From assembly GCA_017519405.1 (NCBI GenBank), contig JAFWSH010000005.1:62001-126000 (forward strand): a stretch of 64,000 nt of DNA, given 5' to 3'. This DNA is from Clostridia bacterium (GTDB taxonomy: Bacteria > Bacillota > Clostridia > Christensenellales > Aristaeellaceae). This document shows, piece by piece, positions 1 through 64,000 of the stretch (its first letter is position 1; every line of letters begins with the position of its first letter). Below the pieces are notes generated by a model. It worked only from the letters and a program-made list of their open reading frames with translations. It made no database searches and had not been told where the DNA came from. Position numbers and translations under genes: made by a program.

Positions 1-537
1 GACCATGCCCACGAACATGGCCGTCATGGCCGCGTCGCCGAAGCTCCTCCGGGGCGCCTCCCCGGCGGCCTCCGGCTTCCTCCGGGAGAGGGAGGAGAGA
101 TAGCGCTTGCCGAAGAAGGTGGCCAGGATCATCCCCCACATGATGCACACGCTCATCAGCAGGGCGATGGTGGTGAAGGCCCGGGGCGTCATGGCGCTGC
201 CGGAGAGGCTCTTCAGGCCGATCTGCTCCGCCGCGGCGGTGGCCACCTGGGTCTCGTAGTGCAGGGCGCCGATCACCGAGAGCCGCAGCCAGGGCCAGGG
301 GATGCCCAGGCTCCCGGAGAGGGCGATGACCCCCAGGAGGATGCCCACGCTGGGCAGGATGGTGAAGGTGGCGCTGGCCGTCACCGCCTTGCGCATTTTG
401 GCCGGATCCATGCCGATGGCCTTTCCGGCCCGCCATGCCCGGATGAGAAAAACGACGCACACCACCGCCACGAAGGCCACAATGGCCCCGCAGATCAGGT
501 ACATGGTGCCGCCGGAGAGCTGCTCCAGTGTGTTCAT
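1..537 (-). CDS. DUF5058 family membrane protein, C-terminus cut by window edge
   Basis: Reading leftward from an ATG at 537, the frame stays open for 179 codons to the window edge, so the 3' part is missing. The ATG follows a good ribosome binding site (GGAAGG). The protein has a hydrophobic first segment (about residues 10-28), then an RAWRAGKAIGMDPAKMRKAV stretch and a second hydrophobic segment ending in GIPWPWLRLSVIGA. This pattern matches what I recall of the DUF5058 family of Clostridia membrane proteins; the function is unknown. A third hydrophobic segment lies near residues 125-145. The gene is divergent from ribU, with the shared intergenic region holding the ribU promoter and riboswitch. 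Family assignment is from recognition, not a search. Confidence 0.7.
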   Translation of the reverse strand, partial: MNTLEQLSGGTMYLICGAIVAFVAVVCVVFLIRAWRAGKAIGMDPAKMRKAVTASATFTILPSVGILLGVIALSGSLGIPWPWLRLSVIGALHYETQVATAAAEQIGLKSLSGSAMTPRAFTTIALLMSVCIMWGMILATFFGKRYLSSLSRRKPEAAGEAPRRSFGDAAMTAMFVGMV

Positions 538-612
538 GGACACCCTTCCTTTCCCGCCGCCTGTGGGCTGAGTTCCGGATTATCATAGCACCGGGCGGGA
601 AAAAAGGCAATC

Positions 613-641
613 TTGACACATTATTCCCGGCGTGCTATGAT
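613..641 (+). promoter_or_regulatory. Sigma-A type promoter for ribU
   Basis: TTGACA at 613-618 and TATGAT at 636-641 are separated by exactly 17 nt, with TG one base before the -10 (TGC TATGAT). Transcription should start near 648, just upstream of the riboswitch. Confidence 0.85.
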
Positions 642-663
642 GCACCCGACAAGTGCATCGCTG

Positions 664-790
664 ATGAAGCTTCTTCGGGGCAGGGTGAAATTCCCTACCG
701 GCGGTAAAGCCCGCGAGCCTTCCTCCACAGGAGGGCAGATCCGGTGAGATTCCGGGGCCGACAGTACAGTCTGGATGAGAGAAGAGCGCT
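664..790 (+). ncRNA. FMN riboswitch (RFN element)
   Basis: The conserved RFN blocks appear in order: CTTCGGGGCAGGGTGAAATTC, ACCGGCGGTAAAGCC, CGCGAGC, then GATCCGGTGAGATTCCGGGG, CCGACAGT and CTGGATGAGAGAAG. These are the signature strands of the FMN aptamer. It sits between a strong promoter and the riboflavin transporter gene, so FMN binding should switch off ribU. The boundaries are approximate. Confidence 0.95.
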
Positions 791-807
791 GGAAAGACCC
801 TCTTTCC

Positions 808-847
808 GCCCCTGAACGCAAGCTGCTTCAGGGGCGCTGCATATTTT
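808..847 (+). terminator. Riboswitch expression-platform hairpin
   Basis: GCCCCTGAA (808-816) and TTCAGGGGC (827-835) form a perfect 9-bp stem, followed by an imperfect U-rich tract ending in ATATTTT. This fits a transcription terminator controlled by the aptamer. The U tract begins several bases after the stem, so control at ribosome access is also possible. Confidence 0.6.
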
Positions 848-863
848 GGGAGGAGGCAATTCC

Positions 864-1415
864 ATGACAACCCGTTCCACGAACAAACTGCTCACCACCC
901 CGACCCTCACCCGCATCGCAATCCTGGCGGCCATCGGCGCAGCCCTCTCCATGCTGGAGTTCCCGATCTTCCCGGCGGCTCCCTTCTTCAAGCTCGACCC
1001 CAGCGGCGTCGCCGTGCTGCTGGCCGGCTTCGCCATGGGCTGGCCTGCGGGCGTGATCACCCTGCTGGTCAAGGACCTGGTGGGCCTGCTGATCCACCCC
1101 AGCGGCGGCTGGGTGGGCCAGCTGGCCGACTTCATCATGCTCTTTGCCTTCATCACCCCCGCCGTCCTGATCTACTTCCACGGCAAGAGCCGCCGCAGCG
1201 CGCTGATCGGCATGGCCATCGGCACGGTGGCCATGGTGGCCGGCGCCATCGTGGCGAACGTGTTCATCCTCTTCCCCACCTACGGGGTGCCCAACGCCGA
1301 GGGCTATATTGTCCCGTTCATCATCCCCTTCAACCTGATCAAGGGCGCGCTGCTGACGCTCATCACCTTCTTCATCTACAAGCCCCTGCGGCCGCTGCTG
1401 AAGGGAAAGCTGTAA
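864..1415 (+). CDS. ribU: Riboflavin ECF transporter S component RibU
   Basis: This 183-residue integral membrane protein is the substrate-binding S component of an energy-coupling-factor transporter for riboflavin. It has the expected length and about five or six hydrophobic helices. The N-terminal TRIAILAAIGAALSMLEF segment resembles the helix that S components use to dock with EcfT. The start is the ATG at 864 behind GGGAGGAGG; a TTG at 846 in the same frame overlaps that binding site and is unlikely. The FMN riboswitch directly upstream strongly supports riboflavin as substrate. The EcfA/EcfT energising module is not in this window. Confidence 0.93.
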   Translation: MTTRSTNKLLTTPTLTRIAILAAIGAALSMLEFPIFPAAPFFKLDPSGVAVLLAGFAMGWPAGVITLLVKDLVGLLIHPSGGWVGQLADFIMLFAFITPAVLIYFHGKSRRSALIGMAIGTVAMVAGAIVANVFILFPTYGVPNAEGYIVPFIIPFNLIKGALLTLITFFIYKPLRPLLKGKL

Positions 1416-1515
1416 AAAACCGCCAACCCGGGTGCCTTTGAGGCGCCGCGGCCTTGCATATCCCGCCCGGATGGACTATCATGTCGGGGGACGGACTTTG
1501 CAGGGGGGGCGGAGC

Positions 1516-2598
1516 ATGATCAGCGCCAACAGTCTTCCTGTGAACATCGCCGTCACCGTGCTGGTGGCGGTGATGGTTTTTGTGCTGCCCCGGGTGGACC
1601 GGTCCGTCTGCCGCCGTCTGGGGCTGAACCTCCGGGGCGGCGTCAGCAGCCATCCCCGGGCCGCCGCTCTGCTCCGGATCCGCCGGGGCATCCTGTACGC
1701 GGCCTTCGGCGGGTACCTGGCCGCCGTCTCCTACCTGGTGTTCTTCTCCCGCGCCGCCACCCGGGACTATCAGGTGCACATCGCCCTGTACCAGGACCTG
1801 GGGCGGGCGGTGCGCATTGACCTGGGCTTCCTGGCCTTCCTCCGGGTGCTCTTCACCGAGGGGTTCGCCGCCGCCATGCGCCATGTGCAGGTGGAGACGA
1901 AGGACATCACCCAAGTCTACATGAACGCCATGCTCTTCGTGCCCATGGGCTACCTGCTGCCCTACCTCTTCAGCTGGTTCCGGGCCAGGGCCCGCATCCG
2001 CCCGGCAGTAGCCTGCTTCGTGGTCTCCCTGCTGATCGAGAACCTGCAGCTGGCCTTCCGCCGGGGGTTCTATGACGTGGACGACCTGGTGTCCAACACC
2101 ATCGGGGGCGTCATCGGGCAGTTCCTGTTCCTGGCGGTGGCCTATGTGGTGACCCACCCGGGCTGGCGCCGGGAGCAGGCGCAGGTGCGGCAGTGGAAGC
2201 GGAACGCCCGCCGGCGCACCCTCTACCCCTTCTTCCGCCGCATGGACATGGTCCGCACCAGCCTGCTGGCCACCTCCGAGGACGAGATCCGGGCCTTCTA
2301 CTGCGAGCGGCTGGGCTTCCGCCTGGTGAAGCAGCTGGTGCCCCTGGACAGCCCCGACACCTACCTCCTCCTGGAGATGGGGCGGTTCCAGATGGAGGTC
2401 TTCTGCTCCAACGACCCTGTACAGACCCTCCCCCGGCAAAACCTGGCCCTCTCCGTCCGGGGACTGGACCGGGTGATCCGGCGGTTGGAGGAAAACGGCA
2501 TGCCCGTGGAGAAGATATCCGAGGACCCCTTCACCGGGCAGCGCCGCATCCTGCTGCAGGGGCCCGACGGGGTGCACATTCACATTCTGGAGCGCTGA
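1516..2598 (+). CDS. VanZ-like membrane domain fused to a glyoxalase (VOC) domain
   Basis: The 360-residue protein has an N-terminal membrane half (about residues 1-225) with several helices and a VanZ-like core containing FVPMGYLLPYL, LIENLQLAFRRGFYDVDDLVSN and GGVIGQ. The C-terminal part (about 243-360) is a separate soluble VOC domain with a FYCERLGFRLV motif and a closing GPDGVHIHILE. VanZ proteins are linked to glycopeptide or lipoglycopeptide resistance; VOC domains bind metals and act in bleomycin or fosfomycin resistance or as lyases. The ATG at 1516 follows a G-rich ribosome binding site. The reading frame is continuous through the junction, so this is a real fusion in this sequence. 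The substrate is unknown. Confidence 0.82.
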   Translation: MISANSLPVNIAVTVLVAVMVFVLPRVDRSVCRRLGLNLRGGVSSHPRAAALLRIRRGILYAAFGGYLAAVSYLVFFSRAATRDYQVHIALYQDLGRAVRIDLGFLAFLRVLFTEGFAAAMRHVQVETKDITQVYMNAMLFVPMGYLLPYLFSWFRARARIRPAVACFVVSLLIENLQLAFRRGFYDVDDLVSNTIGGVIGQFLFLAVAYVVTHPGWRREQAQVRQWKRNARRRTLYPFFRRMDMVRTSLLATSEDEIRAFYCERLGFRLVKQLVPLDSPDTYLLLEMGRFQMEVFCSNDPVQTLPRQNLALSVRGLDRVIRRLEENGMPVEKISEDPFTGQRRILLQGPDGVHIHILER

Positions 2599-2617
2599 AG
2601 AAGGAGGGAGGCGGCCC

Positions 2618-4075
2618 ATGCCCAAGGCCGGTAAACAGATCGCGGTGCTGGCCGTGCTGCTGCTTCTTTTCTGCGGGCTGTGCAGGTTGGTGTTTTTCAA
2701 CCGCTACGACGTCTACGTCCCCCTGTGGCCCGGCGAGGCGGAGGCATACCGGCAGTCCGGCGTGCAGGTGTCGGCGGAGCGCCCGGCGGTGGCCGCCCCC
2801 GGGGACCCGGAGATCCGGGACCGCTATCTCCGCATCCCGGTGCAGCCCGGCGACCGGGGAGAGACGGAGCTCACGATCCGCATGCCCGACGGCGGCGAAG
2901 GACAGATGCACGTTCTCCGTGTGGGCCGCTTCCACACGGTCTACGACGAGGTCACCGGCAATTTCACCGGCGACAGCGCCGTGCTCCTGGCCGTCAGCCT
3001 CTTCTGGCTGCTGGTGAGCGCCCTGATGCTGTGGCATTTTCTCCAGGCCCGGGGCGCCGCTTTCTACAGCTACACCACCATCTATTACGCGGGCTTCGGC
3101 CTGTTCTCCCTGATCTCGGGGATCGTCCTCACCCAGGTCACCGCGGCCCATCTGCTGGACCCGGCGTATCACAGCATGCAGTCCGCCTGCAGCACCATCG
3201 CCGGCGTGTCCGGCCGGTTTCTGCTCTACACGGCGCCGCTGATCCTGCTCTTCTCCCTGGCCATGGCGGTGAGCAACCTCGTCCTGCTGCGCCACGAGGG
3301 CGTCCGGCCCCAGAACGCCCTGGGCCTGGGGGTCAGCCTCCTGCTGCTGGCGGGGGAAGCGGTGGGCCTGCTGCTCCTCGGCCGGGATTTCGCCGGCTCC
3401 GAGTGGGAGTACCGGGTGACGGAGACGGTGGAGAACACCTATGCCACCCTGTTTGTCTACTTTGAGTGCATGCTGGCAGGCGCCGTGATCTGCGGCATCC
3501 GGGCAGCCCGGTACGAGCCCGCCCCCGACAAGGATTTCATTGTGATCCTGGGCTGCTGGTTCCGCTGGGACGGAACCCTGCCGCCGCTGTTGCAGGGCCG
3601 GGCGGACAGAGCCCTGGCCTTCTGGCAGCAGCAGAAGGACCGGACGGGGCGGGAGGCGTACTTCGTCCCCACCGGCGGCCGGGGCGCCGACGAGCCCATG
3701 CCCGAGGCCCAGGCCATCCGCCGCTACCTGCTGTCCCGGGGCATCCCGGACCGGCTGATTCTGCCGGAGGAGCGGGCGGCCAACACCCTGGAGAACATGG
3801 CCTTCTCCCGGGACATCATCCTGGCGCATGAGCCCCAGCCCCGGGGGAAGGTGGTGTTCGCCACCAGCGGCTACCATGTGTTCCGCAGCGGCGTGTGGGC
3901 GGCCATGGCGGGGCTGCCGGCGGAGGGCATCGGCAGCGGCACCCGTTGGTGGTTCTGGCCCAACGCCTTCATGCGGGAGACCGCAGGCCTCCTGCAGAAG
4001 CGCTGGCGGCAGGAGCTGCTGCTGCTGGCGCTGCTGCTGTGCTTCTTCGGGCTGCTGTCCCTGACCATCACCTGA
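2618..4075 (+). CDS. Multi-pass membrane protein with C-terminal DUF218 (YdcF/ElyC/SanA-like) domain
   Basis: The protein has 485 residues. An N-terminal helix (about 8-25) is followed by an extracytoplasmic region, then about six hydrophobic segments between residues 115 and 300. A DUF218 domain starts near residue 307 with FIVILGCW and continues through PTGGRG, AQAIRRYL, ANTLENM and ATSGYHVFRS, the usual conserved blocks of YdcF/ElyC/SanA proteins. One last helix is near 463-482. The family is linked to envelope integrity and lipid carrier or precursor metabolism, but no reaction is firmly known. It begins 19 nt after the VanZ-VOC gene behind GGAGGGAGG, so the two are probably co-transcribed. 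Confidence 0.85.
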   Translation: MPKAGKQIAVLAVLLLLFCGLCRLVFFNRYDVYVPLWPGEAEAYRQSGVQVSAERPAVAAPGDPEIRDRYLRIPVQPGDRGETELTIRMPDGGEGQMHVLRVGRFHTVYDEVTGNFTGDSAVLLAVSLFWLLVSALMLWHFLQARGAAFYSYTTIYYAGFGLFSLISGIVLTQVTAAHLLDPAYHSMQSACSTIAGVSGRFLLYTAPLILLFSLAMAVSNLVLLRHEGVRPQNALGLGVSLLLLAGEAVGLLLLGRDFAGSEWEYRVTETVENTYATLFVYFECMLAGAVICGIRAARYEPAPDKDFIVILGCWFRWDGTLPPLLQGRADRALAFWQQQKDRTGREAYFVPTGGRGADEPMPEAQAIRRYLLSRGIPDRLILPEERAANTLENMAFSRDIILAHEPQPRGKVVFATSGYHVFRSGVWAAMAGLPAEGIGSGTRWWFWPNAFMRETAGLLQKRWRQELLLLALLLCFFGLLSLTIT

Positions 4076-4145
4076 AGCCCTGTCAGGCGAGAAAATACCC
4101 GGGCGCCCTGCCCTGCCGCAGGCCCCGGACCGGAGGATCGGAAAG

Positions 4146-4553
4146 ATGAGCGAAATCACGGTCAAGGCCACCCTGGAACAGATGGGGGACGTGATGGCCT
4201 TCGTGGACGCCGCCCTGGAGGAAATGGGCTGCTCCATGCGGGCCCAGATGCAGATCGACGTGGCCATGGACGAGCTGTTCAGCAACATCGCCCACTACGC
4301 CTACCCAGCGGGCGGCGGGGAGGCCACGGTGGCCATCGCCTTTGACGAGGGCACCCGCCAGGCGGTGATCACCCTGACAGACCGGGGCATCCCCTTCAAC
4401 CCGCTGGAGTGCGGGGACCCCGACATCACCGCCGCCGCCGGGGAGCGCAAGGCAGGCGGCCTGGGCATCTTCCTGGTGCGCAAAACCATGGACGCCCTGG
4501 AATATCGCCGGGAGGGGGACCGGAATATCCTGACCGTCCGCAAGGGAATCTGA
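4146..4553 (+). CDS. RsbW/SpoIIAB-like ATP-binding regulator (HATPase_c_2)
   Basis: This is a 135-residue protein of the GHKL ATPase fold. It shows an N box (DELFSNIAHYAY, about 42-53), a G1 box (DRGIPFNP, about 79-86) and a G2 glycine box (GGLGIFLVRK, about 104-113). That is the layout of anti-sigma kinases RsbW and SpoIIAB, which phosphorylate an anti-sigma antagonist and bind a sigma factor. No antagonist or cognate sigma-B/F gene lies next to it, so its partner is unknown. It may be the last gene of the ribU-to-DUF218 run and is followed by a terminator. Confidence 0.85.
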   Translation: MSEITVKATLEQMGDVMAFVDAALEEMGCSMRAQMQIDVAMDELFSNIAHYAYPAGGGEATVAIAFDEGTRQAVITLTDRGIPFNPLECGDPDITAAAGERKAGGLGIFLVRKTMDALEYRREGDRNILTVRKGI

Positions 4554-4577
4554 CCCTCCCCCGCAGCAAAAACACGC

Positions 4578-4618
4578 AAAAAACCTGCCGCGCTTTGGAC
4601 GCAGCAGGCTTTTTGTTT
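4578..4618. terminator. Bidirectional terminator
   Basis: CCTGCCGCG (4584-4592) pairs with CGCAGCAGG (4600-4608) with one mismatch. An A run lies on the left and TTTTT on the right, so it can serve both the RsbW-like gene (+) and the SH3b gene (-). Confidence 0.8.
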
Positions 4619-4630
4619 GGGTGCCCGGGC

Positions 4631-7600
4631 TTACTTGTGCCCGTTGGGGGCATGCTCCCAGGCGTACTGGATGGCCTCGGTGGCATAGCGGTTCACCGTC
4701 TTGGTGGAGTGGGTCTTGGAGTTGGTGAAGTGCATGCAGATCTGGCCGTTCATGTTGTTGTTGCTGATCTCGCCCTGGCCGTGGGGGATACCGTAGAGGG
4801 CGCAGGCGAAGGTGCGGTTGCCGATGGTCACCAGGCAGGGCCTGCGCTGCCAGAGGTTCTTGCTCTTGATCTCGGAGGCCTTGCTGACGCCGTAGATGTG
4901 GCACAGGCGGGCGGTGTCCGCGGCAGTGAGGGGCTCGATGTCGGCGTGGTAGGCGCCGGCCCAGCGGTGAGCCCACCACACGACGCCGGTGTTCACGTCG
5001 TAGACCTTCACATTGGCGCCCCGGGGCCACAGCTCCTGGATGCCGCCGGTGTACCAGTCGATCTTCTCGGCGGGATAGAGCACCATGCTGTAGTCGCCGC
5101 TGGCGGCGGAGGTGCCCACGGGCACCGTGCCGTAGAGGGCATGCTGGGTGTTGGAGCCCGCAATGCCGTCCACCGACAGGCCCTTGGCCTTCTGGAAGGC
5201 CCGCACCGCATCCTCCACCGCGGTGGTGTAGCTGCTGGTGACCTGGCCGTCATAGAAGCCCTGGGTCTTCAGCGCCTGGGTCAGGTTGGTCACGGCGTTG
5301 CCGGTGGAGCCCAGCTTCAGGATGCTGTAGGAGGCCTCGGTGGCGCTGGAGGAGACCACGGTGCCGTCCGGGTTGTAGGTGGGGGTGATGATGGTGGAGG
5401 GCAGGGGACTGCCGTCGGCCTGGCACTCCTCCACACAGTCGCCCCGGATCCAGCCGCTGCCCAGGGTGGAGACCACCTTGTACCAGGTGTAGTTGCCGCT
5501 CTTGGAGGTCTGGGAGTAGGTCATGACCACGCCCCTGGACACCTGGCCCAGGGTGCCGCCGGCGGGCTTCACCCGGACGTTCACGCCGCCCTTGATGGTC
5601 TTCACATAGGTGACGGCGGCGGTGACGGCGGGCTGGGCCGTGGCGTTGGGGTTGGCCGCCTGCCAGGCGGTGTACTCCTCCGCCGTGAGCACCTTCACAC
5701 AGCTGCCCAGCACCCACAGACGCTGGCTGTTCCAGGTGACATTGTACCAGATGGAGCCGCCCACTGTGGTGGTGGCGCTGTAGGTCATGACGGTGCCCAT
5801 GTTCACCTGGGCGGCCGCCTGGGCGTCCTTGCTGGCGGATTTGCGCAGGAAGACGCCGGTGAGGACGGTCTGCACCACCTTCACGGGCTCGGGTGCGGCG
5901 GTGGGGACCGGCGTGGCGGTCTCCACGGGGATGTTCTGCCCGGCCAGGTAGGCCGCCACCTGGGTGTCGGAGAGCTGGTAGGCGCAGTCGCCCCGGATAA
6001 AGCCCCGCTGGGTCTTCACCTGGACGGGATACCAGGTGTAGCCGGAGCTGGACACCGGCGCGCCGGTAAGGGGCCAGACGGTGTCCTTGTCCACCTGGGC
6101 GATGGTGGCGCCGGCGGCCTTCTTGCGCAGGTTCACGGCGTTCTTGGTGACCTGGATGTAGCCGTACACCACATTGGGCGCGGGGGTGGCGGTGACGGCG
6201 GCGACGGGAGCCAAAGTGGTGCCGGGCACAGGGGTGGCGCCGGCGGCATCCGTCACTTCGATGCAGTCACTGCGGAGCCAGCCGCTGCGGCCGGAGGCGG
6301 CCTTCACCGGGTACCAGGCATAGCGGCCGTTCACCTGGGGCGCGCCCGTGAGGGGCAGCACCTTGTTGATGCGGATCTGCTCCAGGGAGAGGCCGGCGGG
6401 CTTATCCCGGAGGTTCACATAGTCGGCGATGGTGCGGACATAGCCGGAGGCCGCAGCAGCGGCGGCCGGCGTGGCCGTGGCCTGGGGCACGGGGGTGGCG
6501 GCGTCCTGGGCGCTCAGCAGCTTGCCCTGGGCGTCGCACAGCGCCACGCAGTCCCCCCGGAGCCAGCCGTGGACGTTGTCCACCTGCACATAGTACCACA
6601 GGTAGTTGTCCTGGCTCACAGGGGCGGCCTGATAGGGCACCACAAGGCCCCGGCGCACCTGCTGGACCGTGTTGCCGGCGGGCTTCAGCCGCAGGTTCAC
6701 GCCGCCCTTGGTGGTGATGACATAGCCCAGGGTGTTGTCCGGGGCCGCGGTGGTGCCGGCAGGGTTCACCTGGGTGCCGGGGGTCGGCGCGGGCGAGGGG
6801 GTGGGCGTCACCGGCGCCACGCTGGTGGGCTTGGCGGTCAGGGAGATGGCATCCCCCCGGACGTAGCAGATGGTGCCCTCAAAGATCACCGGGTACCAGG
6901 CGTACCCGTCGTACATGGTGGCGGTGCCGTACACCGGCAGGGTGGATCCGGTGCCCTTCCACTGGTTAATGACATTGGAGCCGGGATACTGGTAGAGATC
7001 CGCGGCGCTGAGCAGCAGCTTGGCGTAGGTGTCGGAGACCGGCGCCTGGGCGGCTGGGGCCTGGGTGGCAGCCGGGGCCTGGGTCACCGTGGCAGGGGCG
7101 GCGGTGATCCCCGGGGCCTGGGTCACGGGAACCGCCACAGGCGAGGCGGTGCTGACGGCGCCGGGGGTCAGGTTGCCGGTGGAGACCACCTTCACAAAGG
7201 GGCCCTGCACATAGCCGGTGAAGCCGCCGTACCACACCTGGTACCAGGGGTCCGGATCACTGGCCGCCGGAATGTAGAGGAGCTCCACCGTGGTGCCCCG
7301 GTCCAGCTGCATGATGACGCCGCCCCGCAGGGAGGGCTGCTCCCGGAAATTCACGCCGCCGTTGGTGATGGTGCCCACGCCGTTGCCGTTGCTGGCGCTG
7401 GTGGTAACGGTACCGTCCGCCGCGGTGGCGGTAAAGGTGTTCACCGGGTTGTTTTCCCAGGACACGGCCTCCGTGTCCGTCAGGGGAACAAAATAGTCGC
7501 CGTGGACATAGCCCACGTAGACGTTCCCCGTGGAGGAGCCGGGCTTCTCCAGCTGCACCTTGTACCAGGTGACATCCTTGATCTCCTCCGTGGACAGGAC

Positions 7601-7792
7601 GGTGGCCACCGTGCCCTTGTCCACCCGGAACCAGATGTCCCCGCTGGTGGAGGCGGATTTGCGGATCGCCACGCTGTCTGACGTGGTCTTGCCATACCGG
7701 CCCGCCGCAAAGGCGCCGCCCAGGGGCAGCAGCGCGGCCAGCAGCACCATCGCCAGGAGCGCAGACACCAGCCGTTTCCAGCTGTTTCTCAT
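4631..7792 (-). CDS. Large secreted protein: eight SH3b repeats, a PG-binding domain and a conserved C-terminal domain
   Basis: The 1053-residue protein begins with a clear signal peptide (RLVSALLAMVLLAALLPLGGAFA). It then carries eight bacterial SH3 repeats at about residues 31-100, 142-199, 256-317, 356-417, 449-514, 542-606, 637-700 and 730-790, each with the VNLR...WY.V...GW.RGDC pattern. The repeats are joined by Thr/Pro/Ala-rich linkers. A peptidoglycan-binding domain with AVEDAVRAFQKAKGL and DGIAG follows (about 824-889). The last 150 residues contain IPHGQGEISNNNMNGQICMHF, with His and Cys in an order that recalls L,D-transpeptidases but without their SHGxCxN motif. The role is probably cell-wall binding or remodelling; catalysis is unproven. 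It is monocistronic, with its own promoter and terminator. Confidence 0.85.
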   Translation of the reverse strand: MRNSWKRLVSALLAMVLLAALLPLGGAFAAGRYGKTTSDSVAIRKSASTSGDIWFRVDKGTVATVLSTEEIKDVTWYKVQLEKPGSSTGNVYVGYVHGDYFVPLTDTEAVSWENNPVNTFTATAADGTVTTSASNGNGVGTITNGGVNFREQPSLRGGVIMQLDRGTTVELLYIPAASDPDPWYQVWYGGFTGYVQGPFVKVVSTGNLTPGAVSTASPVAVPVTQAPGITAAPATVTQAPAATQAPAAQAPVSDTYAKLLLSAADLYQYPGSNVINQWKGTGSTLPVYGTATMYDGYAWYPVIFEGTICYVRGDAISLTAKPTSVAPVTPTPSPAPTPGTQVNPAGTTAAPDNTLGYVITTKGGVNLRLKPAGNTVQQVRRGLVVPYQAAPVSQDNYLWYYVQVDNVHGWLRGDCVALCDAQGKLLSAQDAATPVPQATATPAAAAAASGYVRTIADYVNLRDKPAGLSLEQIRINKVLPLTGAPQVNGRYAWYPVKAASGRSGWLRSDCIEVTDAAGATPVPGTTLAPVAAVTATPAPNVVYGYIQVTKNAVNLRKKAAGATIAQVDKDTVWPLTGAPVSSSGYTWYPVQVKTQRGFIRGDCAYQLSDTQVAAYLAGQNIPVETATPVPTAAPEPVKVVQTVLTGVFLRKSASKDAQAAAQVNMGTVMTYSATTTVGGSIWYNVTWNSQRLWVLGSCVKVLTAEEYTAWQAANPNATAQPAVTAAVTYVKTIKGGVNVRVKPAGGTLGQVSRGVVMTYSQTSKSGNYTWYKVVSTLGSGWIRGDCVEECQADGSPLPSTIITPTYNPDGTVVSSSATEASYSILKLGSTGNAVTNLTQALKTQGFYDGQVTSSYTTAVEDAVRAFQKAKGLSVDGIAGSNTQHALYGTVPVGTSAASGDYSMVLYPAEKIDWYTGGIQELWPRGANVKVYDVNTGVVWWAHRWAGAYHADIEPLTAADTARLCHIYGVSKASEIKSKNLWQRRPCLVTIGNRTFACALYGIPHGQGEISNNNMNGQICMHFTNSKTHSTKTVNRYATEAIQYAWEHAPNGHK

Positions 7793-7856
7793 ACCGGATC
7801 ACCTCATGCGTCGCCCGCCGCCGGTTTCCCGGTGATGGGCGGTAATAGCCGTTTGT

Positions 7857-7885
7857 ATTGTATTGCGAATTTGTTACGCTGTCAA
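7857..7885 (-). promoter_or_regulatory. Promoter for the SH3b protein gene
   Basis: On the minus strand, TTGACA (7880-7885) and TACAAT (7857-7862) are separated by 17 nt, close to the sigma-A consensus. Confidence 0.85.
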
Positions 7886-7950
7886 GCAGAAAGATGAAAA
7901 TTGTTTTGCGCAAATGTGTTAAAAGCTGTCGCCGGGGAGATCGGAAGGTT

Positions 7951-7979
7951 TTGCATTTCCCGGCCGCCTGTGGTAGAAT
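7951..7979 (+). promoter_or_regulatory. Promoter for the MBL-fold hydrolase gene
   Basis: TTGCAT (7951-7956) and TAGAAT (7974-7979) have a 17-nt spacer, with an extended -10 (TGG TAGAAT). Confidence 0.8.
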
Positions 7980-8008
7980 GGTGCGGTTAACGGGAGGAGG
8001 AGATCGGG

Positions 8009-8950
8009 ATGAGAAGACGGCTGACGGCGCTGCTGATGGCGCTGCTGTGCCTGACGGCGGCGGCCTGCGGGGCGGCGGAGAACGTGCCAATCGCCTGGGA
8101 GGAGGACGCGGAGCCGTTCCCGGAGGGGGCGGAGTTGCTGACCCTGACGGTGTTCCCCCTGGTGGGGTCGGACTGCATGCTGCTGACCTTCGGGGAGCAC
8201 ACCATGCTGGTGGACACCGGCGACCTGACCATGGTGAAGGACGTGGACGCCCTGCTGAAGGCCATGGGCATCACCCGGGTGGACACGGTGTTCTGCACCC
8301 ACCCCCACGCCGACCACATCGGCGCCATGATCCCCCTGATCCGGCGGGGGTACGAATTCGGGGAGTACATCAACTTCTTCCCCCACGACTATTACGAGAA
8401 GGCCCAGAACGTGGTGCAGGAGAAGACCATCGCCGCGGTGGAGGCGGCGGGGATCCCCATTGTGGAGGGGAAGACGGAGGACACCTTTGCCTTCGGCGGC
8501 GCGGTGTGCACCGCCTACCGCATCCCGGACGAGCGGATCGAGAAGACCATGAACTGCAACTCCATCTCCGCCATGCTCATGGTGCGCTACGGGGACTGCT
8601 CCATCCTCCTCACCGGGGATGTGGAGGAGTATGCCCAGGGCATCCTGGCCTCCCTCTACGACCTGGACGCGGACATCCTGAAGTTCCCCCACCACGGGCT
8701 GAACAAGGCCAACCCGAATTTCCTGGGGGAGGTCAGCCCCCTGTTCACCTTCTTCACCAACGGCTCCAACCGCACGAAGCAGGAGCAGGAGCAGCTGCGG
8801 CGGTCGGGCTTCCGGCGGATGACCTTCTCCAGCTGGGGCACCATCACCTTCCGCACCGACGGCACCCGCTGGACCGTCCGGCAGGAATTCACCGACGGGA
8901 AGATCCGCAAGCACGCGGAGAAGTTTTTCAGCAGCTGGCAGGACCAGTGA
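8009..8950 (+). CDS. Secreted MBL-fold metallohydrolase (ComEC C-terminal-like)
   Basis: The 313-residue protein starts with a signal sequence ending in LTAAACGAAE. The Cys there suggests a possible lipoprotein, although the lipobox is weak. The metallo-beta-lactamase motif THPHADHIG (HxHxDH) is at about 95-103, with later metal-site candidates in LLTGDVEE and FPHHGLNK. This arrangement matches the MBL domain found at the end of ComEC and in stand-alone exported hydrolases, which may act on nucleic acids or other phosphoesters; the substrate is not known. It has its own promoter and GGGAGGAGG binding site. tsaB starts 39 nt later. Confidence 0.85.
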   Translation: MRRRLTALLMALLCLTAAACGAAENVPIAWEEDAEPFPEGAELLTLTVFPLVGSDCMLLTFGEHTMLVDTGDLTMVKDVDALLKAMGITRVDTVFCTHPHADHIGAMIPLIRRGYEFGEYINFFPHDYYEKAQNVVQEKTIAAVEAAGIPIVEGKTEDTFAFGGAVCTAYRIPDERIEKTMNCNSISAMLMVRYGDCSILLTGDVEEYAQGILASLYDLDADILKFPHHGLNKANPNFLGEVSPLFTFFTNGSNRTKQEQEQLRRSGFRRMTFSSWGTITFRTDGTRWTVRQEFTDGKIRKHAEKFFSSWQDQ

Positions 8951-8989
8951 CGCGGGGACACACAGACAGAAGACGGGAGTTGGAAAACC

Positions 8990-9709
8990 ATGAATGTGCT
9001 GGCCATTGACACCTCCGGGCCGGTGTGCGGGGTGGCGGTGATGACGGCGGAGGGCATCCGCTTCGCCTGCGCGGTGCAGAACAAGCGCACCCACTCCGTG
9101 AACCTGATGCCCATGATCGACGCGGGGCTGCGGGCCACGGGGCTGACGCTGCAGGACATGGATCGCCTGGCCTGCACCGTGGGGCCGGGATCCTTCACCG
9201 GGGTCCGCCTGGGGGTGAGCACCCTGAAGGGCCTGGCCCATGGCTGCGGGAAGCCCTGCGCCGGGGTGAACGCCCTGGAGGCCCTGGCCGCCGGCGCCGG
9301 CGCCTTCCCCGGGGTGGTCTGTCCCATCCAGGACGCCCGGGCAGGACAGGTCTACGGCGCGGCCTTCCGCTGCACGGCGGAGGGCGCTGCCCCTGTGCGC
9401 CTGATGCCGGACGCCCCCCTGAAGCTGGAGGACTATGTGCAGGCGCTCCTCCCCCTGGCCGGGGAGGGAGAGGCCTTTCTCTTCCTGGGGGACGGGATGC
9501 CGGTGCACCGGGCGCGCCTCCAAGAGCTGCTGGGCACCCGGGCGGTCTTCGCGGCGCCGGCCCGGGCCTTCCTGAACCCCGCCTCCGTGGCGCAGCTGGC
9601 CGCCCTGGCGGAGGAGACCGTGGACTACCTGGCCCTGCAGCCCCTGTATCTCCGGGCGCCCAACGCCCAGCGCAACCGCAAGCTTGTGGAGGCCGCCCAT
9701 GCCCAATGA
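8990..9709 (+). CDS. tsaB: tRNA t6A biosynthesis protein TsaB
   Basis: TsaB is the dimerisation partner of TsaD in forming N6-threonylcarbamoyladenosine at position 37 of ANN-decoding tRNAs. The 239-residue sequence opens with the ASKHA-fold strand MNVLAIDTSG and has the family motif TVGPGSFTGVRLGVSTLKGLAHG at about 63-85. Length and motifs are typical. It overlaps rimI by 11 nt, a common pairing. tsaE and tsaD, often adjacent, are not in this window. Confidence 0.95.
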   Translation: MNVLAIDTSGPVCGVAVMTAEGIRFACAVQNKRTHSVNLMPMIDAGLRATGLTLQDMDRLACTVGPGSFTGVRLGVSTLKGLAHGCGKPCAGVNALEALAAGAGAFPGVVCPIQDARAGQVYGAAFRCTAEGAAPVRLMPDAPLKLEDYVQALLPLAGEGEAFLFLGDGMPVHRARLQELLGTRAVFAAPARAFLNPASVAQLAALAEETVDYLALQPLYLRAPNAQRNRKLVEAAHAQ

Positions 9710-10199
9710 CATCAGCATCCGCCGGATGACCCTGGAGGACCTGGACCCGGTGGTGGCCATCGAGGAGGCCACCTTCGCCCGCCCCTGGACGCGGCAGGAC
9801 TATGTGGACGAGCTCACCCGGAACAAGGCCGCCCGCTATCTGGTGGCGGAGGCGGAGGGCCAGGTGGCGGGCTTCGCCGGCGCGTGGATCATCCTGGACG
9901 AGAGCCACATCACCAACATCGCCGTGGCGGAGGGCTTCCGGCGCAGGGGCATCGGCCGGAAGGTCACGGAGGCCCTGCTGCAGTATCTGTCCAACCTGGG
10001 GGCGGCCTACGCCACCCTGGAGGTGCGGGAGAGCAACCTGCCCGCCCAGTCCCTCTACAAGTCCCTGGGCTTCCTGGCGGTGGGCCGGCGGAAGCGCTAC
10101 TACGAGGACAACGGCGAGGACGCCCTGCTGATGGTCTGCGACAGGATGCCCCCGGCGGACCCGGAGTTTGTGGAGCCGGAGACGGTGTTTGAGGGGTAA
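9699..10199 (+). CDS. rimI: Ribosomal protein bS18 alanine N-acetyltransferase RimI
   Basis: This 166-residue GNAT enzyme acetylates the N-terminus of ribosomal protein S18. It shows the acetyl-CoA site HITNIAVAEGFRRRGIGRKV (about 71-90) and the terminal LEVRESNLPAQSLYKSLGF block typical of RimI. The ATG at 9699 lies inside the end of tsaB, which indicates translational coupling. An in-frame start 15 nt earlier has no better binding site. The tail after YYEDNGEDALLM is slightly long. Confidence 0.93.
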   Translation: MPNDISIRRMTLEDLDPVVAIEEATFARPWTRQDYVDELTRNKAARYLVAEAEGQVAGFAGAWIILDESHITNIAVAEGFRRRGIGRKVTEALLQYLSNLGAAYATLEVRESNLPAQSLYKSLGFLAVGRRKRYYEDNGEDALLMVCDRMPPADPEFVEPETVFEG

Positions 10200-10264
10200 G
10201 GCGGAGGGAGCGCTTTCTCCTCCCCTCCCCTTGTAAACTTTCTGTAACTTATTTGCCCGAGCCC

Positions 10265-10293
10265 TTGCGCGGCGGGTGGATGCATGGCATAAT
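10265..10293 (+). promoter_or_regulatory. Promoter for the PrsA-like foldase
   Basis: TTGCGC (10265-10270) and CATAAT (10288-10293) have a 17-nt spacer. A GGCGCC inverted pair lies just downstream in the 5' leader. Confidence 0.6.
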
Positions 10294-10339
10294 CAGGGTG
10301 CGGCGCCGGGCAGCGGCGCCGGGAAAGGAACCTGTTATC

Positions 10340-11692
10340 ATGAAGAAAATGACGGAACATATCCGGCGGCAGCTGGCGCTGGTGCTGGCGCTGGCCCTGC
10401 TGCTGAGCCTTTCCGCCGTGGCAGCGGAGGATACGGCGGAGAGCGCGGCAGACCCCCTGGCGGAGGATCCGGCCACCGTGCTGGCCACGGTGAACGGCCA
10501 GGAGATCACCCTGGCGGAGGTCAAGGAAGTCTACCAGCAGATCGTGGACTATTACGGCACCTACGGCTACGACATGACCGACCCGGAGAACGCCCAGATC
10601 GCCCGGGAGATGGCCATGAGCGCCGTTATCGAGAAGACCCTCACCGCCCAGAAAGCCCATGAGCTGGGGGTGGACGGGATCAGCCCGGAGGACGAGGCAC
10701 AGCTGACGGCGGACAACGACGCCCTGTGGGAGCAGGCCATCGCCTCCTACCTGGAGGGCCAGGAAGGGGACGCCGTCGAGGGTGACCCGGCGGCGGCGCG
10801 CCTGGACGCCATCGCCTATTTCAACGCCCAGGGCTACACCGTGGAGAGCACCCTGGAAGCCAGCCGGGAGGCCCTGATCCAGGAGCGGGTCGTCGCCACC
10901 CTGGTGGACGCCGGCAGCATCACCGACGAGGCCGTCCGGACCGCCTACGACGACATGGTGGCGGAGGACCAGGCCCAGTATGAGGGGAACGTGCTGCAGT
11001 ATGAGTATGCCACGGCCTACCTGGGCCAGGTGTCCCTCTACCGCCCCGAGGGCTATCGCCGGGTGTACAGCATCCTGCTGAAGGCCGACGAGACCATCCT
11101 GGGGAACTACATCGACCTGGCCGCCCGGTGGGAGGAGCAGGCCGAAGCCCAGGAGAGCGACGGGGAGGACGCGGAGGCGCAGCCCGCCGAGCCGGTGACC
11201 TGGGAGCAGGTGGAGGAGGCCCGCAAGGCCGTCATCGCCTCCCTGCAGGACCGGATCGACACCGTCTACGCCGCCCTGGACGCGGGCACCCCCTTCCTGG
11301 AGGTGGCGGACCAGTACTCCGAGGACGCGGACATGAAGGAGGAGCCCTTCCGCTCCATGGGCTATGATGTGCACCAGGAGAGCGTCATCCACGACCCCTC
11401 CTTCATCCTGGCCGCCTTCTCCATGGAGAAGCCCGGGGACGTCTCCGAGCCCGCGGTCACCAGCCAGGGCGTGGAAATCCTCTGCTACGTCAAGGACCTG
11501 CCCTCCGTGGAGGAGCCCACCGAGGCCGACCTGGCGGAGATGCGGGCGTATCTGGTGGAGACCGCCGAGGAGGAGGCCTACACGGCCGCTGTGAACGACT
11601 GGTTTGAGGCGGCGGAGATCACCTACACCGAGGCCGGCCTGGCCTGGCAGCCCACCGCCGACGAGGCCGACGACGCGGAAGAGGCGGAGTGA
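10340..11692 (+). CDS. Exported SurA/PrsA-like peptidyl-prolyl isomerase
   Basis: The 450-residue protein has a signal peptide (QLALVLALALLLSLSAVAA) and no lipobox Cys, unlike classical PrsA. An N-terminal SurA-like region begins with ATVNGQEITLAEVKEVY (about residue 50). The chaperone domain extends over the middle, and a parvulin-type rotamase segment lies around residues 310-385 (VADQYSEDAD, AFSMEKPGDVSEPAVTSQGVEI). The C-terminus is acidic. It probably folds exported proteins outside the membrane. ATG 10340 follows GGGAAAGGAA. It has its own promoter and is followed by a hairpin. Confidence 0.85.
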   Translation: MKKMTEHIRRQLALVLALALLLSLSAVAAEDTAESAADPLAEDPATVLATVNGQEITLAEVKEVYQQIVDYYGTYGYDMTDPENAQIAREMAMSAVIEKTLTAQKAHELGVDGISPEDEAQLTADNDALWEQAIASYLEGQEGDAVEGDPAAARLDAIAYFNAQGYTVESTLEASREALIQERVVATLVDAGSITDEAVRTAYDDMVAEDQAQYEGNVLQYEYATAYLGQVSLYRPEGYRRVYSILLKADETILGNYIDLAARWEEQAEAQESDGEDAEAQPAEPVTWEQVEEARKAVIASLQDRIDTVYAALDAGTPFLEVADQYSEDADMKEEPFRSMGYDVHQESVIHDPSFILAAFSMEKPGDVSEPAVTSQGVEILCYVKDLPSVEEPTEADLAEMRAYLVETAEEEAYTAAVNDWFEAAEITYTEAGLAWQPTADEADDAEEAE

Positions 11693-11719
11693 CCCCCGCC
11701 CACAACCCCATATAACGTA

Positions 11720-11764
11720 AGGCGCCTTCCCCTGCCGTCTCAAGCGGCGGGGGAAGGCGTTTCC
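11720..11764 (+). terminator. Likely terminator after the foldase gene
   Basis: CGCCTTCCCC and GGGGAAGGCG, with inner GCCG/CGGC pairing, form a long GC stem (11723-11759). Only a short T run (GTTTC) follows, so strength is uncertain. Confidence 0.55.
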
Positions 11765-11874
11765 CGCCCCGGGGAGGGCGGCGCGCGGACGGTCCGGAAA
11801 AACAGCACGGCGGGGAACATTTCCCCTGCCCGCCCGTCTGATCACCGGGGAGGCATGAAATCCCGGACGGGGCA

Positions 11875-11903
11875 TTCCGGATTCCCGCATCCTGTGGTAT
11901 ACT
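11875..11903 (+). promoter_or_regulatory. Extended -10 promoter for the GH43-sigma operon
   Basis: TATACT (11898-11903) is preceded by TGG, giving an extended -10. The -35 (TTCCGG, 17 nt upstream) is weak. The 15-mer at 11893-11907 is identical to the one in the prfB promoter. Confidence 0.65.
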
Positions 11904-11936
11904 GTCCCAGATCAAACACAGACGGAGGAATCAGAC

Positions 11937-12863
11937 ATGGAGAAGGTATTCATCCCTCAGCGGGCGGATCCCTGCGTACTGCGGTGGGACGGCTGGTATT
12001 ACTTCACGGCCTCGGTGCCGGCCTTTGACTGCATTGAGCTGCGCCGGGCCCGGACCCTGGCGGAGCTGCCGGAGGCCCCGGCCCGGGTGGTCTGGCGCCG
12101 CCACGAGACCGGCCCCCTGAGCATGAACATCTGGGCGCCGGAGATCCACCGGGTGGACGGGCAGTGGGTGATCTACTTTGCCGCCGCCCAGGCGGACGCC
12201 GACGAGGAGGGCTGCTATGACCACCGGATCTACGCCCTCACCTGCGGGGACGAAAACCCCGTGGAGGGCGCCTGGCAGGAGGCGGGGCAGATCCGCACGG
12301 GCTGGGAGAGCTTCGCCCTGGACGCCACCACCGCGGTGATCGGCGGCGTGCGGTACTTCATCTGGGCCCAGCGGGACTTCCGCATCCCCGGGAACTCCAA
12401 CCTTTATATTGCGGAGATGGCGGACTTCCGCACCCTGAAGCTCCCGGCGGTGCGCCTCAGCGTGCCGGAGTACGACTGGGAGTGCCGGGGCTTCCTGGTG
12501 AACGAGGGCCCCTCGGTGCTGCAGCACGGCGGGCGGGTGTTCATCACCTACTCCGCCAGCGCCACCGACGAGCGCTATGCCATGGGCCTCCTGACCCTGA
12601 AGGCCGGCGGGCATCCCCTGCGCCGGGAGGACTGGGAGAAGTCCCCCGTGCCGGTGATGGTCTCCGAGCCGGAGAACGGGCTTTTCGGCCCCGGGCACAA
12701 CTCCTTCACCGTGGACGAGGCGGGGAACGACCTGCTGGTCTTCCATGCCCGGCCCTACCCGGGCTTCCGCGGCACGGCCCTCAGCGACCCCAACCGCCAC
12801 GCCTTCCTGCGGCGGGTGCGCTGGCGTGCGGACGGGACGCCGGTGTTCCAGGGGGAGATCTGA
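11937..12863 (+). CDS. Glycoside hydrolase family 43 protein (cytoplasmic)
   Basis: The 308-residue protein matches the five-bladed propeller family GH43, which includes arabinofuranosidases and xylosidases. The catalytic-base region RADPCVL (Asp at 11), the WAPEIH motif (about 65-70), an Asp in SFALDATT (about 127) and the likely general acid in FLVNEGPS (about 190) are present. A conserved His occurs in GPGHNSF. There is no signal peptide, so it would act on oligosaccharides taken into the cell. The exact substrate cannot be told from sequence. It lies 18 nt upstream of an ECF sigma gene. Confidence 0.88.
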   Translation: MEKVFIPQRADPCVLRWDGWYYFTASVPAFDCIELRRARTLAELPEAPARVVWRRHETGPLSMNIWAPEIHRVDGQWVIYFAAAQADADEEGCYDHRIYALTCGDENPVEGAWQEAGQIRTGWESFALDATTAVIGGVRYFIWAQRDFRIPGNSNLYIAEMADFRTLKLPAVRLSVPEYDWECRGFLVNEGPSVLQHGGRVFITYSASATDERYAMGLLTLKAGGHPLRREDWEKSPVPVMVSEPENGLFGPGHNSFTVDEAGNDLLVFHARPYPGFRGTALSDPNRHAFLRRVRWRADGTPVFQGEI

Positions 12864-12881
12864 GGGAGAGGAGGAGAGTCC

Positions 12882-13484
12882 ATGCAGGCGGACGCGCTGA
12901 CCCTGCAGCGGGCCAGGCGGGGCGACACCGCGGCCTTTGAGGCCCTGGTGACCCCCTGCGAGCCCATGCTGTGGCGCTTGTGCTGGCAGATGCTGGGCAA
13001 CCGGGAGGACGCCCGGGATGCCCTGCAGGAGATCATGGTGAAGGCCTGGCGCGCCCTGGACCGCTTCGACGGCAAGGCGGCGGTGAGCACCTGGCTCTAC
13101 CGCATCGGGGTGAACCACTGCACAGACCTGCTGCGGCAGCGGAGCCTTCGCCGGGTGGAGAGCCTGGACAGCCTGCGGGAGGACAGGGGCTACGACCCGC
13201 CCTCCCCGGCGGAGGGCCCCGCGGAGGCCCTGGAGCATAAGGAGCGGAACGCGGCCATCCGGCAGGCCATCGGCCAGCTGCCCCCGGACCAGCGCACCGC
13301 CCTGGTGCTCTTCGCCCTGGAGCACAGGTCCTATGAGGAGATCGCCGCCCTCACCGGGGCGGAGCTGGGCACGGTGAAGAGCCGCATCGCCCGGGCCCGG
13401 GAGAAACTTGCCGGTATGCTGCGGGAGGACGGGAACAATTCCTCCGGCGGATCGTCCAAGAAAACGAAAGGAGGGGACGCCTGA
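12882..13484 (+). CDS. ECF-type RNA polymerase sigma factor
   Basis: The protein has 200 residues. Region 2 spans about 10-90 and includes DARDALQEIMVKAWRALDRF and AVSTWLYRIGVNHCTDLLR. A linker follows, then region 4 (about 125-185) with LPPDQRTALVLFALEHRSYEEIAAL and GTVKSRIARAREKLAG. There is no region 1 or 3, which defines the ECF group. Its stop codon overlaps the start of the next gene (TGATG), so it is coupled to a DUF4349 membrane protein that is probably its regulator. The signal it responds to is unknown. Confidence 0.95.
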   Translation: MQADALTLQRARRGDTAAFEALVTPCEPMLWRLCWQMLGNREDARDALQEIMVKAWRALDRFDGKAAVSTWLYRIGVNHCTDLLRQRSLRRVESLDSLREDRGYDPPSPAEGPAEALEHKERNAAIRQAIGQLPPDQRTALVLFALEHRSYEEIAALTGAELGTVKSRIARAREKLAGMLREDGNNSSGGSSKKTKGGDA

Positions 13485-14848
13485 TGACGGATCGCACGAA
13501 AATCCCGGAACTGACCGATGACGAGGCGCAGGCCCTCCTGGAGGAACTGGCGCCGCTGGCGGAGGAGGTGCCCCCCATGCCGGAGGGCACCCACGAGGGC
13601 TGGATGCGCGCCATCGAGGAGGAGCGCCCATCCATGGAGGAGACAAGCAGAAAAACCACCCCGGGACGGTGGGTCAGCATCCTGGGCATCGCCGCCGCCC
13701 TGATCTTTGTGGTGGCCGGCACCCTGCTGACCCGGGACAGTCTCAACGCCCGGACCCCGGCCCTGGCAGCCAGGTCCGCCGCCGTCACCCAGTCGGCACG
13801 ACTGGACGACAGCGAGGCGGATGCCGACTACGCCGCCGAGGAGGCGGAGGAGCCCATGGAGGCGCCGGCGGCAGCCTTCGAAGAGACGGCCGCCTTCGGC
13901 CTCTACACCGGCACCGCCCCCACCATGGCCTTCGCGGCCAATGACGCGGCCTTTGACGAGGACACGGGGATGCCTGAACCGGAGGTTGCCTTCGAGGCGG
14001 CACCGGAGGCGGAAGCCATGGCGGCGGACACAGCCGTCTTTGCCATGGCGGCGGAGGCGCCGGCCGCGGAGGAAGAGGCCCTGCCCGCCGCCACCGCCAT
14101 GCCCACCCCCGCCGCAGCCCTGAAGGCGGCCGCCCCGGCGGCGACGCCGGTACCCTCCCCCACAGAGCGCCCCCGGAAGCTGGTGCGGGATGTGTCCCTC
14201 ACCGTCACCGCAGCGGACTACGACAGCGCCTGCGCCGCGGTGGAGCAGCTGTGCGCCGAGGCGGGGGGCTGGATTTCCTGGTCCGCCCAGAGCGAGGACA
14301 GCCGTGGGCTCCGCTCCGCCAGCTACACCCTGCGGATCCCGGCGGACAGGCTGGACAGCGCCCTGGACCGCGCCGCCGCCCTGGGCCGGATCACCTGGCG
14401 CAACGAGAACGTGACGGACGTAACGGAGAACTACTATGACCTAGCGGACCGGCTGGCCACCCAGCGGGCCCTGCTGGCCCGGCTCCAGGCCCTGGTGCCC
14501 CAGGCCTCCAGCCTCCCGGAGCTGGTGGACCTGGAGGAGCGCATCGAGGAGGTCCAGACCACCGTGGAGCATCTGCAGACCAGCCTCAACCGCACCGACA
14601 CCCAGGTCAACTACGCCACGGTCAGCCTCTCCCTGCGGGAGAACCGGCCGGAGGAGGCGGTCACCGACACGGGCCTGGGCCTCGGGGACCGGGTGCGGAG
14701 CGCCCTGCACACCGGTTTCGATGCCTTTGTGGGCTTCCTGGGGGACGCGGCGGTGTTCCTGACGGCCGCTCTGCCCTTCCTGGCCCTGGCGGGGCTGCTG
14801 GTGCTGGTGTTCCATCTGATCCACAGACGCAAAAGAAAGGACGTGTAA
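13484..14848 (+). CDS. DUF4349 membrane protein, probable anti-sigma partner
   Basis: The 454-residue protein has a cytoplasmic N-terminus of about 60 residues, a membrane helix (VSILGIAAALIFVVAGTLL, about 63-82), and a long Ala/Glu/Pro-rich stretch of low complexity (about 90-225). A DUF4349 domain follows (about 226-410; RKLVRDVSLTVTAADYDSACAAV and LRIPADRLDSAL), containing a coiled-coil stretch. A final helix (about 425-447) ends in a basic tail. The position immediately after an ECF sigma gene, and the N-terminus facing the cytoplasm, suggest it holds the sigma factor. No zinc-finger anti-sigma motif is visible, so that role is inferred. Confidence 0.8.
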   Translation: MTDRTKIPELTDDEAQALLEELAPLAEEVPPMPEGTHEGWMRAIEEERPSMEETSRKTTPGRWVSILGIAAALIFVVAGTLLTRDSLNARTPALAARSAAVTQSARLDDSEADADYAAEEAEEPMEAPAAAFEETAAFGLYTGTAPTMAFAANDAAFDEDTGMPEPEVAFEAAPEAEAMAADTAVFAMAAEAPAAEEEALPAATAMPTPAAALKAAAPAATPVPSPTERPRKLVRDVSLTVTAADYDSACAAVEQLCAEAGGWISWSAQSEDSRGLRSASYTLRIPADRLDSALDRAAALGRITWRNENVTDVTENYYDLADRLATQRALLARLQALVPQASSLPELVDLEERIEEVQTTVEHLQTSLNRTDTQVNYATVSLSLRENRPEEAVTDTGLGLGDRVRSALHTGFDAFVGFLGDAAVFLTAALPFLALAGLLVLVFHLIHRRKRKDV

Positions 14849-14854
14849 CAGACA

Positions 14855-15280
14855 ATGGCACAGCAGGAGGACCTGTCCCGCTTCACGGAGGCCCACGCGA
14901 GGGACTATGCGCAAGCCCTGGGGGAGATCCGCACCGGCCGGAAGCGCAGCCACTGGATGTGGTACATCTTCCCCCAGATTGAAGGACTGGGCCGCAGCCT
15001 CATGTCCCGGGAGTACGCCATCCGGGATTTGGCGGAGGCCCGGGCCTTCCTGGCGGACCCCGTGCTGGGCGCCCATCTGGAGGAGATCAGCCGGGCGCTG
15101 CTGGCACAGGAGGAGCGGGATCCCCACCGGATCTTCGGCAGCCCCGACGACATGAAGCTCTGCTCCTGCATGACCCTCTTCGCGGCGGCAGCGGGCGGGG
15201 ATTCGGTCTATCAGCAGGTGCTGGACGCGTTCTTTCCCGGCGGGCCGGACCGGAAAACCCTGGCGATCCTTGGCCTGTGA
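14855..15280 (+). CDS. DUF1810 family protein
   Basis: The 141-residue protein matches DUF1810 along its whole length, with the diagnostic RKRSHWMWYIFPQIEGLGRS (about 29-48), the REYAIRDLAEARAFLADPVLG block and the DDMKLCSCMTLF motif near residue 100. It is small, soluble and without a signal peptide. The family's biochemical role is unknown to me. It follows the DUF4349 gene by 6 nt and probably belongs to the GH43-sigma operon. Confidence 0.9.
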   Translation: MAQQEDLSRFTEAHARDYAQALGEIRTGRKRSHWMWYIFPQIEGLGRSLMSREYAIRDLAEARAFLADPVLGAHLEEISRALLAQEERDPHRIFGSPDDMKLCSCMTLFAAAAGGDSVYQQVLDAFFPGGPDRKTLAILGL

Positions 15281-15309
15281 GGCCCTTGCGCCCGCCGCGA
15301 AATTCCCCG

Positions 15310-15338
15310 GTGACAGAATGTCCCTTCTGTGGTATACT
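15310..15338 (+). promoter_or_regulatory. Promoter for prfB
   Basis: GTGACA (15310-15315) and TATACT (15333-15338) have a 17-nt spacer and an extended -10 (TGG TATACT). Confidence 0.8.
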
Positions 15339-15379
15339 GTCCGGGACACGACCACAACCGCCAAGCGAGGAGTATTGCC

Positions 15380-16486
15380 ATGATTGCCTTTGACCAGATT
15401 GCCAATGATTTGGCCACCATCCGCAAGCGCGTCCGCTCCGCCGGAGAGGCCCTGCATATCGACCACATGCGGGAGCAGATCGAGGAGCTCACGGAGGAGA
15501 TGAACCAGCCGGAGTTCTGGAACGACACCGACCGCGCCAACCGCATCAACCAGCGCCTGGGCAAGCTGAAGAACAAGCTGGCCCACTATGAGAAACTCCT
15601 CTCCGCCGCCGACGACATCGAGGTGATGATGGAGCTGGCCCGGGAGGAGGAGGACGAGTCCCTGGTCGAGGAGATCAACACCGAGCTGGAGAAGCTGAAG
15701 ACCCAGGCGGAGGAGCTGGAGCTGGAGACCCTCATGCGGGGCGACTACGACACCTGCAACGCCATCCTGTCCCTCCACGCCGGCGCCGGCGGCACCGAGG
15801 CCCAGGACTGGACCCAGATGCTCTTCCGGATGTACACCCGCTACTGCGAGCGCATGGGCTTCACCGTGCGGATCCTGGACATCCTGGACGGAGACGAGGC
15901 CGGGCTCAAGTCCGCCACTTTTGAGGTGGACGGGGACAACGCCTACGGCTTCCTCCGGGGGGAGAAGGGCGTCCACCGTCTGGTGCGCATCTCCCCCTTC
16001 GACGCCAACGCCCGGCGCCACACCTCCTTCGCCTCCCTGGACGTCTCCCCCATGCTGGAGGACGACGACGGCGAGATCGAGATCGACATGAAGTATGTCC
16101 GGGTGGACACCTACCACTCCTCCGGCGCCGGCGGCCAGAACGTGAACAAGACCTCCTCCGCCGTCCGCATGACCTATGTGAAGGACGACGTGACCATCGT
16201 GGTCTCCTGCCAGACCGAGCGGGACCAGGTCCAGAACCGCGCCACCTGTATGCGGATGCTCAAGTCCCGCCTGCTGGAGCTGCGGGAGCGGGAGAAGGAG
16301 CAGCAGATGGCCGACATCAAGGGCGAGATGAAGAAGATCGAGTGGGGCAGCCAGATCCGCTCCTACGTCTTTCAGCCCTACACCATGGTGAAGGACCACC
16401 GCACCGGCTACGAGGTGGGCAACATCGACGACGTGATGAACGGCAACCTGGAAGGGTTTGTCACCGCCTACCTGAAGATGCAGTAA
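15380..16486 (+). CDS. prfB: Peptide chain release factor 2
   Basis: RF2 recognises UAA and UGA stop codons and triggers peptide release. The 368-residue sequence has the SPF recognition tripeptide (RISPFDANARRHTSF, about 210-224) and the catalytic GGQ motif (SGAGGQNVNKTSSAVR, about 252-267). The N-terminal coiled coil and PEFWND segment are present. The frame is continuous from ATG 15380 and contains no in-frame UGA near codon 25, so the programmed +1 frameshift that autoregulates many prfB genes is absent here. The ATG follows GAGGAG by about 7 nt. Confidence 0.96.
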   Translation: MIAFDQIANDLATIRKRVRSAGEALHIDHMREQIEELTEEMNQPEFWNDTDRANRINQRLGKLKNKLAHYEKLLSAADDIEVMMELAREEEDESLVEEINTELEKLKTQAEELELETLMRGDYDTCNAILSLHAGAGGTEAQDWTQMLFRMYTRYCERMGFTVRILDILDGDEAGLKSATFEVDGDNAYGFLRGEKGVHRLVRISPFDANARRHTSFASLDVSPMLEDDDGEIEIDMKYVRVDTYHSSGAGGQNVNKTSSAVRMTYVKDDVTIVVSCQTERDQVQNRATCMRMLKSRLLELREREKEQQMADIKGEMKKIEWGSQIRSYVFQPYTMVKDHRTGYEVGNIDDVMNGNLEGFVTAYLKMQ

Positions 16487-16499
16487 GGGGAGGGACGGC

Positions 16500-17180
16500 A
16501 TGACCGCGCAGAGGAAAAAGGGCAGTGTGGCGGCCTTCCTCATCGGCCTGGCCCTGGCGCTGGCCCTGGGGATCGCGGTGCTGTCCACCCTGGTGTGGTG
16601 CGTGGGCACCCACGACGGGCTCATGGCCCGCTGGATGCTGGAGACCGCCCCGCCCGGGGACACCGGCCTGCCCGCCGCCGCCTATGCCCCGCTGTGCAAA
16701 GCCCTGTGCAGCTACCTGCGGGGCGGCACTTCCGTGTTCGACTTCCTCCAGGGGGGCGTGTCCCTCTTCAACACCAGTGAGAAACTCCACCTGGCGGACT
16801 GCGCCGCCCTCTTCCGCTTTGACCACCAGCTGATGGTCTGGAGCTGGACCGCGGCGGGGGTGCTGCTGGTGCTGCTCCTGGTGTGGCGGGGCGCCGGCAG
16901 CGCCGCGGGCGGCCTCCTCACCGGCACCCTGCTGGTGGTGGCCGGGGTGGCGGGCCTCATCATCTGGGGCGCAGCGGACTTCAGCGGGCTCTTCCTCACC
17001 TTCCACCGGGTGGCCTTCAGCAACGACCTGTGGATGATGAACCCCGCCACCGACCTGATCCTCCGCCTGATGCCCACGGGCTTCTTTGTCCGCTATGCCC
17101 TGGTGATCGGCGGCGCCTGGCTGCTGGCGGAGCTGGCGGTCTTCTGGCTGGCCCGGTGGCTGAAGCGCCTGGCCAAATGA
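16500..17180 (+). CDS. DUF1461 / TIGR01906 family membrane protein
   Basis: This 226-residue integral membrane protein has an N-terminal helix (about 10-32), an extracytoplasmic loop containing DFLQGGVSLFNTSEKLHLADC, and four further hydrophobic segments. The LHLADC...FR and FLTFHRVAFSNDLWMMNPATDLILRLMP motifs are the hallmark of the DUF1461 family. The function is unknown, although the related protein Lit in Enterococcus is a lipoprotein intramolecular transacylase, so lipoprotein modification is a possible but unproven role. It starts 13 nt after prfB. Confidence 0.85.
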   Translation: MTAQRKKGSVAAFLIGLALALALGIAVLSTLVWCVGTHDGLMARWMLETAPPGDTGLPAAAYAPLCKALCSYLRGGTSVFDFLQGGVSLFNTSEKLHLADCAALFRFDHQLMVWSWTAAGVLLVLLLVWRGAGSAAGGLLTGTLLVVAGVAGLIIWGAADFSGLFLTFHRVAFSNDLWMMNPATDLILRLMPTGFFVRYALVIGGAWLLAELAVFWLARWLKRLAK

Positions 17181-17229
17181 GCCCCATCCGGGGCAAAACC
17201 GCGGAAAAAACACAGAATTTGCCTGTCGG

Positions 17230-17270
17230 AAGCTCTTCTAACAGAAATGTTAGGAAAGCTTCTTTCTTCT
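17230..17270 (+). terminator. Terminator after the prfB-DUF1461 unit
   Basis: A stem of about 15 bp around CTAACA-GAAA-TGTTAG, extended by GAAGCT/AGCTTC with two mismatches, is followed by a pyrimidine tract TCTTTCTTCT. Confidence 0.75.
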
Positions 17271-17294
17271 GCAACAAAAGGTTCACGCTTGGAT

Positions 17295-17323
17295 TTGACC
17301 TTCAATGGCCGGAATGCTATCAT
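17295..17323 (+). promoter_or_regulatory. Promoter for the AIM24-like gene
   Basis: TTGACC (17295-17300) and TATCAT (17318-17323) have a 17-nt spacer and TGC before the -10. Confidence 0.8.
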
Positions 17324-17388
17324 AAAATCCGGGGAGACAGCCTGACGGCTTTTGCTGTCGGCACAGAGGACCCATGGGAGGCAATCGG

Positions 17389-18066
17389 ATGAAATACGAG
17401 ATTCAGGGCGGTTCCATGCCCGTTGTGATTTGTCACCTGGACGCCGGGGAGACCGTGGTGTGCGAGGCCGGCGCCATGTCCTGGATGAGCACCAACATGC
17501 AGATGCAGACCGCCGGCGGCGGCTTTGGCCGGGTGCTGGGCCGGATGTTCTCCGGCGAGGCCATGTTCCAGAACCACTACACCGCCCAGGGCGGCCCCGG
17601 CATGATCGCCTTCGCCTCCAAGTTCCCCGGGGAGCTCAAGGCGGTGGAGGTCACCCCGGACAAGCCCGTGATCTGCCAGAAGAAGGCCTTCCTGGCCTCC
17701 GAAAAAGGGGTGGAGCTCAGCGTCCACTTCCAGAAGAAAGTGGGCACGGGCTTCTTCGGCGGCGAGGGCTTTGTGATGCAGCGCCTCTCCGGCAGCGGCA
17801 TGGCCTTCCTGGAGATCGACGGCTCCACGGTGGAGTACAACCTGGCCCCCGGCCAGCAGATGCTGGTGGACACCGGCTACCTGGCCATGATGGACGCCAC
17901 GGTCACCATGGAGATCCAGAAGGTGGCAGGGGTGAAAAACGCGCTGCTGGGCGGCGAGGGCCTGTTCAACACCCTCCTGACCGGCCCCGGCCGCGTGGTG
18001 CTGCAGACCATGCCCATCTCCGGCTTCGCCGCCATGATTGCCAGCCTGATTCCCGGCAAAAACTGA
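17389..18066 (+). CDS. TIGR00266 / AIM24 family protein
   Basis: The 225-residue soluble protein belongs to the AIM24 (TIGR00266) beta-sandwich family: early EIQGGSMPVVICHLDAGETVVCEAGAM, internal GLY-rich strands with GEGFVMQRLSGSGMAFLEIDG, and a closing GPGRVVLQTMPI. These proteins are widespread in bacteria and include a yeast mitochondrial inner-membrane organiser, but the bacterial role is not defined. The ATG at 17389 has GGGAGG six bases upstream; an in-frame ATG at 17374 overlaps that site and is less likely. It has its own promoter and is followed by the DUF368 gene. Confidence 0.88.
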   Translation: MKYEIQGGSMPVVICHLDAGETVVCEAGAMSWMSTNMQMQTAGGGFGRVLGRMFSGEAMFQNHYTAQGGPGMIAFASKFPGELKAVEVTPDKPVICQKKAFLASEKGVELSVHFQKKVGTGFFGGEGFVMQRLSGSGMAFLEIDGSTVEYNLAPGQQMLVDTGYLAMMDATVTMEIQKVAGVKNALLGGEGLFNTLLTGPGRVVLQTMPISGFAAMIASLIPGKN

Positions 18067-18102
18067 GGCGGATCCATATTTCCCGCTTGGAGGAAGAGGT
18101 AT

Positions 18103-19029
18103 TTGAAAACTGTGCTTGATATCCTCCGGGGCATCGTCATCGGCCTGGCCAATGTGATCCCCGGCGTGTCCGGCGGCACCATGATGGTGTCCATGGGCAT
18201 CTATGACACCATCATCGACTGCATCAACAACCTGTTCAGGAAGTTCAAGGAGAGCCTGCGGACGCTGTGGCCCTACCTGCTGGGCATGGCGATCGCCATT
18301 CTGGCGGGGTCCCTGCTGCTGAAGGAGGCCTTCGACAACTACCCCCTGCCCACCAATGCCCTGTTCATCGGCCTGATCCTGGGGAGCCTGCCCATCATCT
18401 GGGCGCAGATCAAGGGGGAGAAGATCAACGCGGCCCATGTGCTGATCTTCCTGGTCTTCGCTGCGGTGGTCATTGTGCCCAAGGTCATCGCCAACCAGGG
18501 CTACGGCGCGAAGCAGGCGGCGGACACGGACCTGTTGCACCTGCTGCTGTACTTCGTGCTGGGGGTCATCGCCTCCGCCTCCATGGTGGTGCCGGGCATC
18601 TCCGGCTCCATGATGCTGAAGATCTTCGGCTACTATGAGACCATCGTCACCGACACCCTGGGGGGCACGGTGAAGGAGGTCCTGGCCGGGAACCTGGCCA
18701 ACCTGGGCCATGCGCTGCTGGTGCTGCTGCCCTTCGGCATCGGCATCGTGGTGGGCATCCTGGGGGTGGCCAAGCTCATCGGCTGGCTGCTGAAGCGCTG
18801 GAAGGGCTACACCTACAGCGCCATCCTGGGGATGGTGGCGGCCTCGCCGGTGGTGATCCTGATGGACAAGAGCAACTGGCTGATGGAGGAGGCGGCCACC
18901 GGGAACCTGGTGCCCCGCTACGCAGCCTTCCCCACCGGCATCGTCATCGTCTCACTGGTGATGCTGGTTCTGGGCTTCTTCGTGGCCCTGAAGCTGGGCG
19001 GCGAGCCCGAGAAAGACACGGCAAAATAA
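18103..19029 (+). CDS. DUF368 membrane protein (PopT-type undecaprenyl-phosphate transporter family)
   Basis: The 308-residue protein has about eight helices and two copies of the family motif: NVIPGVSGGTM (about 17-27) and MVVPGISGSMML (about 162-173). DUF368 proteins have been identified as undecaprenyl-phosphate translocases (PopT), which return the lipid carrier to the cytoplasmic face for wall synthesis. Assigning that activity here rests on family membership. The likely start is TTG at 18103, following GGAGGAAGAGG and matching the usual M-K-x-x-L-x-x-LRG opening. It lies 36 nt after the AIM24-like gene. Confidence 0.88.
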   Translation: MKTVLDILRGIVIGLANVIPGVSGGTMMVSMGIYDTIIDCINNLFRKFKESLRTLWPYLLGMAIAILAGSLLLKEAFDNYPLPTNALFIGLILGSLPIIWAQIKGEKINAAHVLIFLVFAAVVIVPKVIANQGYGAKQAADTDLLHLLLYFVLGVIASASMVVPGISGSMMLKIFGYYETIVTDTLGGTVKEVLAGNLANLGHALLVLLPFGIGIVVGILGVAKLIGWLLKRWKGYTYSAILGMVAASPVVILMDKSNWLMEEAATGNLVPRYAAFPTGIVIVSLVMLVLGFFVALKLGGEPEKDTAK

Positions 19030-19098
19030 GGATCCGACAGGGTGTCCCGGGTTCGGGGTCATCCTGAGAGCAAAAAAGATTTGCGGGAGGAGAAAACC

Positions 19099-19839
19099 AT
19101 GAAGAAACTGTTTGCGCTCATGCTGGTGCTGGTCCTGACCCTGGGTGTGGCCCTGAACGCGGGCGCAGCCGGCATGCTGCAGCAGGGCATGCGGGGCGAA
19201 TCTGTGCGGAAACTGCAGCAGGCCCTGGTGGATCAGGGCTGGGCTGACCTGAAGATCGACGGCATTTATGGCCCCGCCACCGCCGCGGCTGTCCAGTACT
19301 ACCAGAAGATGAACGGCCTGCAGGCCACCGGCCGGGCGGGCTCCACCACCCTGACCAATCTGGTGGGCAGCGCCGAAGTGGATGTGAACCCTGACGGCTC
19401 CGGCACGCTGGCGCTGGGTTCCTCCGGCATCACCGTGCGCAACGTGCAGACCCGTCTGAAGGCCCTGGGCTATCCCGTGGGCTCCGTGGACGGCAAATAC
19501 GGCAAGAAGACCCAGGCGGCCGTGGCTGCCTTCCAGACCTGCAACGGCCTGACGGCCGATGGCAAGGTGGGCGCCAAGACCATGGCGGCGCTGAACGACT
19601 CCTCCGCTGTCGCCTACTACACCACCCACACCTACGCCAAGCTGAAGCGGGGCGACTCCGGCAAGGACGTGACCAAGCTGCAGCAGACCCTGGCTGGGCT
19701 GGGCTTCTACACCGGCGCCATCACCGGATACTACAGCTACGCCACCTTTGCGGCGGTGCAGGATTTCCAGATGACCAATGGCCTGAAGGTGGACGGCATC
19801 GCGGGTCAGCAGACCCTCAGCGCCCTCTACGGGAAGTGA
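19099..19839 (+). CDS. Secreted protein with three peptidoglycan-binding domains
   Basis: The 246-residue protein has a signal peptide (FALMLVLVLTLGVALNAGAA) followed by three PG_binding_1 domains at about 28-88, 104-165 and 178-244. Each shows the GxxGxxVxxLQxxL...G...DGxxGxxTxxAVxxFQ pattern. No catalytic domain is attached, so it probably acts as a wall-binding or scaffolding protein. ATG 19099 follows GGGAGGAGAA. No clear promoter was seen in the 69 nt after the DUF368 gene, so it may be co-transcribed with it. A strong terminator follows. Confidence 0.88.
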   Translation: MKKLFALMLVLVLTLGVALNAGAAGMLQQGMRGESVRKLQQALVDQGWADLKIDGIYGPATAAAVQYYQKMNGLQATGRAGSTTLTNLVGSAEVDVNPDGSGTLALGSSGITVRNVQTRLKALGYPVGSVDGKYGKKTQAAVAAFQTCNGLTADGKVGAKTMAALNDSSAVAYYTTHTYAKLKRGDSGKDVTKLQQTLAGLGFYTGAITGYYSYATFAAVQDFQMTNGLKVDGIAGQQTLSALYGK

Positions 19840-19890
19840 TTCCCACCCCGGCCTCAGCGGCAGGCTGCCGCTGACCGTCACAAAGTCCAC

Positions 19891-19930
19891 AAAAAGCCCC
19901 TGCTTTTCATCAGAAGAGCAGGGGCTTTCG
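19891..19930. terminator. Bidirectional terminator
   Basis: GCCCCTGCT (19896-19904) and AGCAGGGGC (19917-19925) form a perfect stem, with AAAAA on the left and TTT on the right. It separates the convergent PG-binding gene and tdk. Confidence 0.85.
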
Positions 19931-19978
19931 CTATGGATCAATGAACGGGAGATCGTGCACCGATTCCCGGGACGGGGA

Positions 19979-20557
19979 TCAGTCCCCCATGGCCAGGTCC
20001 CCGAAGGGCCCCAGCTCACCCCGCTGCCAGTGGCGGCGGCACAGGGAGACATACTGGCTGTTGCCCCCCAGCAGGATCTGGTCGCCCTCCTTCACCACCC
20101 GCCCGCCGGAAACCCGGGCGTTGCAGGTGGCTTTCTTGCCGCACCAGCAGATGGTCTTCACTTCCTCGATGGTGTCCGCCCAGGCCATGAGCCACTGGCT
20201 GCCCTCGAAGAAATTCCCCTGGAAGTCTGCCCGCAGGCCGTAGGCGATGACGGGGATGTTCAGGTCGTCCACGATGTGCACCAGGAAGGCCACCTGCTCC
20301 TTGGTGAGGAACTGCGCCTCGTCCACGATGACGCAGTCGATGCCCTCCAGGGGCATGCCGGGGAGCTCCTCCATAAAGACGCACTCGCTCTCCAGCCCGC
20401 AGCGGGAGCGCACCGTCCGCTCCCCGTCCCGGTTGTCCAGCCGGGGCTTCACCATCAGCACCCGCTGGCCGCGCTCCACATAGTTGTACTGCACCATGAT
20501 GGCGTTGGCCGTCTTGGAGGAGCCCATGGCCCCGTAGCGGAAATAGAGCTTCGCCAT
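19979..20557 (-). CDS. tdk: Thymidine kinase
   Basis: This type II thymidine kinase phosphorylates thymidine to dTMP for salvage. The 192-residue sequence has the P-loop region FRYGAMGSSKT (about 6-16), the Walker B-like VIVDEAQFLT (about 77-86), the lasso region and a zinc-site pattern with CWCGKKATCNARV and a late Cys (SLCRRH). It begins at ATG 20557, 13 nt after the GNAT gene, so the two form an operon. Confidence 0.95.
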   Translation of the reverse strand: MAKLYFRYGAMGSSKTANAIMVQYNYVERGQRVLMVKPRLDNRDGERTVRSRCGLESECVFMEELPGMPLEGIDCVIVDEAQFLTKEQVAFLVHIVDDLNIPVIAYGLRADFQGNFFEGSQWLMAWADTIEEVKTICWCGKKATCNARVSGGRVVKEGDQILLGGNSQYVSLCRRHWQRGELGPFGDLAMGD

Positions 20558-20570
20558 TGCACTCCGTCCT

Positions 20571-21371
20571 TTACATGAAAATCTGGGGGAAGACCGCGGT
20601 GGTCTCCAGCTCCCGGGCACCCAGGCGGCGGCAGAGCCCCCGCTGGGGGATGGAGCGGGTGACGAAACGCGCGCCCGCCCGGGTCACACCCTCCGAGGCC
20701 AGGGCCCACAGCATCCACCGGCACAGGGACGTGCCCAGCCCCTGCTTGCGGAACTCCGGGTTGATGTAGGCCGCCATCAGCTCCGCCTGGGCGCCGTTCC
20801 CGGCCACAATGGCCTCCCCGGCCAGCCGGTTGTTGCTGAACAGCCCCATGGTGTGGAAGTGGTCCGTGCGCATCAGCTGCACCAGGAAGGTGGGATCGAT
20901 GTGGTTGATGTCGTTCTTCTGGAGGCGGTCCAGCAGGGCCAGCTGATCCGCCTGGGTGTAGACGGGGGTGGCATCGATGGCGCAGCCCATGGGGATGTTC
21001 ACGGCCCCCTCCGGCACCGTCAGCTCCACCAGCACCTCCCGCTCCTCGCAGCTCATGCCGCCGGCCTTGTAAAAGTCCATGGCGGCGGTGTCCGATGGAG
21101 TGACGCAGGTGTAGATCCGGGCAGGCTCCCCGGCCCGTATGTCCCGCAGCTGCCGCGCCCGGGCCACCAGCGCCCCGAAGAGCATGCAGCGCCCGGTCTC
21201 GCTGCCCTCCGCCTGGAAATACACGTTCACCGGCCGGTCCGGATACATGTTCGGCAGGTATTGGAGTACCGCAAAACCGGTGCCCGCCTGGGCCCCCAGG
21301 TCATCGGTGACCATAAATACGTTCTCGGGCGCAATCCCGTTCCAGTACGCCGAGGGGTGTGTAATCTGCAT
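20571..21371 (-). CDS. GNAT family N-acetyltransferase
   Basis: The protein has 266 residues. The C-terminal half holds a recognisable GNAT acetyl-CoA site: AELMAAYINPEFRKQGLGTSLCRWML (about 190-215). The N-terminal half (about residues 15-120) has a weaker GNAT-like layout, with FMVTDD, VNVYFQAEGSETGRCMLFGALVARAR and ACVT-like strands, suggesting a degenerate tandem. The acceptor substrate is unknown. It is first in an operon with tdk. Confidence 0.8.
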   Translation of the reverse strand: MQITHPSAYWNGIAPENVFMVTDDLGAQAGTGFAVLQYLPNMYPDRPVNVYFQAEGSETGRCMLFGALVARARQLRDIRAGEPARIYTCVTPSDTAAMDFYKAGGMSCEEREVLVELTVPEGAVNIPMGCAIDATPVYTQADQLALLDRLQKNDINHIDPTFLVQLMRTDHFHTMGLFSNNRLAGEAIVAGNGAQAELMAAYINPEFRKQGLGTSLCRWMLWALASEGVTRAGARFVTRSIPQRGLCRRLGARELETTAVFPQIFM

Positions 21372-21421
21372 AAAAGCTTCTGTCCTTTCGGCCCGGGGCG
21401 CAGGCGCCGTCGGGCCCCACC

Positions 21422-21449
21422 ATTATAACAGAGACGGAGGGAAAGTCAA
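21422..21449 (-). promoter_or_regulatory. Promoter for the GNAT-tdk operon
   Basis: On the minus strand, TTGACT (21444-21449) and TATAAT (21422-21427) have a 16-nt spacer. Confidence 0.85.
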
Positions 21450-21485
21450 TGCAGCCGGCATCCTCTCCCCCGGCCGGGCCGCGGC

Positions 21486-23381
21486 TCAGGGGATGAAACG
21501 CTGGTAGAGGGCTGCCACGGTGTTGGTGCCGTCCAACTGGTAGTCCAGCTGCAGATGGTGGCCGTCCACGGTGTAGGCGATGTAGCGGATGGTCCGGCTG
21601 CCGTCTTCATTTTTGTAAATCTTGCCCGTGCCGTCGTCGTTGCTGTACAGGCCCCGGTTGCCGGAGGGGCTCTCCACCTGGCCCATGTCGCAGAACTTCC
21701 CCAGGATGGCCTCCTCGCTCATGCCCACCTGGGTGGCCCGGGGTGCCTTGATCTGGTCCGTGGTGCAGTAGAGCTCCACGATGTAGAGCTTGCCGTTGAT
21801 CCGCTGGAAGGTGGCGTAGCCCCAGTCGTAGTGGAAGCGGCGGCAGGGGTTGGAGATGCCGTCCAGGGTCAGGTCCTCCCGGCTGTCCCCCTCCCCGTAC
21901 TGGGCGGAGAAATCCTCATAGGTGGTGCTGTTGAGCTTGATGGAGCCCACGTCCTGGGAGACATAGGCCTCCCGCGCCTTGGGGTTGGCCTCCACCACGT
22001 AGGTGACCTCCTTGACGAAGCTGGGCTTGCCGTTGCTGTTCACCGCCACCGCCCGGAGGGTGACCTTGCGCGTCTTGAGCAGGATGCCGTCCCCGTCCCG
22101 GAAGATGGGGCTGTCGGCGTTGGGGATGGAGCCGTCGATGGTGTAGTACAGGGTGATGACGTCCTCCCCCTTCTCGATGGCCTCCATGTTGTCCAGGGAG
22201 GGCCAGATCCGCACCCGCTGGCGCTGCTTGTAGGTGCCCGGGGCCAGGGAGACCCGGGGCACGCTGGGGGAAGGCAGGGCCACATAGTAGGTCGCCCGCA
22301 GCTCGTCGGAGATCAGGTCCCCGTTGACGCACACGGCCCGCAGGGTCCAGGTGCCCTCATCCAGGAAGATGCCGTCCTCGTACTTGGTGCCGTCCGCCGG
22401 CAGCACGGCGTCCTCGTTGTTGATGATGTAGTAGATGTCATAGCCCTGGGGGGAGGAGAGGTGCATGGTCTTCTTGATGTTGTGCTGGCCGGCGGTGATG
22501 TCGGTGACGGGCTGCTGTGGCAGCAGCTCCGCCCGCTGCCGGCTGAAGGTGGCGCTGCCGGTCTTCTGGTAGGCGGTCTGCATCAGCACGGCGGCCTCGG
22601 CATCCCTGCCGGTGGACTGGAGAATGCGGATCTCGTTGGTGTAGGGCTCCAGGGCGGAGGGCACCACGTCGGTGTAGAGCCGGACATAGATGGCCTCGGC
22701 GTCCTCCAGGCGGCCCAGGGCCTCGTAGGCGCTGCCCAGTGTCAAGAGGCCCGGGACGTTCACGTTCCCGTCCCCGTCCTTCTCCGCCGCCTTCTCGAAG
22801 CTGGCCACCGCCCGCTCCAGGTCTCCGGTGTTCATCTGCTCCTCCCCCACCTCCCAGAGGGCGGCGGAGTTGGCGTCATAACCCAGGCGGGCCAGGATCC
22901 GCTGGCCGTTCTGGGTAACCCGGAGATAGGCAAATGTGCCCACGCCGGCGAGGAGCACCAGGGAGAGCACCACCACCAGCACGATCATCCAGTTGACGGA
23001 AAAGGAATTGACGGGTTTGGGCTTCCTGCCGGCGCGGCGGGAGCGCTCCTGGGGGATGGGGATCTCCTGCTCCTCGGTCCAGCCGGCCTCCGGGCGGTCC
23101 ATGACGGTCTCCCGGCTCCGCCGTTGGAGCTCCGGATCGGTGTACACCGGGGTTCTGGCGCCCACAGGCCGGGTCTCCGGCTCCACATAGATCCGCCGGT
23201 TGCCCTGCCGGAGCTGCCAGATGGGGGTGGCCCCGGAGGAAGCCTCCTCCCGTGCGCGCTTGCCCTGCCGGATCGCCATGACCCCCGTGTCCTGGTTCTC
23301 CCCGTGGGGCAGGGTTTTTCCGCAGGCGGGGCAGACGATATCGTCCGTCTCCGCATAGGTGCCGCAGTAGGGGCAGAGCAT
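21486..23381 (-). CDS. Zinc-ribbon membrane protein with TPR and chitobiase-like beta domains
   Basis: The 631-residue protein opens with a zinc ribbon (Cys 3, 6, 17 and 20). A charged linker precedes one membrane helix at about 131-152 (MIVLVVVLSLVLLAGVGTFAYL). TPR-like repeats follow (about 165-280; NTGDLERAVASFEKAAE, LGSAYEALGRLEDAEAIYVRL). Then come two beta domains of the chitobiase C-terminal/FN3 type (YIINNEDAVLPADGTKYEDGIFL and YYTIDGSIPNADSPIF) and a C-terminal module of unknown family. The topology is cytoplasmic zinc ribbon with extracellular repeats. It is the last gene of the YesL-hslO operon. The function is unknown, perhaps a surface sensor or assembly scaffold. Confidence 0.8.
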   Translation of the reverse strand: MLCPYCGTYAETDDIVCPACGKTLPHGENQDTGVMAIRQGKRAREEASSGATPIWQLRQGNRRIYVEPETRPVGARTPVYTDPELQRRSRETVMDRPEAGWTEEQEIPIPQERSRRAGRKPKPVNSFSVNWMIVLVVVLSLVLLAGVGTFAYLRVTQNGQRILARLGYDANSAALWEVGEEQMNTGDLERAVASFEKAAEKDGDGNVNVPGLLTLGSAYEALGRLEDAEAIYVRLYTDVVPSALEPYTNEIRILQSTGRDAEAAVLMQTAYQKTGSATFSRQRAELLPQQPVTDITAGQHNIKKTMHLSSPQGYDIYYIINNEDAVLPADGTKYEDGIFLDEGTWTLRAVCVNGDLISDELRATYYVALPSPSVPRVSLAPGTYKQRQRVRIWPSLDNMEAIEKGEDVITLYYTIDGSIPNADSPIFRDGDGILLKTRKVTLRAVAVNSNGKPSFVKEVTYVVEANPKAREAYVSQDVGSIKLNSTTYEDFSAQYGEGDSREDLTLDGISNPCRRFHYDWGYATFQRINGKLYIVELYCTTDQIKAPRATQVGMSEEAILGKFCDMGQVESPSGNRGLYSNDDGTGKIYKNEDGSRTIRYIAYTVDGHHLQLDYQLDGTNTVAALYQRFIP

Positions 23382-23419
23382 GCCGTCACCTCCTTCCGGT
23401 GGGGATAGGTTCCGTTCGC

Positions 23420-24256
23420 TTACATGGGATCGGTGCCCTGGAGGGCCTCATAGTCCGGGTCGTCGGAGAAATCCCGGTCGGACACCGTGCCGCCCAGGCG
23501 CTCGATGGCGCTGCGCAGCTCGATCCAGTCCACATAGCCGGTGGCGCCGTCCTCCGCGGCCCGCACCAGGTCCGGCAGGGCCCGCTCGTCCCCCAGCTTG
23601 GCCAGGTAGCCGGCGAAGAGGGCCCGCTGCTCCGGCCGGGAGCGGAAGAGGCGGATGGCGGTCTGGTACACCGGCTCATAGCCCGGGTAGTTCACCAGCA
23701 CGTCCAGCAGGGCGGCCTGGCCGGCGGGGGTGGCCTTGGGCAGGGCCTCCAGCATGGGCTGGATGGCGCTGCGGCCCATGTCCTTCAGGGCGTCGATGGC
23801 GTTGTCCGCCAGTTCGTCCTCCTCCTCCCGGTTCAGCTGCCAGCTGATGTAGAGCATCTTGGGCTGGGTGCTCTCCATGCTGCGCAGGAGGGTCACGGCG
23901 ATCATCCTGGCCTCCGCCGGGGCGCCCTCGCTGCGCAGCAGGGCCACCAGCCGCTTCTCGCAGGGCTTGCCCACGTTCTCGATCTGCTCCAGCAGCAGAT
24001 CCGGCACCGGCACACCGTTCTCGCAGTAGGTGCAGAGCCAGTCCACCAGGTCCTTGGGGTCCTCGAACTGGGTGAAATACGCCCCGGGGGTGATGCCCTC
24101 CAGCCAGGGGGCGGGGGTGTTCAGGAACCGGGTGTAGACCCGGGGCATGTCCGCCTCCATGGCGTCGAAATTCCGGTAGTCGCCCCGGTGCGCCTCATAC
24201 CACTGGGAGACGAACTCTGCGAAGTGCTCGTCGAAATTGATGGTCTTGAACAGCAT
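23420..24256 (-). CDS. Hypothetical HEAT-repeat-like protein
   Basis: The 278-residue protein is predicted soluble. Its second half has a helical repeat look: CEKRLVALLRSEGAPAEARMIAVTLLRSM, ADNAIDALKDMGRSAIQPMLEAL, GQAALLDVLVNYPGY and GDERALPDLVRAAEDG are spaced like HEAT or PBS-lyase repeats. I do not recognise a named family. No signal peptide or catalytic motif is visible. It lies 20 nt after hslO and 38 nt before the zinc-ribbon gene, so it is in the operon. Confidence 0.72.
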   Translation of the reverse strand: MLFKTINFDEHFAEFVSQWYEAHRGDYRNFDAMEADMPRVYTRFLNTPAPWLEGITPGAYFTQFEDPKDLVDWLCTYCENGVPVPDLLLEQIENVGKPCEKRLVALLRSEGAPAEARMIAVTLLRSMESTQPKMLYISWQLNREEEDELADNAIDALKDMGRSAIQPMLEALPKATPAGQAALLDVLVNYPGYEPVYQTAIRLFRSRPEQRALFAGYLAKLGDERALPDLVRAAEDGATGYVDWIELRSAIERLGGTVSDRDFSDDPDYEALQGTDPM

Positions 24257-24276
24257 GGCGTTCTCCTTTCCGGCCC

Positions 24277-25179
24277 TCAGTGCTCCGCCGAGGCCAGCAG
24301 CGTCCGGAGCTCCTCCGTGGTGAAGCGGTAGACGGAGTTGCAGAAATGGCAGCTCAGCTCCGCGCCCTTGTCCTCGTCGATGATCTCCTGCAGGTCCTTC
24401 CGGCCGATGGAGAGCAGGGCCCGCTCCATGCGCTCCCGGGAGCAGGTGCAGCGGTAGTTCAAGGGGGTGCGGTCCAGCAGCACCGGCTCCAGCCCCCGGA
24501 ACCAGTCCTCCGCCAGCTCCTCCTTGGGGGCGGCGGCCAGCTCCCGGCTGATGTCTGCAAACATGGGGCTGCGCAGCTCCAGCTGGGAGAGGGTCTCCTC
24601 GGTGCAGCCGGGGAGGGGCTGGATCAGCAGGCCGCCGGCCTTCTTCACCCCGCCGCCCGCCACCAGGACCCCCAGGGCCACCAGGGAGGGCTGCTGCTCG
24701 GAGACGGTGAAATAGTTGGCGAAATCCATGGCGATCTCGCCGCTCACCAGGTTGCACTGGCCGACGTAGGGCTCCTTCATCCGGAGGTCCTTCACCACGC
24801 TGATGCGTCCCTCATGGCCCACCGCCCGGCCCACGTCCAGCTTGCCGTCCGCCTCCCGCAGGGGCAGCTCCACCCCGGCGTCATCGCAGCAGCAGCGGAC
24901 GTCGCCGCCCTGGGCCACCGCCACCAGGGTGCCCATGGGGCCGCCGCCCTTGATGGTGACGGAGACGTTCTCCTCCGCCCCCTTGAGCATCACGCCCATC
25001 ATCAGCGTGCCGGTCATGAGCCGGCCCAGGGCGGCGGTGCACACGGCGCTGGCCCGGTGGATATCCGCAGCCCGCTGGACCAGGCGGGTGGTCTCCCCCA
25101 GGAGCACCCGGGCCTGGCCTCCGCAGAGGGTCAGGTGCAGCATTTCATCGCCGCTGCGGCGTTCAAACTGTTCTTTCAT
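24277..25179 (-). CDS. hslO: Redox-regulated chaperone Hsp33
   Basis: Hsp33 is a cytoplasmic holdase activated by oxidation. The 300-residue sequence has the fold core (MGTLVAVAQGGDVRC and LRMKEPYVGQCNLVSGEIAMDFANYFTVSEQQPSLVALGVLV) and the zinc-binding redox switch: Cys 244 and 246 (CTC) and Cys 277 and 280 (CHFC). All four zinc ligands are intact. Its ATG overlaps the methyltransferase stop by 4 nt (ATGA), so translation is coupled. Confidence 0.96.
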   Translation of the reverse strand: MKEQFERRSGDEMLHLTLCGGQARVLLGETTRLVQRAADIHRASAVCTAALGRLMTGTLMMGVMLKGAEENVSVTIKGGGPMGTLVAVAQGGDVRCCCDDAGVELPLREADGKLDVGRAVGHEGRISVVKDLRMKEPYVGQCNLVSGEIAMDFANYFTVSEQQPSLVALGVLVAGGGVKKAGGLLIQPLPGCTEETLSQLELRSPMFADISRELAAAPKEELAEDWFRGLEPVLLDRTPLNYRCTCSRERMERALLSIGRKDLQEIIDEDKGAELSCHFCNSVYRFTTEELRTLLASAEH

Positions 25180-25937
25180 GCTTCTCTTCCTGTTTCTTCG
25201 GGATTGCGCGCGGCGATGTGCCAGCGCGCTTCATGGGGCCTGGGCGGCGCCATCCGCCGGTCCCCATAGAAGGTGATGTCCGTGAAGCCCGCCGCGGTGA
25301 GGGCCTCCTGCAGCTCCTCCCGGCTCCAGGCCCGCTGGCGCTGCTCCTCGTCCAGGCGGCGGTAACGGCCGTCCCCCTCCCGCACAAAGATGCACAGGTG
25401 GAGCTCCACCCGCCGGACGGCGGCGTGCCAGCGGTTCTGCCACAGGTAGGTGATGTCCGGGGTGTCGTCGCACAGGAGGCTGTTTCCCAGGGTTTCGGAG
25501 AGCTTGTGGGGGGTGGAGACGTCGAAGCAGAGGACGCCGCCGGGCCTCAGGGCTGCCCGGGCCGAACGGAGGAAGTCCGCCAGATCCCGGTCCGTCAGCA
25601 GGTAGTTGACCCCGTCGCAGGTGGCCAGCACGGCGTCCACCGGGTGGTGGAGCTGCAGACGGCGCATGTCCTGCTGCACAAAGAGCAGGGGCAGGCCCGC
25701 CGCCCGGGCCTTCTCCCCGGCCAGGCGCAGCATCTCCCGGCTGATGTCCACCCCGGTGACCTGCCAGCCCGCCTGCTGCAGGGGAAGGGTGAGGCTGCCG
25801 GTGCCGCAGGCGCACTCGCACAGGGCGCCCCGGGTGATGCCCCGTTCCCGGAGCAGCTCCCCGTAGAAGGCCGCCCAGGCGGGATAGTCTACGTCCGCCA
25901 TCAGCCGGTCATAGACCTCGGCAAAGCTGGTGTACAT
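25176..25937 (-). CDS. Class I SAM-dependent methyltransferase
   Basis: The 253-residue protein carries the SAM-binding motif I CECACGTGSLTLPL (about 40-53), motif II VTGVDISREML (about 59-69), QQDMRRLQL, and the post-motif DAVLATCDGVNYLL. The opening YTSFAEVYDRLMADVDYPAWAAFY is typical of a widespread Firmicutes methyltransferase family whose substrate is not known. It is the second gene of the operon, 3 nt after the YesL-like gene and overlapping hslO. Confidence 0.88.
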   Translation of the reverse strand: MYTSFAEVYDRLMADVDYPAWAAFYGELLRERGITRGALCECACGTGSLTLPLQQAGWQVTGVDISREMLRLAGEKARAAGLPLLFVQQDMRRLQLHHPVDAVLATCDGVNYLLTDRDLADFLRSARAALRPGGVLCFDVSTPHKLSETLGNSLLCDDTPDITYLWQNRWHAAVRRVELHLCIFVREGDGRYRRLDEEQRQRAWSREELQEALTAAGFTDITFYGDRRMAPPRPHEARWHIAARNPEETGREA

Positions 25938-25940
25938 GGC

Positions 25941-26996
25941 TTACCGGTCCCCTTCCTCCGGCGTCTCCGCCGTCTGGGCCTCGTCCTCGTCGTCGTCATC
26001 CGGCGCCCGGAGGCCCCGGTTCACCTTCGCGCCCTCGATGCGGCTGTTGATGAAGCGGTCAAAGACGGCGTTGGTGTAGGAGGCGGTGACGAAGCGGGAG
26101 AGGGCAAAGCCGATCAGCACATACCACACAAAGAGGAACATCACGGCGAAGAAGGGGTTGATGAGGAAGAAGATGGCGGCGCCGATGAGGGCCGGCACGC
26201 AGTGGAGCAGGCGGATGCCCACACTCATGGGCAGCCGGGCGATGCCCAGCAGCACCGCGTTGCGCAGCACCCCCTTGGCCTTCAGCTCGTAGGAGACGAT
26301 GAGGGGATGGGCATAGGTGACGCACAGGGCCCACACCAGGCCGATGATGGCCACCAGCGCCTGGGGCACCACCATCAGGGGCTGCTGCTGGGCCAGGGAG
26401 CCGTAGTAGACCCAGCTGAGGTACACCAGCAGCGGCGCCAGGCCCGTCAGGGTGGAGACCAGCAGGCTCTGTTTCCAGTTCTCCTTCATGGCGTCCTTGA
26501 AGTCGGACCACAGGAAGGCGTGCTCATCCCGGGCCCAGTTCCGGACAACATAGCTGACGCCGGCGGTGCCCGGGCCGGTGATGGCGATGCAGGGCACCAG
26601 CAGCAGCAGGGTCATCAGGGCCAGGCCGTTGAGCTGCTGCACCGTGTCCGCCACGGAGACCACCGGCTCCTTCTCCAGGGTGACCTGGGTGGCGCCGGTC
26701 TCGTCCGCCGCAGCAGCCAGCGCCTGCTCATCCACGATCTTCGTCTGGATGGAGGTGCCGTCCCCCAGGTCCATCAGCTGCATCTGGTTCATCATGGCGC
26801 TGTAGCCCAGCAGCAGCACCACAATGGTGGGCACCCAGAAAACCAGCTGCAGCAGGTTCAGCTTCACCAGCTCCGCCAGGTGGGTGCGCAGGGTCTCCCA
26901 GAACAGTTGCCAGCGCGTGGTGGGCAGGTCGTCCGGGGTGAGGTCCGCCTTGCCGGCCTTGCCGTAGTAATAGCGGTTCATCAGGTTCTTCAGCAT
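25941..26996 (-). CDS. YesL-like (DUF624) membrane protein
   Basis: The 351-residue protein has about five membrane helices. It opens with a conserved NRYYYGKAGKADLTPDDLP segment, then LFWETLRTHLAELVKLNLLQLVFWVPT, and later GPGTAGVSYVVRNWARDEHAFLWSDFKDAMKENWKQS, which is the YesL/DUF624 pattern. An insert of about 60 residues in the first loop is predicted outside the membrane. The C-terminus is acidic (DDDDEDEA). The ATG at 26996 follows CCGGAGG; an upstream TTG is unlikely. It is the first gene of the five-gene operon. The function is unknown. Confidence 0.8.
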   Translation of the reverse strand: MLKNLMNRYYYGKAGKADLTPDDLPTTRWQLFWETLRTHLAELVKLNLLQLVFWVPTIVVLLLGYSAMMNQMQLMDLGDGTSIQTKIVDEQALAAAADETGATQVTLEKEPVVSVADTVQQLNGLALMTLLLLVPCIAITGPGTAGVSYVVRNWARDEHAFLWSDFKDAMKENWKQSLLVSTLTGLAPLLVYLSWVYYGSLAQQQPLMVVPQALVAIIGLVWALCVTYAHPLIVSYELKAKGVLRNAVLLGIARLPMSVGIRLLHCVPALIGAAIFFLINPFFAVMFLFVWYVLIGFALSRFVTASYTNAVFDRFINSRIEGAKVNRGLRAPDDDDEDEAQTAETPEEGDR

Positions 26997-27026
26997 GCCA
27001 AGCCTCCGGATCAAGCAGTTTTTTCC

Positions 27027-27056
27027 ATTGTATCACAGCGCGGCGGGACCGCCGAA
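27027..27056 (-). promoter_or_regulatory. Promoter for the YesL-hslO operon
   Basis: On the minus strand, an extended -10 (TGA TACAAT, hexamer 27027-27032) has a weak -35 (TTCGGC, 27051-27056) 18 nt upstream. Confidence 0.6.
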
Positions 27057-27062
27057 CGCCCG

Positions 27063-27662
27063 TCACTCCCCGGTGCCGGAGGCGCTGTACATCCACATGG
27101 CCACCCCGGTGTCCCGGACCAGGGTGTCCCGGGGCACCTTATGCAGCTTCCAGGTCACATAGAGGTCCCCGGCGGCGCCGGAGACGTTGGTCAGCTGCAG
27201 CCAGGCCATGGTCCAGAACCATTCCCGGGGCAGCAGGGCCATCAGCAGGGCGAAGATCACGCCCCACACCACCACCGGCGCCAGGGCGATGATCCGGTAG
27301 GCGGGGCGGTCGAAATAGTCCTTTTCGCTGCCGGCGAAGGCATAGATCCCGGTGAAGCCGAACTTCACCTGGACGCCGCCGAAACACTTCATGGCCGCCG
27401 CATGGGTCAGCTCATGGAGCACAATGTAGGCGGCCATGGCCACCAGCAGCACCAGCAGCCGGAGCAGGTCCGCCGCCAGATCGCCGGTGGTCCGGAAAAA
27501 GCTGCTGATGGGCACCATCAGGTGGAAGACAATGCCCAGCACCACCGCCAGGACGACCGCCAGGACATTGACCACGGTGGCGGTCTTTTTGTCCTTCTGC
27601 AGGTCCAGGTGCAGAATTTCACGGTATCCCTCCGGCAGGGACTGAAGGGCATGGGACTGCAT
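27063..27662 (-). CDS. DUF3267 zinc metalloprotease-like membrane protein
   Basis: This 199-residue protein has four hydrophobic segments. The second ends in YIVLHELTHAAAMKCFGG (about 83-100), with an HExxH zinc motif inside the membrane region, as in DUF3267 and site-2-protease-like families. The following VKFGFTGIYAFAGSEKDYFDRPAYRIIALAPVVVWG agrees. It is probably an intramembrane or membrane-edge protease of unknown substrate. ATG 27662 follows GAGGAAGG. It is a single gene downstream of the thrC terminator; no clear promoter was found. Confidence 0.83.
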   Translation of the reverse strand: MQSHALQSLPEGYREILHLDLQKDKKTATVVNVLAVVLAVVLGIVFHLMVPISSFFRTTGDLAADLLRLLVLLVAMAAYIVLHELTHAAAMKCFGGVQVKFGFTGIYAFAGSEKDYFDRPAYRIIALAPVVVWGVIFALLMALLPREWFWTMAWLQLTNVSGAAGDLYVTWKLHKVPRDTLVRDTGVAMWMYSASGTGE

Positions 27663-27699
27663 GTCAATCCTTCCTCTCCATCCATGATACGCTTGGGGT

Positions 27700-27726
27700 G
27701 AAAACCACCCGGCTGAGCCGGGCGGC
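27700..27726 (-). terminator. Terminator after thrC
   Basis: On the minus strand, CCGCCCGGC-TCA-GCCGGGTGG forms a strong stem followed by TTTT. Confidence 0.8.
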
Positions 27727-27735
27727 GGGTATGGT

Positions 27736-29226
27736 TCAGGCCAGCACGGCGTCGGCCATGGCCGCAGGATCCCGGGCGGTGACGGCGGTGTGGCGCACCG
27801 GCAGGCTCCGCAGGGCGGCCACCTGGGCGGGCACCGGCGTGCCGCTGATGCGGGAGAGCTCCTCCGCGCAGGCGAAGGCGTCCAGATCCCGGACCCGGTC
27901 CCGGCCCACCAGGGAGGCCGTGACATCGGCGCAGAACTTGTAGGGGCTGGCGGTGGAGACGATAACTGCCGGGGTCAGGTCCCCGGTCTCCGCCCGGTAG
28001 TTGTCCAGCACCCGGGCCGCCACGGCGGTGTGGGTGTCCGGCACCACCCCGGTGCGCCGGTGCATCTGGGCAATCTGGGCGAAGGTCTCCCGGTCGTTGG
28101 CAAAGCCGGCGGAGAACTGCTCCACCAGCCGGCTCCAGCGCTGCTCGCCCACGGAGTAGCTGCCGCACTCCTTCAGCTGCTGCATCCACAGGGCCACCAG
28201 CTCCCCGTCCCGGTCCGCCGCGTCGAAGAGCAGGCGCTCCAGGTTGGAGGAGACCAGAATGTCCATGGAGGGGGACGCGGTCTTGTAGAAGGGGCGGTGG
28301 ACGGAGTAGGTGCCCTTGGCGAAGAAATCCGTCAGCACGTTGTTCCGGTTGCTGGCGCAGATCAGCTTCTGCACGGGCAGGCCCATGCGGGCCGCGTAGT
28401 AGCCCGCCAGGATGTCCCCGAAGTTGCCGGTGGGCACCACAAAGTTCACCGGCGCGCCGCAGACAATGTCCCCCCGGCTCACCAGATCGGCGTAGGCGCT
28501 GAAGTAGTACACCACCTGGGGCACCAGGCGGCCGAAGTTGATGGAGTTGGCCGAGGACAGCACCCGGCCCCGGGCATTCATCCGCTCCGCGAAATCCGGG
28601 GAGGAGAAGAGGGCCTTCACCCCGGTCTGGGCGTCATCAAAATTGCCCTCCACGGCGATGACCCGGGTGTTGCTGCCGCCGGTGGTGACCATCTGCAGCT
28701 TCTGGATGTCGCTGACCCCGTCCCGGGGGTAGAACACCGTGCAGGAGGTGCCCGCCACGTCCCGGAAGCCCTCCAGCGCCGCCTTGCCCGTGTCCCCGGA
28801 GGTGGCCACCAGAATGCTGATCTCCCGGTGCTCGCCGTTCTTCTCCGCCGCCATGCGGATCAGGTGGGGCAGCAGCTGCAGGGCCATGTCCTTGAAGGCC
28901 AGGGTGGGGCCGTGGAAGAGCTCCAGCATCCAGGTGCTGTCGTCCAGCTGGCGCAGGGGGGCGATGGCAGGATCGTCAAAGCGGTCGGGGCTGTAGGCAG
29001 CTGCCACCGCGCCCTCGATCTCCCGGGGGGAGTAGTCCTCCAGATAAAGGGAGAGCACCCGGACGGCCCGGGCCGTGTAGGGCAGGCCGGCCAGATCGGC
29101 GATCCAGGGGAGATCCACCTGGGGATAGACAGCCGGGACATAGAGGCCGCCGCCGGCCGCCAGTCCCCGGAGAATCGCCTGGGAGGCGGTCACCACACTG
29201 CCGCCCCGCGTGGACAAGTATGACAT
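27736..29226 (-). CDS. thrC: Threonine synthase
   Basis: ThrC converts O-phosphohomoserine to threonine using pyridoxal phosphate. The 496-residue length and the motifs YLSTRGG, FHGPTLAFKDMALQLLPHL (PLP lysine at about 113), LVATSGDTGKAALEGF and VPTGNFGDILAGYYA fit the longer bacterial form. ATG 29226 follows a GGGAGGG binding site. No other threonine or homoserine gene is adjacent. It is bounded by terminators on both sides, so it appears to be a single-gene unit. Confidence 0.96.
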   Translation of the reverse strand: MSYLSTRGGSVVTASQAILRGLAAGGGLYVPAVYPQVDLPWIADLAGLPYTARAVRVLSLYLEDYSPREIEGAVAAAYSPDRFDDPAIAPLRQLDDSTWMLELFHGPTLAFKDMALQLLPHLIRMAAEKNGEHREISILVATSGDTGKAALEGFRDVAGTSCTVFYPRDGVSDIQKLQMVTTGGSNTRVIAVEGNFDDAQTGVKALFSSPDFAERMNARGRVLSSANSINFGRLVPQVVYYFSAYADLVSRGDIVCGAPVNFVVPTGNFGDILAGYYAARMGLPVQKLICASNRNNVLTDFFAKGTYSVHRPFYKTASPSMDILVSSNLERLLFDAADRDGELVALWMQQLKECGSYSVGEQRWSRLVEQFSAGFANDRETFAQIAQMHRRTGVVPDTHTAVAARVLDNYRAETGDLTPAVIVSTASPYKFCADVTASLVGRDRVRDLDAFACAEELSRISGTPVPAQVAALRSLPVRHTAVTARDPAAMADAVLA

Positions 29227-29269
29227 GGATATCCCTCCCGATACAGGATAATTCTGGCTGCTTTATCTA

Positions 29270-29305
29270 TAGAAGAACGGGACGGCGGGCATTCCCACCG
29301 TCCCG
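29270..29305 (-). terminator. Terminator after the P-loop gene
   Basis: On the minus strand, GGGACGGTGGG and CCCGCCGTCCC (29279-29304) form an 11-bp stem with one G-U pair, followed by GTTCTTCT. Confidence 0.75.
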
Positions 29306-29323
29306 GAGGAACCGGAGAGCGCG

Positions 29324-29734
29324 TCAGATGAGGTAGCAGGTCATGAACTCAGGCAGGGTGGCGGGGTCGGCGGAGACGGAGAGCACAAAGTCCACATGGT
29401 GCTTCTCGGAGAGGCGGACCATGGCCTCGAAGAGGGGGCCGGCCGCGCTCAGGTCTGTCTTGCACAGCTTCACAAAGGCATCGATGAAGATGGTGCCCAC
29501 ATCGAAATTCTGGCTGAGCATCCCGCACAGGAATCCCAGGAACATGTCCATGCTCTTGATATTGTAGTCGGCCACGTTGATGAAGCGGACCTTGTGGTCC
29601 ACGTCAAACATGTAGCGGTTGTCGTCGTCCAGGAAGAGAACATCGTGGTAGGACTCGTGGGCCGTCTGGTTGGTCATGTCGATCAGCCGCTTGGTCTTGC
29701 CGGAGCCTTTTTTGCCTGCGATGATCTGTATCAT
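29324..29734 (-). CDS. Small P-loop NTP-binding protein of unknown role
   Basis: The 136-residue protein starts with a Walker A motif, MIQIIAGKKGSGKTKRLID (GKKGSGKT at about 7-14). A later hydrophobic strand ending in Asp (VGTIFIDAF) can serve as Walker B. It is too short to contain a further domain. I do not recognise a named family, and similar small ATP-binding proteins occur in Clostridia. The internal ATG at 29734 is preferred because an upstream extension of 24 codons would run into the promoter. It has its own promoter and terminator. Confidence 0.75.
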   Translation of the reverse strand: MIQIIAGKKGSGKTKRLIDMTNQTAHESYHDVLFLDDDNRYMFDVDHKVRFINVADYNIKSMDMFLGFLCGMLSQNFDVGTIFIDAFVKLCKTDLSAAGPLFEAMVRLSEKHHVDFVLSVSADPATLPEFMTCYLI

Positions 29735-29767
29735 GGGAATCGCCTCCTCAGGTCTTTCTGTGTCTCC

Positions 29768-29796
29768 ATTATACCCCATATGGGTGGCTTTTGCAA
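29768..29796 (-). promoter_or_regulatory. Promoter for the P-loop gene
   Basis: On the minus strand, TTGCAA (29791-29796) and TATAAT (29768-29773) have a 17-nt spacer. Confidence 0.85.
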
Positions 29797-29823
29797 GTCT
29801 TTTCACCGCCGCCCGGGGGCCGC

Positions 29824-29859
29824 AAAAAAACGGAGCCGCCCGGCATGGGCAGCCCCGTC
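29824..29859 (-). terminator. Terminator of the rplJ-rplL operon
   Basis: On the minus strand, ACGGGGCTGCCC and GGGCGGCTCCGT pair with G-U wobbles and are followed by TTTTTTT. Confidence 0.85.
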
Positions 29860-29872
29860 CGTTGTGCGATGA

Positions 29873-30247
29873 TTACTTGATCTCGCAGACAGCGCCGGCT
29901 TCCTTGAACTTGGCAACCAGCTTCTCGGCGTCTTCCTTGGAGATGCCTTCCTTGATGACCTTGGGCGCGCCCTCGACCATCTCCTTGGCTTCCTTCAGGC
30001 CCAGGCCCTCGATGACCTCGCGGACCACCTTGATGATGGCGATCTTCTTGGCGGGGTCGAATTCCTTCAGCACCACGTCGAACTCGGTCTTCTCCTCCTC
30101 AGCAGCCGCAGCGGCAGCGGGAGCGGCACCGCCGGCCACCGCGATGGCGCCGGTCACACCGAACTTTTCCTTCAGGGCGTCGACGAGCTCTTTGACTTCC
30201 ATCAGGCTCATCTTCTCAATGGCTTCGATAATGGCATTGAAATCCAT
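29873..30247 (-). CDS. rplL: 50S ribosomal protein bL12 (L7/L12)
   Basis: L7/L12 forms the flexible stalk that recruits translation factors. The 124-residue protein has the N-terminal dimerisation helices ([27 protein letters not shown]), an Ala-rich hinge (about 38-52) and the C-terminal factor-binding domain ([43 protein letters not shown]). Sequence and length are typical. It is 67 nt after rplJ and followed by a strong terminator, so rpoB does not follow as it does in most bacteria. Confidence 0.97.
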
Positions 30248-30314
30248 GATGTTTTCCTCCTGTTATTCTGTCGTTCAATTTGTTTACGGGATCGCGGGGA
30301 TCAGGCAGCCCTCA

Positions 30315-30815
30315 TCAGGCCGCTTCCTTCTGCTCCGCAATCTGCTCCAGGACGGCCACCAGGCCGGCCATGGGGCTCTGCAGGCTGCCCACCAGCATGG
30401 CCAGCATCTCGTCGCGGCTGGGCATCTTGGCCAGGGCCTGGATGGTGGCGACGTCCGCCGCCTTGCCTTCGAACACGCCGCCCACCACGGTGAGGCTCTG
30501 CAGCTTGTTCTTCTCGATGAACTCGGTGATGACCTTGGGGCCGGACACCGGATCCGCCATGGAGAACACGAAGGCGTTGGGGCCGTTCAGCAGATCGTCC
30601 ACGCCCTCGATGCCGGCTTCCGCCAGGGCCAGCTTGACCAGACGGTTCTTCAGCACGCAGTACTGCACGCCCTTTTCACGGCACTGCCGGCGCAGGTTGG
30701 TCACCTGCTCCACGGTGAGGCCGGAGTAGGACACCAGGGTGATGGACTGGGCGCCGCGGACCTTCTCAAGAATTTCCGCCACGGCCTGTTCCTTCAGCTC
30801 ACGGTTCTTGCTCAT
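30315..30815 (-). CDS. rplJ: 50S ribosomal protein uL10
   Basis: L10 anchors the L12 dimers to the ribosome and represses its own operon by binding the mRNA leader. The 166-residue protein has the conserved start (NRELKEQAVAEILEKVRGAQSITLVSYSGLTVEQVTNLRRQCRE) and the KNRLVKLALAEAGIEG segment, with a C-terminal helix for L12 binding. ATG 30815 follows GGAGG. It is preceded by an L10 leader. The usual upstream genes rplK and rplA are not here; the upstream neighbour is an unrelated VWA gene. Confidence 0.97.
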   Translation of the reverse strand: MSKNRELKEQAVAEILEKVRGAQSITLVSYSGLTVEQVTNLRRQCREKGVQYCVLKNRLVKLALAEAGIEGVDDLLNGPNAFVFSMADPVSGPKVITEFIEKNKLQSLTVVGGVFEGKAADVATIQALAKMPSRDEMLAMLVGSLQSPMAGLVAVLEQIAEQKEAA

Positions 30816-30835
30816 TTTCGTTGCACCTCCTCACG

Positions 30836-31001
30836 GTTTGAGAGTGAAGAAAACCCTCGCATCAGGCGCGAGGGATGAGCAAAAGCATAATCCTTCACAC
30901 CTCGGCAGGCGGAGCGCTGCTCCCTTAAGTCCCGTCCTGGCCACCCCAGTGGGCCGCCCTCCGGGACACCGGCTGTCTTCGGCAATGGCTTCTTACAAAC
31001 C
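30836..31001 (-). ncRNA. L10 leader RNA
   Basis: The 5' leader of rplJ shows the conserved L10-binding blocks: AAGACAGCCGGTG, a GACTTAAG segment and CCTGCCGAGGTG. It ends in an attenuator hairpin. L10 (with L12) binding to this RNA should promote termination and so limit rplJL expression. The boundaries are approximate, from the predicted start to near the ribosome binding site. Confidence 0.85.
30848..30876 (-). terminator. Attenuator hairpin in the L10 leader
   Basis: On the minus strand, CCCTCGC and GCGAGGG enclose GCCTGAT-type loop bases (stem within 30854-30874), followed by TTTTCTT. It lies between the L10-binding region and rplJ. Confidence 0.75.
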
Positions 31002-31007
31002 ACGAGC

Positions 31008-31036
31008 ATCATAGCACAGGACAGCCGTTCTGTCAA
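31008..31036 (-). promoter_or_regulatory. Promoter for rplJ-rplL
   Basis: On the minus strand, TTGACA (31031-31036) and TATGAT (31008-31013) have a 17-nt spacer and an extended -10 (TGC TATGAT). Confidence 0.9.
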
Positions 31037-31044
31037 GCGCTGCC

Positions 31045-31080
31045 GAAAAAAACAGATCCTCCCCCGGGCAGGGGGAGGAT
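31045..31080 (-). terminator. Terminator after the VWA gene
   Basis: On the minus strand, ATCCTCCCCC and GGGGGAGGAT (31056-31080) pair and are followed by CTG and TTTTTTT. Confidence 0.85.
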
Positions 31081-31097
31081 GGGCAGGGAAAAGGGCT

Positions 31098-32960
31098 TCA
31101 CTCCTGCCGCTGCAGCAGGGTCAGCAGGTAGACGAACTCCTCCTTGAAGGCGTCGCCGGTGACGGAGGGGCAGCTGCGGACCAGGGCCAGGGCGCTGTCC
31201 CAGGTGGCGGTGCCCACATGCTCGCTGCCCCGCAGAAGCATGGCAGCCTCCGCCACGCCCGCGGCGAAGCGCATGTTCTCGGGCATCTCCGCCAGGGGCT
31301 CCCCGGTGAGGGGGTAGGTCTCCAGGTCGCTGTCATCCCGGCCGGGCTTCTTGGCGCGGATGCTCAGGGTGAGCCACTCGGCGCCGGAGTCTGCCGCCGG
31401 GGCTGCCTGGTAGCGGCTCTCCGCCGTGTTCAGCGGGAAGGCGCTGCCCACGGGCACGATCTCGTACAGGGCCGTCACCCGGTGGCCGCTGCCCAGCTCG
31501 CCGCCGTCCTTGGTGTCGTCATGGAAATCCTCCGCCGCCATCACCCGGTCCTCGTAGCCGATGAGCCGGTAGCCTTTCACTTTCGCCGGGTTGAAGTCCA
31601 GCTGCAGCTTCACGTCCCGGGCCACCTCCACGAAGGTGCCCCCCGCCTCGGTGACCAGGGCGCGCCGGGCCTCGAAGATGTCGTCCAGGTAGTAGTAGTT
31701 GCCGTCGCCGTAGTCCGCCAGGGCCTCCAGCTTGTTGTCCTTGTAGTTGCCGTAGCCCACCCCCAGCATGGTGAGGCGGGTGCCGCCGGCCTTCTTTTCC
31801 ATGATGAGCCGGGCCAGGTCCCCCTCGCTGGAGATGCCCACGTTGAAGTCGCCGTCGGTGGCCATGATCACCCGGTTCACGCCCCCGGGGACGGCGTACT
31901 TCTCCGCCAGCTGATAGGCGGTCTGGATGCCGGCGGCGCTGTTGGTGGAGCCCCGGGCGTTCAGGCCCTCGATGGCCTCGCTGATGCGGGTCTTCTCCGA
32001 GGCGGACACGCCCTCCAGCACCACCTCATCCCGGGAGGCGTAGGTGACGATGGTCACCGTGTCCGTGGGCTCCAGCACGTCCAGAAGCAGCAGGAAGGCC
32101 CGCTTCACCAGGTCCAGCCGGTCGCTGCCGAACATGGAGCCGGAGACGTCGATGAGGAAGACCAGGTTGTGGGGCGGCCGGTCCTCTGGCATGACGGTTT
32201 TCGCCTGCAGGCCCACCTGGAGGAGCAGGGTGTCCGGGTTCCAGGGGCAGGGGGCCAGGTACATGCTCACGCCGAAGGGGCTGTCCCCCTCGGGCTGGGC
32301 GTAGTCGTAGTGGAAGTAGTTCAGCATCTCCTCCACCCGCACCGCGTCCGCGGGGATCCGCTCCCCGGCGAGGATCATGCGGCGGAGCTGGGCGTAGGAG
32401 GCGGTATCCACGTCCGCGGCGAAGGTGGACAGGGGGCTGGCGGAGACACTCTGGAAGCCGTTCTCCCGGATGTAGGTGTACTCGTTGGCGTTCCAGGCCG
32501 GGGGCTCCCAGGCCTCGGAGGCGGAGGTCATCTTGGCGGCGGGCATGGCGGTGGACATGGGGGCAGGGGCGCCCCAGGCCATGTCGAAGGTCACCATGCC
32601 GGTCTCGCCGGGGGCCTCCTCCTCCGTATAGAACCACTCGTTGACCCAGTCCTCGGGGCTGTAGGGCTTCAGGGCGGTCTCAGAGAAGAGCACCGTGCGG
32701 GTGGGGCCGTCCACCATGCCGGTGGCCATGAGGCTGTTGCGCCGCTGGAAGGCGATGACCGCCGCCTCGGTGGCCTCGTCGTAGGTGCCGGTGGGGTCGG
32801 TGTCCAGGTAGCCCAGCTCCTGCAGCCGGGCCTGGACGGCCACCACCTCGTCCCCGGTGTCGCCCCGCTGGAGCACGCTCTCCGCCAGGGCGGCGGGGAT
32901 CATCCCCAGCAGCAGGGCCAGGGCCAGGAAAAGGGAAACGATCTTCTTCATGTTTTTCAT
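31098..32960 (-). CDS. Secreted von Willebrand factor A protein (YfbK-like) with a PG-binding domain
   Basis: The 620-residue protein has a signal peptide (IVSLFLALALLLGMIPAALA) and a peptidoglycan-binding domain (about 28-95; LQRGDTGDEVVAVQARLQELGYL). The YfbK-type N-terminal module follows (about 165-240; PLSTFAADVDTASYAQLRRMILAGERIPADAVRVEEMLNYF). A VWA domain (about 265-440) has an intact MIDAS motif DVSGSMFGSD, and the C-terminal region is also YfbK-like. VWA domains bind protein ligands through a metal ion. It is probably a wall-attached adhesion or assembly protein. ATG 32960 has AAGGAGG eight bases upstream. Confidence 0.87.
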   Translation of the reverse strand: MKNMKKIVSLFLALALLLGMIPAALAESVLQRGDTGDEVVAVQARLQELGYLDTDPTGTYDEATEAAVIAFQRRNSLMATGMVDGPTRTVLFSETALKPYSPEDWVNEWFYTEEEAPGETGMVTFDMAWGAPAPMSTAMPAAKMTSASEAWEPPAWNANEYTYIRENGFQSVSASPLSTFAADVDTASYAQLRRMILAGERIPADAVRVEEMLNYFHYDYAQPEGDSPFGVSMYLAPCPWNPDTLLLQVGLQAKTVMPEDRPPHNLVFLIDVSGSMFGSDRLDLVKRAFLLLLDVLEPTDTVTIVTYASRDEVVLEGVSASEKTRISEAIEGLNARGSTNSAAGIQTAYQLAEKYAVPGGVNRVIMATDGDFNVGISSEGDLARLIMEKKAGGTRLTMLGVGYGNYKDNKLEALADYGDGNYYYLDDIFEARRALVTEAGGTFVEVARDVKLQLDFNPAKVKGYRLIGYEDRVMAAEDFHDDTKDGGELGSGHRVTALYEIVPVGSAFPLNTAESRYQAAPAADSGAEWLTLSIRAKKPGRDDSDLETYPLTGEPLAEMPENMRFAAGVAEAAMLLRGSEHVGTATWDSALALVRSCPSVTGDAFKEEFVYLLTLLQRQE

Positions 32961-33063
32961 GGGGCGTACCTCCTTGCCGGCGGGTGGCCGGTTTCATTCC
33001 GTTCACTTCCTCAGACGGAGGCGGAGGAAAAAAGTTCCGTCGGGCGGTGAAGTTTTTCGTGTG

Positions 33064-33092
33064 TTGCCCGGACAGGGAGAACCGGGTATAAT
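33064..33092 (+). promoter_or_regulatory. Promoter for the PstS-like gene
   Basis: TTGCCC (33064-33069) and TATAAT (33087-33092) have a 17-nt spacer. Confidence 0.8.
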
Positions 33093-33137
33093 GGTGCCGG
33101 TGCAGACAGCGTTGCAAAGGATTGGGAGGTCGATGAA

Positions 33138-34397
33138 ATGCCGCTCGTGTTTTTGGCGCTGGTGATCCTCAACATTGCCGCCATCACCGTGTCGTGGAGG
33201 AAGCAACGCCCGGGGCGGGACAGCGGGCTGCAGTCCGGCGGCCTGGTGATCTCCAGGCTCGCGCTGGCCGTGGTGGATGGCCTGGTGATCGGCCTTCTCA
33301 GCTGGATGATGTGCATTTTCCAGCCCCACGGGTATCTGGTCATCTGCATGATCCTCGCCGGCGTCCTGCTGGAGGTGCTGCTGGTGGGCCTCCTGTACCG
33401 GTGGTGGACGAAAAAGCGCTTCCTGATCTGGCTCGCCTGCGCCCTGATCGTGGGCGGCGTGATGGTCGGGAGCGGGCTGTATGATCAGCACCTGCGGCGC
33501 ATCACCCTGCCGGAGACCTTCGACTACAGGAGCTTCAGGCCCTTCCGGGAGGACAGCCGGGTGCTGCGCATGGGGGAGGAGGCCACCCTGCGCTTCGACG
33601 ACCCGGAGACGGTTCCCCGGATGGACGGCGCCACCGCCCTCTACCCCGTGTACGCCGCCGCGGCCCAGGCCACCTGCCCGGAGACCATGACGGATCAGCA
33701 GGTCCGCACCCATGTGACCTGCAGCACCACCGCCACGGCCTATGCCAACATTGTGGACGGGGAGTGCGATATCATTTTCGTGGCAGGCCCCAGCGCGGAG
33801 CAGGAGGCCTACGCGGCGGAGAAGGGCGTGGAGCTGGTCTACACCCCCATCGGGCGGGAGGCCTTCGTCTTCTTCGTCCACCCGGACAATCCGGTGGAGG
33901 GCCTGACCCTGGATGAGCTCCGGGGCATCTACGCCGGGGAGATCAACCGCTGGGACGAGCTGGGCGTGGCGGGCCTGGGGAGCATCCGGCCCTACCAGCG
34001 CAGCCGGGGCAGCGGCAGCCAGACCGCCCTGGAGCGCTTTGTCATGGGGGACACGCCGCTGCGGACCCCCGAGACGGAGGAGGTGGCGGGCAGCATGGGC
34101 GGCATCGTCCAGCAGGTCTCCCAGTACAAGAACCACCGCAACGCCATGGGCTACTCCTTCCGCTTCTACTGCACGGCCCTGATGCCGGACTTCCACGTGA
34201 AGCTGCTGGCGGTGAACGGCGTGGCGCCCACGGTGGAGAACATCGGGAACGGCACCTATCCCCTGGCCTCCGCCTTCTACGCGGTGACCCGGTCGGACGC
34301 GGGTGAGAACACCCGGGCCCTGGTGCAGTGGCTGCTCAGCCCCCAGGGACAGCGGATGATTGAGCAGGTGGGCTACACCCCCCTGGGCGCCGAATGA
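33138..34397 (+). CDS. Membrane-anchored PstS-like substrate-binding protein
   Basis: The 419-residue protein has four hydrophobic segments in its first 125 residues, then a periplasmic-binding-protein domain of the PstS type (about 165-418). Supporting motifs are DGATALYPVYAAAAQAT, CSTTATAYANIVDGECDIIFVAGPS, FVFFVHPDNPVEGLTLDELRGIYAGEINRWDELG and RSRGSGSQTALERFV. This is the phosphate-binding (PBP_like_2) arrangement, but the polytopic membrane anchor is unusual because PstS is normally a lipoprotein. No pst permease genes are adjacent, so it may sense an anion or other ligand rather than feed a transporter. Confidence 0.83.
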   Translation: MPLVFLALVILNIAAITVSWRKQRPGRDSGLQSGGLVISRLALAVVDGLVIGLLSWMMCIFQPHGYLVICMILAGVLLEVLLVGLLYRWWTKKRFLIWLACALIVGGVMVGSGLYDQHLRRITLPETFDYRSFRPFREDSRVLRMGEEATLRFDDPETVPRMDGATALYPVYAAAAQATCPETMTDQQVRTHVTCSTTATAYANIVDGECDIIFVAGPSAEQEAYAAEKGVELVYTPIGREAFVFFVHPDNPVEGLTLDELRGIYAGEINRWDELGVAGLGSIRPYQRSRGSGSQTALERFVMGDTPLRTPETEEVAGSMGGIVQQVSQYKNHRNAMGYSFRFYCTALMPDFHVKLLAVNGVAPTVENIGNGTYPLASAFYAVTRSDAGENTRALVQWLLSPQGQRMIEQVGYTPLGAE

Positions 34398-34428
34398 CGC
34401 CGGAGGGGCCTATGAAGGAGAGAAAGCG

Positions 34429-34827
34429 ATGAAAGAGGAACTGATCCTGACCATCCATGTGCTGTGCACGGGGGCGGAGGCGGTGAAGGGCCGGCGGGAG
34501 GACGTGGTGATGGTGCCCTTCACCGGGCGCGCCCAGGGGCCGGACTTCACCGGGGAGACGGTGGGCCCCGGGGTGGACACCCAGCGGATTGCCAAGGACG
34601 GCACGGTGCGGCTCTCCGCCCGCTACATGCTGGCGGGGCGGGACAGCGCCGGGAACTCCTGCCGCCTCTTCGTGGAAAACCAGAGCGGGGAGGACGGGGT
34701 GCTCCGGCCCCGGATCGTCACCGACAGCCCGGTGCTGGCCGCCTGGGAGGACGCCCGCCTCCGTTCGGCCGTGGAGGGCGCCCCGGGCGGCGTCACGGTG
34801 CGGATCTGGCGGGAGACGGAGGCATAG
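34429..34827 (+). CDS. DUF3237 family protein
   Basis: The 132-residue soluble protein fits DUF3237, a small beta-barrel family of unknown function. Supporting features are the FTGRAQGPDFTGETVGPGVDTQ segment, the LSARYMLAGRDSAGNSCRLFVEN block and the PRIVTDSPVLAAWEDARL segment. ATG 34429 follows GGAGAGAAAG. It is 31 nt after the PstS-like gene and is followed by a terminator, so the two probably share an mRNA. Confidence 0.8.
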   Translation: MKEELILTIHVLCTGAEAVKGRREDVVMVPFTGRAQGPDFTGETVGPGVDTQRIAKDGTVRLSARYMLAGRDSAGNSCRLFVENQSGEDGVLRPRIVTDSPVLAAWEDARLRSAVEGAPGGVTVRIWRETEA

Positions 34828-34866
34828 GAAAAGCCCTCTGTCCGGATGGTGGACGGAGGGCTTTTG
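34828..34866. terminator. Bidirectional terminator
   Basis: AGCCCTCTGTCC and GGACGGAGGGCT (34832-34862) pair with one mismatch and are flanked by AAAA and TTTT. It separates the convergent DUF3237 and SDR genes. Confidence 0.85.
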
Positions 34867-34872
34867 TCGTGT

Positions 34873-35712
34873 TCACTTTGCCTGTTCCCGGTATTTCCTT
34901 GCCTTCTTCGGGTTCAGGTAGTAGCCCCGGAGAATGGCGCTGTTCAGGGGAGTGGGCAGCAGGTCGTGGAGCCACACGGCCAGCTTCTGGTCCAGGGAGG
35001 CCACCCGCAGCCGCCCCGGCATCCTTCTCTTCTTCAGCAGGGCGGCCACCCGCCGGCCCAGCACGTCCGGGTCGGAGCCGTTGTGCTCGTCGTGGGCGAT
35101 AACAGTGGTGGTGTCCGCGAAGTCCGCCCCGTAGGGGGAGTCCCCGGCCATGGCGGCGCTGTGGAGGCGGTAGGCGTCGGAGCCGGAGCGATGGTCCCCG
35201 GGCTCCACCAGGCAGACCTGGATGCCGTGGCGGTGCACCTCCATGCCCAGGCACTCCGCGTAGCCCTCCACCGCGTGCTTGGCGGCGGTGTAGGCGCTCT
35301 GGAAGGGGATGCCCAGCAGGCCGTTGATGGAGGAGAACAGGATAATCCGGCCGCTGCCCTGGGACCGCATGAGGGGGAGGGCCAGGCTGTTCATCCGCAC
35401 CATGCCCAGGAAGTCGGTCTCCAGGATCCGTCGGTACTCCTCCACCGTGGTCTCCTCGCAGCTCCCCAGCATGAGGATGCCGGCGCACTGCACCAGGGCG
35501 TCCACCCGGGGGGCGATGGCCAGGGCACCCCAGACAAAGGCGGCGGCGCTCTCATCGGAGGTGACGTCCAGCTGCAGCCGGTGGATGCCGTCCTCCCCCT
35601 TTCCGGGGGTGAAGGAGCGGGCGCCGGCGATGACGGTGTGGTCCGCCGCCGCCAGGGCCTGCGCCGTGTGGAGCCCCAAGCCGCTGGAGGCCCCGGTGAT
35701 CCAGACAACCAT
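34873..35712 (-). CDS. Short-chain dehydrogenase/reductase
   Basis: The 279-residue SDR protein has the cofactor motif TGASSGLG (about 6-13), the NAG-equivalent QCAGIL (about 75-80), the catalytic Ser in ILFSSINGLLG (about 125-135) and YTAAK (about 140-144). It is probably an NADP(H)-dependent oxidoreductase acting on an unknown carbonyl. The C-terminal tail (LDQKLAVWLHDLLPTPLNSAILRGYY) resembles SDRs that associate with lipids. It starts 15 nt after mtnN, so they form a two-gene operon. Confidence 0.9.
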   Translation of the reverse strand: MVVWITGASSGLGLHTAQALAAADHTVIAGARSFTPGKGEDGIHRLQLDVTSDESAAAFVWGALAIAPRVDALVQCAGILMLGSCEETTVEEYRRILETDFLGMVRMNSLALPLMRSQGSGRIILFSSINGLLGIPFQSAYTAAKHAVEGYAECLGMEVHRHGIQVCLVEPGDHRSGSDAYRLHSAAMAGDSPYGADFADTTTVIAHDEHNGSDPDVLGRRVAALLKKRRMPGRLRVASLDQKLAVWLHDLLPTPLNSAILRGYYLNPKKARKYREQAK

Positions 35713-35727
35713 GCGTGTCCCCTCCTC

Positions 35728-36417
35728 TCAGGTCCCGGCCAGGAGGTGCCGCACCACGGTCTGGGCGTGCTCCGCCGCCAGGTGGGTGAAGGCGGCGAAG
35801 TCCATGCCGCTGTCGTCGTTGGCGCCGTCGGAGATGGAGCGCAGCACGCCGCAAGGGACGCCGTGGAGCAGGCATGCGTGGGCCACAGCGGCCCCCTCCA
35901 TCTCCACCGCGGCGGCGTGGAAGGTCTCCCGGATCCAGGCGGTGCGCGCGGGCTGGTTCACAAACTGGTCCCCCGTGGCGATGACCCCCTCCAGCACCCG
36001 GATGTCCGGGATAGCGCCCGCGGCCTCCTTCAGCCGGGCCCGCAGGTCCGGATCGCAGGGGAATTCCACCACGCCGATCTTGCTCACATAGCCGATGGGG
36101 TCCCCCATGGGGGTGGTGTCCATGTCGTGCTGCACCGCCGCGGTGCCCACCACAATGTCCCCGATGTGCAGGCCGGGGTCCGCGCCGCCGGCCACGCCGA
36201 TGTTCAGGATCGCCTCCGGATGCCAGGTGAGGATCATCTGCTGGGTGCACAGGGCGGCGTTCACCTTGCCGCAGCCGCACACCGCCAGCACCGCCTCCCG
36301 GCCGAACAGCAGCCCGGTGGAGAACACGTTGGTGCCCAGCTCCGTGTCCTGCCGCTCCTCCAGCAGCGCCCTCAGCGCTTCCATCTCCACTTCCATGGCC
36401 CCGATGATCCCGATCAT
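35728..36417 (-). CDS. mtnN: 5'-methylthioadenosine/S-adenosylhomocysteine nucleosidase
   Basis: MtnN cleaves adenine from methylthioadenosine and S-adenosylhomocysteine, recycling SAM by-products. The 229-residue protein shows MIGIIGAMEVEMEAL at the start, INIGVAGG-type ILNIGVAGGADPGLHIGDIVVG (about 70-91), the VEMEGAAVAHAC substrate-binding motif (Glu near 172) and the catalytic Asp in RSISDGAND. Length is typical. The start at ATG 36417 has GGGGGAGAC upstream. Confidence 0.95.
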   Translation of the reverse strand: MIGIIGAMEVEMEALRALLEERQDTELGTNVFSTGLLFGREAVLAVCGCGKVNAALCTQQMILTWHPEAILNIGVAGGADPGLHIGDIVVGTAAVQHDMDTTPMGDPIGYVSKIGVVEFPCDPDLRARLKEAAGAIPDIRVLEGVIATGDQFVNQPARTAWIRETFHAAAVEMEGAAVAHACLLHGVPCGVLRSISDGANDDSGMDFAAFTHLAAEHAQTVVRHLLAGT

Positions 36418-36673
36418 TTGCCGTCTCCCCCTGTCTCTCCGCTGTGGAATGCCATACCTGTGGATAATTCTCCGCCGCCGGTGGAATTCCTTCCAGATTT
36501 CTGCTGCCGCGCCCGGAAATGCGGCCCGGCGCACCCGGGCAGGAGCCCCTGAAAAGCGGAAAAACCCGGAAAATGTCCCCCGGCAGGGATGAAAGCGGCA
36601 GGGATTCCCGTCTGTTTTGTAGAAAGGGATACGCAGTACAGCGTTCGGTATCCGGACAGGGAGGGAGATTCAT
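36418..36673. other. Divergent intergenic region, no feature recognised
   Basis: This 256-nt gap lies between divergently transcribed mtnN and the discoidin/SH3 gene, so it must hold promoters for both. I found ribosome binding sites but no convincing -35/-10 pair on either strand. Confidence 0.5.
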
Positions 36674-37768
36674 ATGAGAAAACTGATGGCTTTGATCCTG
36701 TGCCTGTGCCTGGGCGCAGTGCCCCTGGCGGCCCAGGCAGCCAAGCTGGTGGGCGAGAGCAGCAGCTGGACCGCAGCCCTGGGAGAGGTCAAGCCCTACT
36801 CCACCGACGCCCAGAGCAACGCAGCCGGCCTGCGCCAGGCCCTGGACAACGACGCCTCCACCTGCTGGTCCTACATCACCTGGTCCTCCACGGGCCACGA
36901 CGATGTGCCGGAGGCCACCTTCTACTTCAGCGGCGAGACCATCTCGGACATCTGGGTGCGGGCCGGCAACCAGGCCTCCTACGACACCTACTACAACAAC
37001 GCCTTCCCGGAGAACATCCGCGTCCGCATCTGGCGGCAGAACGCCTGGCTGGACTACACCTACGCGCTGGACGACTACTTCCAGCCCGGCGTGTCCAACC
37101 AGGACTGGCAGGACGGCTATCAGCGCCTGGCCCTGCCCTCCCCCGAGCAGGGCGTGACCCGGGTGGAGTTCTTCATCTTCAAGTGGCGCAACGGCAATGT
37201 CTCCACCTACAACGTCTGTGTCTCCGACGTCCTGTTCACCAGCCAGGCGGCGGTGGCCGCGCCCCTGCCCTACCCCGGGGAGAGCCAGCCGGGCTACGCC
37301 GGCCAGGACCGCTCCTACGGCAACGGCGTGGAAGCCGCCCTGCTCATGCGCATGGCCACCCGCTCCGGCCCCTCCACCAACTATGACGGCCTGGGCTCCT
37401 ACTTCAAGGAGGGGGACCTGGTGAAGGTGCTCACCAAGGCCTATGACAAGCGCAACGGCATCTGGTGGGTGCAGACGGAGTTCAAGTATCAGGGCACGCC
37501 CCGCAGGGCCTACACCGGCGTGAAGCGGGTGGATGTCAACCTGGACCTGATCCCGGAGGAGACCGAGATCTGCGCCGCCACGGTGAATTACTCCACCTAC
37601 GCCTACTACGGCCCCGGCGAGAGCTATTCCCGGCACAAGGACATGATCCCCAGCGGCACCACTGGCGTGATCTACAACATCGACAACGGCTTCGGCCAGC
37701 TGGAGTTCCAGAACGGGAACAACAAGCGGCGGGTCTGGATCCCCATGGAGAACCTCATCACCCAGTAA
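36674..37768 (+). CDS. Secreted discoidin-like (NADase-type glycan-binding) plus SH3 protein
   Basis: The 364-residue protein has a signal peptide (LMALILCLCLGAVPLAAQA). Residues about 22-195 form a beta-sandwich resembling discoidin or NADase-type glycan-binding domains: AAGLRQALDNDASTCWSYITW, YFSGETISDIWVRAGNQASY, FPENIRVRIWR and GVTRVEFFIFKWRNGNVSTYNVCVSDVLF. A linker leads to one or two SH3b-like units (about 220-295 and 300-364), with MRMATRSGPSTNYDGLGSYFKEGD and AYYGPGESYSRHKDMIPSGT. It is probably a surface carbohydrate-binding protein. The ATG has AGGGAGGG upstream. Confidence 0.8.
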   Translation: MRKLMALILCLCLGAVPLAAQAAKLVGESSSWTAALGEVKPYSTDAQSNAAGLRQALDNDASTCWSYITWSSTGHDDVPEATFYFSGETISDIWVRAGNQASYDTYYNNAFPENIRVRIWRQNAWLDYTYALDDYFQPGVSNQDWQDGYQRLALPSPEQGVTRVEFFIFKWRNGNVSTYNVCVSDVLFTSQAAVAAPLPYPGESQPGYAGQDRSYGNGVEAALLMRMATRSGPSTNYDGLGSYFKEGDLVKVLTKAYDKRNGIWWVQTEFKYQGTPRRAYTGVKRVDVNLDLIPEETEICAATVNYSTYAYYGPGESYSRHKDMIPSGTTGVIYNIDNGFGQLEFQNGNNKRRVWIPMENLITQ

Positions 37769-37779
37769 GCCGGCACAGG

Positions 37780-37818
37780 AAAACCGGGAGGACGGAAAGG
37801 CCGCCTCCCGGTTTTTTC
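37780..37818. terminator. Bidirectional terminator
   Basis: AAAACCGGGAGG and CCTCCCGGTTTT form a perfect 12-bp stem with a 12-nt loop; a T run follows on the plus strand and an A-derived T run on the minus. It ends both flanking convergent genes. Confidence 0.85.
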
Positions 37819-39183
37819 TTATGCTTCTTTGTCCTTCTTTTCGTCCTGCTCCAGCACCTTCCGGTAGGGCAGGGTCATCCCCTCGGTCATCTTCCCGCCC
37901 ATCTTTTTCCGGAGCTTCGGGTTTCTCATCAGGCCGCCCACCAGGTACATGGCCATCATGGTGCCCCGTTTCTTCTGGGGGAAGTCGTAGAAGCCGTGCT
38001 GCTTGTAGAACCTGTGGTCCGCCCGCATCAGGCCCTGCATCTGCCAGATCAGGTCCCGGAAGATCTTCAGGCCGCCCACCCCGTAGAAATTCTTCGGGGG
38101 CAGCCAGTGCTCCGTCACCGCGTAGCAGAGGGAGGCGGCCAGCTGGTCGATCTCCCGGTCCGGATCCCGGCCGCTGACGGCGATCCCCGCCAGGGCGTTG
38201 CCCCCCACCTCCGCCCGGGCCTCCATGAGGGTCTGGAGGTTGGGCTCCGCCTCCAGGTCACCGTCCACCAGATAGCCCACCGGCCTGCCCATGGTCACGG
38301 TGCGGTGGCCGTTGCAGAACTGCCGGTCGTCAAAGAGCTTGAAGCGGCTGCCCATGCTGTGGTCCCGGATGCTGTAGGCATACACCAGCGCGTCGGCGGA
38401 CTGGATGGTCTCCCGGAGCCAGGTGTCAAAGCCGTCCCGGTAGACGCACCGGCCGTCCCCGGCGCAGTGGAAGCAGCCCAGGCAGCCCCCGGCAAAGGGG
38501 AAATCCCGGATGTCCGCCACCTCCACCCGGCAGGGCAGACGGTTTTTCAGCCGCTCCACCATGGCCTGCAGCCGGCCTGCCCCGTCATGGGTGGAGTCCG
38601 TCACAATGACGATCCGGTCCGGCTTTTTCTCCAGGGCCAGGGGCTCCGCTGCCGGGCTGGCCGTCTTCAGCTCCGCCCGGGCCGGCCGCACGGAGACCGG
38701 CTCGGAAAAGCCCTGTTCCATGCTCCACAGCACATGGCGGAAGAAGGCCAGGGCCTCCTGCTGCCCCTGCCGGCTGCGAAGGTCCTCCATGTCCGCCGAC
38801 AGTCCCCGGACATACCGCAGCCCCAGATCGCCGCAGATGTCCTGGATATAGCGGTGGGCCGTCACATCGTAGAAGTGTTTGGAGGTGGTGAGCTGGGTGG
38901 CGTACTTTCCCCCCAGGTCCACCCCGCTCTCCCGGATCAATTCAATAAAGCGGTGGAGCTGGGCGGGGGCCAGGAAGGTGTAGACCGGATAGCAGAACAC
39001 GATCAGCTCCGCCGCCGCCAGGGCCTCCCTCCAGGCGGTGTCCTTCTCCAGCTTCCGGATCTGCTGGCCCACATGCAGGGTCTCGTAGTCATGGTCCGGG
39101 AAGTGCTGCTGAATGTAGCGCATGGTGTAGAGGGTGATGCTGTCCTTCCCCGCGGGGGAGCCGTTGAGAATCAGGATCTTCAT
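37819..39183 (-). CDS. Tandem flavodoxin-fold NAD(P)H-dependent oxidoreductase
   Basis: The 454-residue protein contains two flavodoxin-like domains. The first (about 1-165) has the FMN phosphate loop MKILILNGSPAGKDSITLY and IVFCYPVYTFLAPAQLHRFIE. The second (about 190-345) repeats the plan with IVIVTDSTHDGAGRLQAMVERL, a Cys-rich stretch CLGCFHCAGDGRCVYRDGF and ALVYAYSIRDHSMGSRFKLFDDR. The C-terminal 100 residues are basic and unassigned. FMN-dependent reduction is likely; the Cys stretch could bind an iron-sulfur cluster as in iron-sulfur flavoproteins. It overlaps the DUF4375 gene by 4 nt. Confidence 0.82.
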   Translation of the reverse strand: MKILILNGSPAGKDSITLYTMRYIQQHFPDHDYETLHVGQQIRKLEKDTAWREALAAAELIVFCYPVYTFLAPAQLHRFIELIRESGVDLGGKYATQLTTSKHFYDVTAHRYIQDICGDLGLRYVRGLSADMEDLRSRQGQQEALAFFRHVLWSMEQGFSEPVSVRPARAELKTASPAAEPLALEKKPDRIVIVTDSTHDGAGRLQAMVERLKNRLPCRVEVADIRDFPFAGGCLGCFHCAGDGRCVYRDGFDTWLRETIQSADALVYAYSIRDHSMGSRFKLFDDRQFCNGHRTVTMGRPVGYLVDGDLEAEPNLQTLMEARAEVGGNALAGIAVSGRDPDREIDQLAASLCYAVTEHWLPPKNFYGVGGLKIFRDLIWQMQGLMRADHRFYKQHGFYDFPQKKRGTMMAMYLVGGLMRNPKLRKKMGGKMTEGMTLPYRKVLEQDEKKDKEA

Positions 39184-39806
39184 GACTGCGGGCCTTCTTT
39201 CTCCTCCTCCGGCTCCCGAAAGACCTCGGGATGGCGGTTGGCGTAGGCCAGGATGGCGCCCTGCAGGGCGTCCCAGTCCGCCGCGGCCTCCAGGGTCTCC
39301 GACGGAATCCGTTCATAGAGCAGGTCCAGGTCGTCGGACCAGGGGTCCTCGTCCACCGGCGCATTCTCCGGGCAGAGGATGTCCAGGGTGTCCCGGTCCA
39401 GGTGGTATTGGGCCAGATAGGCCTCGTAGGCCGCCGCGTGCTCCTGCAGGCCCAGCTCCCGCAGGGCGTCCGCCGCCTGCAGTGCGTAGGGACTGCCGCA
39501 GTTGTAGAGGAACTGCTGCACGCCGCCGCTGCCCATCTCCATCTCCAGGATCACCGCCACCGCCAGGGTCCGGGCCGGGAGGGAGGCCGCGTCGAATTCC
39601 CCGTCCCCCGGGGCCGGCAGGGTGAGGCAGGCCTCACAGCAGTCGGAATAGTTCCCGAAGGGCGGCCGCTTCACCGCCACGGTCTCCAGCACAGGCTCGC
39701 CCACCCCCAGGGCGCTGAGCACCTGCCGCTGAATCTCCTGCCCGTCAAACACATTGCCTTCCTCGTCCACCATGCCCAGTGCCCGCAGGAAATCCTCAAA
39801 TGCCAT
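39180..39806 (-). CDS. DUF4375 (DMP19-like) protein
   Basis: The 208-residue soluble protein carries the segment MGSGGVQQFLYNCGSPYALQAADALRELGLQEHAAAYEAYL (about 90-130), which is the core of DUF4375/DMP19 proteins. Eukaryotic or phage-like DMP19 members mimic DNA, but most bacterial members are uncharacterised. The protein is acidic, which fits the family. It overlaps the flavodoxin gene (stop and start share 4 nt), so the two are translationally coupled. Confidence 0.75.
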   Translation of the reverse strand: MAFEDFLRALGMVDEEGNVFDGQEIQRQVLSALGVGEPVLETVAVKRPPFGNYSDCCEACLTLPAPGDGEFDAASLPARTLAVAVILEMEMGSGGVQQFLYNCGSPYALQAADALRELGLQEHAAAYEAYLAQYHLDRDTLDILCPENAPVDEDPWSDDLDLLYERIPSETLEAAADWDALQGAILAYANRHPEVFREPEEEKEGPQS

Positions 39807-39837
39807 GGGTATGCCCTCCTTCTGCGGATTCTCTCGG

Positions 39838-39861
39838 AAAAAGGGGGCCGCAGCCCCCTTT
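39838..39861 (-). terminator. Terminator after the duplicated secreted-protein gene
   Basis: On the minus strand, AAAGGGGGC and GCCCCCTTT with a 4-nt loop form a compact stem ending in TTTTT. Confidence 0.75.
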
Positions 39862-39881
39862 CTCCCGTATGTGTACCGGTC

Positions 39882-40919
39882 TCACCAGGTCAGGGTCTCC
39901 ACCACGCCGCTCACCAGCTCCATCATCTGGTCGCCGCTCATGGAGCTGTCCGCGCCCAGGAAGAGCAGCATGGTGTTGTTCTGGATGGTCAGGAAGCCCA
40001 CCATGTCGATGCCCATCATGGTCATGGTCAGCTTGCGGCCCTCGATGCTGCCGCAGGTGGCCGGCTCCAGCACCATGCCCTCGTAGGAGCTGGTGATGCC
40101 GGCAGTCACCGTGTTGTAGAGGGTCTCGGAATCCAGCAGTTTCAGCATGTCCGCGTGCTCGCTCAGGTCCTGCATATTGACCTGCAGCATGCTGAATATG
40201 GAGTCGTCCTTCCAAGAGAACTGCACCGCATTTTCACTGGGCGCCGCCTCCCAGTCGGCGGGCACGTTGAAGGTGAAGGAGCCCAGGGTGTAGGGCACCC
40301 GGCTGGTGTCCTGTGCCTCCTTGGTGTCCGCCGCGGCCGTGTTGTCAGTGAAGCCCTGGAGCAGCGAGTCCAGGTCCAGGTTGTCGTTCTTGTCCGCCGT
40401 CGGCTCGGCGCTCTTCTCGTCCCCGGTGCGGAGGGTGGACGCCACCTGAATCACGAAGTCGTGGATCTCATCCTTGCCCTTGGCGGTGTCCATATACATC
40501 ACCGCCACCAGCTTGTTGTCCTGCTTGGTGATAAAGCCGCCCACCAGCATGGCGCCGGTGTCGATATCACAGTAGGCGCCGCTGATGCTGCCGGCCTGCT
40601 CCATGGTGGTGACGGTCTTGACGTCCTCCCCCAGTCCCTGGGCAATGCCATCGCCCACTGCGTTGTACATGTCCTCGTCGCCCAGCGCGCCCAGTATGGA
40701 GGAATAATCAGTCATGTCCTGCACCATGACCATCAGCATGCCGCTGTCGGAGTAGAAGTAGGTGGTGTCGTCGCCGCTGTCCGCCCGGCGCCAGTCGGCG
40801 GGTGCGTCATAGGTGTAGCCCGCGGTGGTGCAGGCGGTGAGGGCCGCCGTATCCGCCACGCCCGTTGTCAGGGACAGCAGCATGGCCAGGGCCAGCAGGA
40901 TGCTCAGGATTCTCTTCAT
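39882..40919 (-). CDS. Secreted protein with two tandem copies of an unassigned domain
   Basis: The 345-residue protein has a signal peptide (ILSILLALAMLLSLTTGVA). Two related domains of about 130 residues follow, at roughly 35-160 and 208-345. Shared landmarks are a Tyr/Phe strand before PADW (YTYDAPADWRRA and FTFNVPADWEAA), QDMTDYSSIL versus QDLSEHADML, and MYNAVGDGIAQ versus LYNTVTAGITS. The family is not one I can name. No catalytic motif is visible. ATG 40919 has GGAGGAG upstream; an in-frame start 15 nt earlier lacks one. It lies downstream of the LCP gene. A GACCCC/GGGGTC hairpin between them has no T run. Confidence 0.75.
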   Translation of the reverse strand: MKRILSILLALAMLLSLTTGVADTAALTACTTAGYTYDAPADWRRADSGDDTTYFYSDSGMLMVMVQDMTDYSSILGALGDEDMYNAVGDGIAQGLGEDVKTVTTMEQAGSISGAYCDIDTGAMLVGGFITKQDNKLVAVMYMDTAKGKDEIHDFVIQVASTLRTGDEKSAEPTADKNDNLDLDSLLQGFTDNTAAADTKEAQDTSRVPYTLGSFTFNVPADWEAAPSENAVQFSWKDDSIFSMLQVNMQDLSEHADMLKLLDSETLYNTVTAGITSSYEGMVLEPATCGSIEGRKLTMTMMGIDMVGFLTIQNNTMLLFLGADSSMSGDQMMELVSGVVETLTW

Positions 40920-40982
40920 GGTTCGCTCCTCCATTCGCTATTGTGTCTATCTGCAGACCCCTCCGGGGTCCTGCGCACAGGT

Positions 40983-42173
40983 TCAGTCAGCCGGGTAGTA
41001 GTCGTTGTAGATGAAGTAGTGGATGGACTGCACGGCGTTCTTCCACTGGCTGGTGCTCATCACTACCACGCTGCTGCCGTCCACGTTGTCATAGCTGTAG
41101 CCGTTGTCCAGGGGCACCCGGTGCTGCTGGAGCACCTCCTCCCCGTTCTTGGCCTTCTCCATCAGGTTGCCCTGGCTCATGACGCCCACCACCAGCTGCA
41201 GCATGGCGGAGCCGGAGAGGTTGGTGCGCAGGTAGGGGCTGGCCAGCTTCAGCAGGGAGGAAACCCGGTTCATGTCCAGGCCGGGCAGGGTCTGCTTCAG
41301 CAGCAGCTCCAGCAGGTGCCGCTGCCGGGCGGTGCGGTTGAAGTCGTTGTTGCCGGTCTTCATGCCGGAGCGCAGCCGGGCATACATCAGGGCCTGGATG
41401 CCGTCCAGGTGCAGGACATACTTCTCGGTGGAGCCCATCTCCTTGCGGACCTCCAGGGGCTCCCGGTCCGCGTTGCCCTTGGTGTCGTAGGTCATGCGGC
41501 GGCCGTTCTTCTTCAGGTAGTTGTTGATGGCCAGGGCCTCTCCCTTGGTCAGGTCCACGTCCACCCCGCCCATCTCCTCGATGATGGAGGCCACGCCGTA
41601 GAAGTTGATCACCACATACTGGGTGATGTTCAGCTCAAAATTCTTGTTGACGGTGCGCATGGCCAGCTCCGCGCCGCTGTTCTCGCCATTGGCGGCGTTG
41701 CGGCCCATGCCCCGGGCGTAGGCCACGTTGATGCGCCCCTTGTCCCGGTAGCCCGGGATGGTGCAATACAGATCCCGCTGGATGCTGGTGAGCTTGATGG
41801 ATCCGTCGTCCAGGTTGATGGAGAGGATCATGGTGACATCGTTGTGCAGCAGGCTGGCCTTGGAGTTGATGTCGTTCTCATGCATGTCCACGCCGATGAG
41901 CAGGATGTTCACCACGTTGTCCGGCAGGTTGGGATTCACGTCCAGGCTGTTGGGGTCCACGTCCGGGTCCCGCTCCAGGCTGTCCAGGTCCTCCTCCATG
42001 GCCGCCACCTCGCTGCTGTCCCCGATGAAGAACTCCTCCTCCTCATCCTCCAGCAGCACATCCTCGGTGATCTCGTCCAGCACATAAAAGTCCTCGTCGT
42101 CCTCGGCCAGGGCCGGCAGGACCAGCATCAGGCACATTACCAGCGCCAGCAGCCGCGTCATCCACTTCATCAT
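40983..42173 (-). CDS. LytR-CpsA-Psr (LCP) family wall polymer ligase
   Basis: LCP proteins transfer teichoic acid, capsule or glycoprotein glycans from undecaprenyl pyrophosphate to peptidoglycan. The 396-residue protein has a signal peptide or N-terminal anchor, an acidic stretch (about 25-85; DDEDFYVLDE), then the LCP domain (about 88-310): ILLIGVDMHEN, NDVTMILSINLDDGSIKLTSIQRDLYC, GRINVAYARG, VVINFYGVASIIEEMGGVDVDL, and ALMYARLRSGMKTGNNDFNRTARQRHLLE. The catalytic Arg and Asp positions are intact. The acidic insert after the signal peptide is unusual. It has its own promoter. Confidence 0.93.
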   Translation of the reverse strand: MMKWMTRLLALVMCLMLVLPALAEDDEDFYVLDEITEDVLLEDEEEEFFIGDSSEVAAMEEDLDSLERDPDVDPNSLDVNPNLPDNVVNILLIGVDMHENDINSKASLLHNDVTMILSINLDDGSIKLTSIQRDLYCTIPGYRDKGRINVAYARGMGRNAANGENSGAELAMRTVNKNFELNITQYVVINFYGVASIIEEMGGVDVDLTKGEALAINNYLKKNGRRMTYDTKGNADREPLEVRKEMGSTEKYVLHLDGIQALMYARLRSGMKTGNNDFNRTARQRHLLELLLKQTLPGLDMNRVSSLLKLASPYLRTNLSGSAMLQLVVGVMSQGNLMEKAKNGEEVLQQHRVPLDNGYSYDNVDGSSVVVMSTSQWKNAVQSIHYFIYNDYYPAD

Positions 42174-42200
42174 CGCGTTCTCCTTCCATTGTTCCCCATG

Positions 42201-42228
42201 ATTATACCTGTTTCCGCCGAAAATGCAA
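42201..42228 (-). promoter_or_regulatory. Promoter for the LCP gene
   Basis: On the minus strand, TTGCAT (42223-42228) and TATAAT (42201-42206) have a 16-nt spacer. Confidence 0.75.
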
Positions 42229-42231
42229 ACC

Positions 42232-42807
42232 CTACCGGTTCAGCTCGTCCAGGGTCAGCAGGAAGGCCGGGATGCAGGTCTGCATAAAGTCCCGCACCTC
42301 CGGCAGGTCGATGGCCTCAATGGAGCCCCGGATGGACTCCGCCGCCGCGTCGAACTCCCGGTTGCCGGCCCGCTGTTCCTCCAGGCAGTGGATGTAGGCG
42401 CTGATGCGGTCGGCGGCCTTCACCAGGCGGCAGGCCAGGGTCCCCCGCTCCGTCAGGCACCGGCCGATCTCCTCCGCCACCGTCTCCGGCAGCATGGCCT
42501 GCAGCTTGGCCGTGGCGGCCTCCTCCACCTGGCCGTAGGCCTCCCGCAGCACGCCGGAGTGGTATTTCACCGGGGTGGGGAGGTCCCCGGTGAGCACCTC
42601 CGCCGCGTCGTGGTAGATGGCCAGGGTGGCCACGTGCTCCGGGTCCACGTCCCGCCCGTACTGCTTCTTCCCGGCCACCGCCAGGGCGTGGGCGATCATG
42701 GCCACCTGCAGGGAGTGCTCCGCGTCATTCTCCGGCTGGGTGTTGCGCATCAGGCTCCACCGCCGGATCAGCCGCAGCCGCGCCATATAGGCAAAAAACT
42801 CGTTCAT
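42232..42807 (-). CDS. HD-domain 5'-deoxynucleotidase (YfbR-like)
   Basis: The 191-residue protein has the opening FFAYMARLRLIRRWSLMRNTQPENDAEHSLQVAMIAHALA and the metal-binding residues of the HD fold: His in EHSLQ, the HD pair in LAIYHDAAEVLTGDLPTPVKY (about 63-83) and Asp in LVKAADRISAYI. This is the YfbR pattern, an enzyme that dephosphorylates deoxynucleoside 5'-monophosphates. It is the last gene in the murB-to-nadR run, 18 nt after nadR. Confidence 0.88.
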   Translation of the reverse strand: MNEFFAYMARLRLIRRWSLMRNTQPENDAEHSLQVAMIAHALAVAGKKQYGRDVDPEHVATLAIYHDAAEVLTGDLPTPVKYHSGVLREAYGQVEEAATAKLQAMLPETVAEEIGRCLTERGTLACRLVKAADRISAYIHCLEEQRAGNREFDAAAESIRGSIEAIDLPEVRDFMQTCIPAFLLTLDELNR

Positions 42808-42825
42808 CGCGTGCCTTGTCTCTCC

Positions 42826-43869
42826 TTATTTCTGCTTCAGCTTCAGCAGGCTGTCCACGATCTCCACGGCGGTGGCCAGGCGGCGGCTGTAGTCGCCCCC
42901 CACCAGCACCATCTTGTCCCCGAAGCCGAACTCCCGGTACATGTCCTGCAGCCGGCGGTCCAACCGCTCCCGGCGCTCCTGGTCCCCGTTGAGCCGCTGC
43001 CCGTCCGCCACCCAGCGCACGTCCGGCTGGAGGTAGAGCAGCACGTCGTACTTCTCCGGGCTGATGAAGGCCTCCACCAGGTGGTTGCGGTGGCCCATGT
43101 AAAGTTCGGAGTAGTAGTCCGTTACCACCGCGTCGGTGTCGAAGAAGGTCACCTTGTTGGCTGTGCGCATGGCCCGGTAGTCCTGTTCCGCCTGGAGGTA
43201 GGCCATCCGGGCGAAGTCCTCGTCGGTGTAGATGGTCTCGTCCCCGCCCAGGTACTGGTGGGCATAGTAGCGGCCCACCTCCTCCGACCAGGAGGTGTTG
43301 TAGAGCTTGGCCAGGCACTTGGTGAGGGTGGTCTTGCCGCAGGACTCCGTGCCGGCGATGAGCACCTTCTTGGCGAAGAAGGGGCGGGCGGAGCCCAGGA
43401 TGTAGTGCCAGTTGTTCAGGATGTCCCGGCGGATCTCCGCGGCGGTGATGGGGTAGCGGCCCTGGGCGGGGTCGTAGCGCTCCACCCGGCTCCCCGGAAA
43501 ATAACGGGTCAGGGGCTCATCATATTCCCGGTCCCCCACAAAGAAGGCGTCGATGCCCTCCGGCACCACCTCCTTCATCCGCTGCGCCCACTGGGGCCAG
43601 CCGGCGGGGTACTCCGGGATGTCCGTCTCGTCCAGCACCCGGACCTGGATGTGCTCCATGTCCTGCACCTGCTGGGCCAGCCACTGCTTCCGGAGCTGGT
43701 AGGTGATGTTGGGCAGGCCGGCCTCCAGGCAGATGCGGGCGGTCTGGTCCCGGTTGTCGGAGATCACCACCACCAGCTTCTCGCAGCGGGTGGAGGCCTC
43801 GATGATCTGGTACAGGTGGCCCCGGTGGGGCGGGCAGAATCGGCCGAAATACACGCCGGTGGTATACAT
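42826..43869 (-). CDS. nadR: NadR-type nicotinamide-nucleotide adenylyltransferase / ribosylnicotinamide kinase
   Basis: The 347-residue enzyme has an N-terminal nucleotidyltransferase domain (about 1-155) with GRFCPPHRGHLYQI and a C-terminal kinase domain (about 168-347) with Walker A GTESCGKTTL and TFFDTDAVVTDYY. It should phosphorylate nicotinamide riboside and adenylate NMN to NAD. Unlike the E. coli protein it lacks the DNA-binding HTH domain, so it is a salvage enzyme without the repressor function. The internal ATG at 43869 is preferred over upstream in-frame starts that run into nth. Confidence 0.92.
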   Translation of the reverse strand: MYTTGVYFGRFCPPHRGHLYQIIEASTRCEKLVVVISDNRDQTARICLEAGLPNITYQLRKQWLAQQVQDMEHIQVRVLDETDIPEYPAGWPQWAQRMKEVVPEGIDAFFVGDREYDEPLTRYFPGSRVERYDPAQGRYPITAAEIRRDILNNWHYILGSARPFFAKKVLIAGTESCGKTTLTKCLAKLYNTSWSEEVGRYYAHQYLGGDETIYTDEDFARMAYLQAEQDYRAMRTANKVTFFDTDAVVTDYYSELYMGHRNHLVEAFISPEKYDVLLYLQPDVRWVADGQRLNGDQERRERLDRRLQDMYREFGFGDKMVLVGGDYSRRLATAVEIVDSLLKLKQK

Positions 43870-43895
43870 GGCTCTCTCCTCCTGTTTTCCCGTTC

Positions 43896-44528
43896 TCAGA
43901 CCCCGCGCTTCTCGCAGATGTCCGCCAGGCAGCAGCGGTCGCAGGCGGGCCTGGTCCGGGCGGAGCACACCGCCCGCCCGTGGTCCACCAGCCGGTGGCA
44001 GAAATCGTTGCTCTCCTCCGGAGGGATCAGCGGCCGCAGCTGCTGCTCCACCTTCCCCGGGTCCGTGGAGTCCGCCAGGCCGATGCGGTTGCTCAGGCGG
44101 ATGCAGTGGGTGTCCGCCACAATGGCCGGCTGCCCGAAGACGTCCCCCATGATGAGGTTGGCGGACTTGCGCCCCACCCCCGGCAGGGCCAGCAGGGCGT
44201 CGAAATCCTCCGGCACCTGCCCGCCGTGGCGCTCCAGCAGCGCCTGCATGCAGGCGGAGATGTCCCGGGCCTTGGCCCGCCAGAAGCCGCAGGTGCGCAC
44301 CATCTCCCCGATGTCCTCCACCGGCGCCGCCGCCAGGGCCTCCACCGTGGGATACTTCTCAAACAGCGCCGGCACCACCCGGTTCACCCGCTCGTCGGTA
44401 CACTGGGCCGCCAGGCGCACGCTCACCAGCAGCTTCCAGGCCTCGTTGTAGTCCAGGGTGCAGGCGGTGGCGGGGTAGGCCGCCTTCAGCCGCTCCACCG
44501 CCGCCAGGGCTCTCTGCCGCTTATCCAT
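43896..44528 (-). CDS. nth: Endonuclease III
   Basis: Nth is a DNA glycosylase and AP lyase that removes oxidised pyrimidines. The 210-residue protein has the opening (LLVSVRLAAQCTDERVNRVVPALFEKYPT), the helix-hairpin-helix LPGVGRKSANLIM with its catalytic Lys, the catalytic Asp in IVADTHCIRLSNRIGL and a C-terminal iron-sulfur cluster motif. The Cys spacing there is Cx7Cx2Cx5C, one residue longer in the first gap than in E. coli. It overlaps recO by 8 nt. Confidence 0.95.
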   Translation of the reverse strand: MDKRQRALAAVERLKAAYPATACTLDYNEAWKLLVSVRLAAQCTDERVNRVVPALFEKYPTVEALAAAPVEDIGEMVRTCGFWRAKARDISACMQALLERHGGQVPEDFDALLALPGVGRKSANLIMGDVFGQPAIVADTHCIRLSNRIGLADSTDPGKVEQQLRPLIPPEESNDFCHRLVDHGRAVCSARTRPACDRCCLADICEKRGV

Positions 44529-45255
44529 GCTCCTCCTCCTCCGGCGCCGTGGCCCGGAGCTTTCCCTCCAGGTGCGCCTCCACATACCGGCGCATCAGGG
44601 CGTAGGGCGCCCGGTGCTCCCCGTCCTCCACCCAGCCGGAGGCCGGGCGCTCCTTCACCGCCTGCAGAAAGCGGCGCTGGGCGCCGGTGATCACCGGCAT
44701 GCCCGGCTCCCCGTGGCTCAGGCAGCACAGGCCGCCCTCCCGGATGTCAAAGCCCGCGTTCTCCTCCATGCCCAGCTCCCGCCCGCAGCGCACACAGTGC
44801 CGCAGCCGGGGCCGCAGCCCGCCGATGACGGCATAGTGCAGCAGGAAGCCCGTCAGCAGCGGCGTCCGGGGCTGGTCCGAGAAGGTGAGGCGGCTCAGGG
44901 TGTGGAGCAGCAGCATGAACAGCGCCTGGGCGGGCTCCCCGGGCTGGGCCGCCGCCTCGCACAGGGCCAGCAGCCACACCCCGCAGGTGAGCCGGTCATA
45001 GTCCCCCCGCAGGGGAAAGAAACTCTCGATGGGTGTGAAGCCCGTCACCGTGAAGCGCCCGCCCTTCTCATAGAGCTCATAGTCCCCCAGGGAGAAGATC
45101 TCCGAGGCGCTGAGCAGGCGGGATTTGGGCCGGCGGCAACCCCGGCAGGCGGCCTCCACCAGGCCCCGGGTGGGGCTGAGCAGGGTCAGCATCCGGTCGT
45201 TTTCCCGGTAGTTGGCGTAGCGCAGCACAATGGCCGTGTTTTCGGTCTGGTTCAC
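44521..45255 (-). CDS. recO: DNA repair protein RecO
   Basis: RecO loads RecA onto SSB-coated DNA with RecR. The 244-residue protein has an N-terminal OB fold (AIVLRYANYRENDRMLTLLSPTRGLVEAACRGCRRPKSRL) and a zinc site in the second half (HCVRCGRELG and GGLCCLSHGEPG). The start is a GTG at 45255 behind GAGGAGG. It overlaps nth at its 3' end, so the two repair genes are coupled. Confidence 0.93.
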   Translation of the reverse strand: MNQTENTAIVLRYANYRENDRMLTLLSPTRGLVEAACRGCRRPKSRLLSASEIFSLGDYELYEKGGRFTVTGFTPIESFFPLRGDYDRLTCGVWLLALCEAAAQPGEPAQALFMLLLHTLSRLTFSDQPRTPLLTGFLLHYAVIGGLRPRLRHCVRCGRELGMEENAGFDIREGGLCCLSHGEPGMPVITGAQRRFLQAVKERPASGWVEDGEHRAPYALMRRYVEAHLEGKLRATAPEEEEHG

Positions 45256-45267
45256 AATGGGTCCTCC

Positions 45268-46428
45268 TCAGCGGTAGCGGAACGGCGCAAACCACCCGCA
45301 GTTCTCCGGATAGCAGGCGGCGTTCTGGCTGATGCCGTACTGCTGCATCACCGTCCGGGTCTCCCGTTGGGCATAGGCGAAGGCCTCCCGGAAGGAGAGG
45401 GCCCGGTCCCGGTTTTCGTCCGCCGCGGGGCTGGCCGCCCAGCTGCCCTGGGGCACCCGGTAGCCGATCCCCGTCAGCAGGCTGCCGGTGAAGACGCCGT
45501 AGCGCAGCTCGTCGCCGGTCAGCTCATAGCTGAGCTCATCCTGGGCGCAGGCCGCCATGACGAAATACCCGCTGCCCGCCAGGGAGGCCCGGCTGCGCGT
45601 GGCGAAGGGGGCCAGCATCCCGCTGACGAAGGCGTCCACGTCTCCCCCGTCGTCACCGGCGGCGCTCCCCCGGCTCTGGAGGGCGGTGTCCGTCAGCAGG
45701 CCGCCGGAGTTGCAGGCGTCGATGATGAGGATCTTCCGGCCCGGCACCCGGTCCAGCACCGTCCGGAGCCGGGCAGCGGAAACCCACTCCCGGTCCGTCC
45801 CCAGCAGAAAACTGCCGTACCCCGCCTGATAGCCCCCGTGACCGGAGTACCACACCAGGGAGACATCCGCCTCCCCCGCCTCCACGAAGACGCCGGCCAT
45901 CACGGCGCAGAGCTGGTCTGCGGTGAGGTTGGCGGCGGTGGTGACCTCCCAGGGCGTCCCCGGCAGGCCCTGGAGGCAGGTCCGGATGCGCACCGCGTCC
46001 GCCGGCGGCCCCAGGAGGGGGTTCACTCCCTCCACGCCCTGGTAGTCCTGGGCAATGATGAGGGCCCGGTACCGGGTGCCGGCCTGGTAGTCCAGGCTGT
46101 GGGCGGCGGCAAAGCGGTGGGCGCTGCTGCCCTGGGGCGCCCGGATCAGCAGGGCCGGGCCGCAGCCGTCGAAGGCGTCCTCCGCGATGTCCGTCTCCTG
46201 TCCGTCAAAGACGGCGATGTCCAGCCCTTCGCAGCCGGCGAAGGCCCCGGCGCCCACGACGGTGACCCCCTCCGGCAGGCGGACCTCCTCCAGGGCGGTA
46301 TCCCCGGCAAAGGCCTCCGCCTCCACGGTCCGGGTGCCCTCCGGCAGGGTCAGGCCCTCCCCGGCAGCGCAGCCCCAAACCGCCAGCGCCGCCAGGACCA
46401 GGGCCAGTCCCCGCATCAGCCGCCTCAT
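45268..46428 (-). CDS. Exported caspase-like (peptidase C14) protein with leucine-rich repeats
   Basis: The 386-residue protein has a signal sequence ending in AVWGCAAG, possibly a lipoprotein. A short BspA-type leucine-rich region follows (about 25-120; VEAEAFAGDTALEEVRLPEGVTVVGAGAFAGCEGL). Then comes a caspase-fold peptidase domain (about 120-375) with the dyad His 197 (WYSGHGGY) and Cys 239 (IDACNSGG). Both catalytic residues are present, so it may be active outside the membrane. Substrates are unknown. It overlaps cinA by 4 nt (ATGA) and precedes recO by 12 nt. Confidence 0.87.
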   Translation of the reverse strand: MRRLMRGLALVLAALAVWGCAAGEGLTLPEGTRTVEAEAFAGDTALEEVRLPEGVTVVGAGAFAGCEGLDIAVFDGQETDIAEDAFDGCGPALLIRAPQGSSAHRFAAAHSLDYQAGTRYRALIIAQDYQGVEGVNPLLGPPADAVRIRTCLQGLPGTPWEVTTAANLTADQLCAVMAGVFVEAGEADVSLVWYSGHGGYQAGYGSFLLGTDREWVSAARLRTVLDRVPGRKILIIDACNSGGLLTDTALQSRGSAAGDDGGDVDAFVSGMLAPFATRSRASLAGSGYFVMAACAQDELSYELTGDELRYGVFTGSLLTGIGYRVPQGSWAASPAADENRDRALSFREAFAYAQRETRTVMQQYGISQNAACYPENCGWFAPFRYR

Positions 46429-47693
46429 GGCTGCTTGCCCTCCTGTTCCGGGCTGCCCTCCGCCGCCCGGAGCACCGCATGGATGGCGTGCTTCATGCTC
46501 AGGGTGCGGATCCGCTCCCGGTCGCCGGTGAGGTGCAGGGGGATCACCTTCGTCCCCGCCGCCGTGGCCAGTCCCAGGAACACCGTGCCCACCGGGATGG
46601 CCTCCGTGCCGCCCCCGGGGCCCGCCAGGCCGGTGGCGCTCACCGCGATGTCCACCCCCAGCCGCTCCCGGGCGCCCGTCGCCATGGCCTCCGCCACCTG
46701 GGCGCTCACCACGTTGTACTGCTCGATCATCTCCGCCGGCACGCCCAGCAGCAGGGTCTTGGCCACGGACTGGTAGGTCACGAAGCCGCCCCGCACGGCG
46801 TCCGACGCCCCGGGGACGTTCACCAGGGTGGCGGCGATCAGGCCGCCGGTGAGGCTCTCCGCCGTGGCCACCGTCAGGCCCTTCGCCTTCAGGGCCGCCA
46901 CGGCGCTGTGGGCCAGGGAGCCCTCCGCCGTGTCACATACCGCGTAAACCTTGTCCCCCAGCCGGTGGCGGATCTCCGCCACGGCGGGCTCGATCTTCCC
47001 CAGGGCCTCCTGCCGGGTGGCACCGCCGGCGGTCACCCGCAGCACCACCTCCCCGGTGGAGCAGTAGGGGCTCACCGTGGGCTCCGCCTGCTGCTCCAGG
47101 TCCTCCAGCAGGGTGTCCACCATGGACTCCCCCAGCCCGAAGATCCGGACATAGCGGCTCTCCAGCACCCGGCCGCTCCGGGCCGCCAGCCAGGGCGCCA
47201 CCTGTTCCCGGAACAGGGGCTCCAGCTCCCGGGGCGGACCCGGCAGGTGCACGATAAACTGGTCCTCCCCCACCGGCACAATGGCCCCGGGGGCGGTGCC
47301 GTTGCGGTTGGGCAGGATCTGCGTCCGGGGGGTGAACATGGCCTGGCCCAGGTTGTTGGGGGTCATCTCCCGGCCGGCCCGGGCAAACCAGTCCCGCACC
47401 ATGGCCTCCGCCTCCGGCCGCAGCACCAGGGGCTCCCCAGCCACCTTCGCCGCCACCCGCTTGGTGATGTCGTCCTGGGTGGGGCCCAGGCCGCCGGAGG
47501 TGATCACCACCTCCGCCCGGGAGAGGGCCTCCCGGTAGGCCGCCTCCAGCCGCTCCGGGTTGTCCCCCACCACGGTCTGGTGATACAGGTTCACCCCCAG
47601 GGCCGCCAGCTCCCGGGCCAGAAACTGCCCGTTGGTGTTCAGCACCTGGCCCATCAGCAGCTCGGTGCCCACGCAGAGAATCTCAGCAATCAT
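46425..47693 (-). CDS. cinA: CinA family protein (competence/damage-inducible)
   Basis: The 422-residue protein has an N-terminal MoaB/MogA-like domain (about 1-170; EILCVGTELLMGQVLNTNGQFLAREL and ITSGGLGPTQDDIT) and a C-terminal CinA amidase domain (about 260-420; LTVATAESLTGGLIAATLVNVPGASDAVRGGFVTYQ and AVSATGLAGPGGGTEAIPVGTVFLGL). The family has pyrophosphatase and nicotinamide-nucleotide amidase activities; the latter would fit NAD recycling beside nadR. An upstream extension in the frame runs into pepC, so ATG 47693 is preferred. Confidence 0.93.
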   Translation of the reverse strand: MIAEILCVGTELLMGQVLNTNGQFLARELAALGVNLYHQTVVGDNPERLEAAYREALSRAEVVITSGGLGPTQDDITKRVAAKVAGEPLVLRPEAEAMVRDWFARAGREMTPNNLGQAMFTPRTQILPNRNGTAPGAIVPVGEDQFIVHLPGPPRELEPLFREQVAPWLAARSGRVLESRYVRIFGLGESMVDTLLEDLEQQAEPTVSPYCSTGEVVLRVTAGGATRQEALGKIEPAVAEIRHRLGDKVYAVCDTAEGSLAHSAVAALKAKGLTVATAESLTGGLIAATLVNVPGASDAVRGGFVTYQSVAKTLLLGVPAEMIEQYNVVSAQVAEAMATGARERLGVDIAVSATGLAGPGGGTEAIPVGTVFLGLATAAGTKVIPLHLTGDRERIRTLSMKHAIHAVLRAAEGSPEQEGKQP

Positions 47694-47712
47694 CTTCTCA
47701 TTCCCGTCCCGT

Positions 47713-49041
47713 TTATCTCGCCAGGGTGCCCATGGGATCCCAGGGCGCCAGTTCCACAGGGGCCTGGTCCGCCAGGGCCGCCAGCTCGCCCAGGCAGTCC
47801 CTGCGGATGGCCGCCTGGTACACATAGCGGTCAAACCAGCTGTCGGAGCAGACATAGTAGCCCTTCTGGCCGTTCTCGTCCCCCCAGCTGTTCTCGATCT
47901 TCCAGCGGTTGGGCTTGCCGTCCACCAGATTCACGCCGGTGATGACCATGGCGTGGTTCATGGCGGAGAAGCCGTAGTCCAGGCCGTCCGCCTTGGTCAT
48001 GGCCAGGTCCAGGCCGGTGAGGCGCTCCAGGGGGAAGCAGCGGTCGTCCCAGATGCCCTTCTGCCGCGCCCCGTCGTGGCCCACGTCGCTGCCGAACCAC
48101 ACCGGGCTGCCGCTCTCCAGCTGCCGGATGATGGCCGCCTTCATCTCCTCCATGGTCAGGTTCAGGTGCACCACCGGCTTGCCGCCCTCCACGTTGCCCA
48201 GGAAGCGGATGGTGTAGGTCTTGTGGAAGGGCTTGTCCGCCGTGGGGGCGTGGATGACGCTGACGCTCTCCCGCAGGATCTCCCCGGCGAACTCCTCCGC
48301 AAAGTCCGTGGGCGTGACCTCCCGCCGGGCGTGGAAGACCCGGTCCTTGTCCGTGTACTCCAGGTCGAAGCACCGGGGCGGCTCCCCATAGCAGCTGCAC
48401 AGGAAGCCGTAGATCTGCCCCAGCACCTGCTCCTTCAGCCCCCGGGCCTCCTCCGTCCTGCCCGCCCGGGCCAGGGCCCGGAGCTTGGGGGCTGCCGCCT
48501 TCAGGGCGCGGTTCAGGCAGTAGTTCATGTCCCGGGTGTTGGAGGTCTGGAAGGTCTCGTCAAAGGCGTCTTTGGGCACCAGGCCGTATTTCTCCACGAT
48601 ATTGGCGAACATGGCCCACTGGCCGCCGTCGTAGACCCCGTTCTGCATCACAAAGGCCACCGTCCGGTCGTCCGTGGGCAGCTCCGCCGTCTCCAGCACC
48701 CGCTCCATGAAGTAGTTGGCCCGCTCGAACTTGTCCCAGAAGGCCAGCCAGCTCTGGCTGAGCTCGAAGTTCTCCAGGTTGAGCTTTTTCGCGATCTCCT
48801 CCCGCACCAGGTTGGCGGCGGCGAAGAGCCAGCAGCGGCCCGAGGCTTTCTGATTGGTGACGGGGAGGGTCTCCAGCTCCAGGGAGAAGCGCTGGTGCAT
48901 GGCGTTGGCGGCCTGCTGGGAGAAGGCCACGTCCATCAGCCGCGTGGAGGACAGGGCCATGGCCGCCAGCTGTCTCTCCCCGCTTTCCCGCCAGGCCTTG
49001 CCCCACTGATCCAGCTGCCGGAAGGTGATGTTCTCTTTCAT
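47713..49041 (-). CDS. pepC: C1B aminopeptidase (PepC/bleomycin hydrolase)
   Basis: The 442-residue cytoplasmic cysteine aminopeptidase has the catalytic Cys in VTNQKASGRCWLFAAANLVREE (about 61-82), the catalytic His in FSAMNHAMVITGVN and the Asn in WKIENSWGDENGQKGYY. Length and motifs match PepC of Firmicutes, which forms a hexamer with an inward active site and degrades peptides. It starts 15 nt after whiA. It probably serves general peptide turnover. Confidence 0.95.
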   Translation of the reverse strand: MKENITFRQLDQWGKAWRESGERQLAAMALSSTRLMDVAFSQQAANAMHQRFSLELETLPVTNQKASGRCWLFAAANLVREEIAKKLNLENFELSQSWLAFWDKFERANYFMERVLETAELPTDDRTVAFVMQNGVYDGGQWAMFANIVEKYGLVPKDAFDETFQTSNTRDMNYCLNRALKAAAPKLRALARAGRTEEARGLKEQVLGQIYGFLCSCYGEPPRCFDLEYTDKDRVFHARREVTPTDFAEEFAGEILRESVSVIHAPTADKPFHKTYTIRFLGNVEGGKPVVHLNLTMEEMKAAIIRQLESGSPVWFGSDVGHDGARQKGIWDDRCFPLERLTGLDLAMTKADGLDYGFSAMNHAMVITGVNLVDGKPNRWKIENSWGDENGQKGYYVCSDSWFDRYVYQAAIRRDCLGELAALADQAPVELAPWDPMGTLAR

Positions 49042-49056
49042 GGGTATGACGCTCCT

Positions 49057-50034
49057 TTACGTTTGGTGCTCCGCCGCCTGCTGCTCCAGGGTTTCCCGCA
49101 GGCGCCGGGCCTCCGCCATCAGCCGTCGCAGCCGGCTGGCGGTGCCGCTCTTGGTGAGTGGCGGGTCCAGGGACTGGCCCAGGTCCTCCAGGGAGAGCTC
49201 CGGGTGCTCCAGCCGGGCCTCGGCGATCTGCCGCAGGGCCGGGGGCAGGGTGTACAGACCGGCGTGGATGGCCAGCAGGCGGATGGCCTCCTCCTGGTCC
49301 CGGGCGGCGTCCAGCTGCCGCTCGCTGTTGTGCTCGTCGCAGTTCCGGCCGCGGTTGGCCTCCCCCCGCATCTGCCGGGTGATGCGGATGTTCTCCAGGC
49401 GCATGACGGCCTGGGGCGCCTCCATCAGGGCCAGGGCGTCCGCGATCTGCTGGGCGCCCTTCAGGTAGACCACCGGCACGCCCCGGCGCAGGGTGTCCCG
49501 CGCAGGCAGGCCGCCCCGCTCCAGCTGCTTCTCCACCAGGTCCCGGAGGCCCTCGTCCCGGGCGGTGATTTCCAGATGATAGGCCTTGTCCGGGTTGGTG
49601 ATGGAGCCCGCCCCCAGGAAGGCGCCCCGGACATAGGCCCGCCTGCAGCACTGCCGGGTGATCACCGGCCGGGGCAGGGTGCGTCTGAGCACCGGCACCC
49701 CCTGCTCATCGGGCTCCATCATCCGCAGGGCCACCAGCAGCCGGGGCGTCTCCTCCTCCCCCAGGGTCAGCACACAGGTCTTCCGGCCGCCCAGGCGGCT
49801 GTGCTCCACAAAGTGCAGGTGCGGGTTCAGCCCCATCCGGTCCTTCAGCATCCGGTAGATCCGCCGGGCCAGGGCTGCGTTTTCCGTCTGCCAGCTGATG
49901 CGCAGCCGCCCGCCCCCCGCCAGGGACAGGGAGCCCAGGGTCTGGGTCAGGGCGCTCAGCTCCGCCAGCACACAGCACTCCCGCTCCAGCGGCAGCCGGA
50001 TCAGTTCCTCTTTTGTCTCGGACGAGAAGGACAT
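49057..50034 (-). CDS. whiA: DNA-binding protein WhiA
   Basis: WhiA combines a LAGLIDADG homing-endonuclease-like fold with an HTH domain and affects cell division and chromosome segregation. The 325-residue protein begins MSFSSETKEEL, as WhiA from Bacillus begins MSFASETKKEL, so ATG 50034 is preferred over the in-frame ATG 15 nt earlier. Supporting blocks are RAYVRGAFLGAGSITNPDKAYHLEI (about 122-146), RGEANRGRNCDEHNSERQLDAARDQEEAI, and the C-terminal HTH LSLEDLGQSLDPPLTKSGTASRLRRLM. It lies downstream of rapZ but separated from it by a C11 protease gene. Confidence 0.95.
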   Translation of the reverse strand: MSFSSETKEELIRLPLERECCVLAELSALTQTLGSLSLAGGGRLRISWQTENAALARRIYRMLKDRMGLNPHLHFVEHSRLGGRKTCVLTLGEEETPRLLVALRMMEPDEQGVPVLRRTLPRPVITRQCCRRAYVRGAFLGAGSITNPDKAYHLEITARDEGLRDLVEKQLERGGLPARDTLRRGVPVVYLKGAQQIADALALMEAPQAVMRLENIRITRQMRGEANRGRNCDEHNSERQLDAARDQEEAIRLLAIHAGLYTLPPALRQIAEARLEHPELSLEDLGQSLDPPLTKSGTASRLRRLMAEARRLRETLEQQAAEHQT

Positions 50035-50056
50035 TTTTTCACTTCCCATGTCAGGT

Positions 50057-50140
50057 TCGAAAATCGGGGGAGTGCTCAGGAGCGCGGGCGTACTTTCCTC
50101 TTCTCCCCCTCGTCTGAAAGGAGAGGGGGGTTGGGGGTGA
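50057..50140. repeat. Purine/pyrimidine-skewed intergenic segment, possible repeat copy
   Basis: The gap between whiA and the C11 gene holds a segment (around 50098-50143) that reads on the minus strand as CTCACCCCCAACCCCCC, then CTCTCC, a spacer and GAGGGGGAGA. CCCCCTC and GAGGGGG can form a stem. It looks like the C-rich intergenic repeats found in multiple copies in many genomes, but only one copy is in this window. Confidence 0.4.
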
Positions 50141-50142
50141 GG

Positions 50143-52644
50143 TTACCGCAGTGTATACGGATTCGTCCACCACACCTGCTGGTAAATGTCCGTCAGCCGG
50201 TACATGCAGCGCAGGTTCTGGTGCTGGTCGATGGTCAGCTCGGTGATCTTCAGCCCGTTTTCGCAGGAGATGGGGTTGCCGAAGCGGAAGCTGTCCTGAT
50301 ACTCCCCGGCGTAGGTGTAGTAGTCGCACACCGGCTCCACCACGGAGGAGGTGCTGATGTTCTCCGGGCTCTCCGCCTTGGCCACGGTGTCGGTCTCACC
50401 GTCCTTGTAGACCCGGCGGGCGCCCACCACCCGGAAGCCGTTCACCTCGTCCCAGAGGGTCACCAGCTCCGCCCGGTCGCCGTCCAGCAGCACGGGGATG
50501 TAGCCCCAGGTCTCGCCGCCGCTGGTGGCCTCCCGGTAGTAGGCCACGATCTGGCCGTTCAGGGCGATCCAGGCGCCGGAATCGTCGCCGATGAGTCCGC
50601 CCTTTCCGTCCTCGGTGAACACATTGTCCAGGCCCAGGTCGATGTAGCCCTGGCCGTCGTCATAGAACAGGTTCAGGTCCAGGTCGCACACCAGGGACCA
50701 CTGCTGGGCGGAGAGCCGCAGCACGGGCTTGCCGTTCTCGCTGGAGAAGACCAGGGCCGCGCCGTCCAGGGTGTTGTCGGCGATGTAGAGGGCCGTGCTG
50801 TCCGCGTCCAGCTCCCGGGCCGTCTCCGGGCTGCTCCGCAGGAAGAGGCCCAGCAGGTCGGAGATGGCGTCCATGGAGCCGCTGCCATAGCTGCCGCCGG
50901 TGAGGCCCGTGTAGGGGCTGGTCTGGCCGCCCAGGGCCGCCTGGCCGCTGTTCTCCACCGCCGCGAAGGCGCGGATGCACTCCCCGTAGGCGCTGTCCAT
51001 GCCGATGCCGGCGGCGTTGCTCACCGCCTTGCTCACGCTGGAGGTCTTCTTGTAGGGGAAGTAGATGGACAGGCCGTAGGCGCCGGTGAGGGAGCCGGCG
51101 CGGTTGTACTTCACAGCGCTCTTCAGTGTCTTGGCCAGGGCCTCCGCCTCGCTGCCGCCCATCCGGTTGGCCATGTCCACCAGGTCCACCTGGTCGATCT
51201 TGGTGCTGCTGGCGAACTCCCGGGCGTTGTAGCGGGCGCTGGAGACCTCCTTGTAGCTGCCGCTCTTCACCAGGCCGGTGACGGACTTGGAGAAGCTTTT
51301 CAGGGCGTCCGGCACGGTGGCGGAGAGCTCCGCCAGGTCGGTCACGGACAGGGTGGTCTTCTGGCCCCGGGCCTGGGTGGCGCAGGCGCTGACGAAATCG
51401 TCGCAGATCATCTTGCCCAGGTCCAGGGTGTCCATGGAGGTGTTCTTGCCCAGGGCGGTGAGCCAGTTGGTGTAATACCAGCCCACGCCGGGCTCCGTCT
51501 CCTCGGAGGCGATGAGGTAGTCCGCATAGTCCGAGGCCATCAGGGCGGTCTCCACCGTGGCCATGAGGCAGGCGTCGAAGCCGATGAAGTCAAACTTCAC
51601 CCCGGCGTTGTTCAGGGCCGCCTTCAGGGAGGGCAGGGACATGGCGCCGCTGCTCTTGTACTTCTCGTCATAGCCGTAGCCGCTGACGGACCCGCCGCCA
51701 TGGTCCCACAGGATCAGGCCGTAGCGGGAGGCCGGGTAATTGTCCTTGCAGTAGCGGATAAAGCCCGCCAGGGTATCCGGGCTGGTCATAGCGGCGCTGC
51801 CCTCGTTGTCCGAGAGCACCTTCAGCTGGCCGTTCTGCACCCGGAAGATCTGGTTCACGCTGGAGGAGATGCCGTTGATCTGCCATCTCCGGCAGCCGCC
51901 GGTGTAGACAATCACCCGCACGTTGTCCCCGAAGGAGGCGTTGGCCATCTCCTTCAGGTCCCGGCTGGCCATGCCGTTCTGGCTCTCCAGGTCCGTGCCG
52001 CACATATAGATCATCAGGGTCACGGTGTCCTTGCCGCTGCCCTTGAGTTTGGTGAATTTCGCCCGGGCGCCCGGCGCCACGGAGCGGTCCACCTGCAGGG
52101 AGTCGCCGCTGCCGGAGGCCTGGCTGGAGGTGCTGCTGCCGTAGGCCGTGGAGGTGCTGTTGCTGCCCATGTAGCCGCCCCCCAGCAAGTCCCAGATGGA
52201 GAACTCGGAGGTGCCGGCGTAGGGGTTGGTCTGGACATTGCTGGCGGGCCGGGGCGTGGCCGTGGCCGGTGCCCGGGTGGCGGAGGGCTTCCGCGTGGCG
52301 GAGGCCGGCCGGGGTGTGGCCGTCACGGTGTAGGCATAGGGCGCGTCCGTGGCGTAGGTGATGCCCAGCCCGTCATCCCCCGTGTCCTGGCCGCCGAAAA
52401 GGCCGCCCAGGCCGCCGCCGCCCCCCAGCAGGATCACGGCCACCACAATGATCAGCATCAGGGGGGAGAAACCGCCCCGGTTGCCGGTGCCCCGGGGGCC
52501 GCTGCCCTGGCTGCCGCCGCCGTTGCCGCTGCTGCTGCCCCGGTTCCCCACCGGGCCGGTGCCCAGGCCGCTGCCCCGGCGGGCGCCCACACTGCCGGTG
52601 CCGGTCACATTGCGCTGTCTGCCGCGGGGTGTGTTCTGACTCAT
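50143..52644 (-). CDS. Clostripain family (C11) cysteine peptidase, membrane-anchored
   Basis: The 833-residue protein has a low-complexity Gly/Ser/Arg-rich cytoplasmic N-terminus (about 1-58), one membrane helix (SPLMLIIVVAVILLGGGG, about 60-77) and a Thr/Pro/Ala-rich stalk (about 90-190). A C11 peptidase domain follows (about 200-560): MIYMCGTDLES, catalytic His 315 in LILWDHGGGS, catalytic Cys 359 in FDACLMA and EETEPGVGWYY. The last 270 residues form an unassigned beta-rich region. It is probably a surface protease cleaving after Arg or Lys. It sits between rapZ (40 nt) and whiA (about 100 nt), where yvcK is usual. Confidence 0.88.
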   Translation of the reverse strand: MSQNTPRGRQRNVTGTGSVGARRGSGLGTGPVGNRGSSSGNGGGSQGSGPRGTGNRGGFSPLMLIIVVAVILLGGGGGLGGLFGGQDTGDDGLGITYATDAPYAYTVTATPRPASATRKPSATRAPATATPRPASNVQTNPYAGTSEFSIWDLLGGGYMGSNSTSTAYGSSTSSQASGSGDSLQVDRSVAPGARAKFTKLKGSGKDTVTLMIYMCGTDLESQNGMASRDLKEMANASFGDNVRVIVYTGGCRRWQINGISSSVNQIFRVQNGQLKVLSDNEGSAAMTSPDTLAGFIRYCKDNYPASRYGLILWDHGGGSVSGYGYDEKYKSSGAMSLPSLKAALNNAGVKFDFIGFDACLMATVETALMASDYADYLIASEETEPGVGWYYTNWLTALGKNTSMDTLDLGKMICDDFVSACATQARGQKTTLSVTDLAELSATVPDALKSFSKSVTGLVKSGSYKEVSSARYNAREFASSTKIDQVDLVDMANRMGGSEAEALAKTLKSAVKYNRAGSLTGAYGLSIYFPYKKTSSVSKAVSNAAGIGMDSAYGECIRAFAAVENSGQAALGGQTSPYTGLTGGSYGSGSMDAISDLLGLFLRSSPETARELDADSTALYIADNTLDGAALVFSSENGKPVLRLSAQQWSLVCDLDLNLFYDDGQGYIDLGLDNVFTEDGKGGLIGDDSGAWIALNGQIVAYYREATSGGETWGYIPVLLDGDRAELVTLWDEVNGFRVVGARRVYKDGETDTVAKAESPENISTSSVVEPVCDYYTYAGEYQDSFRFGNPISCENGLKITELTIDQHQNLRCMYRLTDIYQQVWWTNPYTLR

Positions 52645-52684
52645 TTTTCGCTCCTCCTCTGTATCGATGGCTCTTTCTTATCCG

Positions 52685-53578
52685 TCACTGGTTCTGCCAG
52701 CGTGCCTTCTCCAGTTCCATGTCCCGGTGGCGAACCTCCACCAGGCAGCCGTTTTCCTCCAGCCACTTGCCCAGGGCCTCCGCGATGGCCACGGAGCGGT
52801 GCTGGCCGCCGGTGCAGCCCACCGCCACCACCAGGCGCTTCTTGCCCTCCTCCCGGTAGTGGGGGAGCAGGAAGCCCAGCAGCTCCTCCTCCCGGCGCAG
52901 GAAGCCCTCCGTCACCGGGTGGTCCAGCACAAAGCGCCGCACCTCCTCGTCCTGCCCCGTCTGGCGGGAGAGGGCGGGGATGTAGAAGGGGTTGGGCAGG
53001 AAGCGCACGTCCAGCACCAGGTCCGCCTGCCGGGGGATCCCCCGCTTGAAGCCGAAGGAGATGACCTCCGCCCGCAGGGGCAGCTCCCGGCCGCCGCCGC
53101 TCTCCTGATAGATCTCCCGGAGCCGCGCCGTCAGCGCCCGGGGTTTCATCTCGCTGGTGTCGATGAGATAGTCCGCCGCCTCCCGCAAGGGCTGGAGCAG
53201 CATCCGCTCCCGGTCGATGGCCTCCGGCAGGGAGACCCCGTCCCCGCTGAGGGGATGCTCCCGGCGGCTCTCCTTGAAGCGGTCCGTGAGCACCTCGTCC
53301 CCGGCCTCCAGAAAGATGATCTGCATCTGCCGGCCCACGTCCCGGACCTCCTGCAGCAGCAGGCTCACCTCCCGGCTGTCAAAGCTGACACCGGAGCGCA
53401 CATCCACCGAGAAGGCTGCCACGCTCTTGGCCATGGCCGCCGCCTCACAGCTCTCCATCAGCCCCGGAATCATCTGGGGCGGCAGGTTGTCCACACAGAA
53501 GGCGCCCATATCCTCCAGGGCCCGCAGGGCCAGGGTCTTCCCCGCCCCGCTCATGCCCGTCAGCAGCAAATACCGCAT
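52685..53578 (-). CDS. rapZ: RNase adapter RapZ / YvcJ-like nucleotide-binding protein
   Basis: The 297-residue protein has an N-terminal P-loop (LLLTGMSGAGKTLALRALEDMG, about 4-25), CVDNLPPQMIP, VDVRSG, and the C-terminal DVRFLPNPFYIPALSRQTG and VAVGCTGGQHRSVAIAEAL blocks. In E. coli RapZ directs RNase E to GlmZ and controls amino-sugar synthesis; in Firmicutes YvcJ has a less defined role. It lies 15 nt after murB, fitting the murB-rapZ-whiA wall/division block. Confidence 0.95.
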   Translation of the reverse strand: MRYLLLTGMSGAGKTLALRALEDMGAFCVDNLPPQMIPGLMESCEAAAMAKSVAAFSVDVRSGVSFDSREVSLLLQEVRDVGRQMQIIFLEAGDEVLTDRFKESRREHPLSGDGVSLPEAIDRERMLLQPLREAADYLIDTSEMKPRALTARLREIYQESGGGRELPLRAEVISFGFKRGIPRQADLVLDVRFLPNPFYIPALSRQTGQDEEVRRFVLDHPVTEGFLRREEELLGFLLPHYREEGKKRLVVAVGCTGGQHRSVAIAEALGKWLEENGCLVEVRHRDMELEKARWQNQ

Positions 53579-53593
53579 TTCCCCATGCTCCCG

Positions 53594-54496
53594 TCACACC
53601 GCGGGCTCGCCCAGGATCCGGACCTCCGGCTCCAGGGTGACCCCGGTTTTCTCCTTCACAATCCGGCTGACCTCCGCCATGAGGGCCTCGAAGTCCGCCG
53701 CCGTGCCCCCCAGGTTCACCAGGAAGCCCGCGTGCTTCTCCGACACCGCCGCGCCCCCCAGCGTGAACCCCTTCAGGCCGCACTGGTCGATGAGGGCCGC
53801 CGCGAAGTACCCCTCCGGCCGCTTGAAGGTGGAGCCCGCGCTGGGCTGGTTCAGGGGCTGTTTCTCCACCCTGCGCCGCTGCAGCTCCGCCATCTGAGCC
53901 TCAATGGCCGCCGGCTCCCCCGGAGTCAGGGCGAAGGTCACTGCCGTCACAATCCCATCCTCCCGCTGCAGGCGGCTGGTGCGGTAGCCGAAGCCCATCT
54001 CCGTTCCGGCATAGGCGAAGGGCTCGCCGCTGAGGGAGAAGCCCTCCACCCGCTCCGTCACCTGGCACAGCTCCCCGCCGTAGGCCCCGGCGTTCATCAG
54101 CACGCCGCCCCCCACCGTGCCGGGGATCCCAGCCGCAAAGGCCAGGCCGGCCAGGCCCTCGTGGGCCGCCAGGCGCGCCGCCTCGTAGAGGGTGGCCCCC
54201 GCCTGGGCCTCGATCCGGCTGCCCGACAGGCGCAGGCCCTTCATGCCCGTGGTGCGGATCACCAGGCCCCGGATGCCCCCGTCACGCACCAGCAGATTGG
54301 AGCCCCGGCCGATCACCGTCACCGGCACCCCCGCTGCCCGGGCCGCGGTGAGGCAGCGCCGCAGTTCCTCCGGCGAGGCAGGCTCCGCCAGCAGGTCCGC
54401 CGGCCCCCCCAGCCGCAGGGTGGTGAAGGCCGCCATGGGGGCGTGCTCCCGCAGGGCGATGCCCGCCAGAGCCTCCCTCAGTTCCGCTGTCTGCAT
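53594..54496 (-). CDS. murB: UDP-N-acetylenolpyruvoylglucosamine reductase
   Basis: MurB reduces UDP-GlcNAc-enolpyruvate to UDP-MurNAc with FAD and NADPH. The 300-residue protein has AAFTTLRLGGPADLL (about 22-36), VIGRGSNLLVRDGGIRGLVI, FAAGIPGTVGGGVLMNAGAYGGEL (about 127-150) and, near the end, PSAGSTFKRP with the catalytic Ser and AGFLVNLGGTAADF. It is the type without the extra C-terminal Tyr loop. The start is ATG 54496 behind GGAGGGAGG. An in-frame extension would run through the promoter. Confidence 0.96.
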   Translation of the reverse strand: MQTAELREALAGIALREHAPMAAFTTLRLGGPADLLAEPASPEELRRCLTAARAAGVPVTVIGRGSNLLVRDGGIRGLVIRTTGMKGLRLSGSRIEAQAGATLYEAARLAAHEGLAGLAFAAGIPGTVGGGVLMNAGAYGGELCQVTERVEGFSLSGEPFAYAGTEMGFGYRTSRLQREDGIVTAVTFALTPGEPAAIEAQMAELQRRRVEKQPLNQPSAGSTFKRPEGYFAAALIDQCGLKGFTLGGAAVSEKHAGFLVNLGGTAADFEALMAEVSRIVKEKTGVTLEPEVRILGEPAV

Positions 54497-54528
54497 GCCG
54501 CCGCCTCCCTCCTCCGATACTGGCTCCC

Positions 54529-54557
54529 ATTGTACTCCATTTTCCCCGGGGGCGCAA
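54529..54557 (-). promoter_or_regulatory. Promoter for murB and the downstream run
   Basis: On the minus strand, TTGCGC (54552-54557) and TACAAT (54529-54534) have a 17-nt spacer. Confidence 0.8.
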
Positions 54558-54657
54558 GGTTTTTCCGGTTTTCGGGAAGGCACGCCCGGGCGGAAACGGG
54601 CAAAGGAAAACCGCGGGCCCGGCGGGTCCGCGGCATGGCTCCGGCAGGGCAGACGCC

Positions 54658-55806
54658 TCAGCGGAGTTCCTCATAGTTGCCCAGCAGCACGAAGCGGTCC
54701 GCGTCGCCCCGCAGCTGGCGGATCAGGGTCCGGACGCTCTCCTTGCGCAGGGAGGCCTCGATGTCGAAGAAGAAGCGGAATTCGAAGTCCTTCCCCGGGA
54801 TGGGGCGGCTCTCCAGCTTGGTGAGGTTCACCTCCGCCGCGGCGATGTGGCTCAGGAGGCGGCAGAGGCTGCCGGGACGGTGGGCGGCGCTGAGCATCAG
54901 GGAGATCTTCCCGGCGCCCTCGTAGACCGTCATGTCCCGGGCGATGCAGATGAAGCGGGTGTAGTTGTTCTCCGTGTTGGCCACGCTCTCCCCCAGGGTC
55001 TCCAGGCCGTAGAGCATGCCGCTCTCCCGGGAGGCAATGGCCGCCAGGTCCCGCCGGCCGGAGGAGGCCACATAGGCCGCCGCCATGGCCGTGTTGGCCA
55101 TGGGGGTCACCCGGATGCCGGGGTGGGCCGCCAGGAAGGCGTCGCACTGCCGCAGGGCCTGCTCGTGGGACACCACCTCCCGGATCCCCGCCAGCTCCGC
55201 CCCCGGCAGGGCCAGCAGCCGGTGCTCGATCCGCTGGCGCACCGCCCGCACGATGTGGAAGCGGTGCTGCTCCATCAGGTCATAGACCTGGGTCACCGAG
55301 CCGGCGGTGCTGTTCTCGATGGGCAGCACGCCGAAGGGGCACATGCCCTTCTCCACCGCATTGAACACGTCGTTGAAGGTGTTCATGTAGAGGATGTCGG
55401 CATACTCAAACATCCGGGTGCAGGCCTGCTGGGCGTAGGCGCCTTCCGTGCCCTGGCAGGCCACCATGGCCCGGGCAGGGAAGGGCACAGGCGCACCGGC
55501 CACGGCCTGCTCCAGCGCGTCCTCCCCGGGGTCGGCGGGATGGATCCGCTCCGCCTGGTAGGCGCGGCTGACGCTGAACAGGGTCTGGTACAGGAGCTTC
55601 GTGTGCCGCTCCAGGTCCTCCCCCGCCCGCAGGGTCAGCCGGTTGACAATCTCCCGCTCCCGCCCCGTGTCCAGGATGGGCAGGCCTTGGGCCTGCTTGA
55701 TCTCCGCCACCTGGGCCACCAGGCGCATCCGCCGGGCAAACAGATCCGTCAGCTGGTCGTCGATGCCGTCCAACTGTCCCCGGATCTCCTTCAGGTCTGC
55801 TGTCAT
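54658..55806 (-). CDS. pheA: Bifunctional chorismate mutase / prephenate dehydratase
   Basis: PheA converts chorismate to prephenate and then to phenylpyruvate, the branch to phenylalanine. The 382-residue protein has a chorismate mutase domain (about 1-85; EIRGQLDGIDDQLTDLFARRMRLVAQVAEIKQAQG), a prephenate dehydratase domain (about 105-285; GTEGAYAQQACTRMF and GVLPIENSTAGSVTQVYDLM) and a C-terminal ACT domain (about 295-375; HRPGSLCRLLSHIAAAEVNLTKLESRPIPGKDFEFRFFFDIE) for Phe feedback. It lies 28 nt after aroF, so both are controlled by the upstream leader. Confidence 0.96.
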   Translation of the reverse strand: MTADLKEIRGQLDGIDDQLTDLFARRMRLVAQVAEIKQAQGLPILDTGREREIVNRLTLRAGEDLERHTKLLYQTLFSVSRAYQAERIHPADPGEDALEQAVAGAPVPFPARAMVACQGTEGAYAQQACTRMFEYADILYMNTFNDVFNAVEKGMCPFGVLPIENSTAGSVTQVYDLMEQHRFHIVRAVRQRIEHRLLALPGAELAGIREVVSHEQALRQCDAFLAAHPGIRVTPMANTAMAAAYVASSGRRDLAAIASRESGMLYGLETLGESVANTENNYTRFICIARDMTVYEGAGKISLMLSAAHRPGSLCRLLSHIAAAEVNLTKLESRPIPGKDFEFRFFFDIEASLRKESVRTLIRQLRGDADRFVLLGNYEELR

Positions 55807-55834
55807 GGACTGCTCCTTCCTTTCCTGCGCCGTC

Positions 55835-56842
55835 TCAGCGGCACGCATAGGGGCGCACGGCGTTCACCGTGGCCATCACGTCCTCAAAGGCCTCCGGGGT
55901 CAGGGACTGGGCGCCGTCGGAGAGGGCGTGGGGCGGATCGTTGTGCACCTCGATCATCAGGCCGTCCGCCCCGGCCGCCGTGGCCGCCGCCGCCATGGGC
56001 TTCACCAGCTCCGCCTTCCCGGTGGCATGGCTGGGGTCCACCACCACCGGCAGGTGGGTGAGCCTGCGCAGCACCGGCACGGCGGAGAGGTCCAGGGTGT
56101 TGCGGGTGGCGGTCTCAAAGGTGCGGATCCCCCGCTCGCAGAGGATCACGTTGTCGTTGCCCCCGGCCATGATGTACTCGGCGCTCATGAGCCACTCCTG
56201 GATGGTGTTGGCCAGGCCGCGCTTGAGGAGGATGGGCTTGCGGGTCTGGCCCAGGACCTTCAGCAGCTCGAAGTTCTGCATGTTCCGGGCCCCCACCTGG
56301 ATCACGTCCACCTCCTCAAAGAGGGGCAGGTGGGCGATGTCCATGATCTCGGTCACCACCGGGAGGCCGGTCTCCTTCTTGGCCAGAAGCAGCAGGCGGA
56401 TGCCCTCCTCGTGCAGGCCCTGGAAGGCGTAGGGGGAGGTGCGGGGCTTGAAGGCGCCGCCCCGCAGCAGTCCGGCCCCCGCCGCCTTCACCCGCCGGGC
56501 CACATACACGATCTGCTCCTCCGTCTCCACCGAGCAGGGGCCGGCGATGACCTGGAAGTGGCCTCCGCCGATCTTCAGCCCCGCCCCCACCTCCACCACG
56601 CTGTCGTCGGCGTGGAATTTCCGGTTGGCGCTCTTGTAGGGCTCCTGGACCCGCTGGACATTCTCCACGATCTCCAGGGACTTGATGACGTCGATGTCCA
56701 GCCGGGAGGTGTCCCCGATGAGGCCCATGATGGTCTGCTGCTGGCCCACGGACATGTGGATGGCGTAGCCCATGGACTTCAGCCAGTTCTGCAGGCTGGC
56801 CACCTGGGTCTCGTCGGCATGGTTTTTCAACAGGATAATCAT
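55835..56842 (-). CDS. aroF: 3-deoxy-7-phosphoheptulonate synthase (DAHP synthase)
   Basis: This enzyme joins phosphoenolpyruvate and erythrose 4-phosphate, the first step of aromatic amino acid synthesis. The 335-residue protein is the AroA-beta type, with an N-terminal ferredoxin-like regulatory domain (about 1-68; MIILLKNHADETQVASLQNWL) and a TIM barrel: FQVIAGPCSVET, LRGGAFKPRTSPYAFQGL, VIQVGARNMQNFELL, ILLKRGLANTIQEWL and VVVDPSHATGKAELV. It heads the aroF-pheA operon behind an attenuator. Confidence 0.95.
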   Translation of the reverse strand: MIILLKNHADETQVASLQNWLKSMGYAIHMSVGQQQTIMGLIGDTSRLDIDVIKSLEIVENVQRVQEPYKSANRKFHADDSVVEVGAGLKIGGGHFQVIAGPCSVETEEQIVYVARRVKAAGAGLLRGGAFKPRTSPYAFQGLHEEGIRLLLLAKKETGLPVVTEIMDIAHLPLFEEVDVIQVGARNMQNFELLKVLGQTRKPILLKRGLANTIQEWLMSAEYIMAGGNDNVILCERGIRTFETATRNTLDLSAVPVLRRLTHLPVVVDPSHATGKAELVKPMAAAATAAGADGLMIEVHNDPPHALSDGAQSLTPEAFEDVMATVNAVRPYACR

Positions 56843-56875
56843 CGGTTTCCTCTCCTTCTCCGTCTGTATGGCGAT

Positions 56876-56910
56876 GAAAAAGGCCCCGCGGGGACATGCC
56901 CCGCGAAGCC
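56876..56910 (-). terminator. Attenuator terminator ahead of aroF-pheA
   Basis: On the minus strand, GGCTTCGCGGGG and CCCCGCGGGGCC pair (56882-56910) with two wobble pairs and are followed by TTTTT. Its 5' arm can instead pair with a segment that overlaps the leader-peptide stop codon. Confidence 0.85.
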
Positions 56911-56911
56911 T

Positions 56912-56971
56912 TCACCTTGCCGTACAGGCTTTACACGCGGAAACATGCCCTACAGGCGAAGCCCGTAAAGC
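56912..56971 (-). promoter_or_regulatory. Alternative RNA pairings of the aromatic attenuator
   Basis: In the minus-strand transcript, segment 1 GCTTTAC (56965-56971) can pair with segment 2 GTAAAGC (56928-56934). Segment 2 AAGCCT (56926-56931), with CGCG (56936-56939) before it, can pair with segment 3 AGGCTT and CGCG (56902-56911), which is the 5' arm of the terminator. This is the 1:2, 2:3, 3:4 plan of classic ribosome-mediated attenuation. Confidence 0.75.
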
Positions 56972-57008
56972 TGAACACGTAAGCGCTCCGGTTGATGGTG
57001 CTGCGCAT
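56931..57008 (-). CDS. Leader peptide rich in Phe and Tyr (aroF-pheA attenuation)
   Basis: A 25-codon reading frame starts at ATG 57008, seven bases or so after GGGAGG, and ends at TAA 56931. It encodes one Tyr (residue 10) and four Phe (residues 12, 14, 17 and 23), including the run YVFSFTGF. The peptide lies just after a promoter and just before a terminator and the genes for Phe and Tyr synthesis. The stop codon is inside RNA segment 2 and the first two Phe codons abut or overlap segment 1, as expected if ribosome stalling at Phe or Tyr codons selects the antiterminator. It is too short for standard gene calling. Confidence 0.85.
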   Translation of the reverse strand: MRSTINRSAYVFSFTGFACRACFRV

Positions 57009-57038
57009 GCCGGTTCCTCCCGCGTTGATGTCGTTGTC

Positions 57039-57067
57039 AGGGTATCACAGCTCCCTGCGTCCGTCAA
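57039..57067 (-). promoter_or_regulatory. Promoter for the leader-aroF-pheA transcript
   Basis: On the minus strand, TTGACG (57062-57067) and TACCCT (57039-57044) have a 17-nt spacer with TGA before the -10. Confidence 0.75.
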
Positions 57068-57100
57068 GGGCAGGGCTGTTCTTTGTATGTTTTTCCCTGC

Positions 57101-58672
57101 TCAGCCGTCCTGCTGCTCCGGCGGCTCTGTCCGGTTCAGCTCAAACCAGAAGGTGGTGCCCTCCCCCTCCCGGCTCTCCACGCCGTAGGGGACGCCGTGC
57201 TGCTCCAGGATGCCCCGGACGATGTTCAGGCCCAGGCCGCTGCCGATCACCGCCCGGCGGTGGGTCTCCTTCGTCCGGTAGTAGCGGTTCCAGATCAGGG
57301 GCAGCTCCTCCGGGGCGATGCCCTTCCCGGTGTCCCGGACCTCCAGCCGGACCCGCCCCTCCCGCAGGGTCTGCTGCACCGTGACGGTCTTGTCCCCGCC
57401 GGTGTAGGTCAGGGCGTTGCCCAGCAGGTTGTAGATCACCTGGCCGATGCGGGTGGCGTCTCCCTCCACCCACAGGCGCTCCGCCGGCGCGAAGGCCACC
57501 CGGTAGCCGTCCTTCTCCACCAGCTTTCCCACCCGCCGGACGATCTCCTCCGTCCCGTCCGTCAGGCAGAAGGGGCCGATGTGCATGGCCACGCCCCCGG
57601 CCTGCATGCGGCTGAAATCCAGCAGCTCGCTCACCAGGGTGGACAGCCGCGCCGTCTCGTCGATGATGATCTGCATGTTCTCCGGGGTGTTCTCGTCGGG
57701 GATGTCCCGCATGGCCTCCGCGTAGCCCCCGATCATGGTCAGGGGGGTGCGCAGGTCGTGGCTGATGTTGGCGATGAGTTCGTGCTGCAGGTGCTCCACC
57801 TGGCCCAGCTCCTCCGCGGCCCGCTCCAGGGTGGTGTTCAGCTCCGCGATCTCCCGGTAGCCGTCGGCGTGGGCCGGCCGCTCATAGCGGGACTTGGCCA
57901 GGCTGCGGGCCGCCTCGTTGGTCTCGATGATGGGCCGGGAAACCCAGCCGGAGATGCCCCAGGCCAGCAGTCCCACCCCCACCATCACCAGCAGGGTGAT
58001 GAGGGTCATCTGGGCCCGGAGGGCGCTGACGGTGGAGGACACCGGGGAGATGCGGGTGTTCAGCAGCAAAACAGCCTCCGTCCCGTCCTGGAGGGTGAGG
58101 TCCCGGGCGTAAATCAGGGCCATGGCGCTGTCGTTCTCCCAGTCCCCGAAGCGGTCGCCGAAGGACCGCCTGCCCCGCCGGGTCTCCGACGCATCCGCGG
58201 TGTCGGGGTGCGGGGTCTCCCCGGTGCCGTCCCCGGGGGGCAGGGCCTCCGCCGGCAGCTGTCCGGGGCTGAACATGGCGCTCACCCGGAAGAGCCGGGT
58301 CACGGGTTTCTCCGCGGTCCGGGCCTGTTCGCACCAGCGGGCCAGGTCCTGGGCGCCCATCCGGTGGATCAGGCAGTTCCTGGTGCCCTCGGCGCTGACC
58401 AGGGGCGTCAGCTCCCCGTCCAGCAGCAGCACGCACACATCCCCCTGCACCGCCAGCAGGTCCGCCATCTCCTGCATCTCCTCCGGGGAGGCGGCCGTGG
58501 CCAGGCTGTCCGCCGTGGCGGTCACCTGGCGGATCCGGTAGGAACGGTAAAAGCTCTCCAGAAACACGATCTGGAAGAGCCAGAGCATGAGCACCAGCGC
58601 CGCCCCGAAGAGCAGCAGGGCCAGGGAGATCCGCCGCCGGATCCCCGGTCTTTTTTCTTTATTCCTTTTCAA
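57101..58672 (-). CDS. Two-component sensor histidine kinase
   Basis: This is a membrane kinase of about 523 residues. It has a first helix (about 14-36), a sensor loop (about 37-205) and a second helix (ITLLVMVGVGLLAWGISGWV), followed by a HAMP-like linker. The H box is HELIANISHDLRTPLTMIGGYAEAM, the N box NLLGNALTYTGG, and the G boxes DTGKGIAPEEL and GSGLGLNIVRGIL. The likely start is a TTG at 58672 behind GGGGAGTGGG, overlapping the regulator by 14 nt. An ATG at 58714 in the same frame has no ribosome binding site. The sensor loop gives no clue to the signal. Confidence 0.9.
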   Translation of the reverse strand: MKRNKEKRPGIRRRISLALLLFGAALVLMLWLFQIVFLESFYRSYRIRQVTATADSLATAASPEEMQEMADLLAVQGDVCVLLLDGELTPLVSAEGTRNCLIHRMGAQDLARWCEQARTAEKPVTRLFRVSAMFSPGQLPAEALPPGDGTGETPHPDTADASETRRGRRSFGDRFGDWENDSAMALIYARDLTLQDGTEAVLLLNTRISPVSSTVSALRAQMTLITLLVMVGVGLLAWGISGWVSRPIIETNEAARSLAKSRYERPAHADGYREIAELNTTLERAAEELGQVEHLQHELIANISHDLRTPLTMIGGYAEAMRDIPDENTPENMQIIIDETARLSTLVSELLDFSRMQAGGVAMHIGPFCLTDGTEEIVRRVGKLVEKDGYRVAFAPAERLWVEGDATRIGQVIYNLLGNALTYTGGDKTVTVQQTLREGRVRLEVRDTGKGIAPEELPLIWNRYYRTKETHRRAVIGSGLGLNIVRGILEQHGVPYGVESREGEGTTFWFELNRTEPPEQQDG

Positions 58673-59333
58673 AGCGGTATCCCACTCCCCGCAGTGTGGT
58701 GATCCTGTCGGCATAGGCGCCCAGGGAGCGCCGCAGCAGCTTGATATGGGTGTCCAGGGTCCGGTCGTCCCCGTAGAAGTCGTAGCCCCAGACCTCCCGG
58801 AGGAGCTTCTCCCGGTTCAGGGCCAGGCCCCGGTTCCGCACCATGTAGAACAGCAGGTCATACTCCTTGGGGCTCAGATCCACATCCTGCCCGTCCAGGG
58901 TCACCCGGCGGGCGGAGAAGTCGATCACCAGGCCGTCCCCCACCCGCACCACGTCCCCGGCAGCCGGGGCCGATGTGCCGCTGCGCTTGAGGATGGCCCC
59001 CACCCGCATCATCAGCTCCCGGGAGGAGAAGGGCTTCACCACATAGTCGTCCACCCCGGTCTCGAAGCCGTGGATCCGGTCATACTCCTCGCCCCGGGCG
59101 GAGAGCATGATCACAGGCACGGCGGAAAACTTCCGGATCTCCCGCACGGCGGAGAAGCCGTCCAGCTCCGGCATCATCACGTCCATGATCACCAGGTCGT
59201 AGGCATGGGCGCGGCATTTCTCCACCGCCTCCATTCCGTCGCAGGCCTCCTCCACCTCATAGCCCTCGAAGGCCGCATACTTGCGGATCAGATCCCGGAT
59301 CAGCCGCTCGTCGTCCACCACCAGCAGTTTCAT
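58659..59333 (-). CDS. OmpR-family response regulator
   Basis: The 224-residue regulator has a receiver domain (1-115) with the acidic pocket DD (7-8), the phosphoacceptor Asp 51 (VIMDVMMP), Thr/Ser position in MLSARG and Lys in VVKPFSSREL. A winged-helix DNA-binding domain follows (about 130-224; VDLSPKEYDLLFYMVRNRGLALNREKLLREVWGYDFYGDDRTLDTHIKLLRRSLG). It precedes and overlaps its kinase gene. It has its own promoter. Confidence 0.95.
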   Translation of the reverse strand: MKLLVVDDERLIRDLIRKYAAFEGYEVEEACDGMEAVEKCRAHAYDLVIMDVMMPELDGFSAVREIRKFSAVPVIMLSARGEEYDRIHGFETGVDDYVVKPFSSRELMMRVGAILKRSGTSAPAAGDVVRVGDGLVIDFSARRVTLDGQDVDLSPKEYDLLFYMVRNRGLALNREKLLREVWGYDFYGDDRTLDTHIKLLRRSLGAYADRITTLRGVGYRFEKE

Positions 59334-59362
59334 CTGTGTTGTCCTCCCATCTGTCCCGGGTG

Positions 59363-59391
59363 ATTATACCACAAACCCCCGCCTGTGACCA
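59363..59391 (-). promoter_or_regulatory. Promoter for the two-component system
   Basis: On the minus strand, TATAAT (59363-59368) is preceded by TGG (extended -10), with TGGTCA (59386-59391) 17 nt upstream as a partial -35. Confidence 0.75.
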
Positions 59392-59395
59392 GAGC

Positions 59396-59746
59396 CTACC
59401 GCCCCAGGGTGCAGTGGATCCGCCTGCCGCCCCGCTCCAGCTCCAGGTCCGTGCCCGGCTCCATGGTCCGGAAGCAGCTGCTGGGGATGTCCGCCTCCGT
59501 CAGGGCTGCGCCGTTCATGGTCAGCAGCAGGTCCCCGGGCTCCACCCCGGCCTGCTCCGCCGCGCTGCCGGCCATCACCGCCAGCACCCGGGCACCGTCC
59601 TCCGCCGGGGAGAGCACCACCCCCAGCTCCTGGCCGCTCCGGGACGCCGGGGCCGACAGTCCGGCCAGCGCACCCGCCAGCAGGCCCAGCACCGCCAGCA
59701 CGGCCGCCGCCGCCAGGATCCGGGCCCTTCTCCCATGTCCGCCCAC
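59396..59746 (-). CDS. Small membrane-anchored PDZ-domain protein
   Basis: The 116-residue protein has one membrane helix (ILAAAAVLAVLGLLAGALAGL, about 10-30) and a single PDZ domain (about 40-115; GVVLSPAEDGARVLAVMAGSAAEQAGVEPGDLLLTMNGAALTEADI). There is no protease domain. The start is probably GTG 59746, which has AAAGGAGGGG just upstream. An ATG 33 nt earlier sits on top of a possible -10 (CATAAT) and has no binding site. It lies upstream of the two-component system in the same direction and might tether or sense a protein ligand; function unknown. Confidence 0.75.
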   Translation of the reverse strand: MGGHGRRARILAAAAVLAVLGLLAGALAGLSAPASRSGQELGVVLSPAEDGARVLAVMAGSAAEQAGVEPGDLLLTMNGAALTEADIPSSCFRTMEPGTDLELERGGRRIHCTLGR

Positions 59747-59859
59747 GCGCTCCCCTCCTTTCCTTCTGTACGGCTCCATTATGCCCGCCCTCTGTGAAGG
59801 CCATGTGACCGACAGGCGAATCTCCCGTGCTTTCCGCTTTTCTCCTGTCGGGCGCCCCT

Positions 59860-60017
59860 GCGGGCACCCGGCAGCGCAGAGAGATTTGCGGTTGTTGTGG
59901 GGATTACGTCTTTATTCAGGTTGATATTATGTGTTTTTGTGGTGATTGCATCCATATTCGTTGTGTATTTTCATTCTTCAGTGGGATTTTATGCTTCCGC
60001 ATCCGGAAGCAGGGACA
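59860..60017. other. AT-rich intergenic stretch without a recognised gene
   Basis: Bases around 59880-60000 are clearly AT-rich (ATTATGTG, TTTTTGTGG, TTGTGTATTTTCATTC) in a GC-rich window. On the plus strand a GTG-started frame from about 59897 encodes a hydrophobic stretch (FRLILCVFVVIASIFVVYF), but it runs on into the antisense of the next gene with no stop soon after and no good binding site, so I do not call it a gene. It lies upstream of the PDZ gene and downstream of the DUF4956 terminator. Confidence 0.5.
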
Positions 60018-60042
60018 GAAAAAGCACCGCGGCTGCGGTGCC
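60018..60042 (-). terminator. Terminator of the VTC-DUF4956 operon
   Basis: On the minus strand, GCACCGC-AGCC-GCGGTGC forms a perfect stem followed by TTTTT. Confidence 0.85.
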
Positions 60043-60068
60043 TTCTGTCGGGCAGGGGCCCGGATCGG

Positions 60069-60737
60069 TCACATTTCCCCGTGGGTGTCCGGCACCATGC
60101 CCAGGGACACGGGCAGGTTGCCGTTGCGCTCCCGGATGGCGTCCAGGAGGACCCTGGCCTTCGCCGGATCCCGGAGGGTGCCCCGGTACACCAGCTGGTA
60201 GGCAGCCCCCATCTCCACCGTGCGCACCCGGATCAGCCGGCAGCGGGTGAAGTGGGCGGCCAGCAGGTCGTCAAACAGGCCCTCGGTCTCCAGGCTCTCC
60301 GGCAGGGAGATGCGCAGCTCCCGGTATCCGTCCGCCGCCTTGCCGAAGCCGCAGAGGCTGAGGAGGGCGTGGGCCACCAGGTACAGGCCCATCAGCACAC
60401 AGGCCACCGCCACATAGCCCGCCCCCAGGCACAGGCCCACCGCCGCCGCCAGGAACACCGCCAGGATCTCCTGGCCGCTGCCCTGCACCGAGCGGAACCG
60501 GATCAGGCTGAAGGAACCCGCCACGGCGATGCCGGCCCCCAGGTTGCCGTTCACCGCCAGAATCACGGTGGCGGTGATCAGGGGCAGCAGGGCCAGGGTG
60601 TAGGAGAAGGAGCGGGTGGTCTCGTTCCGCCAGTTGTAGTACAGGGCCCCCAGGATGCCCAGCGCCAGCGCCAGGCCCAGGACCAGGAACACAGGCCCCG
60701 CCGTCAGGCTCCCTGTGAGAAAGATACTGTTGAACAT
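60069..60737 (-). CDS. DUF4956 membrane protein
   Basis: The 222-residue protein has four N-terminal helices (about 10-135) with the conserved NLGAGIAVAGSFSLIRFRSVQGSGQEILAVFLAAAVGL segment, then a cytoplasmic alpha/beta domain (about 140-222). This is the DUF4956 layout. The family is regularly found beside VTC-domain genes in bacteria as I recall; a channel or transporter role has been suggested but not shown. It overlaps the VTC gene by 34 nt and ends the operon. ATG 60737 follows a GGAGCGGA-type binding site. Confidence 0.87.
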   Translation of the reverse strand: MFNSIFLTGSLTAGPVFLVLGLALALGILGALYYNWRNETTRSFSYTLALLPLITATVILAVNGNLGAGIAVAGSFSLIRFRSVQGSGQEILAVFLAAAVGLCLGAGYVAVACVLMGLYLVAHALLSLCGFGKAADGYRELRISLPESLETEGLFDDLLAAHFTRCRLIRVRTVEMGAAYQLVYRGTLRDPAKARVLLDAIRERNGNLPVSLGMVPDTHGEM

Positions 60738-61453
60738 GTCTGTCCGCTCCTTTCTTGTGCCCCCTGCCCGGGCCGGATGTACTGCAGGTAGGCCGCGCCG
60801 TACTTGGAGAAATGTGTGCGCCGGATGTCCTGCGCCGCCAGAAGCCGCACCAGCCACAGGGGCAGGGTGCCGCCCGTCTTCACCTCCATCAGCCGCAGGC
60901 CGTCGGGGAGGATGGGCAGCCCTTCCTCCGGGCTGTCCAGGTCCAGCTGCCGGTCCCGGAAGGTCAGGTTCCGGTCGAAGGTGACCCGCAGGGACGCGTC
61001 CTCCGGGTGGAACCAGGCGTCCCGGTCGTAGGCGATCACCACCGCGGGCACCAGCCCCCAGCGCTGCGTCATCCACAGCGCCTCCCGGCCCACCTGGCCG
61101 GCCCGGTCCGGGAGACTCCCCCGGGCCAGGCCCTCCATAGCCTCCGCCAGGGACAGGGCGGCGCGGCGCTTGTAGACCACGCCGTCGTATTTCTTCTTGA
61201 TCTCCAGATAGCTCTCCCGCAGCGCCCCGGGCTCCCCGTAGGCCCGCAGCCTCAGCTTCTCCTTATAGGCCGGCCGTTCCAGGGAGGTCCGGATCAGCAG
61301 GTGCTCCGGGGTGTCATAGTACAGGCTCTGGATCCTGGGGCAGCCGAAGTCCAGCCGCCTGAAGCCCCGGGCCTGCAGCCCCGCCGCCACCGCCTCCGCC
61401 TGGGGCAGGGTCAGCAGGTACTTGGTCTCCACCCTTGCGAAATTCTCCGCCAT
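60704..61453 (-). CDS. VTC-domain polyphosphate polymerase
   Basis: The 249-residue soluble protein is a stand-alone VTC (triphosphate tunnel) domain. It shows the first-strand VETKYLL (Glu 9, Lys 11), YYDTPEH (about 45-51), KEKLRLRAYG (about 66-75), the Lys-rich EIKKKYDGVVYKRRAAL, RVTFDRNLTF, LMEVKTGG and HFSKYGAAYLQY. These correspond to the phosphate-binding basic strands and metal-binding Glu of yeast Vtc4, which makes polyphosphate from ATP. The basic and acidic residues look intact, so it is probably active. It starts 2 nt after the DUF4353 gene and overlaps DUF4956. Confidence 0.9.
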   Translation of the reverse strand: MAENFARVETKYLLTLPQAEAVAAGLQARGFRRLDFGCPRIQSLYYDTPEHLLIRTSLERPAYKEKLRLRAYGEPGALRESYLEIKKKYDGVVYKRRAALSLAEAMEGLARGSLPDRAGQVGREALWMTQRWGLVPAVVIAYDRDAWFHPEDASLRVTFDRNLTFRDRQLDLDSPEEGLPILPDGLRLMEVKTGGTLPLWLVRLLAAQDIRRTHFSKYGAAYLQYIRPGQGAQERSGQTCSTVSFSQGA

Positions 61454-61455
61454 GC

Positions 61456-63162
61456 TTATCTCCCTCTCCCGCCGCCGTGGCCGTAGCCGGGGCCGCCATA
61501 GCCGGGACCCCCGAAGCCGGGGCCCCCGAAGCCGCTGCCGGTCCAGCTGTTGCTGTCCTGAGCGTCCGCCATGGAGCCGCTGTAGAGGGTCTGGCTGCCG
61601 CCCAGGAGGGTGAAGCTGCCGCTGTCCCCCAGGGCGCCGGAGGCGATGGTCAGGGTGCTGAAGGCGTTCGCCGGGGTGAAGCTGGCCAGGGCCGTGCCCT
61701 GGGCGTCCGTCAGGGTGAGGGTCTCCCCGGCCTGGCCGGAGACAGACAGGGTGACGGAGCGCAGGCCCGAGAGGCCCACAGCGCCCCCGCGCCCGAAGCC
61801 GCCGCCCGAGGAGGCCGTGATGAGGGTGCCGCCGGTCATGGTGCCGGTGCCGTTGAAGTCGATGGGGCCCTCCATACCGGAGGAGGCCGTCCAGACCCCG
61901 ATGACGCCGCCGGTGACGGCGATGCTGCCGTTGCTGTCCAGGCCGTCGCCCCCCGCCGTGACGGCCAGGGTGCCGCCGGTGACGGTGAGCATGCTGCCGT
62001 CGTCCGCCTCACCGCCGCCGCCGCCCCAGGCCCTGCCCCAGCCGCCAAAGCCGGAGCCGTCGCTGCCGCCCCCGGCATTCAGGCCGTCGTCGGAAGCCAC
62101 GATCCGGATATCGCCGCCGTTCACGGTGACGCTTGTGCCCTCCAGGCCCTCATAGCTCTGGACCACGTCGATGGTGCCGCCGTTCACGGTGAGGTTCTCA
62201 TCCGCGTGCATGGCGTCGTCGCCGGTGCTGATGGTGAAGGTGCCTCCCAGGACGGTGACGTTCACGGCGTGGAGGCCGTCGTCCGCGCAGTCCAGGTTCC
62301 AGGTGCCGTCCAGCACGGTGAGGTCCGTGGCGGCCTTCACCGCCTTCTGGGAGGTGCCGTCGTCGGAGGTCTGGGAAGCGCTGTTCCAGTCGTCCATCCG
62401 GCCCCGGCCCTGGCTGTTGGCGGAGGTTTTCACGGTACCGGCGCCGCCGCCGGTGACGATGACGGCGCTGCCCCCCGCCAGCACGATCCAGCCCTTGTCG
62501 TCCCGGTCGGTGCGGGTGGTGGTGATGCCGTCCCCGCCGGCGGTGACGGTCATGGTGCCACCCAGCACCAGCACGGAGTTGCGGCCCCGGATGCCGTCCT
62601 TCACGGCGCTCACCGTGAGGCTGCCCCCCGCGATGATGAGGTCCGCCTTGCTCTGGATGCCGTGCTTCTGGGTGCCGTTGGCCGTGAGGCTGCCCCGGCC
62701 GTTGATGGACAGGTCGTCCTCGGCGTAGAGGGCCGCGGCGATGGTGTCATCCCCGTCGGTGACGGGGGTGCCGTCGGTAAGGGTGTTCTCCGTGCCCTCC
62801 GCCAAGGTGATCACCAGCTTGTCGGCCTGCTTTTCATAGATGGCCGGGCCGGCGGCGCTGGTGATGGTGACCCCGTTCAGGATCAGGCGCACCTTGGCGT
62901 CCTCCGGGGCATCCACCGTCACCTGGCCCTGCATGGTGCCGGAGAGGACATAGTCCCCCGCGGCGGTGATGCTGACGCTGCAGCCGGTGACGCTGTTCAG
63001 GTCGATGGTCCGGGCCTTGTCGGCGCTCCAGCTGTCGTCCACGTCCCGGTTTTTGTAGAGGGACTCCACGTCCACCGTCTCCGCCGCCAAGGCCGGCAGG
63101 GTCAGGGTGCCCAGCGCCAGCACCAGGGCCAGCAGGACGGAAAGCATCTGCTTAAGCTTCAT
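61456..63162 (-). CDS. Secreted carbohydrate-binding domain protein (DUF4353), beta-helix
   Basis: The 568-residue protein has a signal peptide (MLSVLLALVLALGTLTLPALA). It is built of repeating beta strands with the rungs typical of DUF4353: ADLIIAGGSLTVSAVKDGIRGRNSVLVLGGTMTVTAGGDGI, NVTVLGGTFTISTGDDAMHADENLTVNGGTIDV and SVTVNGGDIRIVASDDGLNAGG. The last 25 residues are a Gly/Pro/Tyr repeat (GFGGPGFGGPGYGGPGY). DUF4353 is described as a carbohydrate-binding region and often accompanies CotH proteins. It overlaps the small membrane gene by 11 nt and is followed directly by the VTC gene. Confidence 0.88.
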   Translation of the reverse strand: MKLKQMLSVLLALVLALGTLTLPALAAETVDVESLYKNRDVDDSWSADKARTIDLNSVTGCSVSITAAGDYVLSGTMQGQVTVDAPEDAKVRLILNGVTITSAAGPAIYEKQADKLVITLAEGTENTLTDGTPVTDGDDTIAAALYAEDDLSINGRGSLTANGTQKHGIQSKADLIIAGGSLTVSAVKDGIRGRNSVLVLGGTMTVTAGGDGITTTRTDRDDKGWIVLAGGSAVIVTGGGAGTVKTSANSQGRGRMDDWNSASQTSDDGTSQKAVKAATDLTVLDGTWNLDCADDGLHAVNVTVLGGTFTISTGDDAMHADENLTVNGGTIDVVQSYEGLEGTSVTVNGGDIRIVASDDGLNAGGGSDGSGFGGWGRAWGGGGGEADDGSMLTVTGGTLAVTAGGDGLDSNGSIAVTGGVIGVWTASSGMEGPIDFNGTGTMTGGTLITASSGGGFGRGGAVGLSGLRSVTLSVSGQAGETLTLTDAQGTALASFTPANAFSTLTIASGALGDSGSFTLLGGSQTLYSGSMADAQDSNSWTGSGFGGPGFGGPGYGGPGYGHGGGRGR

Positions 63163-63358
63163 GGGATTGACCTCCTTTGATCCAGTGCATCACGCTCTGG
63201 GCCCCGCCGCACACGCACAGGGCGGCCAGCAGCCAGCGGGAGATGCCGTTATCCACAAAATTCATCATGGGGTTGAACTGGTCCAGCACCAGGAAGACGA
63301 CGAACATCAGGGAGAGGATCATCGTCAGGTGACCGGCCAGGGACTGCAGTTTACTCAT
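63152..63358 (-). CDS. Small two-helix membrane protein
   Basis: This 68-residue protein has two hydrophobic segments (about 9-26, MILSLMFVVFLVLDQF, and about 40-52, RWLLAALCVCGGAQ). No family is recognised. Its start overlaps the NAGPA-like gene by 8 nt (ATGAGTAA) and its end overlaps the DUF4353 gene by 11 nt. That tight fit on both sides argues that it is a real gene in the operon. Its role is unknown. Confidence 0.75.
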   Translation of the reverse strand: MSKLQSLAGHLTMILSLMFVVFLVLDQFNPMMNFVDNGISRWLLAALCVCGGAQSVMHWIKGGQSHEA

Positions 63359-64000
63359 GGGTGTTCACCTCCGTGATCAGCAGGGCGTCGCTGCTCTCCC
63401 GGCCGCCGCCGGAGGGGTCGTTGATGACCCCGTCCTGCCACACCATGACGGAGGAGTTGCCCCCGTCCAGGTTGTAGGCCGCCGTGCAGCCCAGGTCGTG
63501 GAAGAGCTGGCTCAGATCCGGCAGGCTGATGCCCGCGGAAGCGCCCCGGCCGTCCACCACCACCATGCAGTAGTGGCCCGGCTCGTAGTAGCCGATGGCG
63601 GTGCGGGGGTTGTTGGCGATGAGGCGGCCGGTGCTGTCAAAGGCGGTCAGCACGCTGCCGTCGGTGTCCAGCAGGGCGGGGCCGAAGGTCCAGGCCTGCC
63701 AGGCGCCCTCCGCCACCGCCTCCTCCACCGAGAAGGCGGATCCGGGCATCACCCGCATCGTCCCATTATAGTATAGCACACAAACGTCACAATTGGTAGG
63801 ATTGGCCCGATAAATCACGCCGTTGCGGATCACCACGCCCTCGCCGGTGTTGCCGTAGTAGTCGCCGTTGACCGCCAGCAGCGCATTGTTCAGGGCCGCC
63901 ATGTCCGCCACGCTGTCCCGGAAGCCGGTGCCGTAGGTGTCCTTCGCCAGGGCGGACCGGAAGCAGGTGATGTCCCGCACATAGATATCCGCCAGGTAGT
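63351..64000 (-). CDS. Phosphodiester glycosidase (NAGPA-like, DUF2233) domain protein, N-terminus cut by window edge
   Basis: The frame enters from the right edge and ends at 63351, giving 216 residues of the C-terminal part. Motifs are ALLAVNGDYYG, GVVIRNGVIY, WTFGPALLDTDGSVL, NPRTAIGYYEPGHYCMVVVDGRG, GISLPDLSQLFHDLGCTAAYNLDGGNSSVMVW. The NGDYY, GYYEPG, VDGR and LDGGNSS blocks define the NAGPA fold, which removes sugars joined by a phosphodiester. The missing N-terminus may hold a signal peptide. It is the first gene seen of the DUF4353/VTC/DUF4956 operon, so a phosphodiester-linked surface polymer is a plausible target. Confidence 0.88.
   Translation of the reverse strand, partial: YLADIYVRDITCFRSALAKDTYGTGFRDSVADMAALNNALLAVNGDYYGNTGEGVVIRNGVIYRANPTNCDVCVLYYNGTMRVMPGSAFSVEEAVAEGAWQAWTFGPALLDTDGSVLTAFDSTGRLIANNPRTAIGYYEPGHYCMVVVDGRGASAGISLPDLSQLFHDLGCTAAYNLDGGNSSVMVWQDGVINDPSGGGRESSDALLITEVNTHE

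Follow-up and report, generated by a model that had tools for sequence, protein, structure and literature searches.

Probable leader-peptide control of aromatic amino acid genes

Attenuation by leader peptides is a textbook principle of gene control, and the enterobacterial pheL-pheA attenuator, represented in Rfam by the Phe_leader family, employs a Phe-coding leader peptide placed before the prephenate dehydratase gene. For the amino acid genes of Firmicutes, textbooks describe control by T-boxes and repressors. The original prediction of a Phe/Tyr attenuator ahead of aroF and pheA in a Clostridia bacterium drew on this contrast with Enterobacteria, which is weaker than claimed because leader peptides of Firmicutes are already in print: published work describes them at hisS/hisZ (PMC2965389) and at his operons, five Eubacteriales species among them (PMC9413887), and predicts, at shikimate metabolism genes, two upstream open reading frames (uORFs) with Phe and Tyr from a study of five genomes, including Clostridium novyi and Thermovirga lienii (Stav et al., 2019; PMC6429828). 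A predicted uORF with at least one Phe also precedes a terminator upstream of aroF in the uORFC-13-1 motif, which has 24 representatives, from Acholeplasma and environmental sequences (Brewer et al., 2021; PMC8632094).

The locus described here lies on the minus strand of a 64,000-nt stretch of DNA (hereafter, the window), and we read it, with a probability of about 0.92 for the full mechanism, as a ribosome-mediated attenuator of aroF-pheA transcription that monitors the charging of tRNA-Phe and tRNA-Tyr. It resembles pheL-pheA in its Phe-coding leader peptide, its mutually exclusive antiterminator and terminator and the prephenate dehydratase gene downstream, but differs in that the leader mixes Tyr and Phe codons, that aroF comes first and that a hairpin, denoted A below, is embedded in the leader frame and forms no part of the antiterminator. 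Compared by description only, uORFC-13-1 likewise has a Phe-codon uORF before a terminator upstream of aroF, whereas it comes from Acholeplasma and environmental sequences and has at least one Phe rather than a mixed Phe/Tyr run (PMC8632094). The uORFs of Stav et al. (2019), again compared by description only, share Phe and Tyr codons at shikimate genes and may be relatives (PMC6429828). The His leaders of Firmicutes are similar in using leader-peptide attenuation where T-box or repressor control is common, and different in their His codons and in the genes concerned, his and hisS (PMC2965389, PMC9413887). A literature search for such attenuators, with most subscription papers outside its scope, returned no description of the window's element; two of the sources above (PMC6429828, PMC8632094) may hold a relative.

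No Rfam 15 family matched the leader at the gathering threshold, and neither Phe_leader nor any other leader family matched at E up to 10 over 56700–57200, where nine unrelated weak matches were obtained (best E 0.099). The T-box model (RF00230) had no match at the window's leader at E up to 10. The window's genome (G000; 2.27 Mb, 37 contigs, 80.3% complete) contains seven T-box matches (L098–L104), one above the cut-off and none at aroF. Six of them precede genes assigned by Pfam to MetRS, a class I (I, L, M, V) synthetase, a PALP enzyme that reads as tryptophan-synthase-like, asparagine synthase, SerRS and a class II synthetase; the remaining one, L103, is a weak match with no clear gene assignment. 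Among 40 related loci, no T-box reached the gathering threshold, an insensitive test given that six of the seven matches in the window's own genome fall below the same cut-off. The sole gathering match within the window is an FMN riboswitch (RF00050; 667–790, plus strand; 120.5 bits). Taken as a whole, the comparison gives good support to the view that the element would be a member, or a family, of a known kind of attenuator; this branch is common in relatives and was not found among the Rfam families searched.

Layout and folding of the aroF leader

The features of the locus, with the evidence for each, are as follows.

57062..57067, minus strand: −35 hexamer, TTGACG (sequence)
57039..57044, minus strand: −10 hexamer, TACCCT, 17-nt spacer to the −35 hexamer (sequence and survey of relatives)
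57017..57025, minus strand: segment 1, ACGCGGGAG, weakly supported (MFE fold)
56931..57008, minus strand: leader ORF, MRSTINRSAYVFSFTGFACRACFRV (sequence; similar leaders in 29 of 29 elements)
56947..56971, minus strand: hairpin A, 11 bp, GCTTTACGGGC-TTC-GCCTGTAGGGC, within the leader ORF (both folds and comparison)
56926..56946, minus strand: segment 2, the 5′ strand of the antiterminator, core ATGTTTCCGCG followed by AAGCCT (truncated-leader fold and covariation with segment 3)
56896..56911, minus strand: segment 3, common to the antiterminator (3′ strand) and the terminator (5′ arm and part of the loop) (folds and covariation)
56877..56913, minus strand: predicted intrinsic terminator, 15-bp stem, 5-nt loop, T run 56881–56877 (fold and covariation)
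55835..56842, minus strand: aroF, DAHP synthase, 335 aa, starting 34 nt past the terminator (Pfam DAHP_synth_1 1.2e-78, DAHP_snth_FXD 5.4e-22)
54658..55848, minus strand: pheA, chorismate mutase and prephenate dehydratase, 396 aa (Pfam PDT 4.3e-56, CM_2 6.1e-20)

The promoter (TTGACG-17-TACCCT), the 25-codon frame with one Tyr and four Phe codons and the terminator with five T ahead of aroF all lie where the original prediction had placed them on the minus strand (57067–56876). The frame opens with ATG at 57008, closes with TAA at 56933–56931 and is provided with a ribosome-binding site, GGGAGGAA (57021–57014), which segment 1 overlaps; in the MFE fold, the pairing partner of segment 1 within segment 2 is 56943–56935. 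The terminator stem joins 56913–56899 with 56893–56879, and its T run ends at 56877. The aroF product is, by Pfam, a DAHP synthase with a ferredoxin-like N-terminal domain, and the start of pheA overlaps the end of aroF. Upstream, on the same strand, the histidine kinase gene of a two-component operon ends at 57101, and the leader occupies the space between it and aroF. With this gene ending so near, the hairpin could be a plain terminator of the two-component operon, aroF having its own promoter and the small frame and alternative pairings being due to chance. We regard this as extremely unlikely, considering that a promoter-like site separates the kinase gene from the terminator, that the latter stands 34 nt before aroF, and that frame, hairpin A and antiterminator are conserved with covariation in 29 elements (see below).

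The fold of the full leader, at −72 kcal/mol, has a z of −3.98 and was equalled by 1 of 200 shuffles; it comprises hairpin A, the terminator and a pairing between segment 2 and the ribosome-binding-site region. Once the leader is truncated before the 3′ arm of the terminator, hairpin A is accompanied by the antiterminator, in which ATGTTTCCGCG-TGTA-AAGCCT pairs with AGGCTT-CGCGGGGCAT; the signal is weaker (z −1.84; 9 of 200 shuffles as good). The stop codon UAA (56933–56931) sits where the two antiterminator helices join. The pairing of segment 2 with the 5′ region has a probability of 0.70 in the window versus 0.51 in shuffles (9 of 40 as high), that of segment 1 averages 0.57 across elements versus 0.45 in shuffles, a weak excess, and in the wider set of aroF loci 55 of 10000 permutations were as good. 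A lock formed by segment 1 when the leader is not translated is weakly supported by these models and would be the least certain step of the scheme.

Conservation of the element in relatives

A covariance model (R1), built from four aligned elements (the window, L003, L083 and L087) and covering hairpin A and the terminator with the antiterminator excluded, matched, with an E-value limit of 0.001, 34 of 308 genomes of the family, distributed over 9 of 50 genera. Thirty loci were recovered from this search and 29 kept, the four training elements included; five weak matches without a locus were left out, and the counts exclude both L134, in which the terminator is the only part present, and a minus-strand match in L115. 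Each of the 29 elements has a leader frame, set by an invariant Phe codon, with a ribosome-binding site and 4–9 Phe/Tyr codons; aroF follows in 28 elements, whereas in a single one, among L105–L133, the leader stands directly before tyrA. After aroF, tyrA was found in 12 elements and pheA only in the window; neither appears in 15, for which at most about 470 nt of DNA were covered; by eye, no link was seen between leader composition and the presence of tyrA downstream. The best-scoring promoter-like sites combine TTGA with a TA-initial −10 at 17–18 nt in 27 of 29 elements, L121 and L131 being the exceptions. A search of NCBIfam at E up to 1 gave no match for nine leaders, one of them altered.

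The RNA model proved far more sensitive than the DNA-level family search, which matched 4 of 200 genomes, the window's own among them; the DNA-level matches L084 and L085 look like chance by eye. At the level of the order, 7 of 396 genomes matched, three of them in the family (own included). By eye, L137 alone of the five further loci inspected has a leader before an aroF-like gene, and L135, L136, L138 and L139 look like chance hairpins; one further match without a locus was left out. Within the window's genus, 9 of 12 genomes have a match, and the two closest aroF genes, those of the window and G099, carry the element; inspection by eye found no leader near the same-genus aroF loci L088, L094 and L095 and a Phe/Tyr frame farther upstream at L089, the partial locus L097 being left out of the comparison. 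A second leader design, again by eye, is seen at the aroF paralogues of the genus (L090–L093 and L096; about 60% identical), whose short frames, for instance MPAAFAFTFKFPAYFAGFSA, include Phe codons and few Tyr codons and precede a different terminator.

Counted from the invariant Phe codon of hairpin A, which is TTT in 29 of 29 elements, codons −5, −4, −3, −2, 0 and +3 encode Phe or Tyr in 24, 27, 28, 28, 29 and 21 of 29, respectively. The two residues are swapped at individual positions (16 Phe and 11 Tyr at −4; 19 Phe and 9 Tyr at −2), and synonymous TTT/TTC and TAT/TAC changes occur upstream of the invariant Phe, which indicates that it is the meaning of the codons, more than their letters, that is preserved there. 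The window is the sole element with Val at −3, where the other 28 have Tyr or Phe, and for this reason may be a weakened copy, as judged from its sequence; its leader is among the weaker ones. Of the Phe/Tyr codons in the window's leader, Tyr10, Phe12 and Phe14 are the only ones, with perhaps Phe17, at which a stall would be able to free the antiterminator. Phe23, by contrast, is probably not a sensor: its codon lies within segment 2, a ribosome stalled on it would obstruct the antiterminator, and the position is mostly Cys (14) or Arg (7) in the 23 leaders that reach it.

Six of the 29 leaders stop early, at hairpin A, yet retain segment 2, such that the leaders appear to have two stop positions, each predicted to put the ribosome on or against the same antiterminator strand. 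The other 23 have similar ends, frequently GKACCRM, as might be expected of an arrest-peptide attenuator whose nascent peptide senses free Phe/Tyr in the exit tunnel, by the arrest mode known from TnaC. Nevertheless, such an arrest peptide is very unlikely, since the six early-stopping leaders lack that end and keep the RNA of segment 2, Phe and Tyr interchange at the sensing codons, and hairpin A together with the pairing of segment 2 can account for the similar ends.

Both the small frame and the competing pairings are conserved in the 29 elements, as the attenuation reading of the original prediction implied. The alignment was fitted to the terminator and hairpin A, not to the antiterminator, whose ten-pair core is nevertheless paired in 93.8% of 290 cells, against 19–71% when slid, and has 20 two-sided changes (for example, CCGC:GCGG versus CTGC:GCAG) versus 7.7 (sd 2.2) in shuffles, 0 of 500 being as high. 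Six antiterminator pairs have at least one two-sided change, which is not in excess (118 of 500 shuffles as high). The terminator and hairpin A are paired in 92.9% of 748 cells, with 45 two-sided cells versus 11.7 in shuffles; the values are 92.1% with two-sided changes at four pairs for hairpin A and 93.5% with changes at seven pairs for the terminator helix. The antiterminator had been drawn as AAGCCT/AGGCTT plus CGCG/CGCG: it exists and its core covaries, but the core helix is longer than named and the outer AAGCCT/AGGCTT helix is well preserved only at its three pairs next to the core, with no excess over slid versions. The upstream GCTTTAC/GTAAAGC pairing is likewise present but shows no covariation in the 29 elements (80.3% paired versus 80.0% in shuffles).

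Good conservation of hairpin A would also suit a leader bound by a metabolite or a protein, as in a riboswitch or a target of an RNA-binding protein, with the small frame merely keeping the RNA open. That is scarcely credible, however, in view of what is conserved, namely the Phe/Tyr meaning of the codons and the mutually exclusive helices, and no Rfam riboswitch or T-box was found at gathering, nor in the window's leader when the limit was raised to E 10. Codon-reading attenuation also fits the wider survey of aroF upstream regions, for which the best 80 of 587 aroF relatives were taken and 79 scored, the window not among them and L077 left out for its short upstream region. Frames with at least five Phe/Tyr in 10 codons precede 56 of these 79 genes versus 4 of 790 shuffles, and 55 of the frames are also accompanied by a terminator of −8 kcal/mol or better. 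Among several low scorers, L012, L033, L035, L049, L068, L076 and L078 counted as negative despite Phe/Tyr frames visible by eye, with poor ribosome-binding sites. The window's best 10 codons hold four Phe/Tyr (hand count), a level reached by 27 of 790 shuffles, so that the window alone proves no case, whereas its relatives do. Of these loci, 55 were selected for having a frame and a terminator at least as stable as −10 kcal/mol; in this set, the fit of segment 2 to its own terminator arm exceeds expectation by 2.6 kcal/mol (0 of 10000 permutations), although the own arm ranks first in only 7 loci and has a median rank of 13 of 55. The antiterminator strand shared with the terminator is indicated by the folds, by covariation and by this fit.

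Within the same best 80 of 587, the closest relative, L002 (OMSM01000296.1; aroF 88% identical), has no Phe/Tyr leader scored in 350 nt upstream, for which loss, another operon layout or an assembly join are candidate explanations. Among named records, the aroF genes closest to the window's come mostly from Clostridia assemblies, many of rumen or gut origin. Phe/Tyr-rich frames are also present before aroF in assemblies labelled Thermoguttaceae (L007), Oligosphaeraceae (L014), Planctomycetia (L034) and Treponema (L073), the first three recognized by eye; horizontal transfer or mislabelled bins could explain these.

Proposed mechanism and implications

Comparison supports the Phe/Tyr-exchangeable leader frame, hairpin A, the antiterminator, the terminator and the link to aroF. 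From these we infer translation, stalling, the direction of the response, pausing and the segment 1 lock, and that all of them occur in the cell. With both charged tRNAs plentiful, the leader ribosome would reach the stop codon at 56933 and cover segment 2, allowing the terminator to form. If either were short, the ribosome would stall at Tyr10, Phe12, Phe14 or Phe17 and leave segment 2 free to pair with segment 3 once the latter is made, and transcription would continue into aroF-pheA. Hairpin A probably pauses RNA polymerase, letting the ribosome catch up, and, when translation fails, a pairing between segment 2 and the region around the leader ribosome-binding site may form, which would favour termination.

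In a model that treats the ribosome as a simple mask and compares the antiterminator probability with that of the ribosome-free state, a ribosome on the best Phe/Tyr codon raises this probability in 26 of 29 elements, and averaging over the Phe/Tyr codons does so in 25 of 29. The window's element shows no stall contrast in this model (0.84 ribosome-free versus a maximum of 0.81 and a mean of 0.49 on Phe/Tyr codons). With the ribosome at the stop, the mask lies over segment 2, and the value of 0.00 obtained there is a direct consequence of this.

Chances are about even that these elements constitute an uncatalogued class of attenuators, common in Clostridia, in which a single mixed stretch of interchangeable codons responds to whichever of charged tRNA-Phe and tRNA-Tyr is scarcer and thereby sets the entry enzyme of the shikimate pathway, in a genome with T-boxes before genes for several other amino acids; the in-frame hairpin and the two stop positions would be a shared design that brings the ribosome to the same antiterminator strand. 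DAHP synthase catalyses the opening step of the aromatic pathway, and a Phe/Tyr leader frame before 56 of the 79 scored aroF genes (best 80 of 587), largely in Clostridia, stands against the familiar picture of T-boxes and repressors. With a curated model, annotation could be extended to many aroF leaders and short frames that are now blank, and the coexistence of leader peptides with T-boxes is a question that could be taken up in the window's genome.
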